DNA of 64,000 nt from Lactobacillus intestinalis (GTDB taxonomy: Bacteria; Bacillota; Bacilli; Lactobacillales; Lactobacillaceae). The notes below the pieces were generated by a model. The model was not told where the DNA came from and did no database searches. It saw only the letters and a program-made list of their open reading frames with translations. Made by a program: the position numbers and the translations under genes. The stretch is from the NCBI RefSeq assembly GCF_024397795.1, contig NZ_CP072983.1:1426001-1490000 (forward strand), given 5' to 3'. Position 1 is the first letter of the stretch. Each line of letters opens with the position of its first letter. This document shows positions 1-64,000 of this stretch, one piece after another.

Positions 1-406
1 GAACCACTTTTTTAGCTTCAGGAATCACATCTCCCACATTAGGGTGAACTGCACCCATAGTATCCCCAACTTGGTCAGGAGTACGTTTAGCCTTCATCTT
101 ATAATTAGGATTGGTTGGACGATTGTACCATAAAAATTGATTGTTATCATCAACAAAAGTTAATTCCCCAATAGTACTGCGAAGCATCCAGTTAAGTTGA
201 TCCACTGTCATTAACCCTGCATCTAGTTTTACATAGTCGCTACCTTCAGCTGCATGAACTTTTTTAGCTGCTTTTTCAAGCCAATCTGGATCATTTTTGT
301 CAATTCCCTCAATTGTAGTACCAGCTTCGGACTTTCCTTCTGCCTTGAAATCTTCTTTCATATATTCATCGGGATTCATATCTTTAAGCCACTTAGGTTC
401 TGCCAT
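1..406 (-). CDS. PAS-like domain protein, N-terminal part (3' end outside window)
   Basis: The first 135 codons of a gene leaving the window on the left are visible. The ATG at 406 follows an AAGGAG box with 8 nt spacing. The protein starts MAEPKWLKDMNPDEYMKEDF and is acidic and soluble at first. From about residue 65 it reads like a PAS fold of the kind found in DUF438-type proteins: a strand FVDDNNQFLWYNRP, then RTPDQVGDTMGAVHP, where the GxxMxxxHP element is typical of that group. Such domains sense redox state or small ligands. The ligand and any C-terminal output domain cannot be seen. No signal peptide or membrane segment is present in this part. Confidence 0.6.
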   Translation of the reverse strand, partial: MAEPKWLKDMNPDEYMKEDFKAEGKSEAGTTIEGIDKNDPDWLEKAAKKVHAAEGSDYVKLDAGLMTVDQLNWMLRSTIGELTFVDDNNQFLWYNRPTNPNYKMKAKRTPDQVGDTMGAVHPNVGDVIPEAKKVV

Positions 407-525
407 AATTAAAACTCCTTTGATAAACACAAACTTTGTACAAATCCATTGTATTATGTAAGCTGTTTCATAGCAAGGAAATAGCTAATTTAATTAATAC
501 AAGTATATTTATTTTATATAAAAAA

Positions 526-2130
526 TCACATTTTTGTTTCTATGCGATGCTTATCCAAATGAACAATTTTATCAAACATCGATTTTTCTTTTTCTGAAAT
601 TTTATGGGCTACTTCAATAACAGCGATTTTTGGATTTTCAAGTAAAGTTTTATGAATTGCTAAGGATAAATTAGGATCTAACGCACTAGTAGCTTCATCA
701 GCTAACAAAATTGGTCTTTGGGACAAAAGTGCGCGTGCAATCTCAACCCGCTGAATCTGTCCTCCAGATAAATTATTCCCACCTTCGCCGACATTGCTAT
801 CTAGGCCATGTTCTTTTACCAAATCTTCTAAGCCAGCTTCTTTAATTGCTGCTTGTAATTCTTTATCACTTACTTTTCTACCCAACGTGATATTAAAGCG
901 CAAAGTATCATCAAACATAAATGGCTTTTGATTCACATAGGAATAAAAATTATGAGCCTTTTCCCAGTTGCCTGAAACATTTTTCCGATTGATGATAATC
1001 TCTCCATTTTTCGGCTTTTTTAATCCTAACATTAATCTTAAAAGGGTTGTTTTTCCCCAACCGCTTGGAGCCATCAAGAGAACCTTTTCACCAGGCTGAA
1101 CATCCAAGTTTACATTTTCAAAAATCCGTTTTTTATCTTTATGCGTTACATAAGATAAATCCCGAATTTGCATCCCTTCAAAATCACCTGGAATATGCTT
1201 ATTATGCTTAAACGTATAGTTGAGAGCCTTCTTAGTTTTTTCCCACATTGGAACTGTAGATTTAACTTGATTAAATTCATTAAAAAGCGTTACAACTGGC
1301 GTTATGAAGTTCATTGCCAAGTCAACCATCATTACCAGCGTTCCCACTTCTAATTGGCCTTGCATCATTAAAATACCGCCAATTGTACATGGAATTATAA
1401 AACAAAACAATTCAGCAGCAGAATAAATTAATTCCAATGCCCACGCTTGAGTTAAGGACATTTTTCTCAAAGCATTTTCCATATTGCGAGCAGCGTTAAT
1501 AGCACGGCTCACTATATCTTCTTGGACATTATATAATTTAGCTGATTGAGCTCCGTTTAAAGAGTCAGAAACATTCTGGGTATAAATTGCATTCTTGGCT
1601 GCCCAAATTTTTGATTTTTTGGTAATAACCGAACTGGTAATCATTTGAATTAAGGCTGGCACAATCATTGCCACTACAAAAACTACAGTCATTTGCCAAG
1701 AAGAATAAAAAGCAAAACTAATTGCACCAATAAAAGTCAATCCTTGTAAAATCATATCCAATTGAGCATTTACACGATTTGTTTCAATCTGTTTTAAATC
1801 ATTAGTCAATAAAGATAATCCATTTTTGATATCTGGATTACCCTGATCTACTAAATAAGTTAGATTCGCTCTCTTAAAAACCATATTTACGTCTCGAACA
1901 ATAGTCATTTTAACCGTTTCATATACAAAATTACTTGCCATAAAACATAATTGACCAAGTCCAGTTAAAATTGCCAAACGAACTAGATGCATGTAATCAT
2001 GCGATCCCGAAGAAGCAACATTAAGCATAATTTTGATCATATAAGCAACAAAGACAATATTACAGGCTTTAATTGCTGCCAAAATTGTAAACAACACAAC
2101 TTGGCTTTTTTTCGCATATTTTAAACTCAT
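526..2130 (-). CDS. ABC exporter half-transporter (fused membrane and ATPase domains)
   Basis: A 534-residue ABC half-transporter of the exporter type that should work as a homodimer in the membrane. Residues 1-290 form a transmembrane domain with about six hydrophobic helices. Residues 320-534 form the ATPase, with Walker A APSGWGKT at 354-361, the signature LSGGQ near 457 and Walker B ILLADEATSALD near 475. It stands alone and no peptide substrate gene or accessory protein is adjacent, so the substrate (drug, lipid or peptide) is unknown. The length is slightly short for the family (about 570-600) because the linker is compact. Family assignment is firm and substrate is open. Confidence 0.9.
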   Translation of the reverse strand: MSLKYAKKSQVVLFTILAAIKACNIVFVAYMIKIMLNVASSGSHDYMHLVRLAILTGLGQLCFMASNFVYETVKMTIVRDVNMVFKRANLTYLVDQGNPDIKNGLSLLTNDLKQIETNRVNAQLDMILQGLTFIGAISFAFYSSWQMTVVFVVAMIVPALIQMITSSVITKKSKIWAAKNAIYTQNVSDSLNGAQSAKLYNVQEDIVSRAINAARNMENALRKMSLTQAWALELIYSAAELFCFIIPCTIGGILMMQGQLEVGTLVMMVDLAMNFITPVVTLFNEFNQVKSTVPMWEKTKKALNYTFKHNKHIPGDFEGMQIRDLSYVTHKDKKRIFENVNLDVQPGEKVLLMAPSGWGKTTLLRLMLGLKKPKNGEIIINRKNVSGNWEKAHNFYSYVNQKPFMFDDTLRFNITLGRKVSDKELQAAIKEAGLEDLVKEHGLDSNVGEGGNNLSGGQIQRVEIARALLSQRPILLADEATSALDPNLSLAIHKTLLENPKIAVIEVAHKISEKEKSMFDKIVHLDKHRIETKM

Positions 2131-2258
2131 AAAAACTGCTTTTTCCCTTCAAACTTATTACTGGAAACATTATACGCGAAAAGGTAGCAACTTCTCAAAT
2201 TAGCTAGATATCAACGAATGATGTAGAATGGAAAGAAATGTTGAAAAGGAGTTTGAAA

Positions 2259-3173
2259 ATGAAGACAGGTACTAAAATTATTACTCTAGACAACGGTTAT
2301 CATCTTTGGACTAATACTCAAGGTGAAGGTGACATTCATTTACTCGCTCTTCACGGCGGTCCTGGCGGTAATCACGAATACTGGGAAGATACTGCAGCAC
2401 AATTGAAGAAGCAAGGTCTTAATGTTCAAGTTACCATGTATGACCAATTAGGTTCTTTATATTCAGATCAACCTGATTATTCTGATCCAGAAATTGCCAA
2501 GAAATACCTAACTTATGAATACTTTTTAGATGAAGTTGACGAAGTTCGAGAAAAATTAGGCTTAGACAATTTCTATTTAATTGGTCAAAGTTGGGGTGGC
2601 TTGTTAGTTCAAGAATATGCTGTAAAATACGGTCAGCACTTAAAGGGTGCTATCATTTCTTCAATGGTTGATGAAATTGACGAATACGTAGAATCTGTAA
2701 ACCGTCGCCGTCAAGAAGTTCTTCCACAAAGTGAAATTGATTTCATGCATAAATGTGAAGAAAATAATGACTACGATAACAAACGTTACCAAGATGACGT
2801 TCAAATTTTAAACATTAACTTTGTCGATAGAAAGCAGCCTTCAAAGCTTTACCACTTAAAGGATATTGGTGGCAGTGATGTTTACCATGCATTCCAAGGT
2901 GACAATGAATTTGTCATTACTGGGAAACTTAAAGATTGGCACTTTAGAGATCAATTAAAGAACATTAAGGTTCCAACTCTTTTAACTTTTGGTGAACAAG
3001 AAACAATGCCAATTTCTACTGCTAAAATTATGCAAAAAGAAATTCCAAATTCTCGTTTAGTAACTACACCAGATGGTGGTCATCACCACATGGTTGATAA
3101 TCCAGATGTTTATTATAAACACTTAGCCGACTTTATCCGTGAAGTTGAAAATGGTAGTTTCAAAGGTGAATAA
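2259..3173 (+). CDS. pepI: Proline iminopeptidase-family alpha/beta hydrolase
   Basis: A 304-residue peptidase S33-type alpha/beta hydrolase. The family releases N-terminal proline from small peptides in the cytoplasm, which supports growth of lactobacilli on milk or host protein. HGGPGG at 32-37 is the oxyanion-hole motif of the family. The nucleophile elbow GQSWGG puts the serine at 111, and the catalytic histidine lies in GGHHH near 275. The reading frame opens at 2238, but the AAAAGGAG box at about 2243-2250 sits 8 nt before the ATG at 2259, so that start is chosen. It is monocistronic and ends at a strong terminator. Other S33 aminopeptidase specificities are possible. Confidence 0.85.
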   Translation: MKTGTKIITLDNGYHLWTNTQGEGDIHLLALHGGPGGNHEYWEDTAAQLKKQGLNVQVTMYDQLGSLYSDQPDYSDPEIAKKYLTYEYFLDEVDEVREKLGLDNFYLIGQSWGGLLVQEYAVKYGQHLKGAIISSMVDEIDEYVESVNRRRQEVLPQSEIDFMHKCEENNDYDNKRYQDDVQILNINFVDRKQPSKLYHLKDIGGSDVYHAFQGDNEFVITGKLKDWHFRDQLKNIKVPTLLTFGEQETMPISTAKIMQKEIPNSRLVTTPDGGHHHMVDNPDVYYKHLADFIREVENGSFKGE

Positions 3174-3178
3174 CCAAT

Positions 3179-3221
3179 AAAATAGCCCCTAGATTTTTTT
3201 GGAATCTAGAGGCTATTTTTT
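3179..3221 (+). terminator. Bidirectional terminator between pepI and the bile hydrolase gene
   Basis: A long stem with arms AATAGCCcCTAGATT and AATCTAGaGGCTATT around a T-rich loop, with A and T runs on the two sides. It lies between two convergent genes and can stop transcription from both. Confidence 0.85.
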
Positions 3222-3231
3222 GATCCAAATT

Positions 3232-4182
3232 CTAATAAATTGTAAGTTTATTTAAGCTTAAATTTTCATCAGTAATAGTATATTTTTTCAACTCAAAATC
3301 AGTAGCATAATTACAATAATATGTCTTCGTTTTTGATGAATAGCAAGCTGTGTAAACCGTATATTCATCTTTTCCTTGATTATTAATGACGCTTCCTTTT
3401 ACCATAGCGACTGACTTCAAAATATTAAAGAATTTTGCCACATTCGCAGTTTCACCTTTTTGAGTAGGATAATTTGCATTCAAATATGCTACTTTGGCAA
3501 ATCGAGAAGCAGGAATACTATCGCCCGGTAAACCCAAGCTACCAGTACCAACGCCCCATGGCATAACCTCTTGGCCATTCCAATTTTGAAGCGTAGCATC
3601 ATGAGGACTCAAGCCAGTATAATTTCCTAAATTAGTTACTTGCCAATTAAAATCTGGACTATTAGTTAAAACGCCTAACTTATCTTCAAAAACTTTCATC
3701 CCATATTGTTTAGAAACTTCTACAACTATTGCTTCTTCATTATCACTGATAATCCAGTGAAGAGGAGCAACTGCAAAATCTGAATTAATAGCTTCACTGA
3801 CTAAGTTTACATTTTTCAAAGCTTCCTTTACTTCTTTAACTGTAGTAAAGTTTTGCGTTACCCAAAGCATAATCTCATAAGAGGCTAAATTAATTTTTCC
3901 ATTCACTGGTTCTTTACTAAATTGGGCATAATGAGGGAAGTTTAAACCAGCTATTCCCAAGCCATCTTCATTAAAGCAATCAAAATAAGAAGGATAACCA
4001 TCTACTACGATACCCATCCCAATAACAGCTTTGCTAGTCTTGGTATCAGCTAGAAATTTATATGGTAAAGGATAATTACGTGGCGTAACGATTACTTTTT
4101 CACCATAATCTTGGCCCACATCAAGATTTCTACCAAAATACAAATTTCCTTGATCATCTGTAAATCTTAAACCTGTACACAT
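3232..4182 (-). CDS. cbsH: Conjugated bile salt hydrolase (choloylglycine hydrolase)
   Basis: A 316-residue Ntn-hydrolase that cleaves glycine- or taurine-conjugated bile salts to free bile acid and amino acid in the cytoplasm. The start MCTGLRF exposes the catalytic Cys2 after removal of Met. The other conserved active-site residues are in place: Arg18, Asp21 (GRNLD), Asn81 (GLNFP), Asn174 (LTNSP) and Arg227 (PASRF). It is the last gene of a three-gene operon, only 2 nt after the second transporter. This matches the cbsT1-cbsT2-cbsH-beta operon described in L. johnsonii. Taurine versus glycine preference cannot be read from the sequence. Confidence 0.97.
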   Translation of the reverse strand: MCTGLRFTDDQGNLYFGRNLDVGQDYGEKVIVTPRNYPLPYKFLADTKTSKAVIGMGIVVDGYPSYFDCFNEDGLGIAGLNFPHYAQFSKEPVNGKINLASYEIMLWVTQNFTTVKEVKEALKNVNLVSEAINSDFAVAPLHWIISDNEEAIVVEVSKQYGMKVFEDKLGVLTNSPDFNWQVTNLGNYTGLSPHDATLQNWNGQEVMPWGVGTGSLGLPGDSIPASRFAKVAYLNANYPTQKGETANVAKFFNILKSVAMVKGSVINNQGKDEYTVYTACYSSKTKTYYCNYATDFELKKYTITDENLSLNKLTIY

Positions 4183-4184
4183 TT

Positions 4185-5543
4185 TTAATTCTCCTTAACT
4201 TTAGCTTTTTGATTTTGATGTTTAGCAATATAAACTCTTTGAATTTTCTTAATCCTAATTACTGAAATGACTAAAAGTACAAAGCCCACAATTACAAAGG
4301 CCATCATGAAGTACCATGCCACTGTAAAACTCGCTTTTCCTTTAATTATTCCAAATAATGGTGCACCAATAGCAAATCCAATCGCATAGGCTAGACCTAC
4401 ATACCCTAACATTACTCCTTGATCTTTAGCACCAAACAAATCTTTTGCCATGAATGCTGGGCCAGACATATAGCTAAATACGGCCAAACCACAAAAAATT
4501 GAATAAGCTATTCCGGCTACTTTGCTCACATGGGAACCATATGGTTGCAAACTTACAAAGATCATCATGGCAATAGATAAAACATACATGCATCCCGCAT
4601 ATGTCATAGATTTAGCTGTACCAAATTTATCAAATAAGATTCCACCGGATACATTACCAATTAAACAACCAACTCCATACATGGATCCTATTAGACCAAC
4701 ATCTGTTAATGATAATTTAGTATCAAGAAAAGCGGCATAATCTTCATTTAAAGAAGCTAGACCTAAACCAATAATTAGAAAGCCCAAACTAAAAATCCAA
4801 AACCATTTCATTTTTAAAACTTGCTTACCGCTCCAGCCTTGGAATTCTTCTGCTTTTGCCTTTTCTTGGGCGGCTTTACTTTCTTTCAATTCTTGTTCGC
4901 TAACCACAATTTCATTCTTTTTAGGCGTTCTAATAAATATTGCAATAATTACACCTACAACTAGCAGTGCAATCGCAAAAATAAAGAAAGGAGCCATCGA
5001 AGTTAGATGGCCAGTTTTAGTATTACCAGTCATAAAGTGCTTTAAGATTGCTTGAGTAGCAGGTTGCAAAAAGATATTACCAATCGAACCACCACAAAAG
5101 GCAACTCCTAAGGCAGCCCCACGACCTTTTGCAGGAAACCAGTGATTAATTACCCAAGGAACACCTTGTCCAGAATAAAATGTTGAACCAATCATACAAA
5201 TGATAGCTGCAATATAGAATTCTGGTAGTTTTGTACTAATTCCAAAAATTACGTAGGCAACTGCTGAAAGACCAATACCGATTAAGTACATTACCCTAAA
5301 ATTTATCTTTTCAAGACCTTTACCAATAAATGGAGATGCGACAGATGCCGCAATAGCACCAAATGTAAAAATCAAGGTATAAGAAGCGAGCGTAAAATGG
5401 AATGTATTAACTAACGGGTGGACAAAAAGTGGTTGAATATTTTGAGCAATACCATAAGGAATGGCTTGAGTAAGCATACAAAGAAATACCATAAAGTACT
5501 TATATGCTTTGCTGACAGTTTTTTCATTACTTGCACTAGCCAT
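4185..5543 (-). CDS. cbsT2: Conjugated bile salt transporter, MFS family
   Basis: A 452-residue major facilitator superfamily protein with about 12 membrane helices and a charged central loop (near 200-240). It resembles the oxalate/formate antiporter branch of the MFS. A GTG at 5552 opens the frame, but AGAAAGAGG lies 8 nt before the ATG at 5543, which begins MASASNEK, so 5543 is the likely start. It is about 75-80 percent identical by eye to the gene upstream, so the pair is a tandem duplication. In L. johnsonii these proteins are reported to take up conjugated bile salts for the adjacent hydrolase. An exchange of conjugated for free bile acid is a plausible mechanism but not shown by sequence. 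Confidence 0.93.
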   Translation of the reverse strand: MASASNEKTVSKAYKYFMVFLCMLTQAIPYGIAQNIQPLFVHPLVNTFHFTLASYTLIFTFGAIAASVASPFIGKGLEKINFRVMYLIGIGLSAVAYVIFGISTKLPEFYIAAIICMIGSTFYSGQGVPWVINHWFPAKGRGAALGVAFCGGSIGNIFLQPATQAILKHFMTGNTKTGHLTSMAPFFIFAIALLVVGVIIAIFIRTPKKNEIVVSEQELKESKAAQEKAKAEEFQGWSGKQVLKMKWFWIFSLGFLIIGLGLASLNEDYAAFLDTKLSLTDVGLIGSMYGVGCLIGNVSGGILFDKFGTAKSMTYAGCMYVLSIAMMIFVSLQPYGSHVSKVAGIAYSIFCGLAVFSYMSGPAFMAKDLFGAKDQGVMLGYVGLAYAIGFAIGAPLFGIIKGKASFTVAWYFMMAFVIVGFVLLVISVIRIKKIQRVYIAKHQNQKAKVKEN

Positions 5544-5568
5544 GACAAACACCTCTTTCTAAATAATC

Positions 5569-6924
5569 TTATTTATCTAAAACAATTTCAGGCTTATCTG
5601 CTACCATTTGCTTTTGAATATCTTTAATTCTGATTGCAGCAATTACTAGCAATATGAAGCCAATCGTTACAAAACCAATAGTGAAGCACCAAGCAATCGT
5701 AAAATTGGTAATTCCTTTTATTACACCAAAGAGAGGTGCACCAATAGCAAATCCAATCGCATAAGCTAAACTAATGTATCCCAAGTTAACTCCTTGTGCT
5801 TTTGAACCAAATAAGCTTTTAGCCATAAATGCTGGACCAGACATATAGCTAAATACTGATAGGCCACTTGTAATAGCCCAACCCATACCAGCATACAAAC
5901 TTATCCTACTGTCATAGGGATGAAATGAAATAAAGATCATCATCAAAATCGAAATAATTAACATAATTCCAGCATAAGTCATTGATTTAGCTGTACCGAA
6001 CTTATCGAATAAATATCCTCCAGAGATATTTCCGACAATACCCGCTACACCAAAAACAGATCCAATAATTCCTACTTCAGTCAGTGATAATTTAGTATCT
6101 AAAAAGGCCGCATAATCTTCATTTAAAGAAGCTAACCCTAAGCCAATAATCATGAAGCCAATACTAAAAATCCAGAACCATTTCATCTTTAAAACTTGTT
6201 TACCTGTCCAACCTTGAAATTCGTGAGCAGCTTTTTCATGAGCTACTTTTTTATTCTCTTTAACTTCATCTTTAGATGCTAAAGCTTCAGTTGGCTTAGG
6301 TACTCGAATGAATGCTGCGATTATTAATCCGGCAATTAATAAGATAGCTGCAAAAATAAAGAACGGCGCCATCGAAGTTAAATGACCAGTCTTAGTATTA
6401 CCAGTCATAAAATGCTTCAATATTTCCTGGGTAATAGGTTGAAGAAAAATATCACCAATTGACCCACCACAAAAGGCAAGTCCTAATGCAACGCCACGAC
6501 CCTTTAAAGGAAACCAGTGATTAATTACCCATGGAACACCTTGACCAGAATAGAACGTTGAACCTACCATACATACTATCCCAGCTATATAAAATCCTGG
6601 CAGTTTCGTACTTATCCCAAAAATGACATAGGCACCAGCTGACAAAACAATACCAATGATATATAGAAGTTTAAAGTTTACTTTTTGTAATGCTTTTCCG
6701 ACAAAAGGTGAAACTATTGAACCAACTACAGCACCAAAAGTAAAAATTAATGTATAAGAAGCTAATGTAAAATGAAAAGTATTAACTAATGGGTGTACAA
6801 ATAAAGGCTGTATTAACTGAGCAACTCCATAAGGGATAGCTTGAGTTAACATACACAGAAACACCATAAAATATTTATAGCCTTTACTTACAACTTTTTT
6901 ATTTGTTGAAAGGTTATCAGCCAT
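5569..6924 (-). CDS. cbsT1: Conjugated bile salt transporter, MFS family (first copy)
   Basis: A 451-residue, 12-helix MFS protein and the first gene of the bile operon. The frame opens with TTG at 6951. The ATG at 6924 (MADNLSTNKK) is preceded by GAAAGAGAG about 10 nt upstream and is preferred. It shares long identical stretches with the next gene, for example QGVPWVINHWFP and LNEDYAAFLDTKLSLT. The main differences are in the central loop, the last helices and the C-terminal tail. The stop is 25 nt before the next start, so the genes are cotranscribed from a promoter at 6955-6983. The role in bile salt uptake is inferred from the known L. johnsonii operon. Confidence 0.93.
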   Translation of the reverse strand: MADNLSTNKKVVSKGYKYFMVFLCMLTQAIPYGVAQLIQPLFVHPLVNTFHFTLASYTLIFTFGAVVGSIVSPFVGKALQKVNFKLLYIIGIVLSAGAYVIFGISTKLPGFYIAGIVCMVGSTFYSGQGVPWVINHWFPLKGRGVALGLAFCGGSIGDIFLQPITQEILKHFMTGNTKTGHLTSMAPFFIFAAILLIAGLIIAAFIRVPKPTEALASKDEVKENKKVAHEKAAHEFQGWTGKQVLKMKWFWIFSIGFMIIGLGLASLNEDYAAFLDTKLSLTEVGIIGSVFGVAGIVGNISGGYLFDKFGTAKSMTYAGIMLIISILMMIFISFHPYDSRISLYAGMGWAITSGLSVFSYMSGPAFMAKSLFGSKAQGVNLGYISLAYAIGFAIGAPLFGVIKGITNFTIAWCFTIGFVTIGFILLVIAAIRIKDIQKQMVADKPEIVLDK

Positions 6925-6954
6925 AGCGATACATCTCTCTTTCAAGTCCAAAAT

Positions 6955-6983
6955 ATATTATTGTATGCACTTTCAGTATTCAA
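6955..6983 (-). promoter_or_regulatory. Candidate promoter of the bile salt operon
   Basis: Reading on the minus strand, TTGAAT (6983-6978), a 17 nt spacer and TAATAT (6960-6955) lie about 30 nt before the cbsT1 ATG. No other promoter-like pair is closer. This is a pattern match only. Confidence 0.5.
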
Positions 6984-7161
6984 CAAATATTTAGTAATCA
7001 CAAATAAAACGGCTTATTATATTATAATTATTAATTTCAAATTATTAAGAAAAGACTAAACCGATTTAAATACTATCTAAATTTTAGATTTATATATGAT
7101 TTACATGTATAATTATGTGTATACAAGTAAGCGATTTTACGTAGATATAGGAGAATGTATT

Positions 7162-7779
7162 ATGTCAAAAATAACAACTTTTGGAAAAGTAACAGCTTCA
7201 ATTGCTTTAGCATCCCTTATGCTAGCTGGATGTAGTTCAAACAATGATTCCTCCCAAAGCAATTCTTCCACTAAAAATAGTTCTAAGGTAAGTTCCACTA
7301 AAAGCCAAACTAAAAAAGCAGTAAAAGAAAATACTACTAAGCTTAAAACTCAAGAAATTAACTTAAGTCAGTCTGAAGCTTTAAATAAGTTCAATGAACA
7401 ATTTAAAGACAAAAAAATCAAAGAAATTGACTTAGAACTTGAAAATAATAAGTATATTTACAAAATTGATGGCTTTGACATGAATAAAGAATATACAGTT
7501 AATATCGATGCTAATTCTGGAAAGATTTTAAATACTCATTCCGAGAAACTTGATTTAGACGAACATTTACAAAAAGGAATTAACCTAGATAAAACTATTA
7601 GTCGTGAAGAAGCAAGTAAAATTGCTGAAAAACATGCTACAGGTACTAGCCAAGAATGGAAGTTAGAACAGGACAATAATCAAACCATTTGGGAAGTTAA
7701 GGTCGTTAGTGCTAACAAAGAAACCGATGTTAAAATTGATGCAATTAATAAGAAAGTATTACATGTTGAAAAAGACTAA
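7162..7779 (+). CDS. Lipoprotein with two PepSY domains
   Basis: A 205-residue lipoprotein. The frame opens at 7096, but the box TAGGAG 9 nt upstream fixes the start at 7162 (MSKITTFGK). The signal peptide ends in LMLAGC, so Cys24 should be lipidated and the protein anchored outside the membrane. A Ser/Asn/Lys linker follows, then two PepSY repeats, each with the pattern (I/Y)xYxIxGxD...NIDAxSGKIL. PepSY domains are thought to inhibit or bind proteases at the cell surface, but this is not shown here. A paralogue without a lipobox lies at 9366-9959. A terminator follows directly. Confidence 0.85.
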   Translation: MSKITTFGKVTASIALASLMLAGCSSNNDSSQSNSSTKNSSKVSSTKSQTKKAVKENTTKLKTQEINLSQSEALNKFNEQFKDKKIKEIDLELENNKYIYKIDGFDMNKEYTVNIDANSGKILNTHSEKLDLDEHLQKGINLDKTISREEASKIAEKHATGTSQEWKLEQDNNQTIWEVKVVSANKETDVKIDAINKKVLHVEKD

Positions 7780-7781
7780 AG

Positions 7782-7808
7782 AAAAAAGCTCCAAAATGGA
7801 GCTTTTTT
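7782..7808 (+). terminator. Terminator after the PepSY lipoprotein
   Basis: AAAAAAGCTCC and GGAGCTTTTTT form an 11-bp stem around AAAAT. It lies between convergent genes, so it can act in both directions. Confidence 0.85.
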
Positions 7809-7810
7809 AG

Positions 7811-8332
7811 TTAATCTAATTTTTTAGCTAAAATATAATCAATTTGTGGGTCTTCTCCCACTTGAAATACATGCTGTCCCACCCTAGTGAAGCCATCTTT
7901 TTTATAAAACTTTTGAGCAATTAAATTATTTTCATAAACTCCTAGCCACATATAATCATAATTTTCTTTACGAGCAATTTCTTCAGCTAATTTAATTAAA
8001 ACAAGTCCTAATCCTTGATGTTGAAACTTTTGTCTCAAATAAATCCGTTCTACTTCCAGAGCGTTGGGTTTTACGTTTTCAGTTTGGGCAGAATTGACAT
8101 TCACTTTTAGATAACCGGCCACTTCGTCTTTTACCATCAAAAAGAAAAAGCGACTATCAGAATTATTAATCTGAGCGAGCAATTTTTCCGTAGCATAATC
8201 TTCTTTTAAGAATCGTGCCATATCCGCAGGTGCAGTATATTCATCAAAGGTAGCCTTAAAAGTTTCCCGGGAAATAGCTTGCAGTTCTTTTACATCATTT
8301 TCTGTTACATCTTTAATTGTATATTCCACCAT
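7811..8332 (-). CDS. GNAT-family N-acetyltransferase
   Basis: A 173-residue acetyltransferase of the GNAT fold. The acetyl-CoA binding stretch RQKFQHQGLGLVLIKLAEE (motif A, QxxGxG/A type) and the later LGVYENNLIAQKFYKKDGF (motif B) are clear. The frame opens with TTG, but the ATG at 8332 overlaps the TGA stop of the upstream MarR gene (TGATG), which points to translational coupling. This makes it the partner gene of the regulator. Relatives act on small amines, antibiotics or protein N-termini, and the substrate here cannot be predicted. Confidence 0.88.
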   Translation of the reverse strand: MVEYTIKDVTENDVKELQAISRETFKATFDEYTAPADMARFLKEDYATEKLLAQINNSDSRFFFLMVKDEVAGYLKVNVNSAQTENVKPNALEVERIYLRQKFQHQGLGLVLIKLAEEIARKENYDYMWLGVYENNLIAQKFYKKDGFTRVGQHVFQVGEDPQIDYILAKKLD

Positions 8333-8787
8333 CAATATTCTCTCTTTCCACCATTTTTAACAAAATGCCAATTTTGATCTACATTTTGTTCAACTTTACT
8401 GAGTAATTTATTTAACTGCTTTCTCTCACTTTGATCCAGTCCTCTTAATGCCATCTGATTCGAGAAACTATTCTCTTTTTCAATTACTTGAGCTAACTCT
8501 TTTCCCTTTTCAGTTACAAATAAATGCCGAATCTTTTTATTATTAGGATCTGACTTCTTCACTACCAATTCTTGTCTCTCTAATTTTTGAATGCTCCGAG
8601 CTACTGTTGTTCTATCCATACTCAAAATTTCTGCAATACGATCCGAAATCATTCCGGGATTTTCATAAATTCTTACTAAGTATAAATATTGACCTCGAGT
8701 GAGTTTAATCTGCTTGAATTCAATGTTGGCAATTGAATCCAGAGCCCTTGAAATTGTGCCAATTTTTCTTAAAGTATCTTTTTCCAT
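8332..8787 (-). CDS. MarR-family transcriptional regulator
   Basis: A 151-residue winged-helix regulator. The DNA-binding part spans about residues 30-95, with the recognition segment MISDRIAEILSMDRTTVARSIQKLE and the wing KKSDPNNKKIRHLFVTEKG. Helices at both ends should make the dimer interface. GTGAGG lies 6 nt before the ATG at 8787 (MEKDTLRK), which is preferred to the upstream GTG. It overlaps the GNAT gene by one base and is divergent from the DUF1304 gene at 8900. A perfect 8-bp inverted repeat at 8821-8838 in the shared promoter region is the probable operator, suggesting autoregulation and control of both sides. Confidence 0.92.
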   Translation of the reverse strand: MEKDTLRKIGTISRALDSIANIEFKQIKLTRGQYLYLVRIYENPGMISDRIAEILSMDRTTVARSIQKLERQELVVKKSDPNNKKIRHLFVTEKGKELAQVIEKENSFSNQMALRGLDQSERKQLNKLLSKVEQNVDQNWHFVKNGGKREY

Positions 8788-8820
8788 AACTAACCTCACT
8801 TATCAAAGTTTAATATATTT

Positions 8821-8838
8821 TTGTTGTAAATACAACAA
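8821..8838. promoter_or_regulatory. Palindromic operator candidate for the MarR regulator
   Basis: TTGTTGTA-AA-TACAACAA is a perfect 8-bp inverted repeat with a 2-bp centre in the 112-bp region between the divergent MarR gene and the DUF1304 gene. Size and symmetry fit a MarR dimer site. Confidence 0.65.
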
Positions 8839-8899
8839 AAATATAATGATAGCAGTTCTCTTATGAATAGGGTAATATTAAGAAGAGGAGGAAAAATTT

Positions 8900-9283
8900 A
8901 TGGAAAATAATACTATATTCTTAATCTCAGTTTTTTTAGTGATGTTAATTGCCTTAGAACATATTGTAATCTGTGGCTTGGAAATCTTTGCATCCCCAGA
9001 AAAGCAAGCCAATATGTTTGATATGCCCCTGGAATATGTTAAAAAACAGGAAACTCGCATTTCTATGGCTAATCAAGGAATTTACAATGGAATGTTGGGA
9101 ATCACTATCTTACTTTCTTATTTTGTATTTTCAAATAATCCTGCCGTCTTAATTCACGTTTGGCAATTATTAATGCTTTTCATCATTGTCGTAGGAGCTT
9201 TTGGTGGATTCACTGCTACCAAGAAAATATTTTTTGTTCAAATGCTACCTGCTTTAATTGCTTTAATTTTACTCTTTCTTTAG
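8900..9283 (+). CDS. DUF1304-family small membrane protein
   Basis: A 127-residue protein with about four membrane helices: near residues 5-28, 60-80, 85-105 and 108-127. The loop EIFASPEKQANMFDMPLEYVKKQETRI and the motif NQGIYNGMLG match DUF1304, a family of unknown biochemical role that often sits next to MarR-type regulators. A strong GAGGAGG box lies about 9 nt before the ATG. Its divergent position and the operator between suggest that it is controlled by the MarR protein. No function is claimed beyond membrane location. Confidence 0.85.
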   Translation: MENNTIFLISVFLVMLIALEHIVICGLEIFASPEKQANMFDMPLEYVKKQETRISMANQGIYNGMLGITILLSYFVFSNNPAVLIHVWQLLMLFIIVVGAFGGFTATKKIFFVQMLPALIALILLFL

Positions 9284-9365
9284 AGCATATTAGTGGAAGT
9301 TTCCTATTAATTCTAGATATAATACAGCTTATAGAAAGTGTATTAGATTTAGAATTGAGAGTAAT

Positions 9366-9959
9366 ATGAAAAAAGCACTAATTATAATTACAAGTTTAAT
9401 CATTGGAATTGCAATTGGACTTACTATCAAGGAATTTTTGCCCGCTACTCATTCTTATCCGGTTAAAAAAGAAAAAATTTCTTCTATTCATAAAGTTTCT
9501 ACCAATACAGCTCAAGAAGAAGCTCCGATTATTAAAATTAGTCAAAATCGAGCAATTAAAGACTTTCACCGTCTGTACCCTAACACTAAAGTTACAGAGA
9601 TCAAATTAACCATCCAACATCAAAGCTATATTTACGATATTGTTGGTTATGATACTAAAAAAGATTGCACTATAAAAATTAATGCCAGTACTGGCGAAAT
9701 CTTAGGGCAATCTACTTTAAGAAATGAAGATCAGGGAGTGGACACCGAAGAAGATACTTTACAAATCAACAAGCTCGTATCTAGGAAAGAAGCTAGCCAA
9801 ATTGCAATCCAAAAAGTTGGGGGTGGAGAGGCTCGAGAATGGACTTTAGCCGTTACCCCCTCTCATACCAACCCTATTTGGACGGTAAAAATTATTGACC
9901 ATAATGAAGTTACAAAAGTTAAAATTGATGCTCTTTCAAAAGAGATAATAAACAACTAA
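9366..9959 (+). CDS. Membrane-anchored PepSY-domain protein
   Basis: A 197-residue paralogue of the lipoprotein at 7162-7779. The N-terminal helix (residues 3-22, IIITSLIIGIAIGLTI) has no lipobox, so it should stay as a membrane anchor. Two PepSY-like repeats follow: ISQNRAIKDFHRLYP through IKINASTGEIL, and VSRKEASQIAIQ through KIDALSKEI. Both repeats align with those of the lipoprotein, so the two genes are duplicates that now flank the GNAT/MarR/DUF1304 group. Spacing from the DUF1304 gene is 82 nt, so cotranscription is possible. A very strong terminator follows. Confidence 0.82.
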   Translation: MKKALIIITSLIIGIAIGLTIKEFLPATHSYPVKKEKISSIHKVSTNTAQEEAPIIKISQNRAIKDFHRLYPNTKVTEIKLTIQHQSYIYDIVGYDTKKDCTIKINASTGEILGQSTLRNEDQGVDTEEDTLQINKLVSRKEASQIAIQKVGGGEAREWTLAVTPSHTNPIWTVKIIDHNEVTKVKIDALSKEIINN

Positions 9960-9991
9960 AAAGACGAGATCCTTGTGGATCTCGTCTTTTT
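9958..9991 (+). terminator. Strong bidirectional terminator
   Basis: AAAAAGACGAGATCC-TTGT-GGATCTCGTCTTTTT is a perfect 15-bp stem with a tetraloop between the PepSY gene and the convergent efp gene. Confidence 0.92.
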
Positions 9992-9994
9992 AGT

Positions 9995-10570
9995 TTATCT
10001 AGATTGGCTATCAGCACGTGATTTGTAAGTACCTTCCGCAGTATTAATAACCAACTTTTCGCCTTCTTTAATAAAGTCAGGAACTTGAACAACTAAACCA
10101 GTTTCCATAGTAGCTGGCTTACCACCACCAGCAGCAGTAGCGCCCTTAATTTCAGGTTGAGTTTCTTGAACAGTCAATTCAACAGTGGCTGGCAAATTAA
10201 CGCCGATCAATTCAGTATCATTTACGAATTCCAAATCTACGTTAGTATTTGGAATAAGGTATAACTTGTCATCACCTAATTGGTCTGCAGAAACTTCATA
10301 TTGGTCATAAGTTGCAGTATCCATAAAGGTATAAATATCACCTTCGCTATAAAGAAATTGAGCTGGCTTCTTAACCAATTCAACTAAATCTACCTTTTCA
10401 GTTGGACGCATAGTTTTGTGAACTACCGCACCACTTTTAACATCGCGCAAATCCATTTGCATAACGGTGTTACCCTTACCAGGCTTGTGGTGGTTAGCCT
10501 TTAAAACCATAATTAATTTGCCTTCTTGACTGAAGACCATTCCTTTTTTCAAATTAATTGCTTGTACCAT
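9995..10570 (-). CDS. efp: Translation elongation factor P
   Basis: A 191-residue EF-P that binds ribosomes stalled at consecutive prolines and restores peptide bond formation. The N-terminal KOW-like domain carries the tip loop NHHKPGKGNT with Lys32, the residue that is modified in many bacteria. The central and C-terminal OB domains follow (VDLEFVNDTELIGVNLP and the closing GTYKSRADSQSR, typical of EF-P C-termini). AAGGAG precedes the ATG. It is a single-gene unit with its own terminator. The modification system is not in this window. Confidence 0.96.
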   Translation of the reverse strand: MVQAINLKKGMVFSQEGKLIMVLKANHHKPGKGNTVMQMDLRDVKSGAVVHKTMRPTEKVDLVELVKKPAQFLYSEGDIYTFMDTATYDQYEVSADQLGDDKLYLIPNTNVDLEFVNDTELIGVNLPATVELTVQETQPEIKGATAAGGGKPATMETGLVVQVPDFIKEGEKLVINTAEGTYKSRADSQSR

Positions 10571-10689
10571 TTTTTAATCTCCTTCATCACAAAACAACTT
10601 CTTTTAGCATGCCAAATTTTGCGCTGGAGGTAAAGCAAACTTTTTAATTAATAATAAATAAATCATGTTCATGATTTTATTATACCAAA

Positions 10690-11604
10690 CTAAAAGTGAC
10701 GCAGATAAATTTGATCAATTAAATGTCCAGTAGTTTTATGTAAAATCAAACTAGCTCGTTGTTTAGTCGGCGCAATATACTCTCTTAAATTAACTAGATT
10801 GATCATCTGCCAAGTTTCTTCGGCAAACTTAGTTGCTTCTTCACGAGGAGCATTCGCAAGCTCATAATAGTAATTATCTGGATCATTCTTATTCATATCC
10901 ATTACTTTATAAAAACGCTGCATATACCATTTTTCAATTATGTTTTCCTCGGCATCAATATAAAGTGAAAAATCAAAGTAATCACTCGTCACTACTTGTC
11001 CTCCGCGAGGGAGCTGTAAAGTATTGATCCCCTCGATAATTAAAATATCAGGATTTTGAACATGACCATATTTCCCAGGAACTATATCGCTTAATTCTTG
11101 CGAATAAAGTGGATATACAATATCATCTTTGCCACTCAAGACATCTTTTAAAAAATCGGTCAACAAGGCCATATCATAACTTTCCGGAAAGCCTTTACGT
11201 GACATCAGGTTTTTTCTTTTCAATTCAGCATTAGGATAAATAAAACCATCGGTAGTCATTAGATGCACTTTTAATTCTGGATAAGTTCTACTAAGCAATA
11301 GTTGTAGAAGTCGTGCAGTAGTAGATTTACCGACCGCTACCGATCCAGAAATCCCAATAATAAAAGGTGCAGGTTTTAGATCCCTATGCAAAAATTCTCT
11401 TTGTTTTGCTTGACCGCTTCGCTTTTCTTTATATACTAGATGCAAATAACTAATTAAAGTGGTGTAAATTTCATGCACATCCGTTAAATCAACTACATCC
11501 CCCAAAGATTTAATATTGGCTAACTCTTCCTGAGTAATCTCAACTTTATTTTTGGGAGCAAGTTTTGCCCATTCATCTCGATTAAAAGCTGTGTAATTCT
11601 TCAT
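10690..11604 (-). CDS. coaA: Pantothenate kinase, type I
   Basis: A 304-residue type I pantothenate kinase, which phosphorylates pantothenate in the first step of coenzyme A synthesis. The P-loop GSVAVGKST lies at 87-95. Other conserved parts are MTTDGFIYPN, RKGFPESYD and DILIIEGINTLQ. The length equals the usual 300-320 residues. It is transcribed alone, and the gene on the right (11658) is divergent with only 53 nt between the start codons. Confidence 0.97.
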   Translation of the reverse strand: MKNYTAFNRDEWAKLAPKNKVEITQEELANIKSLGDVVDLTDVHEIYTTLISYLHLVYKEKRSGQAKQREFLHRDLKPAPFIIGISGSVAVGKSTTARLLQLLLSRTYPELKVHLMTTDGFIYPNAELKRKNLMSRKGFPESYDMALLTDFLKDVLSGKDDIVYPLYSQELSDIVPGKYGHVQNPDILIIEGINTLQLPRGGQVVTSDYFDFSLYIDAEENIIEKWYMQRFYKVMDMNKNDPDNYYYELANAPREEATKFAEETWQMINLVNLREYIAPTKQRASLILHKTTGHLIDQIYLRHF

Positions 11605-11657
11605 AATTTTTCCTCTTTGTTAATTCTTATTTTATTATAAAAGAAAGGAGAAAAAAT

Positions 11658-12227
11658 ATGAAAAAAATAGTTTTATTCGGAGATTCACTTTTTAATGGTT
11701 TTACTAACCATCAAAACACTACTATCGTTACCGATTTATTCAAAGCCGCTTTACCAAATACAAATATCGATAATATTTCTAAAAGTGGAGCAACAACTGT
11801 TGAGGGACTGGACTACATTCATCAAATTGATCCAGGAGCTGATCTAGTAGTCATCGAATATGGCACCAATGATTCTTCAACTGGTTGGGGACTCAGTTTA
11901 GAAAACTACCAATATAATCTGCTCTCTATGATTAATCAAATTGGAAAGAAGCGCGTAATCGTAGTTGGTCCAAGTTTCCCTGATCCTAATAATGTCGAAA
12001 TCAATCAATTTTATCCAGCAGATCATCTAAATGCCTTTAACCAAGTAGCAAAAACTTGTGCTGAGCTTAATAATGCTCCATTCGTAGATTTAATTGCTAG
12101 TTTTAAAAAGCAAAAAGACATCTCCCTACTTTATCAAGCAGATGGTCAACACCTTACTGCAAGAGGAAATGCCTTCTTAGTTAATTCCATTGTACCAAGT
12201 ATTAAGAAAAAACTTAATCTTAAGTAG
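11658..12227 (+). CDS. SGNH/GDSL-type esterase
   Basis: A 189-residue hydrolase of the SGNH superfamily, cytoplasmic because no signal peptide is present. The four blocks are visible: Ser10 in FGDSLFNG, Gly44 in KSGATT, Asn71 in YGTND, and Asp162/His165 in ADGQHLTARG. Relatives include TesA-like thioesterases and carbohydrate or aryl esterases. The substrate is unknown. An AAAGGAG box lies close before the ATG. It shares a bidirectional terminator with the convergent gene. Confidence 0.9.
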   Translation: MKKIVLFGDSLFNGFTNHQNTTIVTDLFKAALPNTNIDNISKSGATTVEGLDYIHQIDPGADLVVIEYGTNDSSTGWGLSLENYQYNLLSMINQIGKKRVIVVGPSFPDPNNVEINQFYPADHLNAFNQVAKTCAELNNAPFVDLIASFKKQKDISLLYQADGQHLTARGNAFLVNSIVPSIKKKLNLK

Positions 12228-12247
12228 GATCGTTATCCTACTTTTTT
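12222..12247. terminator. Bidirectional terminator, overlapping gene end
   Basis: AAGTAGGAT-CGTT-ATCCTACTT is a 9-bp stem that begins within the last codons of the SGNH gene. T runs occur to the right and A runs to the left. Confidence 0.8.
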
Positions 12248-12693
12248 AGTTTGTAATACATCATTACATGCTTGACGTCACCTTCATCAAAGATGTCGCC
12301 TTCGGTTTCATAGCCAAGATAATCATAAAATGGCTTCGCTTGCATTTGTGCATGACAATAAACGCGATCGGCTCCTTGGCTTATCAAGAATTGGTGCACA
12401 CTTTTCATCATTTTAGCCCCTAAGTGTTGGCCCCGGGTATCTTTATCTACAGCAACGCGTCCAAACATCCACTTGTCACCTTTCTTAAAGACGCGGCAAG
12501 TTGCCAAAGCACAAGTTTGATCATTATTTAATAAATAAACTTGAGTCGCAACTAGATCAGTATCATCTAGTTCGGGAAGAGTGATTTTTTGTTCCACTAC
12601 AAATGAATTAATGCGTAATTTTTCTACACAAAAGAGTTCACGGCCGCTCATTTCGTCAACTTTTTTAAAAACGAATTCGTTTATCTTTTCCAT
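12238..12693 (-). CDS. GNAT acetyltransferase, ElaA-like
   Basis: A 151-residue acetyltransferase. The core FGRVAVDKDTRGQHLGAKMMKSV is the acetyl-CoA loop (R/QxxGxG/A), and GADRVYCHAQMQAKPFYDYLGYE is the second conserved block, typical of ElaA-like proteins. It begins 1 nt after the stop of the amino-acid binding protein and so is probably the last gene of the T-box controlled transporter operon. Whether it acetylates an amino acid or just shares the transcript is unknown. Confidence 0.87.
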   Translation of the reverse strand: MEKINEFVFKKVDEMSGRELFCVEKLRINSFVVEQKITLPELDDTDLVATQVYLLNNDQTCALATCRVFKKGDKWMFGRVAVDKDTRGQHLGAKMMKSVHQFLISQGADRVYCHAQMQAKPFYDYLGYETEGDIFDEGDVKHVMMYYKLKK

Positions 12694-12694
12694 T

Positions 12695-13507
12695 TTACTC
12701 CCCTAAATAATTGCTATTTTTGCCAAACCATTTTTCATTTAGTTCTTTTAATTTGCTATTTTTCTGCAAATTAATTAAACCTTGATTGATCTTTTTACGT
12801 AAAGTTTTATCCCCTTTACGCATCCCTACTGCAAACATATCAGCTGGGACTTTCGGATTTTCAATTACCCGATAATTTCCCTTAGTCATATGAGCAATGT
12901 AATAGTTGGCATAAACTTCATCAAGTAAAATTCCCTTAATTCTACCAGCATTCAAGTCCAAAAAAGAATTTGGAATTTGATCATAAAGAACAACATTTTT
13001 AGCATGGATAACGTTTTGCTTTCCTTCATACCACTGCTGCGCTGTCGAACCAGTTTGCATCCCTAAATCATAATTCTTCATCTGACTAAAATTATGAATA
13101 GGACTATTCTTCTTTACAACCAAAACTTGTTCATTGCGTAAATATGGGCGACTAAAGGCAACTTTTTCTTTTCTTTGGGGCGTTTCGCTATAACCATTCC
13201 AAATCAAATCAATTGTACCGTTGCGTAGCTCAGTAACATTCATTGACCAGTCAATTGTTTGAAAACTAACTTTGATTCCATATTGCTTAAACACTTCTCT
13301 GGCTAAATCAACGTCATATCCGGTAAGTTGGCCGTTCTTTTTCACAAATCCCATGGGAACAAAAGAATCGTCCAGCCCTATTACTACTTGCTTCTTTTTT
13401 TCAATTTTTGACCAAGTATCTTGAGTATTAGCTCTTTTTTGTACACTTTCACATCCCGTCAACCCTAACAAAAGAAAGGGGAGGATAATCATCCAAAATT
13501 TTTTCAT
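12695..13507 (-). CDS. Amino-acid ABC transporter, substrate-binding lipoprotein
   Basis: A 270-residue periplasmic-binding-protein-like lipoprotein (family 3, polar amino acids). The signal peptide ends LLGLTGC, giving lipidated Cys19. The family signature VIGLDDSFVPMGFVKKNGQLTGYDVDLA is followed by IDWSMNVTELRNGTIDLIWNGYSETPQR. It captures the substrate outside the cell and passes it to the permease. It lies 3 nt after the ATPase gene. The specifier codon of the upstream T-box (AAC, see there) suggests asparagine or a related amino acid, but the binding-site residues alone do not decide this. Confidence 0.93.
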   Translation of the reverse strand: MKKFWMIILPFLLLGLTGCESVQKRANTQDTWSKIEKKKQVVIGLDDSFVPMGFVKKNGQLTGYDVDLAREVFKQYGIKVSFQTIDWSMNVTELRNGTIDLIWNGYSETPQRKEKVAFSRPYLRNEQVLVVKKNSPIHNFSQMKNYDLGMQTGSTAQQWYEGKQNVIHAKNVVLYDQIPNSFLDLNAGRIKGILLDEVYANYYIAHMTKGNYRVIENPKVPADMFAVGMRKGDKTLRKKINQGLINLQKNSKLKELNEKWFGKNSNYLGE

Positions 13508-13510
13508 AGG

Positions 13511-14131
13511 CTAGCCCTCATTTAACGGTTTTATCTTAAGTACCTGATCCGCCACATTTTTTGCAAAAGTTAAATCGTGAGTAATGATTAATTGCGTCAA
13601 ACCTGTTTTTTTCAAATTCAAGATCATTTTCTCTACTTCTTGACGCAAATTAGGATCAAGGGCACTTGTGGGTTCATCATAACAAAGAATTTTTGGTTTC
13701 ATTGCTAAAGCACGTGCGATTGCGACCCGCTGTTTTTGTCCCCCAGATAACTGGAATGGATACTGATTTTCATGGCCATGCATTTGTAATTTTTCAAGCC
13801 AATCTTTAGCGTTTTGATCAGCTTCAGTATCACTTTCTTTTAAAACTAATCTTGGAGCGAGCGTTACATTTTGTAAAACGCTCAAATTAGGAAAAAGGTT
13901 GAAATCCTGAAAAACGACGCCCACTTTACCGCGGTCGTATTTTTTATTATCAATTAAAATTTCACCACTATTTTGAGTTTCAAGCCCCGCGATAATTCTA
14001 AGTAAAGTGGTTTTCCCGGCACCAGAAGGGCCAACAATCGTCATGATTTCACCGTCTTTTAAAGTAAAGGAAATACCCTTTAAAATCGGACGTCCATTAA
14101 ATTCCTTGCATAAATTCTTAACTTCAAGCAT
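13511..14131 (-). CDS. Amino-acid ABC transporter, ATP-binding protein
   Basis: A 206-residue ATPase of the polar amino-acid uptake group. Walker A GPSGAGKTT, signature LSGGQKQRV and Walker B ILCYDEPTSALDP are all present, followed by the H-loop LIITHD. The frame has two ATGs. AAGGAGG lies only 1-2 nt before the first (14137) but 8 nt before the second (14131, MLEVKNLC), so 14131 is the better start. It is shorter than the usual 240 residues because the C-terminus ends soon after the H-loop. It would work with the permease and binding protein on either side. Confidence 0.93.
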   Translation of the reverse strand: MLEVKNLCKEFNGRPILKGISFTLKDGEIMTIVGPSGAGKTTLLRIIAGLETQNSGEILIDNKKYDRGKVGVVFQDFNLFPNLSVLQNVTLAPRLVLKESDTEADQNAKDWLEKLQMHGHENQYPFQLSGGQKQRVAIARALAMKPKILCYDEPTSALDPNLRQEVEKMILNLKKTGLTQLIITHDLTFAKNVADQVLKIKPLNEG

Positions 14132-14143
14132 TGCCATTCCTCC

Positions 14144-14785
14144 TTATCTGTAGTAACTAAAGTATTTTTCAATCTTCTTTTGAACAAAAGCACATAGACT
14201 AATTAAGAGTAAGTAAATTACTCCTACTAACACAAGCGGAACCAAAGTTACATCTCTTGCCATTGCTACATTCCCGGCTCTTAACAAATCTCCTAATCCA
14301 ATGACATAAACCAGAGAGGAGTCTTTGATCAAATTAATAACTTCATTTCCAATTGATGGTAAAACAATTTTTATTACCTGGGGAATAATGATGTGAGTCA
14401 TAGTTTGAAAACGACTAAGTCGTAAAACTTGCGCTGCTTCAAATTGACCTTCACTAATTGATTGCAATCCACCGCGAAAAATTTCTGCAAAGTAGGCAGC
14501 ATAGTTAAGCACAAAAGCAAAAAGTGCAGCTTCATATCTTGGAAAAACAATCCCAATAATTGGTAAACCATAAAAAACAAAAATAAGTTGCAACAAAAGT
14601 GGTGTCCCACGCATAATCCAAACATAGAATTCTACCAGCCACTTTAAAGGTTTAATGTTGCTCATTTCCCCTAAAGAAACTAAAACTCCCAATGGCATCG
14701 CTAAAACCAGCGTCCAAAAGAAAACTTTCAATGTCATCCAAGTTCCAGCTAAAAGAGCCGGCATAATTTCACTAATATAATTCAT
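14144..14785 (-). CDS. Amino-acid ABC transporter, permease protein
   Basis: A 213-residue inner-membrane permease of the HisM/GlnP type with about five helices. The EAA loop that contacts the ATPase is visible as QFEAAQVLRLSRFQTMTHIIIPQ. The N-terminal WMTLKVFFWTLVLAMPLGVLVSLGEMS matches the family. It is the first gene after the T-box leader. The start is 22 nt after the second terminator hairpin's last T, so expression should depend on antitermination. Confidence 0.94.
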   Translation of the reverse strand: MNYISEIMPALLAGTWMTLKVFFWTLVLAMPLGVLVSLGEMSNIKPLKWLVEFYVWIMRGTPLLLQLIFVFYGLPIIGIVFPRYEAALFAFVLNYAAYFAEIFRGGLQSISEGQFEAAQVLRLSRFQTMTHIIIPQVIKIVLPSIGNEVINLIKDSSLVYVIGLGDLLRAGNVAMARDVTLVPLVLVGVIYLLLISLCAFVQKKIEKYFSYYR

Positions 14786-14807
14786 CCTCGCACCTACTTT
14801 TCCTAAT

Positions 14808-14839
14808 AAAAAAGTCCTCTTGGATTACTCCAAGAGGAC
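14808..14839 (-). terminator. Second T-box terminator hairpin
   Basis: GTCCTCTTGGA-GTAA-TCCAAGAGGAC is a perfect 11-bp stem followed on the minus strand by TTTTTT. It competes with the antiterminator containing the second TGGAACC at 14857-14851. Confidence 0.88.
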
Positions 14840-14910
14840 GAAATATCCGTGGTTCCACCTCATTTTTATAGACAACTCACATCGTCTACCTCGGCAGGTT
14901 TATTAGCAAA

Positions 14911-14944
14911 AATAAAACCCTCCTAGGTCAAAGACCTAAGAGGG
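14911..14944 (-). terminator. First T-box terminator hairpin
   Basis: On the minus strand CCCTCTTAGGTC-TTT-GACCTAGGAGGG followed by TTTTATTTTT. It begins right after the first T-box unit and should stop transcription when the cognate tRNA is charged. Confidence 0.87.
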
Positions 14945-15181
14945 CGAAGAAATCCGCGGTTCCACCTCATTTTCACAATTAACTCACATTAATTGCCTTA
15001 ATAAGTTTACTAATAAACCTTCAGCTGTAACGGGCTAAATCCCGGATCTCTCTACTGAGTTTCAAGAAACCAACTCACAGATGTGTTTTCATTTAAATTG
15101 CTATCTTATTTCCACCATCAAAGATTCTCTATCAGCGTCATCTAAATTACTTATTCTGCTCTACGTCTTTTATTTTCTAAA

Positions 15182-15210
15182 ATGTTAACCGATGTTAATT
15201 TTTTTGTCAA
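15182..15210 (-). promoter_or_regulatory. Promoter of the T-box leader
   Basis: TTGACA (15210-15205), a 17-nt spacer and TAACAT (15187-15182) read toward the T-box. The -35 box is a consensus match and touches the stop codon of helD. Transcription would begin near 15175. Confidence 0.7.
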
Positions 15211-15212
15211 CA

Positions 15213-17510
15213 TTATTTTTCAACATAAGTGTCAGAATCAACATCTAAAAGAGGGCTTTTTTCTCCAATATAAATAATGTCAAGTTCATACATCGCACGG
15301 GAGGTAATGGTATAAACTAGCTGGGTTTCATCAAGTTTATGATAATTTTCTTTTGATGCATCCCACATTACAACCGCATCAAATTCTAGTCCTTTAGCCA
15401 AGTAGGATGGCACCACTAAGGTTCCTGGGACGAGTCGCTGATTAGCAGTAGCAATCAAAGTAGCCTTTTCACCTTTTTGCTTGAGCTGTTCAGCCACTTG
15501 CTTAGCACTGGCTAAATCTTTCGTAATTACAGCTGTGGTGCGTTGACTTTTATTATTTTTGTCTAAAATCTTAACTAAAGCTTCAATTGCTTCTTGTTCA
15601 TTGCTTCTTCCCCATAATGCAGGCTTGGGGCCACGACGATTAAAGGCTTCAATCTTTTCACCTTGTCGTAAAATCTGTTTAGTAAAATCGGTAATCTCCT
15701 TAGTTGACCGATATGACTTAGTAAGCTGAACCACATCAGTTTTCTTAGGATCAAATAAACCAGAAATTTGCTTTAACAAACTACGACTTTCATCTTTAGT
15801 AAAGATCGCCTGATTCAAATCACCCAGCATCGTGAATTTAGCACGTGGGAAATTATACTTTAAATAAGCAAGTTGAAATGGGGTGTAGTCTTGAATTTCA
15901 TCAATGAAAGCATAGCGCATTTCATAATCAGTTCTACGACCAGTAATCAAGTCATACAAGTAAAGATAAGCAGAAACATCATTCATATAAATATGATGTT
16001 TCTTGAAGTTTTCCTTAACTTCTTCAATATGCTTTTGCCAATCTTCTTCAGAAATATTCCACTTAGAAAGGTCTGTCATCTTTGGAACTGCACGCAAAAA
16101 GCTTAAGTATTGAGCGCGCATGTTAATAAATTGATTATGATTAATTTTATTTGAAACAGGCTTGAGGGCCTTAACAACAATCTTTCGGCCTAAGAACTTT
16201 TCTTCTTCTTTTTCGGAATTGAATTCTTGATCGGGACGATCATACAATTCATTTAATTCATCTCGACTTAAACCTTCAATTGTCTGCATTACCCAATTCT
16301 TCTTAACTTCAGGAGCAATTTTACGATTGAGCATCTTAATTAATTCTTCACGCGTTGCATCAATTCTATTGGCTAATTTGTAGTTTTCATTGAAAGAATA
16401 GTAGATTTCTTTGATCTTTTCTTTATCAAAATATGGCTTTTTCTTATCACGGAAATAAATATTCTTAAAGATCATTCCACGTTTATTAAGATGCTTAGCA
16501 TAACGCGTTACTAAGTTAAAAAAGTTGACAGAGTCTTTAAATGCACTAATATTAGTGTCAGAATTCTGATCTTCAAACTGTTTAAATAGACTTTCGACTT
16601 CCATTCCAGGCAAACGTCGTGAAACAAACTGCCAATAAGTCATTTGCACCATATTTTGTTCACCCATTTCAGGAAGAACATTCTTTATATAGTCATTGAA
16701 CAGCTGATTAGGACTAAACATAATCACGTCACTAGAGGTCAAATTCCCACGATAACGATAAAGCAAATAAGCAATTCGTTGCAAAATGGCACTAGTTTTA
16801 CCTGAACCAGCTGCCCCTTGAACAAATAATAAATCCGCACTTGTATTACGAATAATCTTATTTTGTTCTTGTTGGATCGTCGTTACAATCGACTTCATTT
16901 GGGTGCTAGACTTTTCCGATAAAACCTCTAAAAGCATTTGATCGCCAATTGATTCATTAGTATCAAACATGCTTTCAATTTTGCCATCCTTAATCATAAA
17001 TTGGCGTTTTTTAGTCATATCGACGGTAATTTCACCTTCAGGTGAGTTATAAGACACTTCACCCAATTTGCCATCATAATAAATGGACGAAATAGGCGCA
17101 CGCCAATCATAAATCAAAAAATGGTCATCGCGATCCGCAAAAGATCCTAGCCCAATATAGATAGTTTCTGCTTTTTTCTCGTTACTTTCCTTAAAATCAA
17201 CCCGCGCAAAATAAGGCTTCTTTTTTAAGCGTTCAATAGTATCAAGTTGTTTAGCCGAATGTTGCCAAGCATGTTCACGTTCGCTTAAAAGCTGCTGTTG
17301 TTGATGAATGGAAAGCGCAGTTTCCATGGAGGTCGAATATCCATCATAATCAAGTTTTACATCATCAAAAAAATGTGAATTAATATCTCGAGCTTCACCT
17401 TCTGCAGACTTAATAGAGCTCTTTAATTCCTTTTCTTTATCATTAATTAAGTCCAAAACGTGATCAAGATGCTGTTGTTCACGTTGTTTTTCACTAATTT
17501 CTTTAGTCAT
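15213..17510 (-). CDS. helD: HelD-type superfamily 1 helicase-like ATPase
   Basis: A 765-residue protein of the UvrD/Rep-like HelD group. In Gram-positive bacteria HelD binds RNA polymerase and uses ATP to release it from stalled or post-termination complexes. The N-terminal coiled coil (residues 1-100) is the arm that enters the polymerase secondary channel. DWRAPISSIYYDG (135-147) is a family hallmark. Walker A GAAGSGKT is at 232-239. Walker B is AFIDEIQDYTPFQ, and the later motifs QLTKSYRSTKEI and PSYLAKGLEFDAVVMW complete the helicase core. It is transcribed alone. Confidence 0.93.
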   Translation of the reverse strand: MTKEISEKQREQQHLDHVLDLINDKEKELKSSIKSAEGEARDINSHFFDDVKLDYDGYSTSMETALSIHQQQQLLSEREHAWQHSAKQLDTIERLKKKPYFARVDFKESNEKKAETIYIGLGSFADRDDHFLIYDWRAPISSIYYDGKLGEVSYNSPEGEITVDMTKKRQFMIKDGKIESMFDTNESIGDQMLLEVLSEKSSTQMKSIVTTIQQEQNKIIRNTSADLLFVQGAAGSGKTSAILQRIAYLLYRYRGNLTSSDVIMFSPNQLFNDYIKNVLPEMGEQNMVQMTYWQFVSRRLPGMEVESLFKQFEDQNSDTNISAFKDSVNFFNLVTRYAKHLNKRGMIFKNIYFRDKKKPYFDKEKIKEIYYSFNENYKLANRIDATREELIKMLNRKIAPEVKKNWVMQTIEGLSRDELNELYDRPDQEFNSEKEEEKFLGRKIVVKALKPVSNKINHNQFINMRAQYLSFLRAVPKMTDLSKWNISEEDWQKHIEEVKENFKKHHIYMNDVSAYLYLYDLITGRRTDYEMRYAFIDEIQDYTPFQLAYLKYNFPRAKFTMLGDLNQAIFTKDESRSLLKQISGLFDPKKTDVVQLTKSYRSTKEITDFTKQILRQGEKIEAFNRRGPKPALWGRSNEQEAIEALVKILDKNNKSQRTTAVITKDLASAKQVAEQLKQKGEKATLIATANQRLVPGTLVVPSYLAKGLEFDAVVMWDASKENYHKLDETQLVYTITSRAMYELDIIYIGEKSPLLDVDSDTYVEK

Positions 17511-17665
17511 TTAGTCACCTATTTCTATAGAAAACTTACATTCTATTTTATCACGAAGTCAACTTATTTCGAGAATTTGATGCTTTCGCTAAATAAATGT
17601 AAGTAAAAGTTCATGAAAAATTTACCTTTTTTACTTATAATCTGTAACATTGGAGTTGATGCTAT

Positions 17666-18361
17666 ATGAGAAGCTTTTTTCGTTTTATAAAAAATTTACT
17701 GCTTCTAACACTCCTTGCCTTTGGGGTTTGGAGTTATCAAAATAATCCTGATATACACACAGCAACTAATGACTCAGTCGCTGTTTTAAAACAAAAAATT
17801 GGTCAATTTATTACTACTGGGAATCTTCAGCTTCCGCAAACTAGCGACACTCACACACAAAATCCAAATAAAACTCAATCCAGTAGCCGTGAAACAGTTA
17901 CTAAAACATCTAACCGCCGCTGGCCTAGCGCGACTGCGAAAGTTTATTTAAATATTCAAAATAATCCAGTTTTGCGGTCGGCATCCATCGATGCCATGAA
18001 TGCCTGGAATAGAACGGGGGCCTTTAATTTTGTGCAAACTGATAATAAAAGCGACGCTCAAATTATTATTGGCGTAGTTGATGACAGCGATACCAGTGCT
18101 GCTGGTGAAACTTCCACCACTTATAATCCTGTAACTGGCCACTTATTAAGAGCAAAAGTTAACCTTAACCGTTACTATTTACAAAATAGATGGTATGGTT
18201 ACAGCCAAAATCGAATTATCAATACCGCCGAACATGAATTAGGACATGCTATCGGTCTTGACCATAATAACGGTGTGTCAGTCATGTATCCGAAGGGCTC
18301 TGTATACACCATTCAACCAGGTGATATTAAGGCAGTGCAAAAATTATATAAAGAAAAATAA
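17666..18361 (+). CDS. Matrixin-type zinc metalloprotease, exported or membrane-anchored
   Basis: A 231-residue protein with an N-terminal hydrophobic segment (residues 8-24, LLLLTLLAFGVW) that acts as signal anchor, a Ser/Thr/Asn-rich linker (50-83) and a peptidase M10-like domain. The zinc motif HELGHAIGLDH has ligands His190, His194 and His200 and catalytic Glu191. The Met-turn SVMYP (Met207) follows, as in metzincins. GETSTTYNP and the aromatic-rich stretch are typical of bacterial matrixin homologues. The target is unknown; cell-wall or host matrix proteins are possible. A terminator follows at once. Confidence 0.92.
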   Translation: MRSFFRFIKNLLLLTLLAFGVWSYQNNPDIHTATNDSVAVLKQKIGQFITTGNLQLPQTSDTHTQNPNKTQSSSRETVTKTSNRRWPSATAKVYLNIQNNPVLRSASIDAMNAWNRTGAFNFVQTDNKSDAQIIIGVVDDSDTSAAGETSTTYNPVTGHLLRAKVNLNRYYLQNRWYGYSQNRIINTAEHELGHAIGLDHNNGVSVMYPKGSVYTIQPGDIKAVQKLYKEK

Positions 18362-18372
18362 TTTCCCTTCTT

Positions 18373-18410
18373 TAGCTACTTTCACTACAATGGAAGTAGC
18401 TATTTTTATT
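18373..18410 (+). terminator. Terminator between the metalloprotease and phosphatase genes
   Basis: TAGCTACTT and AAGTAGCTA form a 9-bp stem with a 12-nt loop, followed by TTTTTATT. The ribosome binding site of the next gene comes directly after. Confidence 0.75.
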
Positions 18411-18422
18411 AGGAGAAAAATT

Positions 18423-19073
18423 ATGAAGAGAATTTACATCGTTCGTCACGGTCAAACATTTATCAACCGTTACAATAAAATGCAAGGTTGGTGTGATACG
18501 CCGCTCACTACTTTAGGAGTTCAAGGAGCTGATGAAGCAGGTGAACATTTAAAAGACATCCCCTTTGACATTGCTTTATCAAGCGATTTAAAGCGCGCGA
18601 GTGATACCTGCGAAATCATCATGAAGCATAATGTAAATAAAGATGAGCTTCAACACATCGCTAGTCCATTCTTCCGTGAACAATTTTATGGTTATTTCGA
18701 AGGGATGGATTCTGAAATGGCCTGGAGAATGATTGGAGGCCCTCATGGATACGACGATCGTCATGAATTATTGCGCAAGGAGCGAATTGACACCATTAAA
18801 GATTGGATCAAAGAAGCCGACCCATATCATGAAGCTGAAAATGCTCAAGAATATTGGGAACGTGTAAACCAAGGCTTTAGGATGATTAGCGAACTTGATG
18901 GTGCTGAAAACATTTTGCTTGTTACTCACGGCTTCACCATTCGCAGTATTGTCGATCATTATGGCAACGGCATCGATATCAGCAATGGCCCACAAAATGC
19001 CTCAATTACTATCATGGATATGAACGACAAGGGTGAAATGAAGATTACCGCTTATAATAAAATGACCCTTTAA
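18423..19073 (+). CDS. Histidine phosphatase (phosphoglycerate mutase-like) family protein
   Basis: A 216-residue protein. The long frame opens at 18246 inside the preceding gene, but TAGGAG lies 8 nt before the ATG at 18423 (MKRIYIVRHGQ), which is the obvious start. RHGQT holds the phospho-accepting His (His9), and SSDLKRASDT, the FREQFYGYFEGMD stretch and VTHGFTIR (second His) complete the site. Relatives are broad phosphatases or cofactor-dependent mutases. The glycolytic enzyme itself is longer and has different insertions, so a phosphatase role is likelier. Confidence 0.92.
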   Translation: MKRIYIVRHGQTFINRYNKMQGWCDTPLTTLGVQGADEAGEHLKDIPFDIALSSDLKRASDTCEIIMKHNVNKDELQHIASPFFREQFYGYFEGMDSEMAWRMIGGPHGYDDRHELLRKERIDTIKDWIKEADPYHEAENAQEYWERVNQGFRMISELDGAENILLVTHGFTIRSIVDHYGNGIDISNGPQNASITIMDMNDKGEMKITAYNKMTL

Positions 19074-19102
19074 AAAAAGTGCCCCAGTAAGAGGCACTTT
19101 TT
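19074..19102. terminator. Bidirectional terminator
   Basis: AAAAAGTGCCCCAGTAAGAGGCACTTTTT folds as AAAAAGTGCC with AGGCACTTTTT. It lies between the phosphatase gene and the convergent ABC permease gene and overlaps the permease stop codon. Confidence 0.82.
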
Positions 19103-20945
19103 ATTTATTATCTTTTAGGACGATTCCTTCATACAGTTTTACTGTGATCAAATAGTAAATTAAGTAAAGAACTAAGAAAATAGTAAATGGAATCCAAATT
19201 TTATCATACGGATTTTTAAGCAGTGATTTAAAGAACTGAAGTCCAAACAAAACATCGATAATTCCAAGTACTGCTGGCAAAGCAAACAATACACCGATTT
19301 CTTTGGCGATTGAAGCTTTTAAAAGTGATTGACGAGTTCCAATCTTCCAAAGCATCTTGTATCTTGGCTTGTCGCTGTTTGCTCCAGACAAAACTTTAAA
19401 CATTAAAGTTGAAGCAAGCATTGCCAAGAATGCAAGTCCTAAGAAAAAGCCCATAAATTCAAATCCAGAGGCCATGCTAGATACAAAGCGGTAATTCATC
19501 GCCTTAGTTGAATTTAATACTGGATTATCATCATTAAGTGAACCAGTGACAGCTGCCTTTTGTAATTTTTCAATATTAGCAAAGTTCTGTCTAAAGTTAT
19601 TCACCATCAATAGTTCAACACTCTTATTTTCGCTTCTCAACTGATCATATTGTTTTTGAGAAACAATTTTAACTCCAGCACCTGGATAAGGTGTCAATTG
19701 AGTTAATTGGTATTTCATCATTTCAGTTCGAGCTGAAGATCCTTTTTGTAACTCTTTAACATTAATAGTCTTTGTTGAATAAGCTTGTTGACCTTTTTTA
19801 TTTACATAAAAATTCTGATATTTTAAGTTCTTCTTTGCAATTTCATCTTTTGAAACATAAATAGTTTGCGGATTCTTAGCTTTCTTATCTTCTATAAGCT
19901 TATAATTGAAGGTTTTGGTTGATTTTACTGAAATCTTTTTTAAATCATGTTCAACTTGCGGGGTCTTTTTATATAAAACTACGTCATAGTATGAAGATTC
20001 TAAGGCTTGATCGGCCATATTATTGAAGTTTAGTCCTACGGTAATAGCCCCAAGTGCTAAAGCAAAAAGAAGAGAAACAACTGATAAAATTCGAGTATAG
20101 TCAGTTAATCTAAACTTAAGTTGGCCTAGAGTAAATGAATGAAGCTTCTTGTATTCAAATTTTGTATTATTTCTAAGAATGTTAATAATTGTTGTAAATA
20201 AAGAATCAAAGACAAAGTATGACCCAATCGTAATTGTGAAGAAGCCAATTGTAATTGAATTAGTCAATAAGACTTGATATTTGGTCATAGCCCAGTAACC
20301 AATTCCTAAGAGTCCAATACCCAAAACAGCTTCAATAAATTTCCAAACTTTATTATAGCGAAGCTTCACTGGCTTTTGGTCTTCATGAAGTAAGTTAATT
20401 ACATTTGATTTAACTAATTTGTGACGATTCCAAAGAGCCGCTAACAGGAATAATGCAGCAAAGAAAATAATCGTCCAAATAAAGGCCGGCAAGTAAAAAC
20501 CAACGAATTTATGGATTTGTAAACCCAATTGATTAATCAATAGTTGTGAAACTACTTGAGTTAAACCTACTCCAATTAGAACACCCAAAATAGTAGCTAA
20601 AAATCCAACAATCAGGGTTTCTAAAAAGATTAAAGTCCCTATTTTACCAGTTCTTGCTCCAAGCATCATGTACATTCCATAATCTTTTTGCCTCATACTG
20701 AGTAAAAAACTATTGGCATATACAATGTAGACAAAAGTAATAATCGCTAGAAGGGCAATTCCAAAGCCAAAGACAAATTGAGTAGTTTTAAAAGCAATTA
20801 CCAAAGCACCTTTCAAAAAAGTTGAATTGGTGGCAATCGACATAAACATGTAAAAGATTGCACTTGCAAAGGTCAATCCTGAAAACAGAATCAAGTAGTC
20901 TTTGAAGCGACTCTTAATTCCAGTTAATGATAATTTCCAAAGCAT
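19101..20945 (-). CDS. BceB/FtsX-type ABC transporter permease
   Basis: A 614-residue permease with about ten membrane helices: one near 17-40, a FtsX block near 55-160, a pair at 200-250, another block at 285-310, a large extracellular part at about 310-480 and three helices at the end. This layout is that of BceB-type permeases, which protect against or sense cell-wall-active peptides. The start MLWKLSLTGIKSRFKDY is a family hallmark. It follows its ATPase by 17 nt. The usual BceRS two-component genes are not adjacent, so its control is unclear. Confidence 0.9.
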   Translation of the reverse strand: MLWKLSLTGIKSRFKDYLILFSGLTFASAIFYMFMSIATNSTFLKGALVIAFKTTQFVFGFGIALLAIITFVYIVYANSFLLSMRQKDYGMYMMLGARTGKIGTLIFLETLIVGFLATILGVLIGVGLTQVVSQLLINQLGLQIHKFVGFYLPAFIWTIIFFAALFLLAALWNRHKLVKSNVINLLHEDQKPVKLRYNKVWKFIEAVLGIGLLGIGYWAMTKYQVLLTNSITIGFFTITIGSYFVFDSLFTTIINILRNNTKFEYKKLHSFTLGQLKFRLTDYTRILSVVSLLFALALGAITVGLNFNNMADQALESSYYDVVLYKKTPQVEHDLKKISVKSTKTFNYKLIEDKKAKNPQTIYVSKDEIAKKNLKYQNFYVNKKGQQAYSTKTINVKELQKGSSARTEMMKYQLTQLTPYPGAGVKIVSQKQYDQLRSENKSVELLMVNNFRQNFANIEKLQKAAVTGSLNDDNPVLNSTKAMNYRFVSSMASGFEFMGFFLGLAFLAMLASTLMFKVLSGANSDKPRYKMLWKIGTRQSLLKASIAKEIGVLFALPAVLGIIDVLFGLQFFKSLLKNPYDKIWIPFTIFLVLYLIYYLITVKLYEGIVLKDNK

Positions 20946-20962
20946 GGTCGATTTCCTTTCTA

Positions 20963-21709
20963 TTAACGTCTACCTAATTCAGCAATAATTTCTTGATAAA
21001 ATTCTTCTCGACTCTTGTCGTCCTTCTTTAGTTCTTTACCGATTTTTCCGTCTTTAATGAATAAAATTCTTTGAGCGTATGAAGCAGAATAAGGATCGTG
21101 AGTTACCATTAAAATTGAAACTTGATCATTTTTATTCAAATCATCCATGGTATTCAAGAGTTCAGTAGCAGACTTAGAATCAAGTGCTCCAGTTGGCTCA
21201 TCCCCAAATAGAATAGATGGATTATGCACTAAAGCCCTGGCTGAGGCAACACGTTGCTTTTGACCACCGGAAACTTCAGCAGGATATTTATCTAAGATTT
21301 GGGCAATGTTAAGTCTTGAAGCAATTGATTCAACTTGGTTGTTAATTTCCCGCGCTTTAACATTTTGAAGAGATAGTGGCAGTGCGATATTTTCACGATT
21401 AGTTAAATTATCAAGCAAATTGAAATCTTGGAAGATAAATCCAATTTCTTTACCACGAAAATCAGCCATTTGATTCTTCTTTAGCGTTGTAATGTCCTTT
21501 CCATTAATTACAACATTACCTGAAGTTGGCTTATCAAGAGTGGATAAAATATTTAGTAAGGTAGTTTTACCAGAACCGGAAGCCCCCATGATTCCCACAA
21601 ACTCACCACGATTCAATTCGAAGTTGATGCCTTTCAAAGCCTGGTATTGTTTTTCGCCTTTTTTACCATAAGTTTTAGTAAGTTGATTTACTTTAAGTAT
21701 TGCGTTCAT
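20963..21709 (-). CDS. BceA-type ABC transporter ATP-binding protein
   Basis: A 248-residue ATPase of the MacB/LolD/BceA branch. Walker A GASGSGKTT, the Q-loop FIFQDFNLLDNLT, signature VSGGQKQRVASARAL and Walker B ILFGDEPTGALDS are present. The frame opens at 21727 (ATGAAAAAGGTGA), but this stretch serves as the ribosome binding site for the ATG at 21709 (MNAILKVNQL), which is preferred. It pairs with the permease just downstream. A palindrome 30-50 nt upstream may be an operator. Confidence 0.92.
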   Translation of the reverse strand: MNAILKVNQLTKTYGKKGEKQYQALKGINFELNRGEFVGIMGASGSGKTTLLNILSTLDKPTSGNVVINGKDITTLKKNQMADFRGKEIGFIFQDFNLLDNLTNRENIALPLSLQNVKAREINNQVESIASRLNIAQILDKYPAEVSGGQKQRVASARALVHNPSILFGDEPTGALDSKSATELLNTMDDLNKNDQVSILMVTHDPYSASYAQRILFIKDGKIGKELKKDDKSREEFYQEIIAELGRR

Positions 21710-21740
21710 GATAGTCACCTTTTTCATTCTTTTGTTTTAC

Positions 21741-21760
21741 TGTATTATTTATATAATACA
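21741..21760. promoter_or_regulatory. Palindrome in the divergent promoter region of the BceAB-like pair
   Basis: TGTATTAT-TTAT-ATAATACA is a perfect 8-bp inverted repeat with a 4-bp centre, 32 nt before the ATPase start and about 90 nt before the divergent gene at 21851. It looks like a binding site for a dimeric repressor, but no regulator gene is nearby. Confidence 0.5.
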
Positions 21761-21850
21761 CTAATATGATTTTAAAGAGATGTCAATTACTTTTTTTGCA
21801 TAAACAGCAAAATTTCGCTAGGATAAGAAACAGAAATGAGGAAATAAGCC

Positions 21851-22468
21851 ATGGCACAACTAAATTTTGCTTTTTTAAAAAGTAGTTCACTCTTTAGCAA
21901 TCAGTACAAAACTGCAAATAAAATTTTGAAACTATATGAGATTGAAGATTATCGAGATGTAATGATTAACAGTCGTCTTCTACTGGAATCTATCGTCAAA
22001 AAAATTTTTATTATTGAAAATTTAGATCGTTATTATCCGGTTCATAACGGTAATCGTCGAACTTTGAGAAGCGACACCTTTTATTTACAATCAGAACTTC
22101 ATTATCCAACTAGCATCATTAATTTGTTTAATGAAGTGCGCAAGTTTGGTAATGATGCGGTTCACGATGAAGATTATTCCATTTCAAAAGGCCAAGCTTG
22201 GCGCTGCATTTGCGACATTAATGATATTTTTGTCTTTTTATTAAATACCTATAAAGAGCAAAAATTGTACTACATGCGACCTGATATTGCGATGGATGCG
22301 GCTACTCACGCCCATGATTCTTTCAAGAAAAGAACTATCAAACATCCCATAAAAAAGACCATTACTAGTAAATCCAAAAACCCAGAAGTTAAGCTTGCCA
22401 AGCAATACTTAAAACAAAAGAAAAAGAGCAAATTTTCAACTCGCTTACGAAAATTTCTTAAAAAATAA
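21851..22468 (+). CDS. DUF4145-like protein
   Basis: A 205-residue soluble protein. The central part (RDVMINSRLLLESIVKKIF through NEVRKFGNDAVHDE) looks like DUF4145, a helical domain found alone or in restriction and defence proteins. The motif RKFGNDAVH resembles the Rx4-6H of HEPN-type folds, but nuclease activity is not assured. The last 50 residues are very rich in Lys (KKRTIKHPIKKTITSKSK) and could bind nucleic acid. GAGGAAA precedes the ATG. Transcribed alone and closed by a terminator. Function unknown. Confidence 0.7.
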   Translation: MAQLNFAFLKSSSLFSNQYKTANKILKLYEIEDYRDVMINSRLLLESIVKKIFIIENLDRYYPVHNGNRRTLRSDTFYLQSELHYPTSIINLFNEVRKFGNDAVHDEDYSISKGQAWRCICDINDIFVFLLNTYKEQKLYYMRPDIAMDAATHAHDSFKKRTIKHPIKKTITSKSKNPEVKLAKQYLKQKKKSKFSTRLRKFLKK

Positions 22469-22490
22469 AAAGACCTATTCAGGTCTTTTT
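22467..22490. terminator. Bidirectional terminator
   Basis: AAAAAGACCT-ATTC-AGGTCTTTTT is a 10-bp stem between the DUF4145-like gene and the convergent TcaA-like gene, and it overlaps the end of the latter. Confidence 0.85.
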
Positions 22491-23767
22491 TCTAACTTCT
22501 CAATTGTTTGCTGATTATTGATATTCTTAAAAATAGCCGTCGTGAATTTAGACTCTATTCGATGCTTTTTCTTATCTTTCTTAAAGCTATAATAAGCCTC
22601 AAACTTAACTAAACTGCGATCCTTCCCTATTGGCAAAATTGACTTAATCTTAACTTTATCTACCATTTTTTTAGCATCAACTTTTTTAACAGTCTTTTTT
22701 ATTTCTTTATGAAGCTCTTTATAAGATTTATTTTCTTTCCCTTTAGTAAATTGCTTAGGATCAGCCTTCAAAAAATTATTAGCTAAAATTTGAGCGGCTG
22801 TTTTATCAGAAATTAATCCTGGCCAAATCGGATTAACAATATAATCCCCTTCGGCATCTTGATAAACATCCTTATTTTGATTACCAACATATTGAGAAAC
22901 ATTATCATAATCACTAATTCCATCTTCACTATTAGCGAATTCTTGGCTAATTGCTTGGGGAAAATCCGTTACTTTTTCAGATTTTATAGTCTTCCCCTTG
23001 TATTCAGTTTTAACATAAAGTTCCATATTTTTTGCAATTGGATAGTTTTTAAACATATACTGTCCTGTCTTGCTTAACTTTGCAACTTTATGATCATTAA
23101 TATAAATTTCTCCATTAGGAACACTTCTTACCTGAAAAGTCGCAGTTCGAATATTCATATTAATATTCTTACTAGACCAAATATTAACTACTGAATTTGC
23201 CTGTAACTTACGCCCAGCAACTTTTGTATTTACAATAATATGGTATCGCCCGGGAAATACTAAGCCTAAATCTTGGTAATAATTTTGACCTCCACCTTCC
23301 AGAGTACCCATATTATTCCCATCTACTACTAAATAAGAATTGGGATGATTGGTTTCAACTTGAGGACGATAAACTTGAACCCGAAGTTGGTACTTAGGGA
23401 AGAATAGAAAATGAGTGCCGGATTCAACTAAACTAATTTCATTACTACCTTTTCCTTCTCGTAAATTACTGGTTAATTTATTGAGGGCATTCTTATTTTC
23501 GGCAAAATAATTTTGGAGTGGCTTCAATTTACTCTCATTTACATCAATATCAGGATTAGTAGGCATGACATAGCTTGATAAATCCTTTTTTGGATCAGAA
23601 ATCCCGTCAATGATCCTATCTATTTGGCGATTTCGAGCATAATAATAACTTCCCCAGGCATAAAAGATACCAAAAAGAATAATGATAGAGAGTGTAGTAA
23701 TAATCAAAATCTTATGTTTTTTAGACCAAAAGGTCTTCTTGTTTTTTAGAATTTTTTTGTTACTCAT
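22475..23767 (-). CDS. TcaA-like membrane protein
   Basis: A 430-residue protein with a cytoplasmic Lys-rich start, one membrane helix (residues 19-40, ILIITTLSIIILFGIFYAWG) and a large external part. The first external region (NALNKLTSNLREG through FFPKYQLRVQVYRP) and the following Ig-like repeats with NGEIYINDHKVAKL match TcaA of staphylococci, linked to glycopeptide sensitivity and wall binding. The N-terminal zinc ribbon of many homologues is missing. The C-terminal 120 residues, rich in Lys, may form the NTF2-like end domain. A wall-stress or wall-binding role is inferred from the family. Confidence 0.75.
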   Translation of the reverse strand: MSNKKILKNKKTFWSKKHKILIITTLSIIILFGIFYAWGSYYYARNRQIDRIIDGISDPKKDLSSYVMPTNPDIDVNESKLKPLQNYFAENKNALNKLTSNLREGKGSNEISLVESGTHFLFFPKYQLRVQVYRPQVETNHPNSYLVVDGNNMGTLEGGGQNYYQDLGLVFPGRYHIIVNTKVAGRKLQANSVVNIWSSKNINMNIRTATFQVRSVPNGEIYINDHKVAKLSKTGQYMFKNYPIAKNMELYVKTEYKGKTIKSEKVTDFPQAISQEFANSEDGISDYDNVSQYVGNQNKDVYQDAEGDYIVNPIWPGLISDKTAAQILANNFLKADPKQFTKGKENKSYKELHKEIKKTVKKVDAKKMVDKVKIKSILPIGKDRSLVKFEAYYSFKKDKKKHRIESKFTTAIFKNINNQQTIEKLEKRPE

Positions 23768-23840
23768 ACAATTTACCTTTTCTCTAAGTCTGTCTTTTTC
23801 TTTAGCCTAACAATTATTCCAAAAATTTCAACTTATAAGC

Positions 23841-23870
23841 AAAAAAGCCTGCATCCCTGCAAGCTTTTTT
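23841..23870 (-). terminator. Terminator of the nuclease operon
   Basis: AAAAAAGCcTGC-ATCCCT-GCAaGCTTTTTT lies just after the nuclease stop codon, with a T run on the minus strand. Confidence 0.8.
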
Positions 23871-24713
23871 CTACCTTTGGCTCGTACCATCAGCGTAATT
23901 TAGTTTTACACCATCAGCCACATTAAAGATATAAACATTGAAATGAACGCTATTTGAATTGGTAGATTGCCCTTCCATCTCTACTCCACGGGCCAAAAGT
24001 TCTTGGCCTCTAAAAATTGGAGTTACGCGATAGCGCACATAATTATGCGGACTTTCTTTCAAATAATTTGCAACTTGATCCTCATAACGCAACATATCAG
24101 GATCATTAAGTTGACGTGTACCTGTCATTAAATTCTTCAAGTTATTATTTTGCCCAGTTAATTGATATCCGATCAAATGGCAACGATTATAAAGCCATCC
24201 GCCAGCTACCCGTTTATTATGCCAACCAGTTGGATTAACGTGTAGTGGTTCTCGCTGAGCTTTAGGCATCAACTTCTGATTAAGAAGAGCATTGGCTGCA
24301 GTAACGCGATTTTCATTATCCAGTTCGCCATAACGCTGCCATGCTCCTTGGCTTGTACTTAAATCTGATTTACTAAAACTCGGTTCATTATTGTTAACAG
24401 TAATAACGTCTTTACCAGAATAGTTCAAACTAGCCAACTTAGCTGCACTAACTGATTCAACTGTGTGAGCGCCACTATATTTCTTTAGTTGCTTTTGTAA
24501 TTTAGCAATCTTTTTATCTAAAACAGCAATTTGCTTTTCAGTAGCTCTATTTTTCTCTTCAATTTTTTCGGCTTTATTTTGATCACTGCGATCATAACGA
24601 TACTTGGTGACAATTTTATCTTTAGCAAAAGCAACAAATTGGGAATTTCTAACTCCAACCAAAGAAACTGCAACAAGCACACCAGAAAGTAGACCAATAA
24701 TTTTCTTTTTCAT
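23871..24713 (-). CDS. Secreted DNA/RNA non-specific endonuclease
   Basis: A 280-residue protein with a signal peptide (residues 1-30, ending FVAFA), a coiled coil (44-79) and a beta-beta-alpha-metal nuclease domain. The catalytic motif is YNRCHLIGYQL (His179) in place of the common DRGH, and QNNNLKNLMTGTRQLN gives the metal-binding Asn. This variant is frequent in streptococcal and lactobacillar DNA-entry or extracellular nucleases. The ATG overlaps the stop of the upstream gene (TAATG), so translation is coupled. The neighbours carry Ada-like C-terminal domains often found near nucleases. Roles in DNA uptake, nutrition or biofilm DNA breakdown are possible. Confidence 0.88.
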   Translation of the reverse strand: MKKKIIGLLSGVLVAVSLVGVRNSQFVAFAKDKIVTKYRYDRSDQNKAEKIEEKNRATEKQIAVLDKKIAKLQKQLKKYSGAHTVESVSAAKLASLNYSGKDVITVNNNEPSFSKSDLSTSQGAWQRYGELDNENRVTAANALLNQKLMPKAQREPLHVNPTGWHNKRVAGGWLYNRCHLIGYQLTGQNNNLKNLMTGTRQLNDPDMLRYEDQVANYLKESPHNYVRYRVTPIFRGQELLARGVEMEGQSTNSNSVHFNVYIFNVADGVKLNYADGTSQR

Positions 24714-25405
24714 TATCTCATTGCCTTTCGATATCCCTGATTAATTGCATCTTGCTCAGAATCAAAGTAAACAGCATTTGCGGAATTCATATGGTAACCT
24801 GCTTGCCCTGGAACATGATATATGTGAGAACGACTATTACCAATGATCTTTCCTGATTCACCCGTATATAAATCTCCTTCATGAGAATTACTGTGGTGAG
24901 TTTCAGAGTGAGAATCAGAAGTTGAAGAATCTTCCTCTGCTTGCTTTTGTGCTTCTTTTGCAGCTCTTCTAGCTGCGGCTTGTGCTTTCTTTTCCTTAGC
25001 GGCAGCGGCTTTTTGTTGCGCCTTTTGTTCAGCTTCTTGTTTTTCTTTAGCTGCTTGAGCACGACTTAGTTCTTTTTCTAACTTCTCGTATTCAGCTTCT
25101 TTAGTAGATTTTTCTTTATTTAAAATCTTTTCTTTAGCTTTGGCTTCAGCCAAACGAGTAGTTCCAACCTTTTTCACTACATAGTGAACTTTAGGTGAAG
25201 CATGACTATCCGCCTCATCCTCATCACTAGCTTGACTTCCAATCGCAAAAACCAAAAAGAAAAAGGCGATGACCACACTTAAGATACTTGACCATACACC
25301 ACCATTTTTGCCTTTAAAAACGTACTTTTTCAATAGATAGTGTGGCAGTAAATAATACCAAAATAGGATCCATAAAATGACTTGACCCACTTTTTTCCAG
25401 TTCAT
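24713..25405 (-). CDS. Membrane protein with coiled coil and C-terminal Ada-like domain
   Basis: A 230-residue protein. Two hydrophobic segments (residues 6-24 and 38-59) are followed by a long Ala/Glu/Lys coiled coil (about 85-160), a Ser/His linker and a compact C-terminal domain: GKIIGNSRSHIYHVPGQAGY then NAVYFDSEQDAINQGYRKAMR. This end domain resembles the metal-binding module of Ada and related nuclease-associated domains, but the usual Cys residues are missing. The same domain ends the proteins at 25424-25750 and 32458-33393. It is cotranscribed with the secreted nuclease (1-nt overlap), so it may anchor or present that enzyme. This role is inferred. Confidence 0.75.
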   Translation of the reverse strand: MNWKKVGQVILWILFWYYLLPHYLLKKYVFKGKNGGVWSSILSVVIAFFFLVFAIGSQASDEDEADSHASPKVHYVVKKVGTTRLAEAKAKEKILNKEKSTKEAEYEKLEKELSRAQAAKEKQEAEQKAQQKAAAAKEKKAQAAARRAAKEAQKQAEEDSSTSDSHSETHHSNSHEGDLYTGESGKIIGNSRSHIYHVPGQAGYHMNSANAVYFDSEQDAINQGYRKAMR

Positions 25406-25423
25406 AATTAAATCCTATTCTAT

Positions 25424-25750
25424 TTATCTATAAGACTTACGATAGCCCGCTGCGCGGGCTGCGGCTTCACTTCTAAAATAAACTGCATTTCCCCGATTCA
25501 TCCGATAAGCATGTTGGCGATAAACATGATAAATATGGGAACGACGATTTCCAATAATTACTGGTCTAGTAGAAGTATAAATTTTTGTCCGATCTAAAAC
25601 TCGGCGTCTTCTTCTCCTTCTATAACGGCGGCGAGCAGCTTGAACAGTATGCGTTGTGGGATTGATATTAGCCACTTCTGTAGCTGTTTCTACTCCCATT
25701 AACATTGCAAGCCCAATGGCTAAAATTTGCATGAATTTCTTCATTTTCAT
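25424..25750 (-). CDS. Small secreted Arg-rich protein with Ada-like domain
   Basis: A 108-residue protein. The TTG at 25765 opens the frame, but TTGGAGG there is the ribosome binding site for the ATG at 25750 (MKMKKFMQIL). A signal peptide (to about residue 38, VQAA) is followed by a strongly basic block of nine Arg/Tyr residues and a C-terminal domain with IIGNRRSHIYHVYRQHAY and NAVYFRSEAAARAAGYRKSYR. It is 18 nt upstream of the coiled-coil membrane protein and is the first gene of the nuclease operon. The basic block suggests binding to DNA or teichoic acid. That is inference. Confidence 0.72.
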   Translation of the reverse strand: MKMKKFMQILAIGLAMLMGVETATEVANINPTTHTVQAARRRYRRRRRRRVLDRTKIYTSTRPVIIGNRRSHIYHVYRQHAYRMNRGNAVYFRSEAAARAAGYRKSYR

Positions 25751-25815
25751 CAATAATTCCTCCAAAATAGTAGATTTTACCTTTTTAGTTTACTACTTCT
25801 TTGGAAAATTGACGC

Positions 25816-25850
25816 AAAAAAATAAAGCTTGCATTATCTGCAAGCTTTAA
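25816..25850 (-). terminator. Terminator of the NERD gene
   Basis: On the minus strand AAAGCTTGCA-GATAA-TGCAAGCTTT, followed by ATTTTTTT. The stem overlaps the stop codon of the NERD gene. Confidence 0.85.
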
Positions 25851-28024
25851 AACATTGTGCCAACTAAAGTACTGATCACCACAGCCAGTGCAATTGGAAC
25901 TACAGCATCAAGATTTGTTTCTTCAATATGCTGTAAAGTTTTAATACGGTCACTATATCCAACTACAGCTTCATCAACAGTTTTTTCAGTCTTATCTAGT
26001 AGATTATTTTGTTGATGAACGACTTGGCTTAATTCATCTATTATATCCTTTACTTTTCCAGTGAGTTGCTTTTCTTCATCAGGAATATGATCAGTGAAAT
26101 AAGGTAAAATTGCATGTAAAGATTCATAAGTTTGATATTCTCTTTCAAATTCAATCAATTTTTCAACTAATTCACTTAAATCTGAAATAATCTTTTGAAG
26201 ATCCGCAATCCCCTTCAACTGATTCCAAATTTGTCCACTATATTCTTGTCCCTTTAAATCATTAAGATATGGGAAGAAATCATACCCCAATTGTTCTCTA
26301 TCTACTAATCTAGCATTTGGTTCAAGTGCAGCAGCCACCATCTTACGAGCATCGGCATCCAAATTAATGCCAGATGTATTACGGTGAATCACATGTCCAA
26401 TTTCACTAGGATTAATAATCAAACTGCGATCATATTCTCGATAAAAATTAGGATTATCAATTAAGAAATCTTGTTTTTGGGGATTATCACGATTTACAAT
26501 CACGATTAGGCTGCGGATAGCATCTTTATTTAAAATTTGTTCAACTGCATTTGAAGCAAAAAATCCCCGACTTGCAATTTTTAATTGATTATAAATAGCG
26601 TCTTTATGGAGAGTGATTTGCTTTCTAATTGCTGCCTTGTCAAGTTCATTTTTAGCTCGATAAATTCTGCCATCTTCAATATTGCGAGCCTTAGTTTCAA
26701 TGATAAAAATTCCTGCTGGGGTGATAGCAAGATGATCAATTTTAGTAGTAACTCCTTCTCCAAGAGGTAAAATCAAATTATTAATTATATAAACATCATC
26801 TGATTTTTCCAACTGCTTTACAACTTCAGCTTGAGCAGCATTTAAAGCCAAAATATCACTAAGGTGATTCCAAATCTTCTTTTTAGATTCTCCAGCAAAC
26901 ACCTCCACCGGTCTCAAAAACCAACTGAGATCAGTCAGTGACTTATATACACTGTAATTATTTTGTTTTAAAGCTTCTACTTTAGAATAAAGTTTTTCTA
27001 CTTCTTCGTCATAGTCAGAGTAAAGCTCATTTATAGTGCTAATTCCCTCTAAATTCTTGTCAGTTAAGTCATGATCAAGTTGCTCAGCAGGATTTTCTTC
27101 TTTTCCTTCTTTCATTCGACCAATGTATTCAGCTTCCTTAAGAGATTCAGCTGCTTGATCATCTGAAATTTTCTTATATTCAAACCAATTATAAGTACAA
27201 GTAGGAGTATTTTTCTTGATCTTATCAATTTCCTTAACTTTAGCAGCAATATCCCTTACATATTGATCTTTGATTACACCAATTTTGTCGGTCACATTGT
27301 ACAAATCATCATATTTTTTCAATGATAAGACAGTTCCACTTTCACCGTGAAATTCGCGCTTTTTGATATTGCCATCTTCATAAAGGGTCAACAAATAACC
27401 TGCTCTACTGATAGAAAATTCCCGTACTTGTTCAATTTTCCCATCAAGAGAGTAGACAATTTGATAATGACGAAAACCGTTTTTATCAAAAATATCCCGA
27501 ATGAGCAAGTCACCATATTTTGATCTTAAGACGTGATATGCTTGCTCATTATCCCCATCTTTATCAAAAATTTCATCAATTTTATCTAGTAAATCGACAC
27601 GCTTATTTTCTAAGTCAAGATATTTAGGATTAAAGTTTCCCTTAGTCTTTTCGATTTTTCCTTGAATTTGTAAAAGCTCGCTATAGTTCTTTTCCACACG
27701 ACTTCTACGCCAAAAATCATAGCCTAAATATTCTACAGCTAAAATCGCAATACTAATTACTAAAACCAGCCAAAATCTACTTCTTCCAAAATGAAGAACA
27801 GCAGAAATAATCCCCATAATAATCAGCAAAATAATTAATGGTACCCAAAAATTAGGTCTCTTAGCTTGGATTTTTTTAATTTCATTATCCAAGATTGAAG
27901 AAATCTTTCCATTAATTTGTTGGTATTTTTCTGATTCGGCAATTTTTTTATCTCCACTCATCTCTTTTTGAACGGCGATAATCTGTTGATCCAAATCTTT
28001 ATTTACAGTCACTGTGTTGTTCAC
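25847..28024 (-). CDS. NERD-domain membrane protein
   Basis: A 725-residue protein. Residues 1-60 are helical, two membrane helices lie at about 62-110, and a region with short repeats GKIEQVREFSISRAG and DGNIKKREFHGESG looks like an antitoxin- or MORN-like strand repeat. A NERD (nuclease-related) domain sits in the middle (about 385-520): LILPLGEGVTTKIDHLAITPAGIFIIETKARN gives the Asp and ExK residues of a PD-(D/E)XK fold. The rest is coiled coil with a final hydrophobic segment (VVPIALAVVISTLVGTMF). NERD proteins occur in DNA processing and some defence systems. Its place near an Abi gene and a nuclease operon is suggestive only. Confidence 0.78.
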   Translation of the reverse strand: MNNTVTVNKDLDQQIIAVQKEMSGDKKIAESEKYQQINGKISSILDNEIKKIQAKRPNFWVPLIILLIIMGIISAVLHFGRSRFWLVLVISIAILAVEYLGYDFWRRSRVEKNYSELLQIQGKIEKTKGNFNPKYLDLENKRVDLLDKIDEIFDKDGDNEQAYHVLRSKYGDLLIRDIFDKNGFRHYQIVYSLDGKIEQVREFSISRAGYLLTLYEDGNIKKREFHGESGTVLSLKKYDDLYNVTDKIGVIKDQYVRDIAAKVKEIDKIKKNTPTCTYNWFEYKKISDDQAAESLKEAEYIGRMKEGKEENPAEQLDHDLTDKNLEGISTINELYSDYDEEVEKLYSKVEALKQNNYSVYKSLTDLSWFLRPVEVFAGESKKKIWNHLSDILALNAAQAEVVKQLEKSDDVYIINNLILPLGEGVTTKIDHLAITPAGIFIIETKARNIEDGRIYRAKNELDKAAIRKQITLHKDAIYNQLKIASRGFFASNAVEQILNKDAIRSLIVIVNRDNPQKQDFLIDNPNFYREYDRSLIINPSEIGHVIHRNTSGINLDADARKMVAAALEPNARLVDREQLGYDFFPYLNDLKGQEYSGQIWNQLKGIADLQKIISDLSELVEKLIEFEREYQTYESLHAILPYFTDHIPDEEKQLTGKVKDIIDELSQVVHQQNNLLDKTEKTVDEAVVGYSDRIKTLQHIEETNLDAVVPIALAVVISTLVGTMF

Positions 28025-28132
28025 TTCCCCGGTTTGTTCTGCTTAATTGCAACTCAAACATCTTTCATCGATCTAATTACTACACTAAAAATATTGTACT
28101 TGATTATTAATATCATGACAATTGCGTGAAAG

Positions 28133-28870
28133 CTATTGCCACCATCTTTTCCAAAAGGCACTTGGTAAAAAAATACTGATTATAATCAGCACAAATCCTC
28201 CAATTATCCCAAAAATCTTCAACACTATAATTAGCCGTTCAAAGATTGGCAATCCAAATGGTGGGATAATTGCCTTATTATAGTAATATTGACTCACCAA
28301 ATTATAAAATTGCACACTGCTATAACCAAAGCGACCAAAATAATCATCTAAATTAGTACTATTTTTACTATGAACTAAATCATTTAAAGAATACAAAGTA
28401 CGATTATTATAGCTAGTTGCATCAGGCTTTAGGTGATATTTATGCATCAAATTAGCCGTATAAATTGCTGCATTATCCATACTTTTAGCAAAATTAGGAG
28501 CATTATCTTCTTCTCCTACCCCCACTTGAATATAACGGGTATTGATTTTACTATGAGAATCAGTAGCACTTTTACTTGGTAAATGCATTTGAATAACACC
28601 GTCTTTACTTACATAAGCATGAACGGTGTCAGTTCTTTTAATCGTTTGACTGATTACCACCCCTTCAGGATGATTATGTCGATACTTAATTGGAGCATCT
28701 CCTGCAATCTTAACTTTTGTAATCAGTAAATGATGTTCGTTATTTGAATTGATGTATGTATTAATGTTAGGAATTTCGGGGAAAAACAAGCCACAAAAGA
28801 TGACAATCACTAATAACCCTAGCCAAATGAGACTAAAGCTTCTCCGCCTATTTTCTCTACGTTCTCTCAT
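28133..28870 (-). CDS. Membrane-anchored degenerate amidase-like protein
   Basis: A 245-residue protein with membrane helices at both ends (residues 13-32 and 208-236). The external middle resembles N-acetylmuramoyl-L-alanine amidases of the Amidase_2 type from lactobacilli: HPEGVVISQT corresponds to the zinc-site strand VVIHxT, VHAYVSKDGVIQMHLP to the AH...V..D..I stretch, and YFGRFGYSSVQFYNLV to the typical DPxxYF...G.s..QF end. The first zinc His is replaced (ISQT) and the later H..DP is HSKNSTNLDD, so catalysis is doubtful. It may be a wall-binding pseudoenzyme. Confidence 0.6.
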   Translation of the reverse strand: MRERRENRRRSFSLIWLGLLVIVIFCGLFFPEIPNINTYINSNNEHHLLITKVKIAGDAPIKYRHNHPEGVVISQTIKRTDTVHAYVSKDGVIQMHLPSKSATDSHSKINTRYIQVGVGEEDNAPNFAKSMDNAAIYTANLMHKYHLKPDATSYNNRTLYSLNDLVHSKNSTNLDDYFGRFGYSSVQFYNLVSQYYYNKAIIPPFGLPIFERLIIVLKIFGIIGGFVLIIISIFLPSAFWKRWWQ

Positions 28871-29007
28871 CTCTAAACAGTCTTCCTAAATATCAGTAAG
28901 TTGCTAGCTACCATAATCGCACATTTTTAACCACGAGTATAGTAGTTTTTTATTTTCATGAACAAATATTAATCTCTCTGTTATGTTTATCTGATTCACA
29001 AATCCAT

Positions 29008-30054
29008 CTAGTTCTCCTTCTTCTCATTAAACAGCATATTGTAGATTGCCGTTGCATTATCGTTACATCCCTGATACTGATTGACATTCGTTTGCAAAAT
29101 CACCGCATTCTTGCCATCTTTAGAGATTCGAATAAAGCTTGAATAATTATATCCGGCCCCATTTGCCTGGTAATAACCATCTTTAGTATATAAGCCGCCC
29201 CGATACTGCGCTTGATTATTTCCCGGGTCATAAATTGTTTGAATGCTTTGCATTGGCAATATTTTTCCGCTTAAAAGTGCCAACATTGAAAGAAACATAT
29301 CATCATTAGACATTGCAACACTTCCAGCACCTAGCAAGCCATGAATCTCATTCATATCAACTTGAGTACTGCTAGGAATTAGTTCAATTTCTTTAATCTT
29401 TTGTGCATCGGCCCAAAGAAAATCTGTGTGCTTGAGTCCGAGCTTATACACATACATCTCATTAAAGAGATCTTCATAACTGCAACCTGTTACTTTTTCT
29501 AAAATATGACTTAGCAGGACATAATTTACATCTTGATAGTTCCATTTATTAAAATTTTGCTCATCAAAATGCATATCTTGAATCGTCTTTTGAGCATTAT
29601 CATCATCATTTTTGAAGGGATTATTGCCAAATGGTCCCTGCTCCGACAAGCCACTAGTCATTTCAAGTAAATTTAAAATACTAATATTGCCAGCATTAGG
29701 TACGTTTGGATAAAACTTCGCTACTTTATCATCTAAGCTCAATTTTCCCTCATCAATCGCTTGCATGACCATCGCGCCCGTGTATGCTTTTTGAACCGAA
29801 TTAATCAAGTAAGCCGAATTAATATTCCCTTCAGTGGTGTAATTCCAAATTCGCTTACCATCTTTATAAAAAGTTGCATTCCCCTTAAAACCAAAGCTAT
29901 TCAGCATTTTTTTGATTTGCTTCTTTTGTTTTAAAGAAATCTGATCTTGAGGAGTGGCTCCAGTAATATTTTTTAAAAAATGAGTTGAAACAAACAGGTA
30001 ACCACAAAAGAAAATGTAGATCAAAATTAAAATAAGTGGTAGTTTTTTCTTCAT
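29008..30054 (-). CDS. Serine hydrolase, class C beta-lactamase/PBP-like
   Basis: A 348-residue exported protein with an N-terminal membrane anchor (residues 4-26). The active site motif SVQK (in LINSVQKAYTG) is the Ser-x-x-Lys of the family, followed by LNLLEMTSGLSEQG and NYQDVNYVLLSHILEKVTG, where YQD replaces the more usual YSN. The end HGLLGAGSVAMSNDD is the third conserved region. Such proteins act on D-amino-acid peptides, wall fragments or esters. True beta-lactam resistance is not implied. Transcribed alone on the minus strand. Confidence 0.88.
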   Translation of the reverse strand: MKKKLPLILILIYIFFCGYLFVSTHFLKNITGATPQDQISLKQKKQIKKMLNSFGFKGNATFYKDGKRIWNYTTEGNINSAYLINSVQKAYTGAMVMQAIDEGKLSLDDKVAKFYPNVPNAGNISILNLLEMTSGLSEQGPFGNNPFKNDDDNAQKTIQDMHFDEQNFNKWNYQDVNYVLLSHILEKVTGCSYEDLFNEMYVYKLGLKHTDFLWADAQKIKEIELIPSSTQVDMNEIHGLLGAGSVAMSNDDMFLSMLALLSGKILPMQSIQTIYDPGNNQAQYRGGLYTKDGYYQANGAGYNYSSFIRISKDGKNAVILQTNVNQYQGCNDNATAIYNMLFNEKKEN

Positions 30055-30112
30055 CGTTATGCCCTATATGTGAAAATCCTTATAGTAGTAATTATACAAT
30101 CTTCTCCCACAA

Positions 30113-30139
30113 AAAAGGAGCCTTTCGCAGGCTCCTTTA
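30113..30139 (-). terminator. Terminator after the small ORF/Abi region
   Basis: AAAAGGAGCC-TTTCGCA-GGCTCCTTT. On the minus strand the stem is followed by TTTTTTG. It lies between the start of the serine hydrolase gene and a 23-codon ORF that stops at its edge. Confidence 0.8.
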
Positions 30140-30208
30140 TTTTTTTAGAACAAACTGTCGATCAGCGACATCTTTAGGTTTTAAAACTGTCATAATATTC
30201 ACATCCAT
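30137..30208 (-). CDS. Possible 23-residue peptide or gene remnant
   Basis: An ATG at 30208 opens 23 codons (MDVNIMTVLKPKDVADRQFV then LKK) ending TAA at the base of a terminator hairpin. No clear ribosome binding site is seen. The stop-then-terminator arrangement suggests the end of a real gene, either a small peptide or the debris of a longer one. The rest of the 30055-30325 gap shows nothing else. Confidence 0.25.
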   Translation of the reverse strand: MDVNIMTVLKPKDVADRQFVLKK

Positions 30209-30325
30209 ATTTAACTTTCTGATGAATAATTATGACAAATATTTCTATATTTTTGTTAACAGTTAATCGGCTCCCGTACAGGCGAAAAGCAAGAGATTTA
30301 GATGATCATATTTAGATCAAACTTA

Positions 30326-31276
30326 CTACTGTCGAAATTTTGGATTTTCTAACCAATCATTAGGAAATCCCATAGCTGACAGAATTTCATCAATTTTAAT
30401 TGAGCTTAAATGATTACTTAAAAAATTCAATTTCTTTCTAATTGTATTACTTAAAATTCGATACTCAGTAGGACTTAAAAAACATTGCATACTAATTAAA
30501 ACCGAATATGCATACTTACGTGAATCTGTATTTTTAACTCCTGAAAGTTTATCTAAGCTAGCAAAATATTTAGAATCTGCTCTACATCTAAATTTCAAAA
30601 GTCGATTATTATGAGCACAAATATTTCTGAGTTCACGAATATTTTCAATAAAGGACATCATAATTTCTGGAGTAAAATGTTCTTGAATGGGTCCTATATT
30701 ATCTGTAATAAACTCAAGAAGATCTTTACAAATATTATTTTGAACCGTTCTTTTGGAATTCTTAATTAGAGAACATAATTGTCCAAAATCTAAAAACTCT
30801 ACTATTACCCAAATTGGTACATCGTCATATTTTTTTACATAATGATAAATAGGGGTATTAGGTTTATTCTTATAAAAATTAATTACTCGAGTTAAATCAC
30901 TAATAGTCCTTCCAACCGTTAACACCTTATTCGGATTATAAGAATTGATATCTAAACAAGCATATCTTTTACCATCAAATTCTTGAGCAAAGTTATACGC
31001 AAAAATAGATTTTAAATGATGCTCTACATTAATAATCGCATTAAAAAAGGCTTGCTTTAATTGTTTATCACAAAAATAGAGTTGACTCACTTCATCAAAA
31101 GTTGTCCCTGAAATAAATTGATCCTGACTTTCTTGAAAGTATTTACTATAACCGTTAATAATATTGTAATAATTATTAGACTTTAAGTACTTTTTTGCAT
31201 GGTCAATATTATTAAAAGTCAGGCCTCTTGCTTTTAAAAGCATAATTTGTTCATCAATTGTTTTAAATTCTTTCAC
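30326..31276 (-). CDS. Abi_2 (AbiD/AbiF-type) HEPN abortive-infection protein
   Basis: A 316-residue helical protein of the Abi_2 family. The N-terminus KTIDEQIMLLKARGLTFNN and NNYYNIINGYSKYF are hallmarks, and IRELRNICAHNNRL gives the HEPN ribonuclease motif Rx4H (Arg217, His222). Family members stop phage growth by RNA cleavage or cell dormancy. The start is a GTG at 31276 with no ATG alternative nearby. Its Shine-Dalgarno AGAGGTG (near 31291-31285) lies in the 3' arm of a hairpin, followed by seven T residues that touch the GTG, so translation and transcription both appear restrained. A structured RNA region lies directly upstream. Confidence 0.87.
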   Translation of the reverse strand: MKEFKTIDEQIMLLKARGLTFNNIDHAKKYLKSNNYYNIINGYSKYFQESQDQFISGTTFDEVSQLYFCDKQLKQAFFNAIINVEHHLKSIFAYNFAQEFDGKRYACLDINSYNPNKVLTVGRTISDLTRVINFYKNKPNTPIYHYVKKYDDVPIWVIVEFLDFGQLCSLIKNSKRTVQNNICKDLLEFITDNIGPIQEHFTPEIMMSFIENIRELRNICAHNNRLLKFRCRADSKYFASLDKLSGVKNTDSRKYAYSVLISMQCFLSPTEYRILSNTIRKKLNFLSNHLSSIKIDEILSAMGFPNDWLENPKFRQ

Positions 31277-31361
31277 AAAAAAACACCTCTACAAAATAAT
31301 AGAGGTGTTTTTCCGCAACGGCCTCACGTAGAGTCCACCGCCACTCTTTCTTACCTCTATT
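31277..31361 (-). ncRNA. Structured RNA/leader directly upstream of the Abi gene
   Basis: Between the promoter and the GTG lie about 75-85 nt that fold well. From 5' there is AATAGAGGT (31361-31353), a hairpin AGAGT-GGCGGTGG-ACTCT, a short stem CCG-TTG-CGG, then ACACCTCTA and TAGAGGTGT, forming a 9-bp terminator-like hairpin (31308-31283) followed by TTTTTTT. GGCGG in the first loop can pair with CCGTT further on, a possible pseudoknot. ACCTCTATT can pair with either the first AATAGAGGT or the 3' arm TAGAGGT, so two folds compete. Structured RNAs upstream of abiF genes are known (an AbiF RNA motif exists in Rfam, recalled not checked). This may be an antitoxin RNA. Confidence 0.65.
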
Positions 31362-31386
31362 TTATTATTTATTTATTTAAAGTCAA
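31359..31386 (-). promoter_or_regulatory. Candidate promoter of the Abi RNA and gene
   Basis: TTGACT (31386-31381), 16 nt, then TAAAAT (31364-31359). Transcription would start near 31351, just inside the AATAGAGGT repeat, so whether that repeat is in the RNA depends on the exact start. Confidence 0.6.
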
Positions 31387-31440
31387 TCATAACATACAAA
31401 TTAATGGTAATGATCTCAGATTCTACTTCTACCCACCTAA

Positions 31441-31467
31441 AAAATCAGCACCTCAAGTGCTGATTTT
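31441..31467 (-). terminator. Terminator of galU
   Basis: AAAATCAGCAC-CTCAA-GTGCTGATTTT, an 11-bp stem with a T run on the minus strand (A run 31439-31444). It separates galU from the Abi unit. Confidence 0.87.
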
Positions 31468-31473
31468 ATCGAA

Positions 31474-32355
31474 TTATTTTTGTAATTTCTTACTTAAGTC
31501 AATGATGTACTTCTTCAAGGCATCCTTAGTTTCAGGGTGGCGCAAGCCGTATTGAATGGAAGTTTCAAGATAGCCTTCCTTGTTACCAACATCGAAACGT
31601 TGACCGTTAAACACATGAGCAAAAACGCGTTGGGTCTTGTTCATAGTGTCGATGGCATCAGTTAATTGAATTTCGCCACCACGACCTGGTTTTTGTGTTG
31701 CCAAAATATCGAAAATTTCTGGAGTAAGCAAGTAACGTCCAATAATTGCCAAATCACTTGGAGCTTTAGCAACTGGTGGCTTTTCCACAAATGACTTAAC
31801 GTTGTAAAGATCATCGTTGATTTTACCTTCAGGGGAAATCACACCATATTTAGAAACTTCCTCATGTGGCACCTTCATAACGGCTAAAGTTGGAGCATGA
31901 GTTTGATTGTAATCATTAATTAGCTGCTTAGTTAGAGGCACTTCATCACGCATCAAATCATCGCCAAGCATAACGACGAATGGTTCATCCCCCACGAAAC
32001 TACGCGCACGGAAAATCGCATCCCCCAAACCAGCTGGATGTGGTTGACGAGTGTAGTACAAGTTCACACCTAAGTCCGTAATTTCTTCAGTCAACTTAAG
32101 CAATTCAACTTTACCCGTATCCTTCAAATCTTGTTCCAATTCAGGATTTGAATCAAAATGATTTTCAATAGCACGTTTATTCTTACCAGTGACGATCAAA
32201 ATGTCTTCGATTCCTGACTTCTTAGCCTCTTCAACAATAAATTGAATGGTTGGCTTGTCCACAATTGGTAACATTTCCTTTGGCATCGCCTTGGTTGCAG
32301 GCAAAAATCTGGTTCCAAGACCCGCTGCAGGAATAACAGCTTTTCTAACCTTCAT
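31474..32355 (-). CDS. galU: UTP-glucose-1-phosphate uridylyltransferase
   Basis: A 293-residue nucleotidyltransferase that makes UDP-glucose, the precursor for UDP-galactose, exopolysaccharide and teichoic acid glycosylation. [23 protein letters not shown] is the nucleotide-binding signature, and MLGDDLM and FVEKPP complete the site. The frame opens at 32391, but GGGAGA lies before the ATG at 32355 (MKVRKAVIP), which is the usual start of the family. It is transcribed alone and is separate from the sugar operons, which it should feed. Confidence 0.97.
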
Positions 32356-32457
32356 ATTTTTTCTCCCATTTTTAAATAATTTCCCTTTCATTGTAGCAGA
32401 AAAGCTAAAAATGAGAAGGTGCTTTTTTCTACATAAAGGCTAAAGATGGTATGTATA

Positions 32458-33393
32458 CTACCTCTTAGACTTAATATAACCTTGGGCTTGAGCTTCTTTT
32501 TCAGAGTTGAAGATCACTACATTCTTCTTATCAATATAGTAACCAGCTTGTCCTGGCATGTGATACTTTTTAGTTCTAGCATCTCCAATAATTTGTGAAG
32601 AATCACCGGTATACACTTTATCAGAATCAGAGTTGGCATCAGCAGACTGATCATCACTACTGTCTTCGTCTGCATCGTCTTCTGGTTCATCTTCCTCTTC
32701 ATCATCAGTGTCTAGATCGCTATCGTCAATGTCGTCATCCGTATCATCCACGTCAGAATCATCGACATCATCTTCAGAGTCCGAATCGTCATTTGTATCT
32801 TCATCACTTAAATCATCTTCATCCGAATCTGAATCGCTATCTTCATCTGAGGAATCAGAATCATTTGAGTCATTGTCATCTGATGAGCTATCGTCTTTTT
32901 TATAATAGGTAGCTATTTTATCATCAACTGTTAAAACTGTCGTCTTAACCTTACTCTTTAAAGCGGTTCTAACCTTTTTAGTGATCTTATAATCATCATA
33001 ATCAACGTCATATTTTTTAACTGCACAGATCTTTACCTTAATCTTCAAATCTTGCTTAATATCTTTTTCGGTTAAATTATCAGCAGTCAATCTAGCAGTA
33101 AATTTATGATCTTTGACTTTACAATAGTCTACATCATCGTCAGCCTCAGCCTTATTCTGATCTTTATCCGTTTCTCCTTGGGCTAAAATCTTGCTTCCAT
33201 CTGGAGCCTTAGTTGTCCCACTTACCACAAAGTCTCCATCATCACTTTTAACCTTGGATATTTTTACATTGTAAATATTTTGAGTATGATGTGTCAGAGC
33301 TTTAGTGCTTGAATCATCTTCACCACAAGCCGTCAATAACATCATAATACTAAATAATAAGCCTAGTATTCCTAGGAAATTCTTATTTTTCAT
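32458..33393 (-). CDS. Asp/Ser-rich lipoprotein with C-terminal Ada-like domain
   Basis: A 311-residue lipoprotein. The signal peptide ends MMLLTAC (Cys23). Residues 30-165 form a folded region with DGDFVVSGTTKAPDGSKI, perhaps a beta domain. Residues 170-260 are almost only Asp, Ser and Glu, a very acidic flexible stalk like Ser-Asp repeats of surface adhesins. The end, GDSSQIIGDARTKKYHMPGQAGY then NVVIFNSEKEAQAQGYIKSKR, is the third copy in this window of the domain at the ends of 24713-25405 and 25424-25750. The acidic stalk creates long open frames on the opposite strand, which are not genes. Confidence 0.82.
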   Translation of the reverse strand: MKNKNFLGILGLLFSIMMLLTACGEDDSSTKALTHHTQNIYNVKISKVKSDDGDFVVSGTTKAPDGSKILAQGETDKDQNKAEADDDVDYCKVKDHKFTARLTADNLTEKDIKQDLKIKVKICAVKKYDVDYDDYKITKKVRTALKSKVKTTVLTVDDKIATYYKKDDSSSDDNDSNDSDSSDEDSDSDSDEDDLSDEDTNDDSDSEDDVDDSDVDDTDDDIDDSDLDTDDEEEDEPEDDADEDSSDDQSADANSDSDKVYTGDSSQIIGDARTKKYHMPGQAGYYIDKKNVVIFNSEKEAQAQGYIKSKR

Positions 33394-33518
33394 CTAAAAT
33401 ACTCTCCTAAACTTTTTATTTCATTCACAAAAAACAATTTTACCTTATATTTGTGTAGAAAAGTATCTTATATTCTCAAAATTTCATATAATAAATTAGA
33501 TAAAAGAAAGGATCAACC

Positions 33519-34139
33519 ATGATCAGTAAAGATATTGAAAAACTAGAACAAGCAGATCAATTAATGTTTGATCTTGCTAAGAGCACTACCCCTAAATACG
33601 ATATTCTAAAAGTAGGTCAACTACTAAAAGAAGCTGGCGTATTACAAGATAGAAGCGAGGATTTAAAAACTATTGTAGCTGCTTACAATCAAGATGCACA
33701 AACCGAAATTAAAAAAGCTCTTCGCCGAAAAATGCGAACAACCGTCACCTTAAATCTGTCAGTACTCACGCCTTATTTAAATAATTCAGATCCAGACATA
33801 AGCGCCATCGTTACAGATGCCCTAGACAATTTCAAACAATACGGCCAAATAGTTCTCAGATTCAATGAGAAAAAAGCTACTTGGCAAACCGAAAAAAGTA
33901 CTGCAGATTATCAACAACTCTTCTCTAACTTAGATAATCGCCGTACTAACATCCATAACGCTTGCATCGACAACATCAATATTCTTAATCGTTTAATTGT
34001 CGATGGGACTCCTTTTGCTACTTGGGACAACCCCAACATTACGCAAATCAAAGAAATACCCCGCAGCGATATTGGAAATGCGATTTTGGAATTGTGTGTT
34101 AGGGAGTTGATTAATAATGATAGTCAGATTTTGAAATAA
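33519..34139 (+). CDS. Hypothetical helical protein
   Basis: A 206-residue soluble protein that I do not recognise with confidence. It is predicted to be mostly helical (KDIEKLEQADQLMFDLAK; DLKTIVAAYNQDAQTEIKKALRRK) and lacks signal peptide, membrane segments and Cys motifs. GAAAGGA lies 8 nt before the ATG. A DUF3232-like affiliation is possible. Codon use looks like the neighbouring core genes. It is convergent with the small toxin candidate and is transcribed alone. Confidence 0.6.
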   Translation: MISKDIEKLEQADQLMFDLAKSTTPKYDILKVGQLLKEAGVLQDRSEDLKTIVAAYNQDAQTEIKKALRRKMRTTVTLNLSVLTPYLNNSDPDISAIVTDALDNFKQYGQIVLRFNEKKATWQTEKSTADYQQLFSNLDNRRTNIHNACIDNINILNRLIVDGTPFATWDNPNITQIKEIPRSDIGNAILELCVRELINNDSQILK

Positions 34140-34221
34140 TTAATAGTTATATATTAGGGGGCAATTTACAAACATTCTTTATTTATACCAAACTTACCAT
34201 TAGAAGGTACTTTCATACGTA

Positions 34222-34230
34222 TGGTATAAT
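34222..34230 (+). promoter_or_regulatory. Extended -10 promoter antisense to the small toxin gene
   Basis: TGGTATAAT (TG at 34222-34223, TATAAT 34225-34230) is a perfect extended -10. The RNA would begin near 34237 and run rightward, antisense to the gene at 34277-34366, up to the terminator at 34458-34491. Confidence 0.6.
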
Positions 34231-34234
34231 AAAG

Positions 34235-34265
34235 AAAAGGGTAGCAATAATATATTGCCTACCCT
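34235..34265 (-). terminator. Terminator of the small toxin mRNA
   Basis: GGGTAGCAATA-ATA-TATTGCCTACCC forms a stem with one mismatch and is followed on the minus strand by TTTTCTTT. It lies 12 nt after the toxin stop codon. Confidence 0.75.
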
Positions 34266-34276
34266 TCCATAAAATG

Positions 34277-34366
34277 TTATTTCATTAGCTTCTTAATCAG
34301 CCAATGAGAAATAAGACTTGCTAGCACTGACGCACCGACGCTAACAAAAAATCCCAAAATTGTCAT
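34277..34366 (-). CDS. 29-residue hydrophobic peptide, type I toxin candidate
   Basis: An ATG at 34366 opens 29 codons: MTILGFFVSVGASVLASL, then ISHWLIKKLMK. The first 20 residues form one membrane helix, and the end is short and basic. This is the pattern of Fst/Ldr-type pore-forming toxins, whose ISxWL(I/N) end is similar. No Shine-Dalgarno box is present; instead CCTCC lies just before the ATG, which could mask a box or limit translation. An antisense promoter lies 3' and a terminator follows, as in type I toxin-antitoxin pairs. The 34140-34631 gap holds nothing else that looks coding. Confidence 0.6.
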   Translation of the reverse strand: MTILGFFVSVGASVLASLISHWLIKKLMK

Positions 34367-34457
34367 GCGGAGGTTATAACTTCTGTATTAAAATCCTAAA
34401 GCTGATTACTTTAGGTAATTTATGCCGTATTTTTTAGGTGTTTGATATTTTTTTGTT

Positions 34458-34491
34458 GCTCTTGTCTGCTGAAATAGCCAAGAGCTTTTTT
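34458..34491 (+). terminator. Terminator of the antisense RNA
   Basis: GCTCTTG-TCTGCTGAAATAGC-CAAGAGC followed by TTTTTTG on the plus strand. Confidence 0.78.
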
Positions 34492-34553
34492 GTTTGCCTT
34501 CATAAATTAACCGTGTTCTTTCAATTTAATAGAAAATTTATTTTTTACCAACA

Positions 34554-34586
34554 AAACAGGACACGCTACAATAACGTGTCCTGTTT
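34554..34586 (-). terminator. Terminator of the inulosucrase gene (repeat copy 1)
   Basis: AAACAGGACACG and CGTGTCCTGTTT make a perfect 12-bp stem around CTACAATAA, with TTTTGTT after it on the minus strand. A near-identical hairpin occurs at 37172-37205 on the other side of the gene. Confidence 0.85.
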
Positions 34587-34631
34587 CAGTTTTTCATTAT
34601 TTTAAGAAAAGACCATTACATGCTGACCATT

Positions 34632-37049
34632 TTAAACTAACGTACCTGCCAACTTGAAGTCTTTAGCAAGTACATAGTAGCCATTTTGTAAGATATAGTA
34701 AGTTTTACCGTTAATCTTTTGGGTACCTAAGCCATTAACTGTGATATTCTTGCCAATCACATTGTACTTCTTGCTACCCATGTAAGTCTTTACTTGCTTG
34801 CCATCCTTACCAACAACCGGTGTTCTGCGTATAGCAGTTATCTTTACAGGAGCAGTAAGTTTAAGAATTGACTTATTAGCAAATTTTTTATTAGTTACCT
34901 TCTTTACCTTTGCTTTAGTATTTGCGGTAGCTTTATTCTTATTTATCTTCTTAGTTTTTTCAATATGAGAAACAAGAGAAACATTATTCCATTGACTCTT
35001 GTCAATCGGTTCACCATCAAGATGTGCACCCTTAATAGTGCTTACTATCATGGAGTTATTCTTAGAATTCTTATTGTAATCCCAAACACCTTGATTAGTG
35101 GCAACATTTTCAACGTAAGTCTTGTCGCCATTAACCTTAATCAAGAATGAAGGTGCTAAGGTTGAACGCTTACCTGCACCAGCGGCAAAGCCACGATTAG
35201 TCATGTAGGAATTTACCAACAATTCATCATTACTGCCCTTAACTGGAACTGGGTAATAGGAATATGTTGAAGTTCTCCAATTGAATGGAACACTTGCTAC
35301 TAATACACCGGCATCATCGTTAAGTGGCTTATAGCCATAAGTCAAGTGATCTGATACCCAACCAAGCATGGCAACGTTGTCACCGATCTTTTGATCAGCT
35401 GCTTGCCATAAGTCATCACCAGTACCACGATTAAGACGAGTGGTAGCGAATAAATAATATTTACCATTCATAGGGATGAGGTTAGCACGTTCGATCTCAT
35501 CTGAAACCATCAAGCTGCTTACAAGTGGAGGCATAACTTTATCAACTTTCGGATTGTTTTCGTTTTTACTTAAACGAATAATTCCAATGGCGGCGTTAGC
35601 CCAAGTAGCACGACTTGTCATATCAGCATTTGAAGTAATCTTTAAGAAGTTTTCAATTGCTTCTTTTTCAGTACCACCATAATTTTGCCATTTGTAAACT
35701 TGGTCTTCACCTTGGTAATCTTGACTACCAGTTGAAGCTTCGAATACTAAGTAGCGACGTCCCTTCACTGAAATAACGTGAGCGTCCCGCATAGCAATGT
35801 TGTCGGCACCTTTGTTCTTGTCTTTCCATTGCTTGTAAGTTTGGTAATAGTATCCATCACCTGTGAACAAAACGTGACGATATCTACGCTTAGCAATCTT
35901 AACTGTGCCCTTCTTTTTGTCAACCTTCAAAACTAAGTTAACAGTAGAAATCTTTTGATTATTTGTTCCTTCGCGAGTATCCACATCAGTGTAGAATAAT
36001 TGAATGCTACCATCTTTATTTACAGTAGCTGAACCAGACCATTCTTGAGCTTGTGGCGTACCTTTATAACCAAAAATCGGCCCAGCCGTCTTCCAATTAT
36101 CAAAATTATTATCGCCATACTTGTTGTAAAGTAAATAAATATGAGAATCATCTTGTTGTGGAATTCCCATCATTGCAACTGCTAATTGAAAACCTTTGTA
36201 GTTAACAACTTTACCAGTCTTGGCATCTTGAACTGGCCATGAATCCCAAATTTCAAGATCTGCGACTTTACCAGTCTGAGCATCTTTGGTTGTAATGCCG
36301 CCCATATTTTTAATCTTCTTCGCGTTGAAATATGGAATACGATAGCGTTCATCTTGCTTAAGCATCTTGTTAGCAACACCCGTATATTGTGAATATGTCC
36401 ATTTAGCCGCGGTGTTAGCTTTGGTGTCATCAAAGTTAATCTTCTTAATCTTAGCAACTTGATCTTTAGTCAAAGAATCTACATTGATTTCAGCCTCTTT
36501 TAAAACCTTTAATGCTTCTTCACTTAATTGATAGTCAGTTTTTGTTGCTTTTTCAGTTGTACTGTCATCAGTTGGAAGTTCAGATTGAGGAACAAAAACC
36601 GTTGGCTCCTGTTCTACCGGTGTAGTTTGAGTTGGTTGAACTTCTTGTTGATTCTTCTTAGTATCTTTATCTGTAGTCTTTTTGCTATCCTTCGAATCAT
36701 TAGTCTTAGTAGTTTGAGGAGTAGTAGGTGCTACAGTATTATTAGCTTGAGTTTGTGTATTCTTAGTAGTTGTTTGATTATTATCAGCTGTTTTAGTAGT
36801 TTCTACTTTATCTTTAGTCGCTTCAGCTTTAGGCTGATCATTTTCAGGTTGATTTGTAGTTGTGGCAGCTTTATCATCCTTGGCAGTTTGCCCAGCTGCA
36901 ACAGTTTGTTTATTTTCATTTTGTGATTTTGCTACAAGTGGTGTTTTGATGGTATCCGCGTGAACTGCTTGATTAGTTGTTGCAAACATTCCAAGCAAAG
37001 TTGCCGCTGAGATAAATGTCAGTAGTGAATCTTTCTTACTAATACTCAT
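34632..37049 (-). CDS. Secreted inulosucrase/levansucrase (GH68)
   Basis: An 805-residue fructansucrase that splits sucrose and builds inulin- or levan-type fructan outside the cell. The signal peptide is residues 1-31 (ending AVHA). Residues 32-170 are a Thr/Lys/Gln-rich variable region. The GH68 domain (about 175-690) shows the nucleophile Asp269 in EIWDSWP, the stabiliser Asp422 in MRDAHV and the acid/base Glu520 in DEIERAN, plus EWSGSA and FATTRLNRG. The last 120 residues form SLAP-like repeats (KITAIRRTPVVGKDG; NGYYVLAKDFKLAG) for wall attachment; no LPxTG is present. L. johnsonii and L. gasseri enzymes of this type make inulin. GGGAGG precedes the ATG. Confidence 0.95.
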   Translation of the reverse strand: MSISKKDSLLTFISAATLLGMFATTNQAVHADTIKTPLVAKSQNENKQTVAAGQTAKDDKAATTTNQPENDQPKAEATKDKVETTKTADNNQTTTKNTQTQANNTVAPTTPQTTKTNDSKDSKKTTDKDTKKNQQEVQPTQTTPVEQEPTVFVPQSELPTDDSTTEKATKTDYQLSEEALKVLKEAEINVDSLTKDQVAKIKKINFDDTKANTAAKWTYSQYTGVANKMLKQDERYRIPYFNAKKIKNMGGITTKDAQTGKVADLEIWDSWPVQDAKTGKVVNYKGFQLAVAMMGIPQQDDSHIYLLYNKYGDNNFDNWKTAGPIFGYKGTPQAQEWSGSATVNKDGSIQLFYTDVDTREGTNNQKISTVNLVLKVDKKKGTVKIAKRRYRHVLFTGDGYYYQTYKQWKDKNKGADNIAMRDAHVISVKGRRYLVFEASTGSQDYQGEDQVYKWQNYGGTEKEAIENFLKITSNADMTSRATWANAAIGIIRLSKNENNPKVDKVMPPLVSSLMVSDEIERANLIPMNGKYYLFATTRLNRGTGDDLWQAADQKIGDNVAMLGWVSDHLTYGYKPLNDDAGVLVASVPFNWRTSTYSYYPVPVKGSNDELLVNSYMTNRGFAAGAGKRSTLAPSFLIKVNGDKTYVENVATNQGVWDYNKNSKNNSMIVSTIKGAHLDGEPIDKSQWNNVSLVSHIEKTKKINKNKATANTKAKVKKVTNKKFANKSILKLTAPVKITAIRRTPVVGKDGKQVKTYMGSKKYNVIGKNITVNGLGTQKINGKTYYILQNGYYVLAKDFKLAGTLV

Positions 37050-37077
37050 GTAATTCCTCCCTATGAAAATCCGTCTT

Positions 37078-37088
37078 ATTATATCACA
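37078..37088 (-). promoter_or_regulatory. Extended -10 promoter of the inulosucrase gene
   Basis: TGTGATATAAT on the minus strand is a perfect extended -10 (TATAAT 37083-37078), about 30 nt before the ATG. Directly upstream, ATCGTTTTCA resembles one half of a catabolite (CcpA) site, the other half being poor. Confidence 0.6.
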
Positions 37089-37171
37089 TGAAAACGATTA
37101 GCCATGTATAGTAATAAAATTGTAATAAAGGTGTCATTTTATTTACAAATATAGTTCAAACATTTAAACAA

Positions 37172-37205
37172 AAAACAGGTCACGCTACAATAACGTGTCC
37201 TGTTT
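37172..37205 (-). terminator. Terminator of the rml operon (repeat copy 2)
   Basis: AACAGGTCACG and CGTGTCCTGTT pair with one mismatch around CTACAATAA, then TTTTTTGTTT on the minus strand. CACGCTACAATAACGTGTCC is shared exactly with the hairpin at 34554-34586. Confidence 0.83.
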
Positions 37206-37236
37206 TGTTCTCAATAGGGTAGATTGAGTGTAATTA

Positions 37237-38220
37237 TTAATTTAATTCGTCAAAGAAACCGTCTTTTTTCAAGATTTCTAAGTAACGTTTAATGGCATCA
37301 GGCCAAGTTGGAAGTGGCTGGAAGCCATTCTCGACAAGCTTACTCTTGTCAAGGCGAGAGTTAAATGGACGCACAGCCTTGGATAAGCCATATTCTTCCG
37401 TAGTTACAGGTATAACCTTAGTATCATAGCCAGCTTGACGGTAAATTTCTTTAGTAAAATCATACCAAGAAATATAACCAGTCTTAGTACCATCAGCGTT
37501 ATGATCACCTTCAGACTCTGGCAATTCAGCATTGGTTGCATGATAGTAACCGTACTTATCAGTTTCAATCATATCAACGAGCAAACGTGCCAAGTCAAAA
37601 GTATAAGTTGGAGTCCCAATCTGGTCGTCAACAACCTTAACTTCATCATGGCTCTTACCCACCTTAAGCATGGTCTTAATGAAGTTAGAACCGTTAACAC
37701 CAAATACCCAAGCGATACGAACGATGAAGTACTTGTCCAAAGTGTTAGCCACAGCTTCTTCGCCACCTAACTTGGTTTCGCCATAAACATTCATTGGCTT
37801 ATAGCCTTTAAAGTCAGGCTTCCACGGAGTAGTTCCTTGACCATCAAATACATAATCAGTAGAAATGTATACCATTGGTACGTCTAACTTCTTGGCAACA
37901 TTGGCGATGTTTTGAGTACCACCAACATTAACCTTACGAACAGCTTCAACATTGTCATCATCTTCTGCCATATCAACAGCAGTCCAGGCAGCACAGTGAA
38001 CAATGACATCTGGATTCACTTCAGAAATAACTTTATCGACTGCATCTGCATCGGTGATGTCTAAAGAAACATAAGGTGCCTTAGTTACAGCTGTACCATC
38101 AGCAACACCGGCATATTCAGGTGCTAAATCTGAGCCGACACCTTCATACCCACGCTTAGCAAGTTCATTCATTACGTCATGGCCAAGTTGACCATTGACT
38201 CCAGTCACAAAAACTTTCAT
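37237..38220 (-). CDS. rmlD: dTDP-4-dehydrorhamnose reductase
   Basis: A 327-residue short-chain dehydrogenase that makes dTDP-L-rhamnose from dTDP-4-keto-L-rhamnose with NAD(P)H. The Rossmann motif VTGVNGQLGHDV, the STDYVFDG stretch and YGETKLGGE (Tyr-x3-Lys pair) are present. It is longer than many (about 285-300), with an insert near NADGTKTGYISWYD. It is the last gene of rmlBACD, followed by the terminator at 37172-37205. The product feeds rhamnosyltransferases of the exopolysaccharide cluster. Confidence 0.96.
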   Translation of the reverse strand: MKVFVTGVNGQLGHDVMNELAKRGYEGVGSDLAPEYAGVADGTAVTKAPYVSLDITDADAVDKVISEVNPDVIVHCAAWTAVDMAEDDDNVEAVRKVNVGGTQNIANVAKKLDVPMVYISTDYVFDGQGTTPWKPDFKGYKPMNVYGETKLGGEEAVANTLDKYFIVRIAWVFGVNGSNFIKTMLKVGKSHDEVKVVDDQIGTPTYTFDLARLLVDMIETDKYGYYHATNAELPESEGDHNADGTKTGYISWYDFTKEIYRQAGYDTKVIPVTTEEYGLSKAVRPFNSRLDKSKLVENGFQPLPTWPDAIKRYLEILKKDGFFDELN

Positions 38221-38236
38221 TAAATTACCTCACTAA

Positions 38237-38845
38237 TTAAAACTTGAAAGTGTCTTTCAAACCAACCCATTCTTGGTCACGATCAGACAAAGTCAATTTT
38301 GTTCCATCATCTAAAGTGTAGCCTTCAGCACTGGCATTTTCTGGGTAATTACCTTGAAGATGTGGCCATTCAATTCCAATTTCGGGATCGTTCCAAGCCA
38401 TACCACCTTCATCGTTTGGGTGCCAGAAATCGTTAACCTTGTAGCAGAATTCTGCTTCGTCACTCAAAACAAGGAAACCATGAGCAAAACCTTGTGGGAT
38501 CAAGAATTGCTTCTTGTTTTCAGCAGTTAATTCAACACCATACCACTTACCGTAAGTCTTTGAATTACTTCTAAGGTCAACAGCAACATCAAATACGCTA
38601 CCGCGAACGGCACGAACCAACTTAACTTGTGGATAATGCTTTTGGAAATGTAAACCACGAAGTACACCTTTAGTTGAACTTGATTGGTTATCTTGAACGA
38701 AGTTAATGCTAAAACCTGCATCCATCATGTCTCTTTGGTTAAAAGTTTCCATGAAGTAACCACGATCATCACCATGAACAGTTGGGGTAATAACTGCTAA
38801 ACCTTCAATGCCGCCAACATTCTTTTCAACTTTAATTTGTCCCAT
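38237..38845 (-). CDS. rmlC: dTDP-4-dehydrorhamnose 3,5-epimerase
   Basis: A 202-residue cupin enzyme that epimerises dTDP-4-keto-6-deoxyglucose at C3 and C5. RGLHFQKHYPQVKLVRAVRGSVFDVAVDLR holds the catalytic His, and FLIPQGFAHGFLVLSD is the second block. The frame opens at 38866, but the AAAGGAAG/AGAG stretch before the ATG at 38845 (MGQIKVEKN) supports that start. It lies 24 nt after rmlA and 16 nt before rmlD, so it is in the same operon. Confidence 0.96.
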   Translation of the reverse strand: MGQIKVEKNVGGIEGLAVITPTVHGDDRGYFMETFNQRDMMDAGFSINFVQDNQSSSTKGVLRGLHFQKHYPQVKLVRAVRGSVFDVAVDLRSNSKTYGKWYGVELTAENKKQFLIPQGFAHGFLVLSDEAEFCYKVNDFWHPNDEGGMAWNDPEIGIEWPHLQGNYPENASAEGYTLDDGTKLTLSDRDQEWVGLKDTFKF

Positions 38846-38869
38846 TTTTACTCTTCTTCCTTTCAAAAA

Positions 38870-39754
38870 TTAGTAACGTAACTTGCCTTCAGCAACTGAC
38901 TTAAGGTGCTTGCCATATGGACTTTTACCATAGTGAGTAGCTGCTTCAAGAAGTTCATCCTTATCAATCCAGCCATGAATGTAGGCAATTTCTTCAGGAG
39001 CTGAAACAGAAACTCCTTGGCGTTCTTCTACCATCTTAACGTAGTTAGAAGCATCAACTAAACTTTGCATAGTGCCAGTATCAAGCCAAGCATAGCCACG
39101 TCCCAAAAGTTGAACACCCAAGTTATCATCTTGTAAATACATATCGTTCAAACTAGTAATTTCAACTTCACCACGTGCACTAGGCTTAACTTGAGCCGCC
39201 TTTTCACTAACGCCAGCTGGATAGAAATAAAGTCCAGTTACAGCATAGTTACTCTTAGGTTGTGCTGGCTTTTCTTCAATAGAAACAGCATTACCATTTT
39301 CATCAAAGTCAACCACACCAAAACGTTCTGGATCGTTAACATAGTAACCAAAGACAGTTGCCTTACCGTCTTGTGCATCTTGAGCGGCATTCTTAAGTAA
39401 TTCAGTAAAGCCATTGCCATAAAAGATATTGTCACCAAGTACCATCGCACAAGGTTCGCCATTGATAAAATCTTCACCCAACGTAAAGGCTTGTGCCAAT
39501 CCATCTGGACTTGGTTGAACCTTATAAGTCAACTTAATTCCAAATTGTGAACCGTCTCCTAACAATTCCTTAAAGCGTGGAGTATCAGCTGGAGTAGAAA
39601 TAACCAAAATATCCTTAATTCCAGCCAACATCAAAGTTGACAATGGGTAATAAATCATTGGCTTGTCATAAACAGGCAACAATTGCTTACTAGTTACTAA
39701 AGTTAATGGGTATAGACGTGTACCTGAACCGCCCGCTAAAATAATTCCCTTCAT
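38870..39754 (-). CDS. rmlA: Glucose-1-phosphate thymidylyltransferase
   Basis: A 294-residue enzyme that makes dTDP-glucose, the first step to dTDP-rhamnose. [18 protein letters not shown] is the nucleotide-binding start and [20 protein letters not shown] and [20 protein letters not shown] are family hallmarks. GWIDKDELL near the end is typical of the short RmlA form. It lies 6 nt after rmlB. Confidence 0.97.
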
Positions 39755-39760
39755 TTTGAA

Positions 39761-40798
39761 TTAGTCCTTATCTAAAACTTGCTTCTTACCATACATTTCA
39801 TCGTAGTAATTTTGGTAATCGCCAGAAATGATGTTTTCCCACCATTCCTTGTTGTCAAGGTACCATTGAATAGTCTTCTTGATACCATCTTTAAACATGG
39901 TTTCAGGAAGCCAGCCTAATTCGTTGTGAATCTTTTCTGGATCGATGGCGTAACGACGGTCATGACCCTTACGGTCAGTAACGTGTTCAATTAATGAGTA
40001 TGGCTTATCTAAGTAGTCACAAATAAGCTTAACAATGTCAATGTTGTGCATTTCGTTGTGACCACCAATATTGTAAACTTCACCAGGAGTACCCTTTTCT
40101 AAGATAAGGTCGATAGCTTTGCAGTGGTCTTCAACGTAAAGCCAGTCACGAACGTTTTCACCATCGCCGTAAACTGGAAGTTTTTCATTGTTCAAAGCTC
40201 TTTGAATCATTAATGGAATAAGCTTTTCTGGGAATTGATATGGGCCATAGTTATTAGAACAACGTGAGATGGTTACTGGCAAGTTGAAAGTTCTGCCGTA
40301 GGCACCAACGAGTAAATCGGCACTTGCCTTACTTGAGGAATAAGGACTAGAAGTGTGAAGTGGAGTGTCTTCATGGAAGAACAAGTCTGGACGATCAAGT
40401 GGTAAATCCCCGTAAACTTCGTCAGTTGAAACTTGGTGGAAACGCTTGATACCGTACTTGCGACATGCATCCATCAATACTGAAGTACCAATAATGTTAG
40501 TTTCTAAGAAAATTTCTGGGTTTTCAATAGAACGGTCAACGTGACTTTCAGCAGCAAAGTTAACTACAACGTCAGGTTTTTCTTCTTCGAATAACTTGTA
40601 AACACCTTCGCGGTCACGAATATCTAACTTAACAAACTTGAAGTTAGGATTGTCCATTACGCCCTTCAATGTAGACAAGTTACCTGCATAAGTTAAGCTA
40701 TCCAAGCAGATAATTTCGTAGTCTGGATGCTTCTTTAACATGTAAAAAACAAAGTTTGAACCGATAAAACCGGCACCACCAGTAACAATAACTTTCAT
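39761..40798 (-). CDS. rmlB: dTDP-glucose 4,6-dehydratase
   Basis: A 345-residue extended short-chain dehydrogenase and first gene of the rml operon. VTGGAGFIGSNF is the NAD-binding loop, AAESHVDRSIENP follows, and STDEVYGDL and YSSSKASADLL hold the catalytic Thr-Asp-Glu and Tyr-x3-Lys. CGGAGG lies before the ATG. It makes dTDP-4-keto-6-deoxyglucose. Confidence 0.97.
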   Translation of the reverse strand: MKVIVTGGAGFIGSNFVFYMLKKHPDYEIICLDSLTYAGNLSTLKGVMDNPNFKFVKLDIRDREGVYKLFEEEKPDVVVNFAAESHVDRSIENPEIFLETNIIGTSVLMDACRKYGIKRFHQVSTDEVYGDLPLDRPDLFFHEDTPLHTSSPYSSSKASADLLVGAYGRTFNLPVTISRCSNNYGPYQFPEKLIPLMIQRALNNEKLPVYGDGENVRDWLYVEDHCKAIDLILEKGTPGEVYNIGGHNEMHNIDIVKLICDYLDKPYSLIEHVTDRKGHDRRYAIDPEKIHNELGWLPETMFKDGIKKTIQWYLDNKEWWENIISGDYQNYYDEMYGKKQVLDKD

Positions 40799-40835
40799 AT
40801 TAATCCTCCGATAAGATTTCTTAGTTCATATGAAG

Positions 40836-40864
40836 TATATAACATTACGTTACGTCACTTTCAA
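40836..40864 (-). promoter_or_regulatory. Candidate promoter of rmlBACD
   Basis: TTGAAA (40864-40859), 17 nt, TATATA (40841-40836), about 38 nt before the rmlB ATG. The spacer has the tandem CGTAACGTAA. Confidence 0.5.
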
Positions 40865-40868
40865 TAGT

Positions 40869-40895
40869 AAAAATAAAAAAGTTAGACTTTTTTAC
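40869..40895. repeat. 27-nt terminator-like repeat, copy 1
   Basis: An AAAAAAGT-TAG-ACTTTTTT hairpin inside a 27-nt string that is identical at 42811-42837. It lies between the Schlafen-like pseudogene and rmlB and can end transcripts in either direction. The rest of the 40799-41025 gap is AT-rich with no gene. Confidence 0.65.
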
Positions 40896-41025
40896 TAATC
40901 ATATCCCGTTATCTCATCATTTAGACAGACTTAAATTAAGAGTAAAATAAAAATAATTTTTTTCTTTAGCAAAGTCGTGCTTTTGGGTTATCTCCCTAGT
41001 ATCATAAAAACAAAAACTCTATTTA

Positions 41026-42561
41026 TCACAAATTTTCTTCCATATTTTTCAATCTCATTATTCTATCCACCTGTTCTTGTTCACTAGTTTTTTCCAACTT
41101 ATATACAGTAGATTTACCATTTCCTTCTGAAACTAGAACTTTTTTATCTAATAAATGATTAAGTCTTTTTCTTACCGTACTATTGCTCCCAAATCTATTA
41201 TTCATATCTTTAAACATCTGAGAAAAACTAAACTCAGACTTTTGAATAGCATAATCAATAATAAATTTTTCTGTTGGATCTAAGATCATTTCATCATCAA
41301 TTTTTGTTCTAATATCGATTTTCCAAATTCTGATCTTAGTAATTTTATTAGTCGCATCAATTTCAATTTCTGGTTCCATTAAGTGATTTCTGCTTGCGGC
41401 TCTTAAAATTCTGGGTCCTCCACTGGCTCTTTTTTCTGAAATACCAATCCTTCTAAATAAAGTGGCAATTTCCGAATTTCTTACTTCTGACTTTTGACCG
41501 CGCAAAAATGATTCCCTACTGACTCTCATATCACCGGGGTTTGTGAATTCCCAATAACTTGGACGATCCTCAATTTGAATTGCTATTGTTCCATCATAAT
41601 AAGCATGCATTAAGCAATTAACCAACGCTTCCTTTGCAGCAGATCTCAAATCAGCAACATAGCTTCCTCGAGTTAAATCCTCATCTTGAACATATTTATC
41701 ATTAATATTAGAAGTGATTTTAGGAAGAACTAAATTGTAAAATGAATATACATTCATTTCGGGATAATTCATATCACCTGCCGACACACGATCAACCCAA
41801 TCTGTGTCTCCATCTCTAGCATATCTTGTATAATCTAATTGAAACCTAGGAAATCTATCCATTATTGACATAAACTTGCCAAAGAATAATAATCCACCCT
41901 CTGTCAATTTACGTTCTTTACTTGAAGAACGTCTATCACGCCTCAACACTCCGATATCTGTTAAAAGCTCATAATCTGATTTTGACACACTATCTGCATC
42001 TTCTATCTTTCCTAACTTTTTACTATAATCATTGACATCTTCTAAATTTAAGTCACTATCCCAATCAAAATTTTTAAGTAATCTGGTATCAACTTGATCT
42101 TGACTTTCAGCATACAAATACTTCAGCTGATCATGTGTTGCAAAACGATCCCCATCATCAGTTCGCATGTACGCTTTATCTTTAAAAGTAATTGGTTTAT
42201 TAGAAAACTGAGCTGGAAATATTTTAATTTGTAGTAATGTTTTCCCATTAAAGCGAGTAACTTCAACATCGGAATTTTGAATTACCGGCTTGTTAACGAT
42301 CTTGGGATTGCTATTATTATTAAATAATTCTTTAATTACATCATCAGGTTAATCAACACCTACAATTTTATAATGATGTGATTTGGGTTCATCTACACCT
42401 AATACAATGAGACCGCCATCCGTATTGGAAAATGAACTTACTGTTTCCCATATATTTTGAGGTAATTTCCAACTTGCTGTTTTGAATTCTAAATGCAAGC
42501 CTTCTTTTGGGGTTGTAAATTCACTAGTACCCATATCTTTAATAAAGTTAATAAAATCCAT
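41026..42561 (-). pseudogene. Schlafen/AlbA_2 ATP-binding regulator-like gene broken by one in-frame TAA
   Basis: One continuous frame of 510 codons interrupted by a single TAA at 42351-42349. Before the stop is an AlbA_2 (Schlafen) domain: EGLHLEFKTASWKLPQNIWE, SFSNTDGGLIVLGVDEP. After the stop the frame reads on with no shift (PDDVIKELFNNNSNPK) into a HATPase_c_4-like region, KEALVNCLMHAYYDGTIAIQI and RASGGPRILRAA, and a winged-helix end (SNSTVRKRLNHLLDKKVLVSEG). The usual residue there is Gln, so CAA to TAA is probable. The start at 42561 has AGGTG. A downstream ATG at 42168 could still yield the 380-residue C-terminal part. The family occurs in stress regulation and phage defence. Confidence 0.88.
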
Positions 42562-42810
42562 AAGTTCACCTATAAGTAAAAGAAAAAGAAAAGAAAGTAA
42601 TACTGATGTATCAACGTTTTAAGCCACTCCAGCGCCTATTTAAAAAGCAAAAGAAAAGAATTGACTTTTTAGCATTTTTGTGATATGTGTAAATTCTATT
42701 TAATAAATAGTTATTTACGATAATCTATAGGGTCATTATCAACAATTACTAATTATACCTTGAAATTTACAAACATCCAAATTAGCATAAGTTTAGATTA
42801 CCGATATCTC

Positions 42811-42837
42811 AAAAATAAAAAAGTTAGACTTTTTTAC
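42811..42837. repeat. 27-nt terminator-like repeat, copy 2
   Basis: Identical to 40869-40895. Here the hairpin overlaps the stop codon of the MerR-methyltransferase gene and would serve as its terminator. The 42562-42823 gap otherwise is AT-rich and shows nothing. Confidence 0.65.
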
Positions 42838-43999
42838 CGATAAAATACCCTACACCCTTAGTAATATAGAAGCCATCTTTTACTTTCTGATCAACATAAT
42901 GCTTAAAATCCGGATAATGATCTAACAAAAGTGCATTCTGATTCCCATGACAAGACAAAATATACGAAATCAGCGGTGTAGATTCAGACAATTCAATTGC
43001 ATCTTCATACTTGTGACAAGTAATATCCTTAAAATATGAATTCAAAATCTGCTTTCCATTCTCTAAACCAAAACGATCATATAAGTTAACTGATGACAGA
43101 ACAATATTCGAATTAAAATTCTGTACTAAGTCAGTAATCTCTCGCATATGCTTCTTAGAATAAGTACTGCAAGCAAAAGAAGCTCCAGGCTTCAATACTC
43201 GACGAACTTCACTTAGAGTCTGAGGAATATCATCACAATAAAAGAGCATATGATTAGCAATCACTAAGTCAAAAGTATCTTCTGCAAAAGGAATCTTCTG
43301 CGCATCAAACACCGCATATTGAAATTGCGGATGATCCCCAATATCATTCTTGGCATCTGCCAATATTCCCTCGGAAATATCTGATAAAACGATCGTTACA
43401 CCATTAGGAACTCGATCGATATTCTGCGACCATAAAGTTCCATTCCCAGCACCTAATTCCAATATCTTCATTCCCGGTTTCAAATCCAAATGCTTATAAA
43501 GCCAATGGAACCAACCCTCCTTATTAGTGGAATAATCTCGGTGCAATCTAATTCTAGCAGAAATGTTAGTTGCATTTTGATATTGCGTACTCAAGGATTG
43601 ATTCATAGAAGTTAAGTGAATCAAGTCCAACATCTTCTGCCAGTCAACTTTTCCCTCATCCTTCAATGCATCCCTAGTTGAATCAATCGCCGTTATAACA
43701 TTCTTCATTTCTTCCAAACGTTCTTCAGCAAGTCGTTTTTGAATTTGAAGCGAATCAAGCAATAATTGCTGATCCCCTGATCCAATAGTCATTTCCCTAA
43801 TATCACTTAGGGAAAAACCAAGATACTTCAAAAGAAGAATTTGCTGAAGTTTAGCAAAATCTCTGTCAGTATAACGCCGGGCTCCCCCTTTAGTATGAGC
43901 AGTCGGCTTTAATAAATTTTTTTGGTCGTAATAGCGAATTGTACGAATCGACACATGCGCCTTCTTCGCAAATTCACCACTTGTGTAGTATGTTGGCAT
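42824..43999 (-). CDS. MerR-family regulator fused to a SAM-dependent methyltransferase
   Basis: A 391-residue two-domain protein. Residues 4-75 are a MerR DNA-binding head (YYTSGEFAKKAHVSIRTIRYYDQKNLLKPTAH in the usual form), residues 80-120 a dimer helix, and residues about 150-290 a class I methyltransferase with motif I ILELGAGNGTLW, motif II IVLSDISEG and FDLVIANHMLFY. The C-terminal 90 residues are unassigned. MerR heads usually join to ligand-binding domains, so here the methyltransferase may sense its substrate or modify a drug. It is transcribed alone. No drug transporter lies next to it. Confidence 0.88.
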   Translation of the reverse strand: MPTYYTSGEFAKKAHVSIRTIRYYDQKNLLKPTAHTKGGARRYTDRDFAKLQQILLLKYLGFSLSDIREMTIGSGDQQLLLDSLQIQKRLAEERLEEMKNVITAIDSTRDALKDEGKVDWQKMLDLIHLTSMNQSLSTQYQNATNISARIRLHRDYSTNKEGWFHWLYKHLDLKPGMKILELGAGNGTLWSQNIDRVPNGVTIVLSDISEGILADAKNDIGDHPQFQYAVFDAQKIPFAEDTFDLVIANHMLFYCDDIPQTLSEVRRVLKPGASFACSTYSKKHMREITDLVQNFNSNIVLSSVNLYDRFGLENGKQILNSYFKDITCHKYEDAIELSESTPLISYILSCHGNQNALLLDHYPDFKHYVDQKVKDGFYITKGVGYFIGKKV

Positions 44000-44729
44000 G
44001 TTGAGATATTATTTCCTTTATTTGACATAATCATTCTAAAATATTCTTTATAAAAAAGTACTCCTATTTAGAAGTGCTTCTTATACAATCTGTTGTTATC
44101 TTTTATTTATTAATAATTACAACTACCTTATTTTAATGAACCTGAAAATCTAAAATTATATGACCTAATTGGGCCAGCTGAATCCAAGCTTATTAGCTGC
44201 TCGTTCTTCATACCCCCCTTTAATATGCATGCTGGGTAACCATGATTCAAGCGAACCTTTATTAGACTTTTTATAAAATTGAATTTTTTTGGTATACAAT
44301 TATTTGTATAAAATTAAACTATAAATAAACATTTTGGCTTAGCGGTTTTACGCAATTGGGATCATACAGAACAGCATTAATTATACCCTTCCCCTACATC
44401 AGTTAGAGGGATAATATGGCAACTTTAGAGCAAAAAATTTATTTTAACAAATATTATTTTCGTTTATCAAACTATATTTTATAGCCATATCTCCAAGAAA
44501 ATGTCATCACATACGTGCATAAAATAATATGCACGCTTTAATCAAGCATACTATTCTATGACTACAAGATAGCTCCTCAAAACCAAAAACTTTAGTTGAA
44601 ATCAAATAATCACATTGGGTATAAAAACCTATGAAAGGACCACAATATTCATATTGATCTCTATCATCACATTATTTTGACTAATTCAACTCTATTCCTA
44701 CTAATACTTTCATTAAAAGAGAGTCCATA
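44000..44729. other. 730-bp gap with gene debris
   Basis: AT-rich stretch between the MerR fusion and an orphan membrane protein. It holds the C-terminal remnant listed at 44165-44299 and a short plus-strand frame at 44416-44484 (MATLEQKIYFNKYYFRLSNY plus two residues) with AGAGGG 7 nt before its ATG. The latter could be the start of a lost gene. No intact gene, RNA motif or convincing terminator is seen in the rest. Confidence 0.5.
44165..44299 (-). pseudogene. C-terminal remnant of a lost gene
   Basis: A 44-codon open stretch ending TAG, without a start codon or ribosome binding site. It contains GSLESWLPSMHIKGGYEERA then ANKLGFSWPN, which reads like the ordered end of a real protein, not random DNA. 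I do not recognise the family. It marks deletion or exchange in this islet. Confidence 0.4.
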
Positions 44730-45830
44730 TTAATCAATAAAGCCGTGTTTTGTTAATTTATTTATTCCCCAATTTAAAAATTTCTTTTCCAAAAAGATTA
44801 ATAAAAAACTTAATAATATAATAAAAAATAACGTAATTGAAATGAACATTGTCATTTTTCCATTAATTGAAAAATTCAAATTTATATGCCAATTCTTACT
44901 AATTCGATAAAAATATGAACAAATCCAAAAAATAAAATTTTTTAATCTATTTTTTTCAAATATTCCCGTTGCTATAGCAACTAATAATGTAACATTTGCT
45001 AAAACTATTTTAGTAATAGCAATAAATCCATCCTTATCATGAATTTTCTTACCCACTAGCGTTTGCATTTCATTGCTAAAAGTGGCTAATGCAAAAGAAT
45101 CCAAAGCTGCAAGTATTAAAAATAAAAAATGGAATGTATTATATCCTCCTGTAATACAATTTTGGACATAAAATACAAAAATAATTATTGGGATTATAAT
45201 CCAAAGAAAAATATATATTAAAATAGCTTTTACATTAATAAGAATTGACCAATATTCAAAAACTATGATGGTCAAAGCTCCTGAAATAATAAAAATTGGC
45301 ACCCAATTATTAATTATTCCATTTATATGAAATAAAGAAACAATTATTGCTAAAATAATTGTTTCAATTACTAAGTAAAAAATAGCGCTTTCTATTATGT
45401 CCATACAAATACTTATAAACTTTAAGGTTTCCTGATTTTTATAAAGAAGAAATTTTTTAAACTTTTCAATACAGTACCAGATAACACCCAATATTAGCAA
45501 TCCAACTACTAGGCGACACCATATAGTTTCCAATTTTGGAATTAATTCCAAAATCATATATGTGACAGCTAAAATATATGAGGTCTCTTTTATTCTACTA
45601 TTGAAAGCCCTAATTTCAGGTTTTTTTCTCCCAAAGTAAAATATTATTCCACCAATCATATAAGTCATCACATCTATTCCTCCTAAATATAAAAGAACTT
45701 TTTCATTAAGGTTAAATATAAACATCAATATAAAGGAAATTATTAGACACACAAATCCATATATTGATAAAGCATTTAACAAGGATCGAATAGTTTGACT
45801 ACAATTTATTTTTTTATTCTCTTCAGCCAC
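44730..45830 (-). CDS. Orphan multi-pass membrane protein
   Basis: A 366-residue protein with about ten membrane helices spread over the whole length (for example ALSIYGFVCLIISFILMFIF and ISITLFFIILLSFLLIFLE). No conserved motif that would give a transporter or enzyme family is visible. The DNA is more AT-rich than neighbouring core genes, with many AAA/AAT/ATA codons, as expected for recently acquired DNA. It lies in a cluster of unrelated orphans between the rml and eps operons. Function unknown. Confidence 0.6.
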   Translation of the reverse strand: MAEENKKINCSQTIRSLLNALSIYGFVCLIISFILMFIFNLNEKVLLYLGGIDVMTYMIGGIIFYFGRKKPEIRAFNSRIKETSYILAVTYMILELIPKLETIWCRLVVGLLILGVIWYCIEKFKKFLLYKNQETLKFISICMDIIESAIFYLVIETIILAIIVSLFHINGIINNWVPIFIISGALTIIVFEYWSILINVKAILIYIFLWIIIPIIIFVFYVQNCITGGYNTFHFLFLILAALDSFALATFSNEMQTLVGKKIHDKDGFIAITKIVLANVTLLVAIATGIFEKNRLKNFIFWICSYFYRISKNWHINLNFSINGKMTMFISITLFFIILLSFLLIFLEKKFLNWGINKLTKHGFID

Positions 45831-45986
45831 AAGAAATCTCCTTATACTATTTTTATTGTTTCAAAAGCTATTTATTACAAATCTCTTCTCTCCTACTTAA
45901 AAAGCTTTCTCTATTGATGACTTATCTATATTGATAAACTTTTTGAACAAAGAGTCATACATTTATATTGTTTATCAAAGTAGGAC

Positions 45987-46766
45987 TTATATCACTAATT
46001 CATTACTACCATTTAAATTAATATTTACTATACTTTTAGGAGATGTATACGTTTTTACTTCAAAATTATAAAGTTTCATATTTAGATCCATATACAATAC
46101 TTCTACTACATCTTTAGAAATATTAATATTTAATTTTTTCTCTATATCCAATCTCTTTTTATCAATAATTTTTCCCACATGATTTGGTTCTATAGTTTGA
46201 AATAGTTTACTATCATTTGGATATAACAAACTCATCCCCGTCATATCATGGCTTTGACTAGTTTGCCCAATATCTGCTGGAGTATAATATATAAGAGTAG
46301 CAAGTTTATCAACTTCTTCAGCAGTTATATTTCCAATTTTTACTTTCTTTATTAAAAAAGATACTTCGTTCAATTTATCTTTTTTACATATGCCTACATA
46401 ACGATATATACCCGCTGACAACCCTCCATTTATCGGAATGATATGTAACTCTATTCCTGGATTATCTATTCCAGTGTCATAACTTTCATTGTCATCTTTT
46501 GTTCTGCTAACAATTGCCGCATCTTTCCATCCTGTAAAAACTTTCAATTCAGGTCTATGCTCTTTTTCAAACCTTTTTTTAGAATTAACTAGTTCTACAT
46601 ATGCTACTATGAACGCAATAACCGTCCCTATTCCGCTTACCCAGCTAGCTAAATCACCTATTTCTTGCACAGGTAATTTTCTAGTAATAAAGAGAGAAGA
46701 AATTACGCCCCCAAATATTCCACTTATCGCTGAAACTACAATAATTAATAATTCACGTTGTTTCAT
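45987..46766 (-). CDS. Orphan membrane protein with two N-terminal helices
   Basis: A 259-residue protein. The frame opens at 46781, but ATGGAGA there serves as the ribosome binding site for the ATG at 46766 (MKQRELLIIV). Helices at about 5-26 and 41-58 (WVSGIGTVIAFIVAYVEL) are followed by a soluble domain of about 195 residues with no recognised motif. The layout, two helices then a beta-rich cytoplasmic domain, occurs in many phage-island proteins of unknown role. It is AT-rich and unlinked to the genes beside it. Confidence 0.55.
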   Translation of the reverse strand: MKQRELLIIVVSAISGIFGGVISSLFITRKLPVQEIGDLASWVSGIGTVIAFIVAYVELVNSKKRFEKEHRPELKVFTGWKDAAIVSRTKDDNESYDTGIDNPGIELHIIPINGGLSAGIYRYVGICKKDKLNEVSFLIKKVKIGNITAEEVDKLATLIYYTPADIGQTSQSHDMTGMSLLYPNDSKLFQTIEPNHVGKIIDKKRLDIEKKLNINISKDVVEVLYMDLNMKLYNFEVKTYTSPKSIVNINLNGSNELVI

Positions 46767-47021
46767 TATGACAATCTCCATTAATACAACCTATATTCCT
46801 CTATATCCATAAAAAAAGCCTCAATTCCTCTCATTAGAGATTACTGAAACTTTCTTTACTGTTAATGACTTATTCTTTCTTATAATATAAACTCCTTTAT
46901 GTCACAAAAACTGAATCTTTTTAAATGGTTATATTAATAAAAAAATTACATTACTTGCTTAATTAATCCCTAGACGATTAATTATGAACCACCTGAACGC
47001 CAAAATTAACTTTTTCATCAA

Positions 47022-47531
47022 TTACAGTTGCCAAATAAATCTAAAAAGCTTAGGTGATCTTCTTTTTTTGTTATCAACTCTATGATTCTTCTTTGCAGCC
47101 GCCTTACTCTTATAATATGTGTCTACTGCAGTATTAATTCCCACATAGAGTTTTTTGCGATTATTGGTAACATATACAACTGCTGTTTCACCCATAGGAT
47201 AGCTCATTCGCATCCTATTGCCCTTACTTTTAATTAATTGATGTGAACTATAATCTGCGTTGGAATTATGCGCACGATCAGTATATTTATAAGTTCTAGC
47301 CTTCGTACCTGCATCAGAATAACCAGCTAATACAATCTTTGAGCGCGAAATCTTAAACGCTTTAAGCTTATTAGTGTAATCATAACCATACCAAGTTCCT
47401 CTAAATCTCTTAGGCACATTAATTTTTTGAAAAACAGAAGCCTTTACTTGAGTAGAATGAGTAATTGTTACGACTCCCAAAATAGTAAATAACATCCCCA
47501 CTACTAAAACTAAACTTTTTCTAATTTTCAT
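47022..47531 (-). CDS. Small secreted basic protein
   Basis: A 169-residue protein. GAGGAGAAAGAT precedes the ATG at 47531 (MKIRKSLVLV), which is preferred to 47549. A signal peptide (to about residue 30, QVKAS) is followed by a basic domain with PKRFRGTWYGYDYTNKLKAF, a start common in small secreted proteins of lactobacilli that may fold as a lipocalin-like barrel. The Lys/Arg-rich end (KAAAKKNHRVDNKKRRSPK) suggests wall or teichoic acid binding. No exact function is known. Confidence 0.65.
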   Translation of the reverse strand: MKIRKSLVLVVGMLFTILGVVTITHSTQVKASVFQKINVPKRFRGTWYGYDYTNKLKAFKISRSKIVLAGYSDAGTKARTYKYTDRAHNSNADYSSHQLIKSKGNRMRMSYPMGETAVVYVTNNRKKLYVGINTAVDTYYKSKAAAKKNHRVDNKKRRSPKLFRFIWQL

Positions 47532-47549
47532 ATCTTTCTCCTCTCCCAT

Positions 47550-48016
47550 TATTCCTCTGTTAGTATATACCTATTTGTCATTGATGAATAATCAAAATTA
47601 TCATATCTTTGTTTTTTAATTCTTCACAGATAATAAAAGGTAAGACTTGCAAAATAAAAAATCCCATCAACCATAAATTTGATGGAATTTCATTGTAGCA
47701 TATTCACTTAATTAATCATTTTTATTCAACATTGTTTTTAACTTCATTTTGCTCAATATAATTGCTACCATGACTATACTCAATTCACATACTGCAAATC
47801 TTTCCTATTTTTTGTGGTCCCAAATACAGTATACTAATACGCATATTCCCCTATAATAAGAATTCTTGTCACTATAATAATGATGTCTTTTTTAGCTAAT
47901 CTAATTAGAAAAGTTAACATATTAATTATTGGTGGTACAAGTATTAATAGTCAAATTTTATCTATATACATCTTTACTTAATTCTTTCTAAAATTACAAA
48001 ATTATAGTGGTCGAAA
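47550..48016. other. 467-bp gap with one terminator and a doubtful small ORF
   Basis: On the minus strand an ATG at 47771 opens 19 codons (MVAIILSKMKLKTMLNKND, stop at 47712) followed 25 nt later by a terminator. It might be a small membrane peptide or debris. The remaining sequence up to the ADP-ribosyltransferase stop is AT-rich and shows nothing else. Confidence 0.35.
47652..47687 (-). terminator. Terminator downstream of the ADP-ribosyltransferase region
   Basis: CCATCAA-CCATAAAT-TTGATGG with the run TTTTTTATTTTG after it on the minus strand. Confidence 0.7.
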
Positions 48017-48718
48017 TTACGTAAATTGAATTAATTTACATGGAATTACAATATCTTCATCATCCCTAAAAGGATAATCAATCAATTGCAAATAACAATT
48101 TGGAGGAAAAATCAGTTCGGATTCTCCATCTTCTTCCATATCTGCACATACAGCATAACTATTTTCAGATACATAAATTTTTAAAACATAGTGATGAGGA
48201 TAATCTGAACTCAGACGTTTTGATAAACTTGTACTCATAAATCCTTTCTCTTGAAAAGGCCCCTTCTCTTCAAAATTTTTATTATTTTCAACAATTTCAG
48301 ATGCAATTTCTTCCGGAATTCTTCTATAAACTATTATATTGTTTGGAATAGTGGGAGAAGAATATATTGCCCATCTTAACAAGGAAATATCAATTAATAT
48401 ATGTTCACGTTCTGAAGAATAATTATCAACAAATTTCCCATACCGTAAATAATAATTAATTCGTTGGTATACCCAACCCTCATAATCCATAAGAGGATTA
48501 AAAATTTGAGTGTTGAGGTCCCTTTCAAATTGATTATTAGTATGCTGTATCCTCTCAAAGATTTTTTTATATTCTCTAAACCATTCTCCGTATATATTTT
48601 CTTTCCACTCAAAAATTTGATTTTCGGGTATAGAATTATATTGATCTTTGTTAATTAAAAAATTTATTTTACCATATTTCATTTTATTAAGCATGTCTTT
48701 TAACCACCTCAATATCAT
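48017..48718 (-). CDS. ADP-ribosyltransferase of the R-S-E class
   Basis: A 233-residue protein without signal peptide. The C-terminal 110 residues have the catalytic set of C3/iota-type mono-ADP-ribosyltransferases: Arg132 in VYRRIP, the Ser-Thr-Ser 162-164 in KGFMSTSLSK, and ExE at 199-201 in EDGESELIFPPN. The N-terminal part (about 1-120) is helical and holds no known domain. The ExE motif predicts transfer of ADP-ribose to an arginine. Relatives are exotoxins, polymorphic-toxin tips or phage-injected enzymes. Being short, cytoplasmic and AT-rich, this one fits a phage- or island-borne effector. No immunity gene is seen beside it. Confidence 0.82.
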   Translation of the reverse strand: MILRWLKDMLNKMKYGKINFLINKDQYNSIPENQIFEWKENIYGEWFREYKKIFERIQHTNNQFERDLNTQIFNPLMDYEGWVYQRINYYLRYGKFVDNYSSEREHILIDISLLRWAIYSSPTIPNNIIVYRRIPEEIASEIVENNKNFEEKGPFQEKGFMSTSLSKRLSSDYPHHYVLKIYVSENSYAVCADMEEDGESELIFPPNCYLQLIDYPFRDDEDIVIPCKLIQFT

Positions 48719-48965
48719 AATTCCTTTCTTAAAATAATTTTACTTATTAGTACACAAAAACCTCCCCTAAGCATTCGCTCGATGGAGGTTCATTTCAATC
48801 TATTTAGTTAAACAGCTTCTATTTTCCTCGTAATAATTGTTAGCCTGCAAAGCCTAGGAAAATTTACCATTAATCTTCTTAGTGCTGAAGTTGTTATAGT
48901 CAAGTTCTTACCGAATAATGTAGGGTATTTTAGGCTCCCCATGTAAAGTTTGAGGTTATTCAATC
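48719..48965. other. Gap between the ADP-ribosyltransferase and the eps operon
   Basis: Holds the eps terminator (48756-48790) and a 44-codon minus-strand frame (start 48940 region, MGSLKYPTLFGKNLTITTSA first) that has no ribosome binding site and is probably debris. Nothing else is seen. Confidence 0.35.
48756..48790 (-). terminator. Terminator of the exopolysaccharide operon
   Basis: AACCTCC and GGAGGTT with an inner AGC-ATTC-GCT, followed by TTTTTGTG on the minus strand. It lies about 180 nt after the last eps gene. Confidence 0.72.
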
Positions 48966-50393
48966 CTATTTCTTCAATTTTTCAATAATTAAATCTCTAG
49001 CTTGATCTACAATTGGAGCTTTTAAAATTAATACCATTACTCCATAAATAATGACGCCAACGATGACTTCTAATCCCATCATAGGCCAACTATCTTTCAA
49101 ATGTTGATTCATCCAAAATACAGGAATGAACATAACAATTCCCGCTAACAAATATTTCCAAGAACTAGAAAATAATTGTTTATAGTTTAGTAATCCTCTA
49201 ACAGCCCAAAGTTGATATACAGTTACTGAAATTTCAGAAATTACAGTGGACCACATTGCTCCATATAATCCCCACGTATGAATTAAAGGCATATTCAAGA
49301 TGATATTTACAAAAGCCCCTATCGTTACCGAGATAGTAAAGTCACGTTGATGATGAATTGGAAGTAAGTATTGAACTCCCAATACGTTACTCCAGGCAAT
49401 CATTAAAATTACGATAGATTCAATCATCATAGCTGAACCAACTGGACCATATCCAGGGCCATAGTATTTAGGAGCCAATGTTAAAGAAATTGCAGCAAGT
49501 CCAAACATCATTGGATAGGAAACGGCAGAGACAAAATCAAATGACTTATAAAGCATTCGATTAACTTCTCGCATATTTCCTTTTGATACCGCATTAGCTA
49601 CGTGAGGGAGCATAACAGTACCGGTTGCTGTTACTAAAGCTAAAACTAATTTGACTAAGTTATCAGAATATTGGTAATAACCTGAAGCAGTTTCACTTAC
49701 CATTCCACCTAACATAGTTTTGTTTAATTGAACATAAACTTGTGTAGCGATTTGAGGAATGAACAATTCTGCCATTGGCAGAAAATGGCGCCAAGGATCT
49801 AAAATCTTAATATTAATCTTAGGAAGATCTTTTTTGATATTAGGCCATAAGGTCAAATTACCTAATAATGTCGAAATTGCTAAGACAACAATATATAAAG
49901 TTACATCGTAAGGACCCTTAATCAAAAGAAAAATAGCTGCCATTGACAATAACTTAACAAAGGAATTCTTTAAAACAGTAACTTTAAAGTTCTCAATTCC
50001 TTCATAAAACCAAGAAATATCAAAGGCTACTGCAATCAAATTGATAGATTGTGCAACCATATATTCTGGCTGTCTAGTATAAAACATCATGAATACTTCA
50101 AAAGCAATGATTGCAAGAAGCGTCATTATAGTTTTAACTATTTGAATTTCCCAAAATGTCTGAGACATTTTTCGAGGATTTTCACGTACATAAGCAATTT
50201 GCCGATTACCATAATATCCAATTCCCATACTTGCAAAAAGAATAAAATATTGGATTATTGAATTAGTAAAAGCATTCGCACCTACACCTTCAGGGCGCAA
50301 AACACGACTGACATAAGCGGAAGTAATTAAAGGTACTATAATTGCTAAAACTTGATATCCTACATTATAAAGGTAATTTCTGATAACCTTCAT
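48966..50393 (-). CDS. wzx: Polysaccharide repeat-unit flippase (Wzx)
   Basis: A 475-residue membrane protein with about 12-14 helices and the Wzx/MATE-like start NYLYNVGYQVLAIIVPLITSAYVSRVL. It should flip the lipid-linked repeat unit across the membrane. It is the last gene of the exopolysaccharide operon, 5 nt after glf. A second flippase-like protein lies at 51513-52913, so which one moves the repeat unit is not certain, though this one is the more typical. Confidence 0.9.
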   Translation of the reverse strand: MKVIRNYLYNVGYQVLAIIVPLITSAYVSRVLRPEGVGANAFTNSIIQYFILFASMGIGYYGNRQIAYVRENPRKMSQTFWEIQIVKTIMTLLAIIAFEVFMMFYTRQPEYMVAQSINLIAVAFDISWFYEGIENFKVTVLKNSFVKLLSMAAIFLLIKGPYDVTLYIVVLAISTLLGNLTLWPNIKKDLPKINIKILDPWRHFLPMAELFIPQIATQVYVQLNKTMLGGMVSETASGYYQYSDNLVKLVLALVTATGTVMLPHVANAVSKGNMREVNRMLYKSFDFVSAVSYPMMFGLAAISLTLAPKYYGPGYGPVGSAMMIESIVILMIAWSNVLGVQYLLPIHHQRDFTISVTIGAFVNIILNMPLIHTWGLYGAMWSTVISEISVTVYQLWAVRGLLNYKQLFSSSWKYLLAGIVMFIPVFWMNQHLKDSWPMMGLEVIVGVIIYGVMVLILKAPIVDQARDLIIEKLKK

Positions 50394-50398
50394 AGAAA

Positions 50399-51520
50399 CT
50401 AATCACCAAATTCATCATTAACTGCATCAAGCGCGGCTGCAATAACTTGATCCATGTTGTAATACTTGTATTGACCTAAGCGTCCGCCAAAAATAACTTT
50501 ATCATCAGTATTTTTAGCAAGCTCTGCATATTTTGCATACATATCGTTGTTACGGTCATTATTTACCGGGTAATAAGGTTCATCTCCGCGCTCCCAGTCA
50601 GCTGGATATTCCCGGGTAATAATTGTCTTATCCTTGTCACCCTTACCGAATTCAAAATGCTTGTGTTCAATTACACGAGTATAAGGAATTTCAGCTTCAG
50701 TATAGTTAACAACAGCATTTCCTTGGTAGTTACCAACATTCTTTTCTTCAGTTTCAAAACGAAGTGAACGATATTCAAGTTCGCCTAATTTATAATCGAA
50801 GAACTTATCGATCATGCCAGTGTAAACAACTTTATCGTAATTCTTCAAATACTCATCTTTCTTATCAAAGAAATCAGTATTCAATTCAACTGTGATATTT
50901 GGATTATTAAGCATATTCTCAACCATCTTAGTATAACCACCAATTGGGATGCCTTGATAATCATCATTGAAATAGTTGTTATCATAAATTAGACGAACTG
51001 GAAGACGCTTAATAATGAAAGCTGGAAGTTCAGTAGCTTTTCTACCCCATTGCTTTTCAGTGTAACCCTTAATAAGCTTTTCGTAGATATCTCTACCAAT
51101 TAAAGAAATAGCTTGTTCTTCCAAGTTCTTTGGTTCTTTCCCAGCCATTTCTTGACGTTGTTCATTAATCTTCGCCATCGCTTCTTGTGGGGTTTTTACT
51201 CCCCACATTTCACTAAAAGTATTCATATTGAAAGGCAAGTTATACATATGACCTTTGTAGTTCGCTACAGGACTATTCGTATAACGGTTAAAATCCGAAA
51301 ATTGATGAACATAATTCCAAACTTCTTTATTTGAAGTATGGAAAATATGTGCACCATACTGATGAACTTGAATTCCATCAACTTCTTTCGTGTAGATGTT
51401 GCCTGCAATATGATCTCTTTTTTCAATAACTGTAACTTTGTTTCCACGTTTTGCAGCCTCATGAGCAAATACTGCTCCAAAAAGGCCTGACCCTACTATT
51501 AAATACTTATTTTTATCCAT
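50399..51520 (-). CDS. glf: UDP-galactopyranose mutase
   Basis: A 373-residue FAD enzyme that turns UDP-galactopyranose into UDP-galactofuranose. The dinucleotide-binding start LIVGSGLFGAVFAHEAAKRG and the HQYGAHIFHTS motif are typical. WGRKATELPAFIIKRLPVRL and the end GGRLGQYKYYNMDQVI complete the family pattern. The start overlaps the previous gene by 8 nt. It implies galactofuranose in the polymer. Confidence 0.96.
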   Translation of the reverse strand: MDKNKYLIVGSGLFGAVFAHEAAKRGNKVTVIEKRDHIAGNIYTKEVDGIQVHQYGAHIFHTSNKEVWNYVHQFSDFNRYTNSPVANYKGHMYNLPFNMNTFSEMWGVKTPQEAMAKINEQRQEMAGKEPKNLEEQAISLIGRDIYEKLIKGYTEKQWGRKATELPAFIIKRLPVRLIYDNNYFNDDYQGIPIGGYTKMVENMLNNPNITVELNTDFFDKKDEYLKNYDKVVYTGMIDKFFDYKLGELEYRSLRFETEEKNVGNYQGNAVVNYTEAEIPYTRVIEHKHFEFGKGDKDKTIITREYPADWERGDEPYYPVNNDRNNDMYAKYAELAKNTDDKVIFGGRLGQYKYYNMDQVIAAALDAVNDEFGD

Positions 51521-52913
51521 ATATTTTACTCAAATCCATTTCATAATTACTCTTTTTTATCCATATTACTCTCAACATATATGTAAACAAGAGTAATAAA
51601 AATGCTGTCCACCAATTACAAAAATAATTAACTTCGATAAACAAAATAGCCATAAGCACATCTAAAATATCTAACATAGTAATACGTATTCCAATAAAAT
51701 GACTTAATACATAATCCGCCAAGATGCTTCTAAAAGCAATGGCTATCACAAGACTTATTATCAAAGCATTCATATCATTAAATACATATGCAGTTATTCC
51801 ACATAAAATTCCGCTAAGTACAATAGTAATTAAATTAACCCTTAATAAAGTTACCTGTTTATTCAACACTTTAAAGAAAGTACTTCCGATCAAATCCATT
51901 TTACTGTCAAAATAACATATTGGTAAAACTATAGCAAGATAATTGATACTTTCTGCATACTGTGGTAACCATAGTTTTAATACATATTGCACGGGAATAT
52001 AAGCAAGATACATTAGAGGGAGAATATAGAAAATCCTTATATTAAATTTTCTATATGTATTCTTTAAATCTTCCTGTTTTAATCTTCTTAATGCTGGGAA
52101 AAGTACTAAGCCTATTTGCATAATAAAAGTTAATGCAAAGTTCATTAATGTGAGTGAAAATGAAACTTTTCCAAATGCTATTAACCCCCAACGCATATCA
52201 ATAATTTGTCTACCAATTCCTAAAACTAGCATTGAACAAACATTAGCTATCATTAAACTAATACCTATTTTCATACTAGTAACCCCATCACTAATTCCGA
52301 TACTCCAATTCAATGCACTCGAACGGAATTGGGGATTTATCTTTACTCTTAAGTATACAAGTGCCCCTAATACTCCTAAAATATAAAATGGAATATAAAT
52401 AAAGGCATCCGTTATACTCAAGAATAATAAGCAAATTTGAAATCCAAAAAATATTATTCTCTGGATAATAATTGATTTAGAATATATATTGGTTTCGTTC
52501 ACCGCTTGAAAAATGTACCCCAAATAATTTTGAAGCGTAAATATAAAATAATATACTATAACAAAAAATATTACTAAACGTCGTTCAGAAGTTTTAGAAA
52601 AAATAGTCAAAATTAATCCAGCTAATATTCCTAAAACTAATTGAAAAATAATTCCAAAATAATATTGGCTTTTTACTGCAGTGTAATTTAATTGATCTAA
52701 TTTTTTACCTCCATAACGAAGATAGACTCCATCATTTAATCCCAAAGCCAGACATGGAATATAATTACTATAGAATATAAAAAGTTGCCAATAACTAAAA
52801 TCGGCTACACTCATTACCTTAGGCAAAATTAGGTTAGTAGCACAACTCACAATTAAAGAGAGTGATTGTGCTAGAAAGGCAAATAAAAAATTTTTTTTAA
52901 TTTCTTTATTCAT
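51513..52913 (-). CDS. Second flippase-like membrane protein
   Basis: A 466-residue protein with about 12-14 helices, distantly like the polysaccharide transporter/MATE group (FLFAFLAQSLSLIVSCATNLILPKVMSVADFSYWQLF). It lies between wzy and glf. Two such proteins in one operon is unusual; this one might flip another lipid-linked glycan or be a divergent partner. It is very AT-rich, as are wzy and the two glycosyltransferases, indicating exchange of this serotype-specific part. Confidence 0.78.
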   Translation of the reverse strand: MNKEIKKNFLFAFLAQSLSLIVSCATNLILPKVMSVADFSYWQLFIFYSNYIPCLALGLNDGVYLRYGGKKLDQLNYTAVKSQYYFGIIFQLVLGILAGLILTIFSKTSERRLVIFFVIVYYFIFTLQNYLGYIFQAVNETNIYSKSIIIQRIIFFGFQICLLFLSITDAFIYIPFYILGVLGALVYLRVKINPQFRSSALNWSIGISDGVTSMKIGISLMIANVCSMLVLGIGRQIIDMRWGLIAFGKVSFSLTLMNFALTFIMQIGLVLFPALRRLKQEDLKNTYRKFNIRIFYILPLMYLAYIPVQYVLKLWLPQYAESINYLAIVLPICYFDSKMDLIGSTFFKVLNKQVTLLRVNLITIVLSGILCGITAYVFNDMNALIISLVIAIAFRSILADYVLSHFIGIRITMLDILDVLMAILFIEVNYFCNWWTAFLLLLFTYMLRVIWIKKSNYEMDLSKIYG

Positions 52914-52914
52914 A

Positions 52915-54210
52915 TTAAAACTTAACTTTCCTAGTAATCAAATTATATAAGACAAAGAATAAAATCAAGTAAATTATCATTCCAACTGATAAATATATTG
53001 AAAAAAGCCAATCATCGATTGGATGTAAAAATATCCCCTCTGCCATATATCCATATATAATAAAAGCAAGTTTATGTTTTATAATATTTCTTCGTTGGAG
53101 CAAATAATAATAGTAATTATAAAAGATTGCAAACAGAGTTTGTAATATAATAACCCCAGATATTCCAAAATCTGCAAGCCAATTTCTATAAGCGGAATAG
53201 ACATTTCCTAATTGAATGCCATTGTAAGTTCTAAATTCTTTATGTTGCAAATATACTGGGATATTTCCTCCAAGATCTCTCACCGTTCCTATCATAGAGA
53301 TAAAGGTTTCTTTTCCCCATATAGAAGCATCATGAATTGGATTTTTGATAAACATATCAAAAAGTTTAACTGGTCCCCCTACATACATAGTTATATAATC
53401 CATAAAACTTGAATCAGCCGAATTAGACCTGCCGACTAGCAGTCGGATGGAATAAAAAAAGATCATTAATCCTACAAAAATACCTAAAAGTTTAAATAAA
53501 CTTTTCACATTTTGATTATTAGAAGGGCTTTGTTTTAGAACAAAATAATAAATAATAATGGTCCCTACCATACCCAGTATGTTTAATCTGTTACTTAAGA
53601 TCATACTCATTAGAACAAAAATTAATACGTTTGCTATAGAAAACAACCAGTCTTTTTTATTTACATAACTTTTCACAATATTAAAGATTAATACAAATGG
53701 ATAAATATATGCACAAATAGTAGGAATTTTTTGAAGTTGTTGTATGTATCCTGGAATACTCATGCTAGTATCCGTTCCATAAGACGTAATCGCTCTATAT
53801 GCTTCAATAACTTGAGATAAAGAGCCATTTCCACCTATGGCTTTTACACTTTTAAAAGTTAAATATAGAATCCATAAATTTAAAATCACCAAAAAAAATG
53901 AGATACCTATATTAATATTGATTCTTGATGATGCCAGTACTCTATCATAATTATCCGGTATTTGATTACATACTAATTTTTTTATTAAATATCCAACAAA
54001 AATAAAAATAAGGGCTCCTCCTAAAAGAATTAAAAAAGGAGTAATAGAATAATCTTGTAATCCCCATTGAGTATAATTAATTAAAGCACTTCCAATACTA
54101 ATAATATAAACTGCACAAAAAAGAAAGGGAGGAGCCATATAATCTTTATCAAATAAATAATAAGTTATAAATAATAATAATATAAATATTAAAAATAGAA
54201 GAATTAGCAT
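52915..54210 (-). CDS. wzy: Exopolysaccharide repeat-unit polymerase (Wzy-like)
   Basis: A 431-residue protein with about 11-12 helices and one large external loop (about 260-330, with SNSADSSFMDYITMYVGGPVK), the layout of O-antigen/EPS polymerases. Similar to the oligosaccharide repeat unit polymerase family. The start follows the GT gene stop with no gap. It should join repeat units on the outer face of the membrane. Sequence in this family is variable and the assignment rests mainly on topology and location. Confidence 0.78.
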   Translation of the reverse strand: MLILLFLIFILLLFITYYLFDKDYMAPPFLFCAVYIISIGSALINYTQWGLQDYSITPFLILLGGALIFIFVGYLIKKLVCNQIPDNYDRVLASSRININIGISFFLVILNLWILYLTFKSVKAIGGNGSLSQVIEAYRAITSYGTDTSMSIPGYIQQLQKIPTICAYIYPFVLIFNIVKSYVNKKDWLFSIANVLIFVLMSMILSNRLNILGMVGTIIIYYFVLKQSPSNNQNVKSLFKLLGIFVGLMIFFYSIRLLVGRSNSADSSFMDYITMYVGGPVKLFDMFIKNPIHDASIWGKETFISMIGTVRDLGGNIPVYLQHKEFRTYNGIQLGNVYSAYRNWLADFGISGVIILQTLFAIFYNYYYYLLQRRNIIKHKLAFIIYGYMAEGIFLHPIDDWLFSIYLSVGMIIYLILFFVLYNLITRKVKF

Positions 54211-55215
54211 TTACTTATATCTTTCATGTTTAAAAATAGAGCTATGTTTATATAATCCTGTAGAAAGTACAACCTTTGTAGAAATCTTCCCTAATGTACT
54301 TTCATTTTTTAGCACGTCATACTTATTAAAAAATTTTTTTTGTCCTTTGTTATTAAAGCATTCTTTTATATCTTTAATAACTTCGGATTTTTTAGGAACA
54401 TGGTAAGCAAAAAAAAGAGTTCCCCAAAAATTTCTAGCTGCATCATCAATAATTTGATTAAAATTAATAATTTTTTTCAAAACATTACTAATAGTATAAA
54501 CTCCTGGAGTGCCACTTACATTATTACCAGTTCTCCGATATTTTACTAAGGTAACAGGAATATATGCTATTTGGGCATAAGTAAGTGCATATTTACTAAG
54601 ATATACATCATGACTTATATTATTTTTAACTTGAGCCGAGGTTCCAAGATTAACCAGTTTCCACAAAGCAAAATTATGCCCTATAGTTGTTCCCCATACA
54701 TATTGATCTTTAAAAAAGGAATTATAGGGATTATCTATAAACTGTGTTCTGATATGATTACTCATTTTGTCATGTTGATCAGTGCCATTTTTATCATAAA
54801 ATTCTAAATCACAATAACAAAATACAGGATTAGTTTTTCCATACTTTTCTTCTAACTTTTCCATACTTTTAATCTCTAAAGATATTTTTTTTTCATCCCA
54901 TATATCATCTTGGTCACAATAAAAATAGTAATCAACAGGTGCACAATGAGTTTGCACATATCTCATCAAATTAAAGTAATTTGCAAAAGCACCATGATAT
55001 TGAGTATTATTAGTAATTATTTTTTTTATTCGAGGATCCTCTTTTTGTAAATCCTTAAGTATATTCAAAGTATGGTCAGTAGAATGATCGTCACTAATAT
55101 ATAGCTCCCAATCTTTAAAAGTTTGCTTTTGTAAACTCTGAATTTGTTCCTTAATATAGGATTCTCCATTGTACGTTGCCATCATAATCATGGCTTTTTT
55201 ATGATTAATATCCAT
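54211..55215 (-). CDS. Glycosyltransferase family 2
   Basis: A 334-residue GT-A enzyme. MIMMATYNGESYIKEQIQSLQKQTF is the nucleotide-binding start, ISDDHSTDHTL the first Asp motif and YYFYCDQDDIW the metal-binding DxD equivalent. This CDQDD(I/V)W form is common in rhamnosyltransferases, which would match the rml operon, but the donor cannot be proven. It overlaps the previous gene by 11 nt. Confidence 0.88.
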   Translation of the reverse strand: MDINHKKAMIMMATYNGESYIKEQIQSLQKQTFKDWELYISDDHSTDHTLNILKDLQKEDPRIKKIITNNTQYHGAFANYFNLMRYVQTHCAPVDYYFYCDQDDIWDEKKISLEIKSMEKLEEKYGKTNPVFCYCDLEFYDKNGTDQHDKMSNHIRTQFIDNPYNSFFKDQYVWGTTIGHNFALWKLVNLGTSAQVKNNISHDVYLSKYALTYAQIAYIPVTLVKYRRTGNNVSGTPGVYTISNVLKKIINFNQIIDDAARNFWGTLFFAYHVPKKSEVIKDIKECFNNKGQKKFFNKYDVLKNESTLGKISTKVVLSTGLYKHSSIFKHERYK

Positions 55216-56203
55216 ATTTTTTTACCCATATTCTATACATAACTTTGGCTAAGGGAAGCATAGAATAGTTACCTTTTCTGATTAATCGAATAAAATTATC
55301 ATTATTTAATCTTTGATAGCTAGCCAAGGAAAGTCTTTTAATATTTTTATCAAACGTTTTTGTTCTACTTTTAGCTTCTCCTAGAGACATAAGTAGGTAT
55401 GTTCTCATGGTGCTTCCTATTGAGCGTCTAAATGTATTAAATATGGTTTCTTCTTGATTAGGCAACATTTTATTATTTTTTGTAAAACTATCATACATTT
55501 TTACAAGTTGATATGATACCTTCTCTTGCATCTTAATATTCTTTAACATATTAGCTTTTGCAACACTTTGATCTGCTTCTCCTAACCGATATTTATAAAG
55601 ATATAAATCAAAATAAGTAATTGTCTGAGAAACATAAGCTGCCCATGTTACAAATTCTACATCAACATAAAAGCAATTTTCTGTAATATGAACATTATTC
55701 TTTCTAAGTAAATTTGTTTTTACCGTTAATGTATGTAATACTACTCGTTTTATATCAATTTTATCTTTCCAAGTATATTCTTTTGCTGGTTCTACATTTT
55801 TTATCAAATTAATATTTTTAGATTGATCTGGATACATCTCAGTAAAATCAGTTAATACTAAGTCGGAATCTTGAGACTTCAAATCTTCAATAAACTTTAC
55901 TAAGCTAGACGTATCTACCCAGTCATCCCCATCAACCACTTTAAAATACTTTCCTGTCGCTAATTCCATTCCTTTATTAATGGTAGAACCATGTCCTCCA
56001 TTTTTTTTAGGAATATATTTAAATGTTTGAGGAGCAATATTTTCATATTTTTTAGCGATTTGATTCGTATTATCTTTTGATCCATCGTCTATTATTAAAA
56101 CTTCTAGATCATCATAAACACGGGGATCATTAAAAGATGCTAATGTTTTGTCTAGCGTAGATTCTACATTATATGCGGCTACTGATATAGTTAAAGTTTT
56201 CAC
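55205..56203 (-). CDS. Glycosyltransferase family 2
   Basis: A 332-residue GT-A enzyme with SVAAYNVESTLDKTLASFNDP at the start, LEVLIIDDGSKDNT as the first Asp motif and KVVDGDDWVD as the DxD. The C-terminal third is helical and basic. It is a cytoplasmic membrane-associated transferase that adds one sugar of the repeat unit. Donor and linkage cannot be told from the sequence. Confidence 0.88.
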   Translation of the reverse strand: MKTLTISVAAYNVESTLDKTLASFNDPRVYDDLEVLIIDDGSKDNTNQIAKKYENIAPQTFKYIPKKNGGHGSTINKGMELATGKYFKVVDGDDWVDTSSLVKFIEDLKSQDSDLVLTDFTEMYPDQSKNINLIKNVEPAKEYTWKDKIDIKRVVLHTLTVKTNLLRKNNVHITENCFYVDVEFVTWAAYVSQTITYFDLYLYKYRLGEADQSVAKANMLKNIKMQEKVSYQLVKMYDSFTKNNKMLPNQEETIFNTFRRSIGSTMRTYLLMSLGEAKSRTKTFDKNIKRLSLASYQRLNNDNFIRLIRKGNYSMLPLAKVMYRIWVKKYGY

Positions 56204-56267
56204 ATTTATCCTCCTAATTATTAAGTATACAAGTAATAATATTAATTTTTTGAAGCGTACAACAATT

Positions 56268-57392
56268 TCAATAATTTAAAATTTGATTGTAAAGAATATA
56301 ACTTTGATCTGATACTCTTTTTCCATCAAAATTTTTTTGAACATAAGATTTGGCAAAAGTCTGCATCTGTTCTTTATAATTTTTGTTCCTATAGATTTTC
56401 AAAGCAGCATCTTTTATAGCAATATAATCATCTTTTTCAACCAATATTCCATTTAGAGAAGATTTAATTATATTTGGTATTGCATCTACGTCGGTGGCTA
56501 CAATAGGAATTTTAGATGCCATATATTCAGGTAAAACTAAGCCAAAACCTTCCCATCTAGATAATAGCATTCCTATATCCATAGTCTTCATATATGCGGT
56601 TGGATTATTTACCCAGCCAGTTATCAAAAATGATGAACTAAGATTATATTGATTAATTAAATTTTCAATTTTATCTCGTAATTCACCGTCCCCAACTATT
56701 AAAAAGTATGCATTGGGAATCTTTTTTTTGATTAACTTTGCAGCTTTTACAAAGGTATCTGGAGCCTTTTGCTTAGATATTCTACCTACCATACCTACAA
56801 CAAATGCATCTTTAGGGATGCCTAATTGAGTTCTACTCATAGGAGAAGTCTTCTCTATCTCCTCTATATCAATTCCGTTATAAATTACTTTTAGCTTGTC
56901 TGGCTTACAGATTTTTTCTCTAAGAGCTGACTCCCTTTCGGCATCAGAAATGCAGACAATTTTGTCACAAAAATGAGCGGAAATCTTCTCTACCCATCTA
57001 TACATTTCTTTCTTTTTAGCAGATTGTTGCATATTAAATGCCCATCCATGAGGATTATAGATAACCTTATTCTTCAATCCGAGATCCGCAATTCTAGCAA
57101 AAGCTCCCGCTTTGCTTGAATGAGCATATACAATATCTGGCTTTAATTGTTTAATAATTGATCTTAATTTTTTTTCGACTTTTAAATCACTTTTGGGATC
57201 AATATCATGGGCCATCTTTAAGACTATTACTCGATTAGCTATATTCTTAAACTTGTTAGAATCATAATTTTGAGAACATACTAAAATATTTTCTACTTTA
57301 TCATTATCATTATATTTAAAAAGTGTTTCTAAATACCGCTCTACTCCGCCAGCTGCTTCTGCAATATGGAGAACTCTAATTTTTTTATTCAT
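56268..57392 (-). CDS. Glycosyltransferase family 4
   Basis: A 374-residue GT-B enzyme. The frame opens at 57413, but TAGGGAAGA comes just before the ATG at 57392 (MNKKIRVLHIAEAAGGVERY), so that start is taken. VVGMVGRISKQKAPDTFVKAAKLI starts the donor domain, and the sugar-nucleotide site is WEGFGLVLPEYMASKIPIVATDVDAIPNII (the EGFGLV..E form of E-x7-E). It follows the priming transferase by 10 nt and probably adds the second sugar. Confidence 0.9.
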   Translation of the reverse strand: MNKKIRVLHIAEAAGGVERYLETLFKYNDNDKVENILVCSQNYDSNKFKNIANRVIVLKMAHDIDPKSDLKVEKKLRSIIKQLKPDIVYAHSSKAGAFARIADLGLKNKVIYNPHGWAFNMQQSAKKKEMYRWVEKISAHFCDKIVCISDAERESALREKICKPDKLKVIYNGIDIEEIEKTSPMSRTQLGIPKDAFVVGMVGRISKQKAPDTFVKAAKLIKKKIPNAYFLIVGDGELRDKIENLINQYNLSSSFLITGWVNNPTAYMKTMDIGMLLSRWEGFGLVLPEYMASKIPIVATDVDAIPNIIKSSLNGILVEKDDYIAIKDAALKIYRNKNYKEQMQTFAKSYVQKNFDGKRVSDQSYILYNQILNY

Positions 57393-57402
57393 AGAATCTT
57401 CC

Positions 57403-58056
57403 CTAATACGCACTATTTGGATGAACCACTACACCCACAGTTTTAACCAAAATCTTGAAATCTTCCCATAAACCTGAATGATTGATGTAGATAATATCAA
57501 GCCAGACCATTTCATCAAAGTCAGCTTCATTTCGCTTAGTTACTTGCCAAAGTCCGGTACAGCCAGGCATTACTTCCAAGCGTTGCTTATCATAATCAGT
57601 ATATTTAGCTACTTCACTAGGTAGAGGTGGACGAGGACCCACTAAGGACATATCGCCAATTAAGACATTCCATAATTGTGGCAACTCATCAAGACTATAT
57701 TTTCTAATTGTATGGCCAATCTTGGTAATTCTTGGATCATCCTTAATCTTGAACATGGCACCATCAATTTCATTTTGCTCTTCAAGTTGTTCTACCATTT
57801 GATCGGCATTTACAATCATTGAACGGAACTTATACATTCTAAACGGCTTACCATTTTTACCAATTCTCTCTTGCGAATAAAAGGCCGGTCCATGATCTTC
57901 ATGCTTAATTCTAATTGCCAAATAAGCGAACAGTGGCGAAAGTAATACCAATCCTATTCCACTAGCTACTATATCAAATAATCGCTTAATTCCATGATAG
58001 ATAGGGCGATGATGCACCTTAGCTGGATTAACTTCAAGTTTTTCCGTCACAATCAT
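57403..58056 (-). CDS. epsE: Undecaprenyl-phosphate sugar phosphotransferase (priming enzyme)
   Basis: A 217-residue PHPT-type priming transferase that moves sugar-1-phosphate to undecaprenyl phosphate and starts the repeat unit. One membrane helix (32-52) is followed by YSQERIGKNGKPFRMYKFRSM, IGHTIRKYSLDELPQLWNVLIGDMSLVGPRP and the final block MPGCTGLWQV. Short forms like this lack the N-terminal five-helix part. GAGAGG precedes the ATG. The first sugar, glucose or galactose, is not known. Confidence 0.93.
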   Translation of the reverse strand: MIVTEKLEVNPAKVHHRPIYHGIKRLFDIVASGIGLVLLSPLFAYLAIRIKHEDHGPAFYSQERIGKNGKPFRMYKFRSMIVNADQMVEQLEEQNEIDGAMFKIKDDPRITKIGHTIRKYSLDELPQLWNVLIGDMSLVGPRPPLPSEVAKYTDYDKQRLEVMPGCTGLWQVTKRNEADFDEMVWLDIIYINHSGLWEDFKILVKTVGVVVHPNSAY

Positions 58057-58089
58057 TTTCCTCTCACTCTCACTAAATTAATTCTAGCT

Positions 58090-58860
58090 TTAAAATAGCC
58101 AAAACTTCTTCTTTTTCTTTAACGGTCTCCAATCCATTTGCACCTGATCACCATTAATGATCTTGCGTGCATTTTCTTTCCAAGCCTCCGCAAGTTCGCT
58201 CCCAAACTCGCGCTCCATTTTGTCATATGCTTCACTTAGTTGATATTGACGCCTTGGCAAATCATGTGCATCAGACGCAAATGTGCAACCTTGACCTGCT
58301 TCAATTAATCTGCGTGACAGGTTTTCAACTTTCTCACCAAATAATCCCGTATAAGAACTAGCAGTAATCTGCACTAAACAATCTTGTTCGATTAATTCTT
58401 GTAGCACCTGTGGCTCCTTCAAGATTCGATTATTTCGCTCTGGGTGAACTATTACCGGGGTAATACCATGTTCATGAAGCTGGAAGATTGTATTCTTGGC
58501 ATAAGTTGGCACATCTTCGCTTGGAAACTCAAGAAGCATATATTGACCATCGGCATCACAGAATAAAATATCATCTGCCTCTAAAGCAGGAATAAGCCCA
58601 CCTGAAAGGCGGACTTCTTGACCTGGAAAGACCGTAAGCGGAATGTTCGCTTCATTAAGTTTTTGCTGATATTGATCAGTGAGCCAAATGATATCTTTCT
58701 TGTGATTAGTATATTTACCATTTAGTGTATGTGGCGTCACAACTGCATGAGTAACGCCATCCTTTACTGCCTCTCGTGCCAAGTGCAGAGACGTTTCCCA
58801 ATCCTTAGAACCATCATCAATCCCTGGCAAGATATGGCAATGGATATCAACTAAGGTCAT
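58090..58860 (-). CDS. epsD: PHP-type protein-tyrosine phosphatase
   Basis: A 256-residue CpsB/Wzb-like phosphatase of the PHP fold. The metal ligands are in VDIHCHILPGIDDG, VTPHTLNGKY, FPGQEVRL, VIVHPERNN and FASDAHD. It removes phosphate from the tyrosine tail of the BY-kinase and so controls polymer length. It lies 2 nt after the kinase gene and contains all typical blocks. Confidence 0.94.
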   Translation of the reverse strand: MTLVDIHCHILPGIDDGSKDWETSLHLAREAVKDGVTHAVVTPHTLNGKYTNHKKDIIWLTDQYQQKLNEANIPLTVFPGQEVRLSGGLIPALEADDILFCDADGQYMLLEFPSEDVPTYAKNTIFQLHEHGITPVIVHPERNNRILKEPQVLQELIEQDCLVQITASSYTGLFGEKVENLSRRLIEAGQGCTFASDAHDLPRRQYQLSEAYDKMEREFGSELAEAWKENARKIINGDQVQMDWRPLKKKKKFWLF

Positions 58861-58862
58861 AA

Positions 58863-59657
58863 TTACTTACTTTCCTTATTTGTGCTAGATCCACCAAAGA
58901 AGCGGGATTTCTTATTTTCTTGTCCGTAGCCATAACCATAACCGTAACCATAACCGTAACCATAGCCGCTATTTTCAGCGCTTATATCATTCATTACGTA
59001 ACCCAAGATGCGAACTTTGGCAAATTCAAGCATTTCAACGGCGCGACGAATAGCAACCTTTTGAGTTTTACCTTGACGAACGACCAAGATAATTCCGTCT
59101 AAGTGGCTGGCTAATTCTTGCGTATCGGATACTTCAAGCACTGGAGCTAAGTCGATGATGACCAAGTCGTAATGAGCCTTAACTAAGTCAATAAAGGTTT
59201 GCATTCTATGAGAACCGATAAGTTCTGATGGGTTAGGTGGAATTGGACCAGAAGTTAAAATTGAAAGATTCTTAACACCACTTTCCTTAACCACATCTTC
59301 TAAATCGATTTCATCAGCATCTGATGTCAACACGGTAGTCAATCCCCTGTTATTCTTCACATTGAAAGTACTGTGTAAAGTTGGACGGCGAAGGTCTCCA
59401 TCGATTAAGAGAGTCTTGCGACCAGCTTGAGCATAAGTAATAGCAACGTTAGCAGTAACAGTTGACTTACCTTCACTGATGTTAGCAGAAGTGAATGCTA
59501 AAGTTTTGATTTCCTTATCAACACTCATGAAGTTGATGTTGGTACGAACAGTTCTAAATTGTTCTGAGATAGGGCTTTGAGGATCAGCAGCAGTGATCAA
59601 CTTGGCACCCTTTTTCATAGTTTCGTTAGTACCACGTTTTTTCTTAAATAAAGACAT
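58863..59657 (-). CDS. epsC: Tyrosine kinase of exopolysaccharide synthesis (BY-kinase)
   Basis: A 264-residue CpsD/Wze-like kinase. Walker A ANISEGKST, Walker A' TLLIDGDLRRPTLH and Walker B LVIIDLAP are all clear. The C-terminal tail has seven Gly-Tyr repeats (encoded at 58923-58967), the autophosphorylation cluster. It works with the Wzz-like protein that supplies the membrane part and activates it. The 6-nt coding repeat could expand or contract in frame. Confidence 0.95.
   Translation of the reverse strand: MSLFKKKRGTNETMKKGAKLITAADPQSPISEQFRTVRTNINFMSVDKEIKTLAFTSANISEGKSTVTANVAITYAQAGRKTLLIDGDLRRPTLHSTFNVKNNRGLTTVLTSDADEIDLEDVVKESGVKNLSILTSGPIPPNPSELIGSHRMQTFIDLVKAHYDLVIIDLAPVLEVSDTQELASHLDGIILVVRQGKTQKVAIRRAVEMLEFAKVRILGYVMNDISAENSGYGYGYGYGYGYGYGQENKKSRFFGGSSTNKESK
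58923..58967 (-). repeat. In-frame 6-nt tandem repeat coding the kinase Tyr tail
   Basis: Seven units of GGT-TAT or GGT-TAC (plus one Gly codon). Because the unit is two codons, slippage changes the number of Tyr sites without a frameshift. Confidence 0.8.
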
Positions 59658-59672
59658 ATCTGCTTCTTCCTC

Positions 59673-60536
59673 CTATACCCGACGTCTCTTATTCTTCTTA
59701 TTAGCGTTTTGGTTCAATTGGAATGATGATGAAACGTTAAAGTGAGCAATTTGACCCAAGTTAGTTAAGCCCAAAGTATCAGTTAAGTAACTATCATCAC
59801 GAACAGCAGTATCTGATAATTCACGAATCATAATTACTGCAAATGAAAGTACAAGTCCAATTACAAATCCAGCCAAAGTGAACAATCTTACATTTGGTGA
59901 AGATTGAACACCAGTTGTAGCTGGAGCTACAATTGTAACGTTGTTAACGTTCATAATTGATTTAATACGGTCTTTGAATACTTCGGCAACAGCGTTAGCT
60001 TCAGCTTTTGACTTGTCTGGAGTATCAGCTTTGGCATTAATAGTAAAGACTTGTGATTGTTGTTGAGTAGTTACTGAAATACTTTTAGCAAGTTGCTTTG
60101 CGCTAACACTGTAAGCCTTACCTGAACGATCGATTACAGCTGGTTGAGCTTTTTTAATTAAGCGACGCGTACCGTCAGCTTCAGTTCTATATTTTGCTGG
60201 TTGAGCTTTTTTAACTACTCGAGTTGGATTTGCTAAACGGTCAGAAGCTTCTTGCAAGATTACGTGACTAGTTACGATATCTTTATAGGTAGTAACTAAT
60301 TGCATATTAGCTTGTTGGGTAGCTAATGCCGCATTAGGATCATTATGTGCATTTCTTTGGTTAACTAAGACTTGTGCTGAAGAGGTATACTTTGGAGAAA
60401 TGATAAAGCTGGCAACTCCCCAGCCGACAAGTGCTAAGCCTACGCTCCAAAGGATCAATGCCCAAATATGCTTACGGCAAATGCGAATTAATTGCGTTAA
60501 ATCAATTGTATTTGTATTATTGTTTTGTTGTTCCAT
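59673..60536 (-). CDS. epsB: Chain-length determinant protein (Wzz/CpsC-like)
   Basis: A 287-residue membrane protein with two helices (about 28-48 and 216-236) around an external loop, and Wzz-type start IDLTQLIRICRKHIWALILW. The Pro-rich stretch near the second helix (SPNVRLFTLAGFVIGLVL) is typical. A TTG-ATG pair occurs; AAGGATAGG lies 5 nt before the ATG at 60536, which is taken. It activates the kinase. The loop has a repeat KKAQPA (twice), which is unusual. Confidence 0.93.
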   Translation of the reverse strand: MEQQNNNTNTIDLTQLIRICRKHIWALILWSVGLALVGWGVASFIISPKYTSSAQVLVNQRNAHNDPNAALATQQANMQLVTTYKDIVTSHVILQEASDRLANPTRVVKKAQPAKYRTEADGTRRLIKKAQPAVIDRSGKAYSVSAKQLAKSISVTTQQQSQVFTINAKADTPDKSKAEANAVAEVFKDRIKSIMNVNNVTIVAPATTGVQSSPNVRLFTLAGFVIGLVLSFAVIMIRELSDTAVRDDSYLTDTLGLTNLGQIAHFNVSSSFQLNQNANKKNKRRRV

Positions 60537-60547
60537 CAAACCTATCC

Positions 60548-61597
60548 TTAATTCATATTGTAGCCTGTATCATCCTTGGCTACTGTTACTTTTTGAAGTT
60601 CAAGATTTTCTCTTAATCGGTCAGATACGCGTTGGCGTTCCTTACGACTAATTACTTCGATTTCCATATTGCCAAACTTAGGGTTGTCAGTTGACTTACT
60701 TACACCTTGTGCGTGATCTGGAACCACATGATCAGTTGCTTTTCTGTAGTCCATTCCGATCTTGTACATTTGGTTCATTGTTAAGTCAGTTTGCATTTCG
60801 TCAGCAATTGAATTCAAGAACTTAGTATTAAGAAGAGTTGTTGGTGAAACAGATTTCTTAAGAAGTGCCATAACTACTCTTCTGTCACGATCTTGTCTAC
60901 CATAGTCTTGACGTGGGTCGCCGTGTCTCAATTGTGAGAAGGCAAGGGCTTTTTTACCATTCATGTGGTAAGTCTTACCCTTTTCAAAGTGGTAACCCAT
61001 GTTGTCAAAGGTAAGTGGAGAAGTTACATCAATTCCACCTACTTGATCGATAGCTTTCTTAAGACCACCCATGTTGATTAAGATATAACCATCAATTGGA
61101 ACACTGTAATACTTATCAAGTGTCTTCATTGTTTGGCTTACTCCACCCAAAGTATAAGCTGAGTTGATCTTAGTTACGCCATATTGTTTAAAGTCAGGGA
61201 AGATTGCAGCGGAGTCACGCGGAATCGACATGATGTCGGTAGTGTTCTTTTTAGGGTTGATTGACATCATCATCATGGTGTCAGTTCTACCCTTCCAGTG
61301 ACGACCCATTGCACCAGTATCAATACCCAATAGCAAGATATTGATTGGTTTCTTTTCTTGTAATAAAGTATCTAAATCTCGTCCCTTATTGCTCTTAGTC
61401 TTTTTAGCAACCGGTGTGTACATATTGTTGGTGGTATCACGTAAATTCTTGTACATCATTCCGGCAACAAAAATACCAGCAACAACGACTATACCGATCA
61501 CAATCCAGAAGATTCGCCAAAATTTGCGACGACGTCTTCGGTGATGATGACGATGGTGATGTTGCTGGGTTTGATTTTGTTTATTATCTTCTGCCAT
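60548..61597 (-). CDS. epsA: LytR-CpsA-Psr family protein, first gene of the eps operon
   Basis: A 349-residue LCP protein. A His/Arg-rich cytoplasmic start (residues 12-26) is followed by one membrane helix (30-50) and the LCP domain: NILLLGIDTGAMGRHWKGRTDTMMMMSINP, IMSIPRDSAAIFP, and FSQLRHGDPRQDYGRQDRDRRVV. These arginines bind polyprenyl pyrophosphate. LCP enzymes attach glycans to peptidoglycan; in older literature they were called transcription attenuators. It precedes the Wzz gene by 11 nt. Confidence 0.94.
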   Translation of the reverse strand: MAEDNKQNQTQQHHHRHHHRRRRRKFWRIFWIVIGIVVVAGIFVAGMMYKNLRDTTNNMYTPVAKKTKSNKGRDLDTLLQEKKPINILLLGIDTGAMGRHWKGRTDTMMMMSINPKKNTTDIMSIPRDSAAIFPDFKQYGVTKINSAYTLGGVSQTMKTLDKYYSVPIDGYILINMGGLKKAIDQVGGIDVTSPLTFDNMGYHFEKGKTYHMNGKKALAFSQLRHGDPRQDYGRQDRDRRVVMALLKKSVSPTTLLNTKFLNSIADEMQTDLTMNQMYKIGMDYRKATDHVVPDHAQGVSKSTDNPKFGNMEIEVISRKERQRVSDRLRENLELQKVTVAKDDTGYNMN

Positions 61598-61638
61598 ACT
61601 CTATCCCCTTAGTTCAATAGTTTTTCAGAATCTCTATA

Positions 61639-61667
61639 ATTATATATCGTTCTTGGTCGTTTGACCA
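61639..61667 (-). promoter_or_regulatory. Promoter of the eps operon with an inverted repeat
   Basis: TGGTCA (61667-61662), 17 nt, TATAAT (61644-61639) on the minus strand. The -35 overlaps TGGTC-AAAC-GACCA (61667-61654), an inverted repeat that could be an operator. The 61668-61811 part has a further TTGACA at about 61715 and no other feature. Confidence 0.6.
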
Positions 61668-61811
61668 CCCCGTTAACCCTTTACATACAGAATAAAGTGT
61701 CAATTTTCAATTAAAACAAGGAAAATAAACACATTTTTTACAATTTCTTCCTTATTGTTATCGACTGTAATACAATTAAGTTACAAATTCACATAGAAAG
61801 CAGGCGAAAAA

Positions 61812-63089
61812 ATGATCGATAATCGACCAAAAAAGACAAAAGCCTTCATCGCAGGCGTTAACTTAAATGACCCTAACTTTGACTATTATATGACTGAGCT
61901 TGCTGATTTAACTGAAGCAAATAATATGGAAGTTGTTGGCCGCGCTGAACAAAAAGCCGAGAATATTGTCGCTGGAACTTATTTTGGTGTTGGTAAAATT
62001 AACCAAATTAAGTCGATGGCTCAAGGACTCAAGGCTAAGGTGTTAGTTTTAAATGATGAATTGAGTCCAGTTCAAATCCGCAATTTGGAAAAAATGACCA
62101 AGTTACGCGTCATTGATCGAACCGAATTAATTTTGGAAATTTTTGCTAGTCGTGCCCGCACCAAGCAGGCCAAGCTTCAAGTGGCATTAGCTCGCTTACA
62201 ATATGAGTTGCCACGTTTGCACCCGTCAGAGAATAACTTGGACCAGCAGCGCGGGGGCGGAATGAGCAACCGTGGTGCCGGTGAAACTAAGTTAGAATTA
62301 AATCGAAGAACAATTGGTAAGCAAATTTCTGCAATTAAGAAAGAACTCAAAGCCGTTGCGAGCCAAGAAGAGATTAAAGCTAGTCGCCGCAATCAAAGCC
62401 GCATCCCTAAAGTCGCTCTTGTCGGCTACACGAACGCGGGTAAATCCACGACAATGAACGGTTTACTCAAAGCCTTCGACCATGAAGGTAGCGACAAGCA
62501 AGTTTTTGTAAAAAATATGCTCTTTGCTACGCTGGATACTAGTGTACGTAAAATCGACATCGACAACAACAAAGGCTTTATCTTATCCGATACTGTTGGA
62601 TTCATTTCTAAATTGCCTCACAACTTGGTTGAATCCTTTAAGGCGACTTTGCAAGAAGCACGCGATGCCGATTTACTGGTGAACGTCGTTGATTCATCTG
62701 ATCCAAATATGATTCAGATGGTGCGCACCACCCAAAAAGTTTTGAATGAAATCAGCGCTGGCAACATCCCAATGATCACAGCTTACAACAAGGCAGATCG
62801 TACCGGCCGTAATTATCCACAAATCGAAGGCGATGACATCCTTTATTCTGCCACCGACGAGAAGTCGATTCGGATGTTGGCAGATTTGATTACTAAGCGC
62901 ATTTTTGCTGGGTATGGCGAATTTGAATTGCTTTTGCCATTATCCGATGGAAAAGAATTGGCCTTTTTACACGAACATGCTCAAGTTAATAAGGAAGAAT
63001 TCAAGGACGACGGCGTCCATGTGAGCGCCAATATTGCACCAAGCGATCAGGCAAGATTTAAGAAATTCATGATTGCAGAAAATGCATAA
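61812..63089 (+). CDS. hflX: GTPase HflX
   Basis: A 425-residue ribosome-associated GTPase that splits stalled 70S ribosomes after stress. The N-terminal HflX domain (about 1-195) has the Gly-rich loop QQRGGGMSNRGAGETKLE. The G1 loop GYTNAGKST lies at 205-213, G3 at DTVGFISKLPHNLVESF and G4 near AYNKAD. It is not next to hfq or other usual partners. The terminator at 63090-63122 follows directly. Confidence 0.95.
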   Translation: MIDNRPKKTKAFIAGVNLNDPNFDYYMTELADLTEANNMEVVGRAEQKAENIVAGTYFGVGKINQIKSMAQGLKAKVLVLNDELSPVQIRNLEKMTKLRVIDRTELILEIFASRARTKQAKLQVALARLQYELPRLHPSENNLDQQRGGGMSNRGAGETKLELNRRTIGKQISAIKKELKAVASQEEIKASRRNQSRIPKVALVGYTNAGKSTTMNGLLKAFDHEGSDKQVFVKNMLFATLDTSVRKIDIDNNKGFILSDTVGFISKLPHNLVESFKATLQEARDADLLVNVVDSSDPNMIQMVRTTQKVLNEISAGNIPMITAYNKADRTGRNYPQIEGDDILYSATDEKSIRMLADLITKRIFAGYGEFELLLPLSDGKELAFLHEHAQVNKEEFKDDGVHVSANIAPSDQARFKKFMIAENA

Positions 63090-63122
63090 GAAAAAGGCAA
63101 GGATAAGTTCCGTGCCTTTCTT
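63090..63122 (+). terminator. Terminator of hflX
   Basis: AAAAAGGCA and TGCCTTTCTT around a loop with inner GG/CC pairs. It begins just after the stop codon. Confidence 0.7.
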
Positions 63123-63129
63123 AGATAGC

Positions 63130-63419
63130 TAATTCAGGCTATAATTACTCCTGTGCTATAGAAGTTAATTACTTCGATAGTCAAGTCGGTAAATTAGCTT
63201 AGTGCTACTATCCCAGCGCAGGTCCAGTGCGCTGCCGATCAGCACTCAAACAAAAAGTTTCCGTATGGGAACACCTTCTCGTTATCAACTACCCTAGAAT
63301 AAATTCTAGGGTTTGCAGCTCTCATCTATTTTTACTAGATAGCGGTTATAGCGTCTTGCGACTTCCGCCTCCGAGGCTGCATCGTCGGGCAGTTGACAAT
63401 ACCCGTTTACCTGCCAAGT
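63130..63419 (-). ncRNA. Structured 3' flank of tnpB, candidate omega RNA region
   Basis: About 290 bp with many strong hairpins and no frame: CCCTAGAA-TAAA-TTCTAGGG (63290-63309 area), GTTTCC-GTAT-GGGAAC (about 63258-63275), CAGCGCA-GGTCCAG-TGCGCTG (63212-63232 area) and an 10-bp stem near 63157-63181. It lies directly 3' of a tnpB gene on the same strand, where IS200/IS605 elements carry their right end and omega RNA. The exact end and guide cannot be set without the left part of the element. Confidence 0.5.
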
Positions 63420-64000
63420 TTACTCGGCAGATCTTAATTTAGTAAATTTAGGTATTTTAACACCTTTGTGGTACTGGTCTCCTAAAAACTGGATATTCAT
63501 GGCCGCTAGGCGATCGTCATTGGATTTGTAGCCACACTTATCACAAATGTAGAGGTGCAACTCATGGTTGCGGTTCTCCTTGCGGATTCTTCCGCACTTA
63601 GGACAGCGCTGGCTGGTAAATCTTGGAGAAACTTTGACTACAGTTGAAGAATTCAAATTAGCCTTGTAAGCTAAAAACTGCTCAAACTGGTAAAAAGTCC
63701 AAGAAACCATTTCATAGCGACGCTTTTTGGCAGCTTTCTCAGTCGCAAAGCGGACATTGGTTAAGTCTTCTAAAGCAAAGATAGTATTGGGACCGTAATG
63801 ATCAACGAGTGTCTTGGTAAGGCGATGATTAACATCGCTTATAAAACGGTTCTCTCGCTGACCGATCTTTTTAAGTCTTCGCTTGGCAGACTTAGTGCCT
63901 TTGGCTTGAAGCTGAGCACGGAGTTTCTTATATTTGCGCCTGGTGCGCAATACTTTTTGTCCGCTGCAAAGCAGAGTCTGGCCCTGTTCGTCATAGCAGG
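63420..64000 (-). CDS. tnpB: IS200/IS605-family TnpB, C-terminal part (5' end outside window)
   Basis: The last 193 codons of a TnpB RNA-guided nuclease; the frame is open to the right edge, so the gene starts beyond 64000. Catalytic Glu lies in IFALEDLTN, the zinc finger in SQRCPKCGRIRKENR and ICDKCG, and the last catalytic Asp in NDDRLAAMN, so all residues of the RuvC part that can be seen are intact. TnpB cuts DNA at a site given by an omega RNA from the 3' flank. The element would be complete only if tnpA or the 5' part lies outside the window. Confidence 0.93.
   Translation of the reverse strand, partial: CYDEQGQTLLCSGQKVLRTRRKYKKLRAQLQAKGTKSAKRRLKKIGQRENRFISDVNHRLTKTLVDHYGPNTIFALEDLTNVRFATEKAAKKRRYEMVSWTFYQFEQFLAYKANLNSSTVVKVSPRFTSQRCPKCGRIRKENRNHELHLYICDKCGYKSNDDRLAAMNIQFLGDQYHKGVKIPKFTKLRSAE

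Follow-up and report, generated by a model that had tools for sequence, protein, structure and literature searches.

A conserved leader RNA with a candidate promoter-coded antiterminator precedes an AbiF/AbiD-type HEPN gene in Lactobacillus intestinalis and recurs without the gene in phages

Results and Discussion

We propose, with a probability of about 0.58, that the abi locus of Lactobacillus intestinalis is an RNA-antitoxin/HEPN-toxin module of the AbiF/AbiD group whose attenuator is coded by the module's own promoter. The sequences show the conserved parts of the module, the covariation of its helices and the position relative to the promoter of P1, the complementarity between the -10 region and the terminator 5' arm; each of the regulatory consequences described below is inferred. 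The small folded RNA most likely keeps the toxin gene off, its role as RNA antitoxin being drawn from published AbiF systems, and the abi gene product is probably a self-poisoning protein that protects against viruses. How the RNA partners of AbiF/AbiD proteins set the balance between toxin and antitoxin is an open question in the field, and the proteins themselves are described as proposed ancestors of Cas13 (PMC12165695, PMC12737573).

The window, that is, the whole stretch of DNA analysed, comprises 64,000 nt of contig NZ_CP072983.1 (positions 1,426,001-1,490,000), and all coordinates are counted within it (Table 1). L-numbers denote loci and G-numbers denote genomes of the comparison set.

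Table 1. Positions in the window of the abi gene and the elements of its leader.
Feature	Position	Strand	Basis
Abi_2/AbiF-AbiD HEPN protein, 316 aa, GTG start	30326..31276	-	ORF, Pfam, PADLOC, PDB match, motif
R-N-I-C-A-H motif of the Abi protein	residues 217-222 (R217-H222)		
-35 box TTGACT of the proximal (antitoxin) promoter	31381..31386	-	sequence, promoter parse
-10 box TAAAAT, 16-nt spacer	31359..31364	-	sequence, promoter parse
P1 strand AATAGAGGT, overlapping -10 box and discriminator, complementary to terminator 5' arm	31353..31361	-	complementarity statistics
Predicted +1	~31352	-	inferred from position
P2 helix, 5' strand GTGGCGG	31338..31344	-	fold and covariation
P3 hairpin CTC-TACGT-GAG	31323..31333	-	covariation
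P2 helix, 3' strand CCGTTGC	31315..31321	-	covariation
Intrinsic terminator, hairpin 31311-31280 and 7-T run 31283-31277	31277..31311	-	sequence, locus parse
ACCTCTATT, part of terminator 5' arm and loop, alternative partner of P1 strand	31298..31306	-	complementarity
Shine-Dalgarno AGAGGTG within terminator 3' arm	31284..31290	-	sequence

The abi gene and its surroundings

A preliminary description of this DNA had identified an Abi_2/AbiF-type HEPN gene with an Rx4H motif and a GTG start codon, and both the assignment and the start are borne out. The window protein matches Pfam Abi_2 (E 2.6e-41, 142.4 bits against a curated cut-off of 25.6) and PADLOC AbiD (1.5e-55) and is the sole Abi_2 match in its genome. 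All 15 of the relatives aligned share R217, N218, C220, A221 and H222 without variation, and we take the R-X4-H arrangement to be the HEPN motif. Over residues 4-313 the protein is also homologous by sequence to the 'Abi family protein' of PDB 8vz6 (E 1e-13). This entry is given in a review as the PbAbiF-ncRNA complex (PbAbiF-AbiFr), in which PbAbiF is bound to its ncRNA (PMC12737573); the comparison with the window is one of proteins.

The gene upstream of abi is galU, seemingly with a terminator of its own (both by eye), and a beta-lactamase-family ORF lies downstream. Of ten phage records examined, eight are from Streptococcus, and in 6 of these 8 an integrase gene lies within 1.2 kb of abi. 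Further downstream of abi in the window is a gene for a 725-aa protein with a NERD nuclease-related domain (25847-28024, minus strand), with two listed ORFs of the same strand between, and the window also contains a T-box leader (14937-15172, minus strand, 112 bits).

A covarying core followed by a terminator that holds the Shine-Dalgarno sequence

We obtained 42 distinct leaders upstream of the genes of relatives, leaving out L085 (30% identity) and lacking upstream sequence for L094. The 41 that were parsed (L079, a near copy of L095, was left out) comprise 31 non-redundant clade A loci, four near copies and six loci of the more distant clade B. A promoter-like -35/-10 pair was picked in each of them, and those of L072 and L065 were reset by hand. 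The relatives have a common architecture, in which a TTGACA/TATAAT-like promoter is followed by a 7-bp helix (P2) around a hairpin with a UACG-type loop (P3), a linker and a terminator; the promoter lies 13-18 nt from P2 in 23 of the 27 leaders measurable by script. The structured RNA noted earlier upstream of abi is therefore conserved in relatives, and the 99-nt leader of the window folds more stably than its shuffles (z -5.9, 0/200).

Covariation of the stems among homologues, named in the preliminary description as a check, is found for both helices. Counted over 25 of the 31 clade A loci (without L034 and L055, and without L071, L077, L089 and L096 because of their irregular helices) and with the register of L028, L029 and L066 set by hand, a bias that favours pairing, P2 is paired in 164 of 175 cells against a shuffle mean of 137.6 (z 7.7, 0/20,000) and P3 in 93 of 100 against 86.5 (0/20,000). 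The suggested pairing of GGCGG with CCGTT is thus real, but both fold and covariation place it in the nested helix P2 (31344-31338 with 31321-31315) around P3, and the pseudoknot that had been considered possible is rejected.

The terminator hairpin, first described as a perfect 9-bp stem (31308-31283), is present but longer, with 13 bp formed by 31311-31299 and 31292-31280. It does hold the Shine-Dalgarno sequence in its 3' arm, and seven T do reach the GTG start codon, as had been stated. In 25 of the 31 clade A loci, and in none of the six of clade B, the terminator 3' arm contains a Shine-Dalgarno match of at least 4 nt, and all but L064 and L078 (29 of the 31) have an in-frame start no more than 12 nt from the T-run. 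This placement would suit a translational lock opened by a factor, for which lactococcal AbiD1, where phage Orf1 or cold releases an RBS hairpin, is a precedent; the short leader of AbiD1, a gene of the AbiD/F group, likewise holds a terminator and a sequestered RBS (PMC2661086). In AbiD1, however, the lock is described as a separate, weak, AU-rich stem-loop downstream of the terminator, with translational activation by Orf1 (PMC2661086), whereas the module here has no known trigger factor; a lock of this kind would also leave P1 unexplained, and we regard it as quite improbable.

Other Abi_2 subfamilies (L035-L041, L042-L047, L051, L052, L018-L022) have other short hairpin RNAs and terminators upstream of the gene, as read by eye, and several of these may be undescribed RNA classes.

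Relation to known antitoxin RNAs

The order of noncoding RNA, terminator and toxin gene is that of type III toxin-antitoxin systems. Tandem repeats, a feature of type III antitoxins, were not seen in the leaders, which by eye have a single core per RNA. The preliminary description had also proposed a search with the Rfam abiF model (RF03085), and this search gives no support for membership: RF03085 is absent among the Rfam matches up to E 10 for window 31200-31480 and gave no match at the gathering score in 20 loci, while phage phiC2, the positive control, matches with 37.6 bits against a gathering cut-off of 37. A scan of the genus with the same model matched none of 75 genomes and carries no weight alone, its controls also being without a match. 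Membership in RF03085 is rejected for the leader, and because the window and 20 loci lack a match that phiC2 has, the leader RNA belongs to a class other than RF03085, attached to the same toxin family.

A close parallel is C. difficile, where AbiF is reported to be toxic and to be neutralised by its upstream RNA, RCd22, deletion of which raises abiF expression 17-fold (PMC12373285). Both loci have an upstream promoter, a structured RNA, a terminator and, downstream, a gene for an Abi_2 HEPN protein. RCd22 is described as containing two RF03085 motifs, with the RBS following the terminator (PMC12373285), in contrast to the single, different core, the Shine-Dalgarno sequence inside the terminator and the P1 complementarity on the -10 box in the window.

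The -10 region is complementary to the terminator

Within the window, ACCTCTATT can pair either with AATAGAGGT or with the terminator 3' arm, and this competition of three strands (P1 strand, terminator 5' arm and loop, terminator 3' arm) is conserved. Over 31 loci, P1 complementarity scores 9.71 within a locus versus 6.89 across loci (z 10.1, 0 of 20,000 permutations). The P1 strand is more complementary to the 5' arm and loop (9.10) than identical to the loop and 3' arm (6.10), with the former above the latter in 29 loci, equal in one and below in one. Start sites lie about 7 nt after the -10 box, at position 13 counted from the first base of the hexamer, and in this numbering pairing extends over positions 2-11 of the -10 region in 22-30 of the 31 loci (27-30 at positions 4-9) and drops to 14 one position ahead of the predicted +1, at position 12 (5-14 at positions 12-20). 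Clade B gives no P1 signal (z 1.0, 3481/20,000); P1 thus accompanies the design with the Shine-Dalgarno sequence in the terminator, both being absent from clade B.

Since the P1 strand ends at the predicted +1, a transcript from the module's own promoter could not make the switch. It would lack the P1 strand, which would be kept solely in transcripts from upstream. The two exclusive folds proposed in the preliminary description therefore stand as pairings, conserved in 31 loci, but not as a switch inside the short RNA. The repeat pair is likewise kept elsewhere, in a comparison that covers other species rather than strains of L. intestinalis. On this comparative sequence evidence, two mutually exclusive pairings appear to have been kept by evolution.

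When the RNA is cut at the terminator loop, at least 6 P1 pairs are expected in all 31 loci, with a mean of 10.9 pairs with the locus's own strand versus 6.4 with strands from other loci, and in every locus but L064 (30 of 31) the own strand exceeds the mean that the foreign strands give there. For the full-length long RNA, equilibrium folding favours the terminator in 28 of 31 loci. This counts against P1 unless it acts during transcription, and P1 would thus be a co-transcriptional antiterminator at best; the exceptions are L065 and L076, where P1 prevails and the abi genes contain in-frame stops, and L031, which is mixed. RNA that starts after the -10 region forms the terminator with a mean pair probability of at least 0.66 in 31 of 31 loci.

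From these parts the following mechanism can be proposed. The proximal promoter (31386-31359) would start an RNA of about 75 nt, consisting of the P2-P3 core and the terminator, that would be terminated, accumulate as the antitoxin and, as in published AbiF systems, bind the HEPN protein, while the Shine-Dalgarno sequence in the terminator 3' arm would leave leaky transcripts from this promoter poorly translated. Transcripts from upstream would carry the -10 box and discriminator as RNA; once the 5' arm and loop of the terminator emerged, this RNA would pair with them, hinder termination and leave the Shine-Dalgarno sequence free, so that toxin would be made. We hold tentatively, at somewhat short of even odds, the joint reading that the -10/discriminator sequence doubles as an antiterminator, such that what becomes of a transcript depends on where it starts (antitoxin RNA from the module's own promoter, translatable toxin mRNA from upstream), and that toxin-less phage copies of the RNA beside lysis and packaging genes are AbiF inhibitors. 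If true, an antiterminator coded by the promoter would offer a simple means of obtaining both RNAs from one stretch of DNA. Neither a promoter-overlapping antiterminator nor orphan RNAs of AbiF type were found among the best matches in the open-licence literature, as judged from titles and the starts of abstracts.

Two other accounts of the complementarity bear on this reading. In a plain type III-like module, one promoter and a leaky terminator would yield toxin by rare read-through, and the complementarity would have no regulatory role. RCd22, described with one promoter, a terminator and a long read-through transcript (PMC12373285), is a precedent for such a module, and RNA that starts at the own promoter is indeed predicted to form the terminator throughout. 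Such a module leaves unexplained why the -10 region is complementary to the 5' arm and loop of the terminator and why this complementarity is absent from clade B and from the orphan RNAs described below, and we consider this account unlikely. Alternatively, the inverted repeat might act at the DNA level or serve an antisense promoter in the terminator loop, where a -10-like hexamer is frequent on the bottom strand (mean 4.1 of 6). A -35 signal is absent at 16-18 nt (mean 2.0-2.2 of 6, versus 2.1-2.3 at 19-22 nt), on which ground the antisense promoter was rejected. The mismatch types in P1 are compatible with DNA pairing, G-U and A-C mismatches numbering 16 and 14, respectively (p 0.49); this count does not tell RNA from DNA pairing and was discarded as a criterion. 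Taken as a whole, the DNA-level or antisense explanation seems very doubtful. The promoter-coded antiterminator remains our preferred reading, and transcription from upstream is a part of it.

Transcription from upstream and LexA-like boxes

The largest upstream ORF (at least 100 codons, by script) runs in the direction of abi in 28 of the 30 clade A loci that were scored, in 5 of 6 clade B loci and in 25 of 37 from other Abi_2 subfamilies (clade A versus other subfamilies, p 0.014, the latter not made non-redundant). In Streptococcus phage IPP38, the gene upstream of the abi module encodes a CI-like repressor. A prophage repressor transcript is a possible upstream source if transcript origin decides fate, as is an SOS promoter in L029 and L030. 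L029, one of the two exceptions to co-directionality, and its relative L030 have a distal promoter (TTGTTC-17-TATAAT) with the box CGAAC(A/G)CATATTCG in its spacer, a LexA-type box 63 nt before the proximal -10 box. Their genomes (G014 and G018) carry a perfect CGAACN4GTTCG, a form that we take to be the LexA consensus, just upstream of Y-family polymerase genes. Sites of the form CGAACN4RTTCG are not above a backwards-pattern control in either genome (1+3 versus 1+2 in G014; 2+2 versus 6+7 in G018).

Across loci, LexA-like boxes matching at least 11 of 13 positions within 100 nt occur in 4 of 37 (0.39 expected, 0/150 simulations), with no clear excess at 10 of 13 (6 versus 3.4 expected, 15/150). 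CGAACN4GTTCG has no occurrence in the window's genome, and the best LexA-like site of the window (11/13) lies 255 nt from the -10 box (p ~0.09). Together with the terminator that galU seems to have, this speaks against the mechanism proposed above. LexA/SOS control of the module would hold at best for a minority of loci. L029, L030, L055, L060 and L076 have boxes of at least 11/13 in the 100 nt that precede the proximal -10 box, which suggests SOS control in some loci.

Orphan copies of the RNA

A covariance model built from 27 leaders was run on 75 genomes of the genus and 397 of the family. In the genus, 27 genomes have a match at E 0.001, and 22 matches reach E 1e-7 or better. The 20 obtained as loci at first comprise 8 with an Abi_2 gene or remnant, all of them training loci or near copies, and 12 without (L115-L117 are one sequence in three genomes, and L124 is weak); the remaining two, L175 and L176, are also without Abi_2. 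The family scan gave a match at E 1e-7 in 27 genomes and 18 new loci, 10 with Abi_2 sequence and 8 without. Finally, a search of IMG/VR with a core pattern returned 26 stretches, 14 with Abi_2 and 12 without (L132 and L146 are one sequence). In eleven of these 12, six or all seven positions of P2 pair, although the pattern leaves most of them free, and the covariance-model E-values are 2e-7 or better, flattered by preselection; the twelfth, L135, fails both. Two further core patterns gave 1 and 0 stretches in viral_contigs, the first of them adding the orphan L174. Absence of Abi_2 here means no tblastn match at 0.01 with 34 clade proteins, a definition that a very divergent Abi_2 could escape. 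Some orphans may be plain remnants of decayed modules; L153 and L158, for example, keep by eye the apparent start of a decayed abi gene. G048 contains both a gene-linked RNA (L105) and a prophage orphan (L175).

Several of the orphans lie among phage genes. L119 and L121 directly follow a prophage endolysin gene, L134 lies 460 nt from one, and L175 follows an amidase-like ORF (by eye), while the single sequence L145/L164, L127 (with an ORF between) and L174 (by eye) lie ahead of terminase genes. L166 follows a late transcriptional activator, L165 is flanked by a CI-like repressor and an integrase-like ORF, L168 precedes an integrase-like ORF (by eye), and L132/L146 lies 6 nt after a major head protein. 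Chromosomal orphans lie near an M48 peptidase gene in L116 (tested) and in L113, L115, L117 and L176 (by eye).

The orphans lack P1, scoring 4.70 (n=20) versus 7.37 in toxin-linked loci (n=27; 4 of the 31 were not parsed by the script), with p 2.6e-5, as expected if P1 serves toxin expression. The 31 orphans entered were reduced to 20 by dropping four copies, L135, three without a terminator hairpin and three possible remnants.

The phage orphan RNAs are candidate decoys that may disarm AbiF and, if so, would be natural inhibitors of it. The pseudo-ToxI of phage phiTE is likewise a phage-borne sequence resembling an RNA antitoxin without a toxin; its toxin and RNA are unrelated to those here and its function is reported as demonstrated (PMC3475682), whereas the orphans are known from sequence. 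Racr RNA anti-CRISPRs are similarly solitary viral copies of a defence-system RNA but, as described, target CRISPR-Cas (PMC10651486). Against the decoy reading, a blastn search of orphans L119 and L127 in 50,697 phage records found no further orphan: L119 matched by its core alone in seven pneumococcal phage records, a group with a linked gene, and the matches of L127, in two records, cover 34 bases that lie outside the core.

Phage 712 is reportedly protected from AbiF by a DNA region of phage sk1. The orphan RNAs suggest an RNA explanation for this report, although an 18-letter motif (3 mismatches), taken from the RNA that precedes an Abi gene on a lactococcal plasmid, gave no match in phage sk1, and a blastn search of the phage collection with this RNA gave none either. 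The 1-kb noncoding region of sk1 does contain stretches similar to a T-arm-like sequence, GGTTCGATTCC, that by eye lies within about 60 nt upstream of the orphan in the phage loci L127, L130, L145, L166 and L174. ARAGORN predicted no tRNA at this spot in L127, L130, L145 and L166, and placed a tRNA gene further upstream in L130 and L145. The orphan RNA might be released by tRNA-processing enzymes.

The RNA of L138 keeps P1-like complementarity (score 7) without an Abi_2 match and is followed by a RhuM-like ORF (by eye). By eye, the orphan of L122 (G028) lies downstream of galU, the neighbourhood that the module has in the window, with a HicB-like ORF after it; this is a possible case of replacement at one site.
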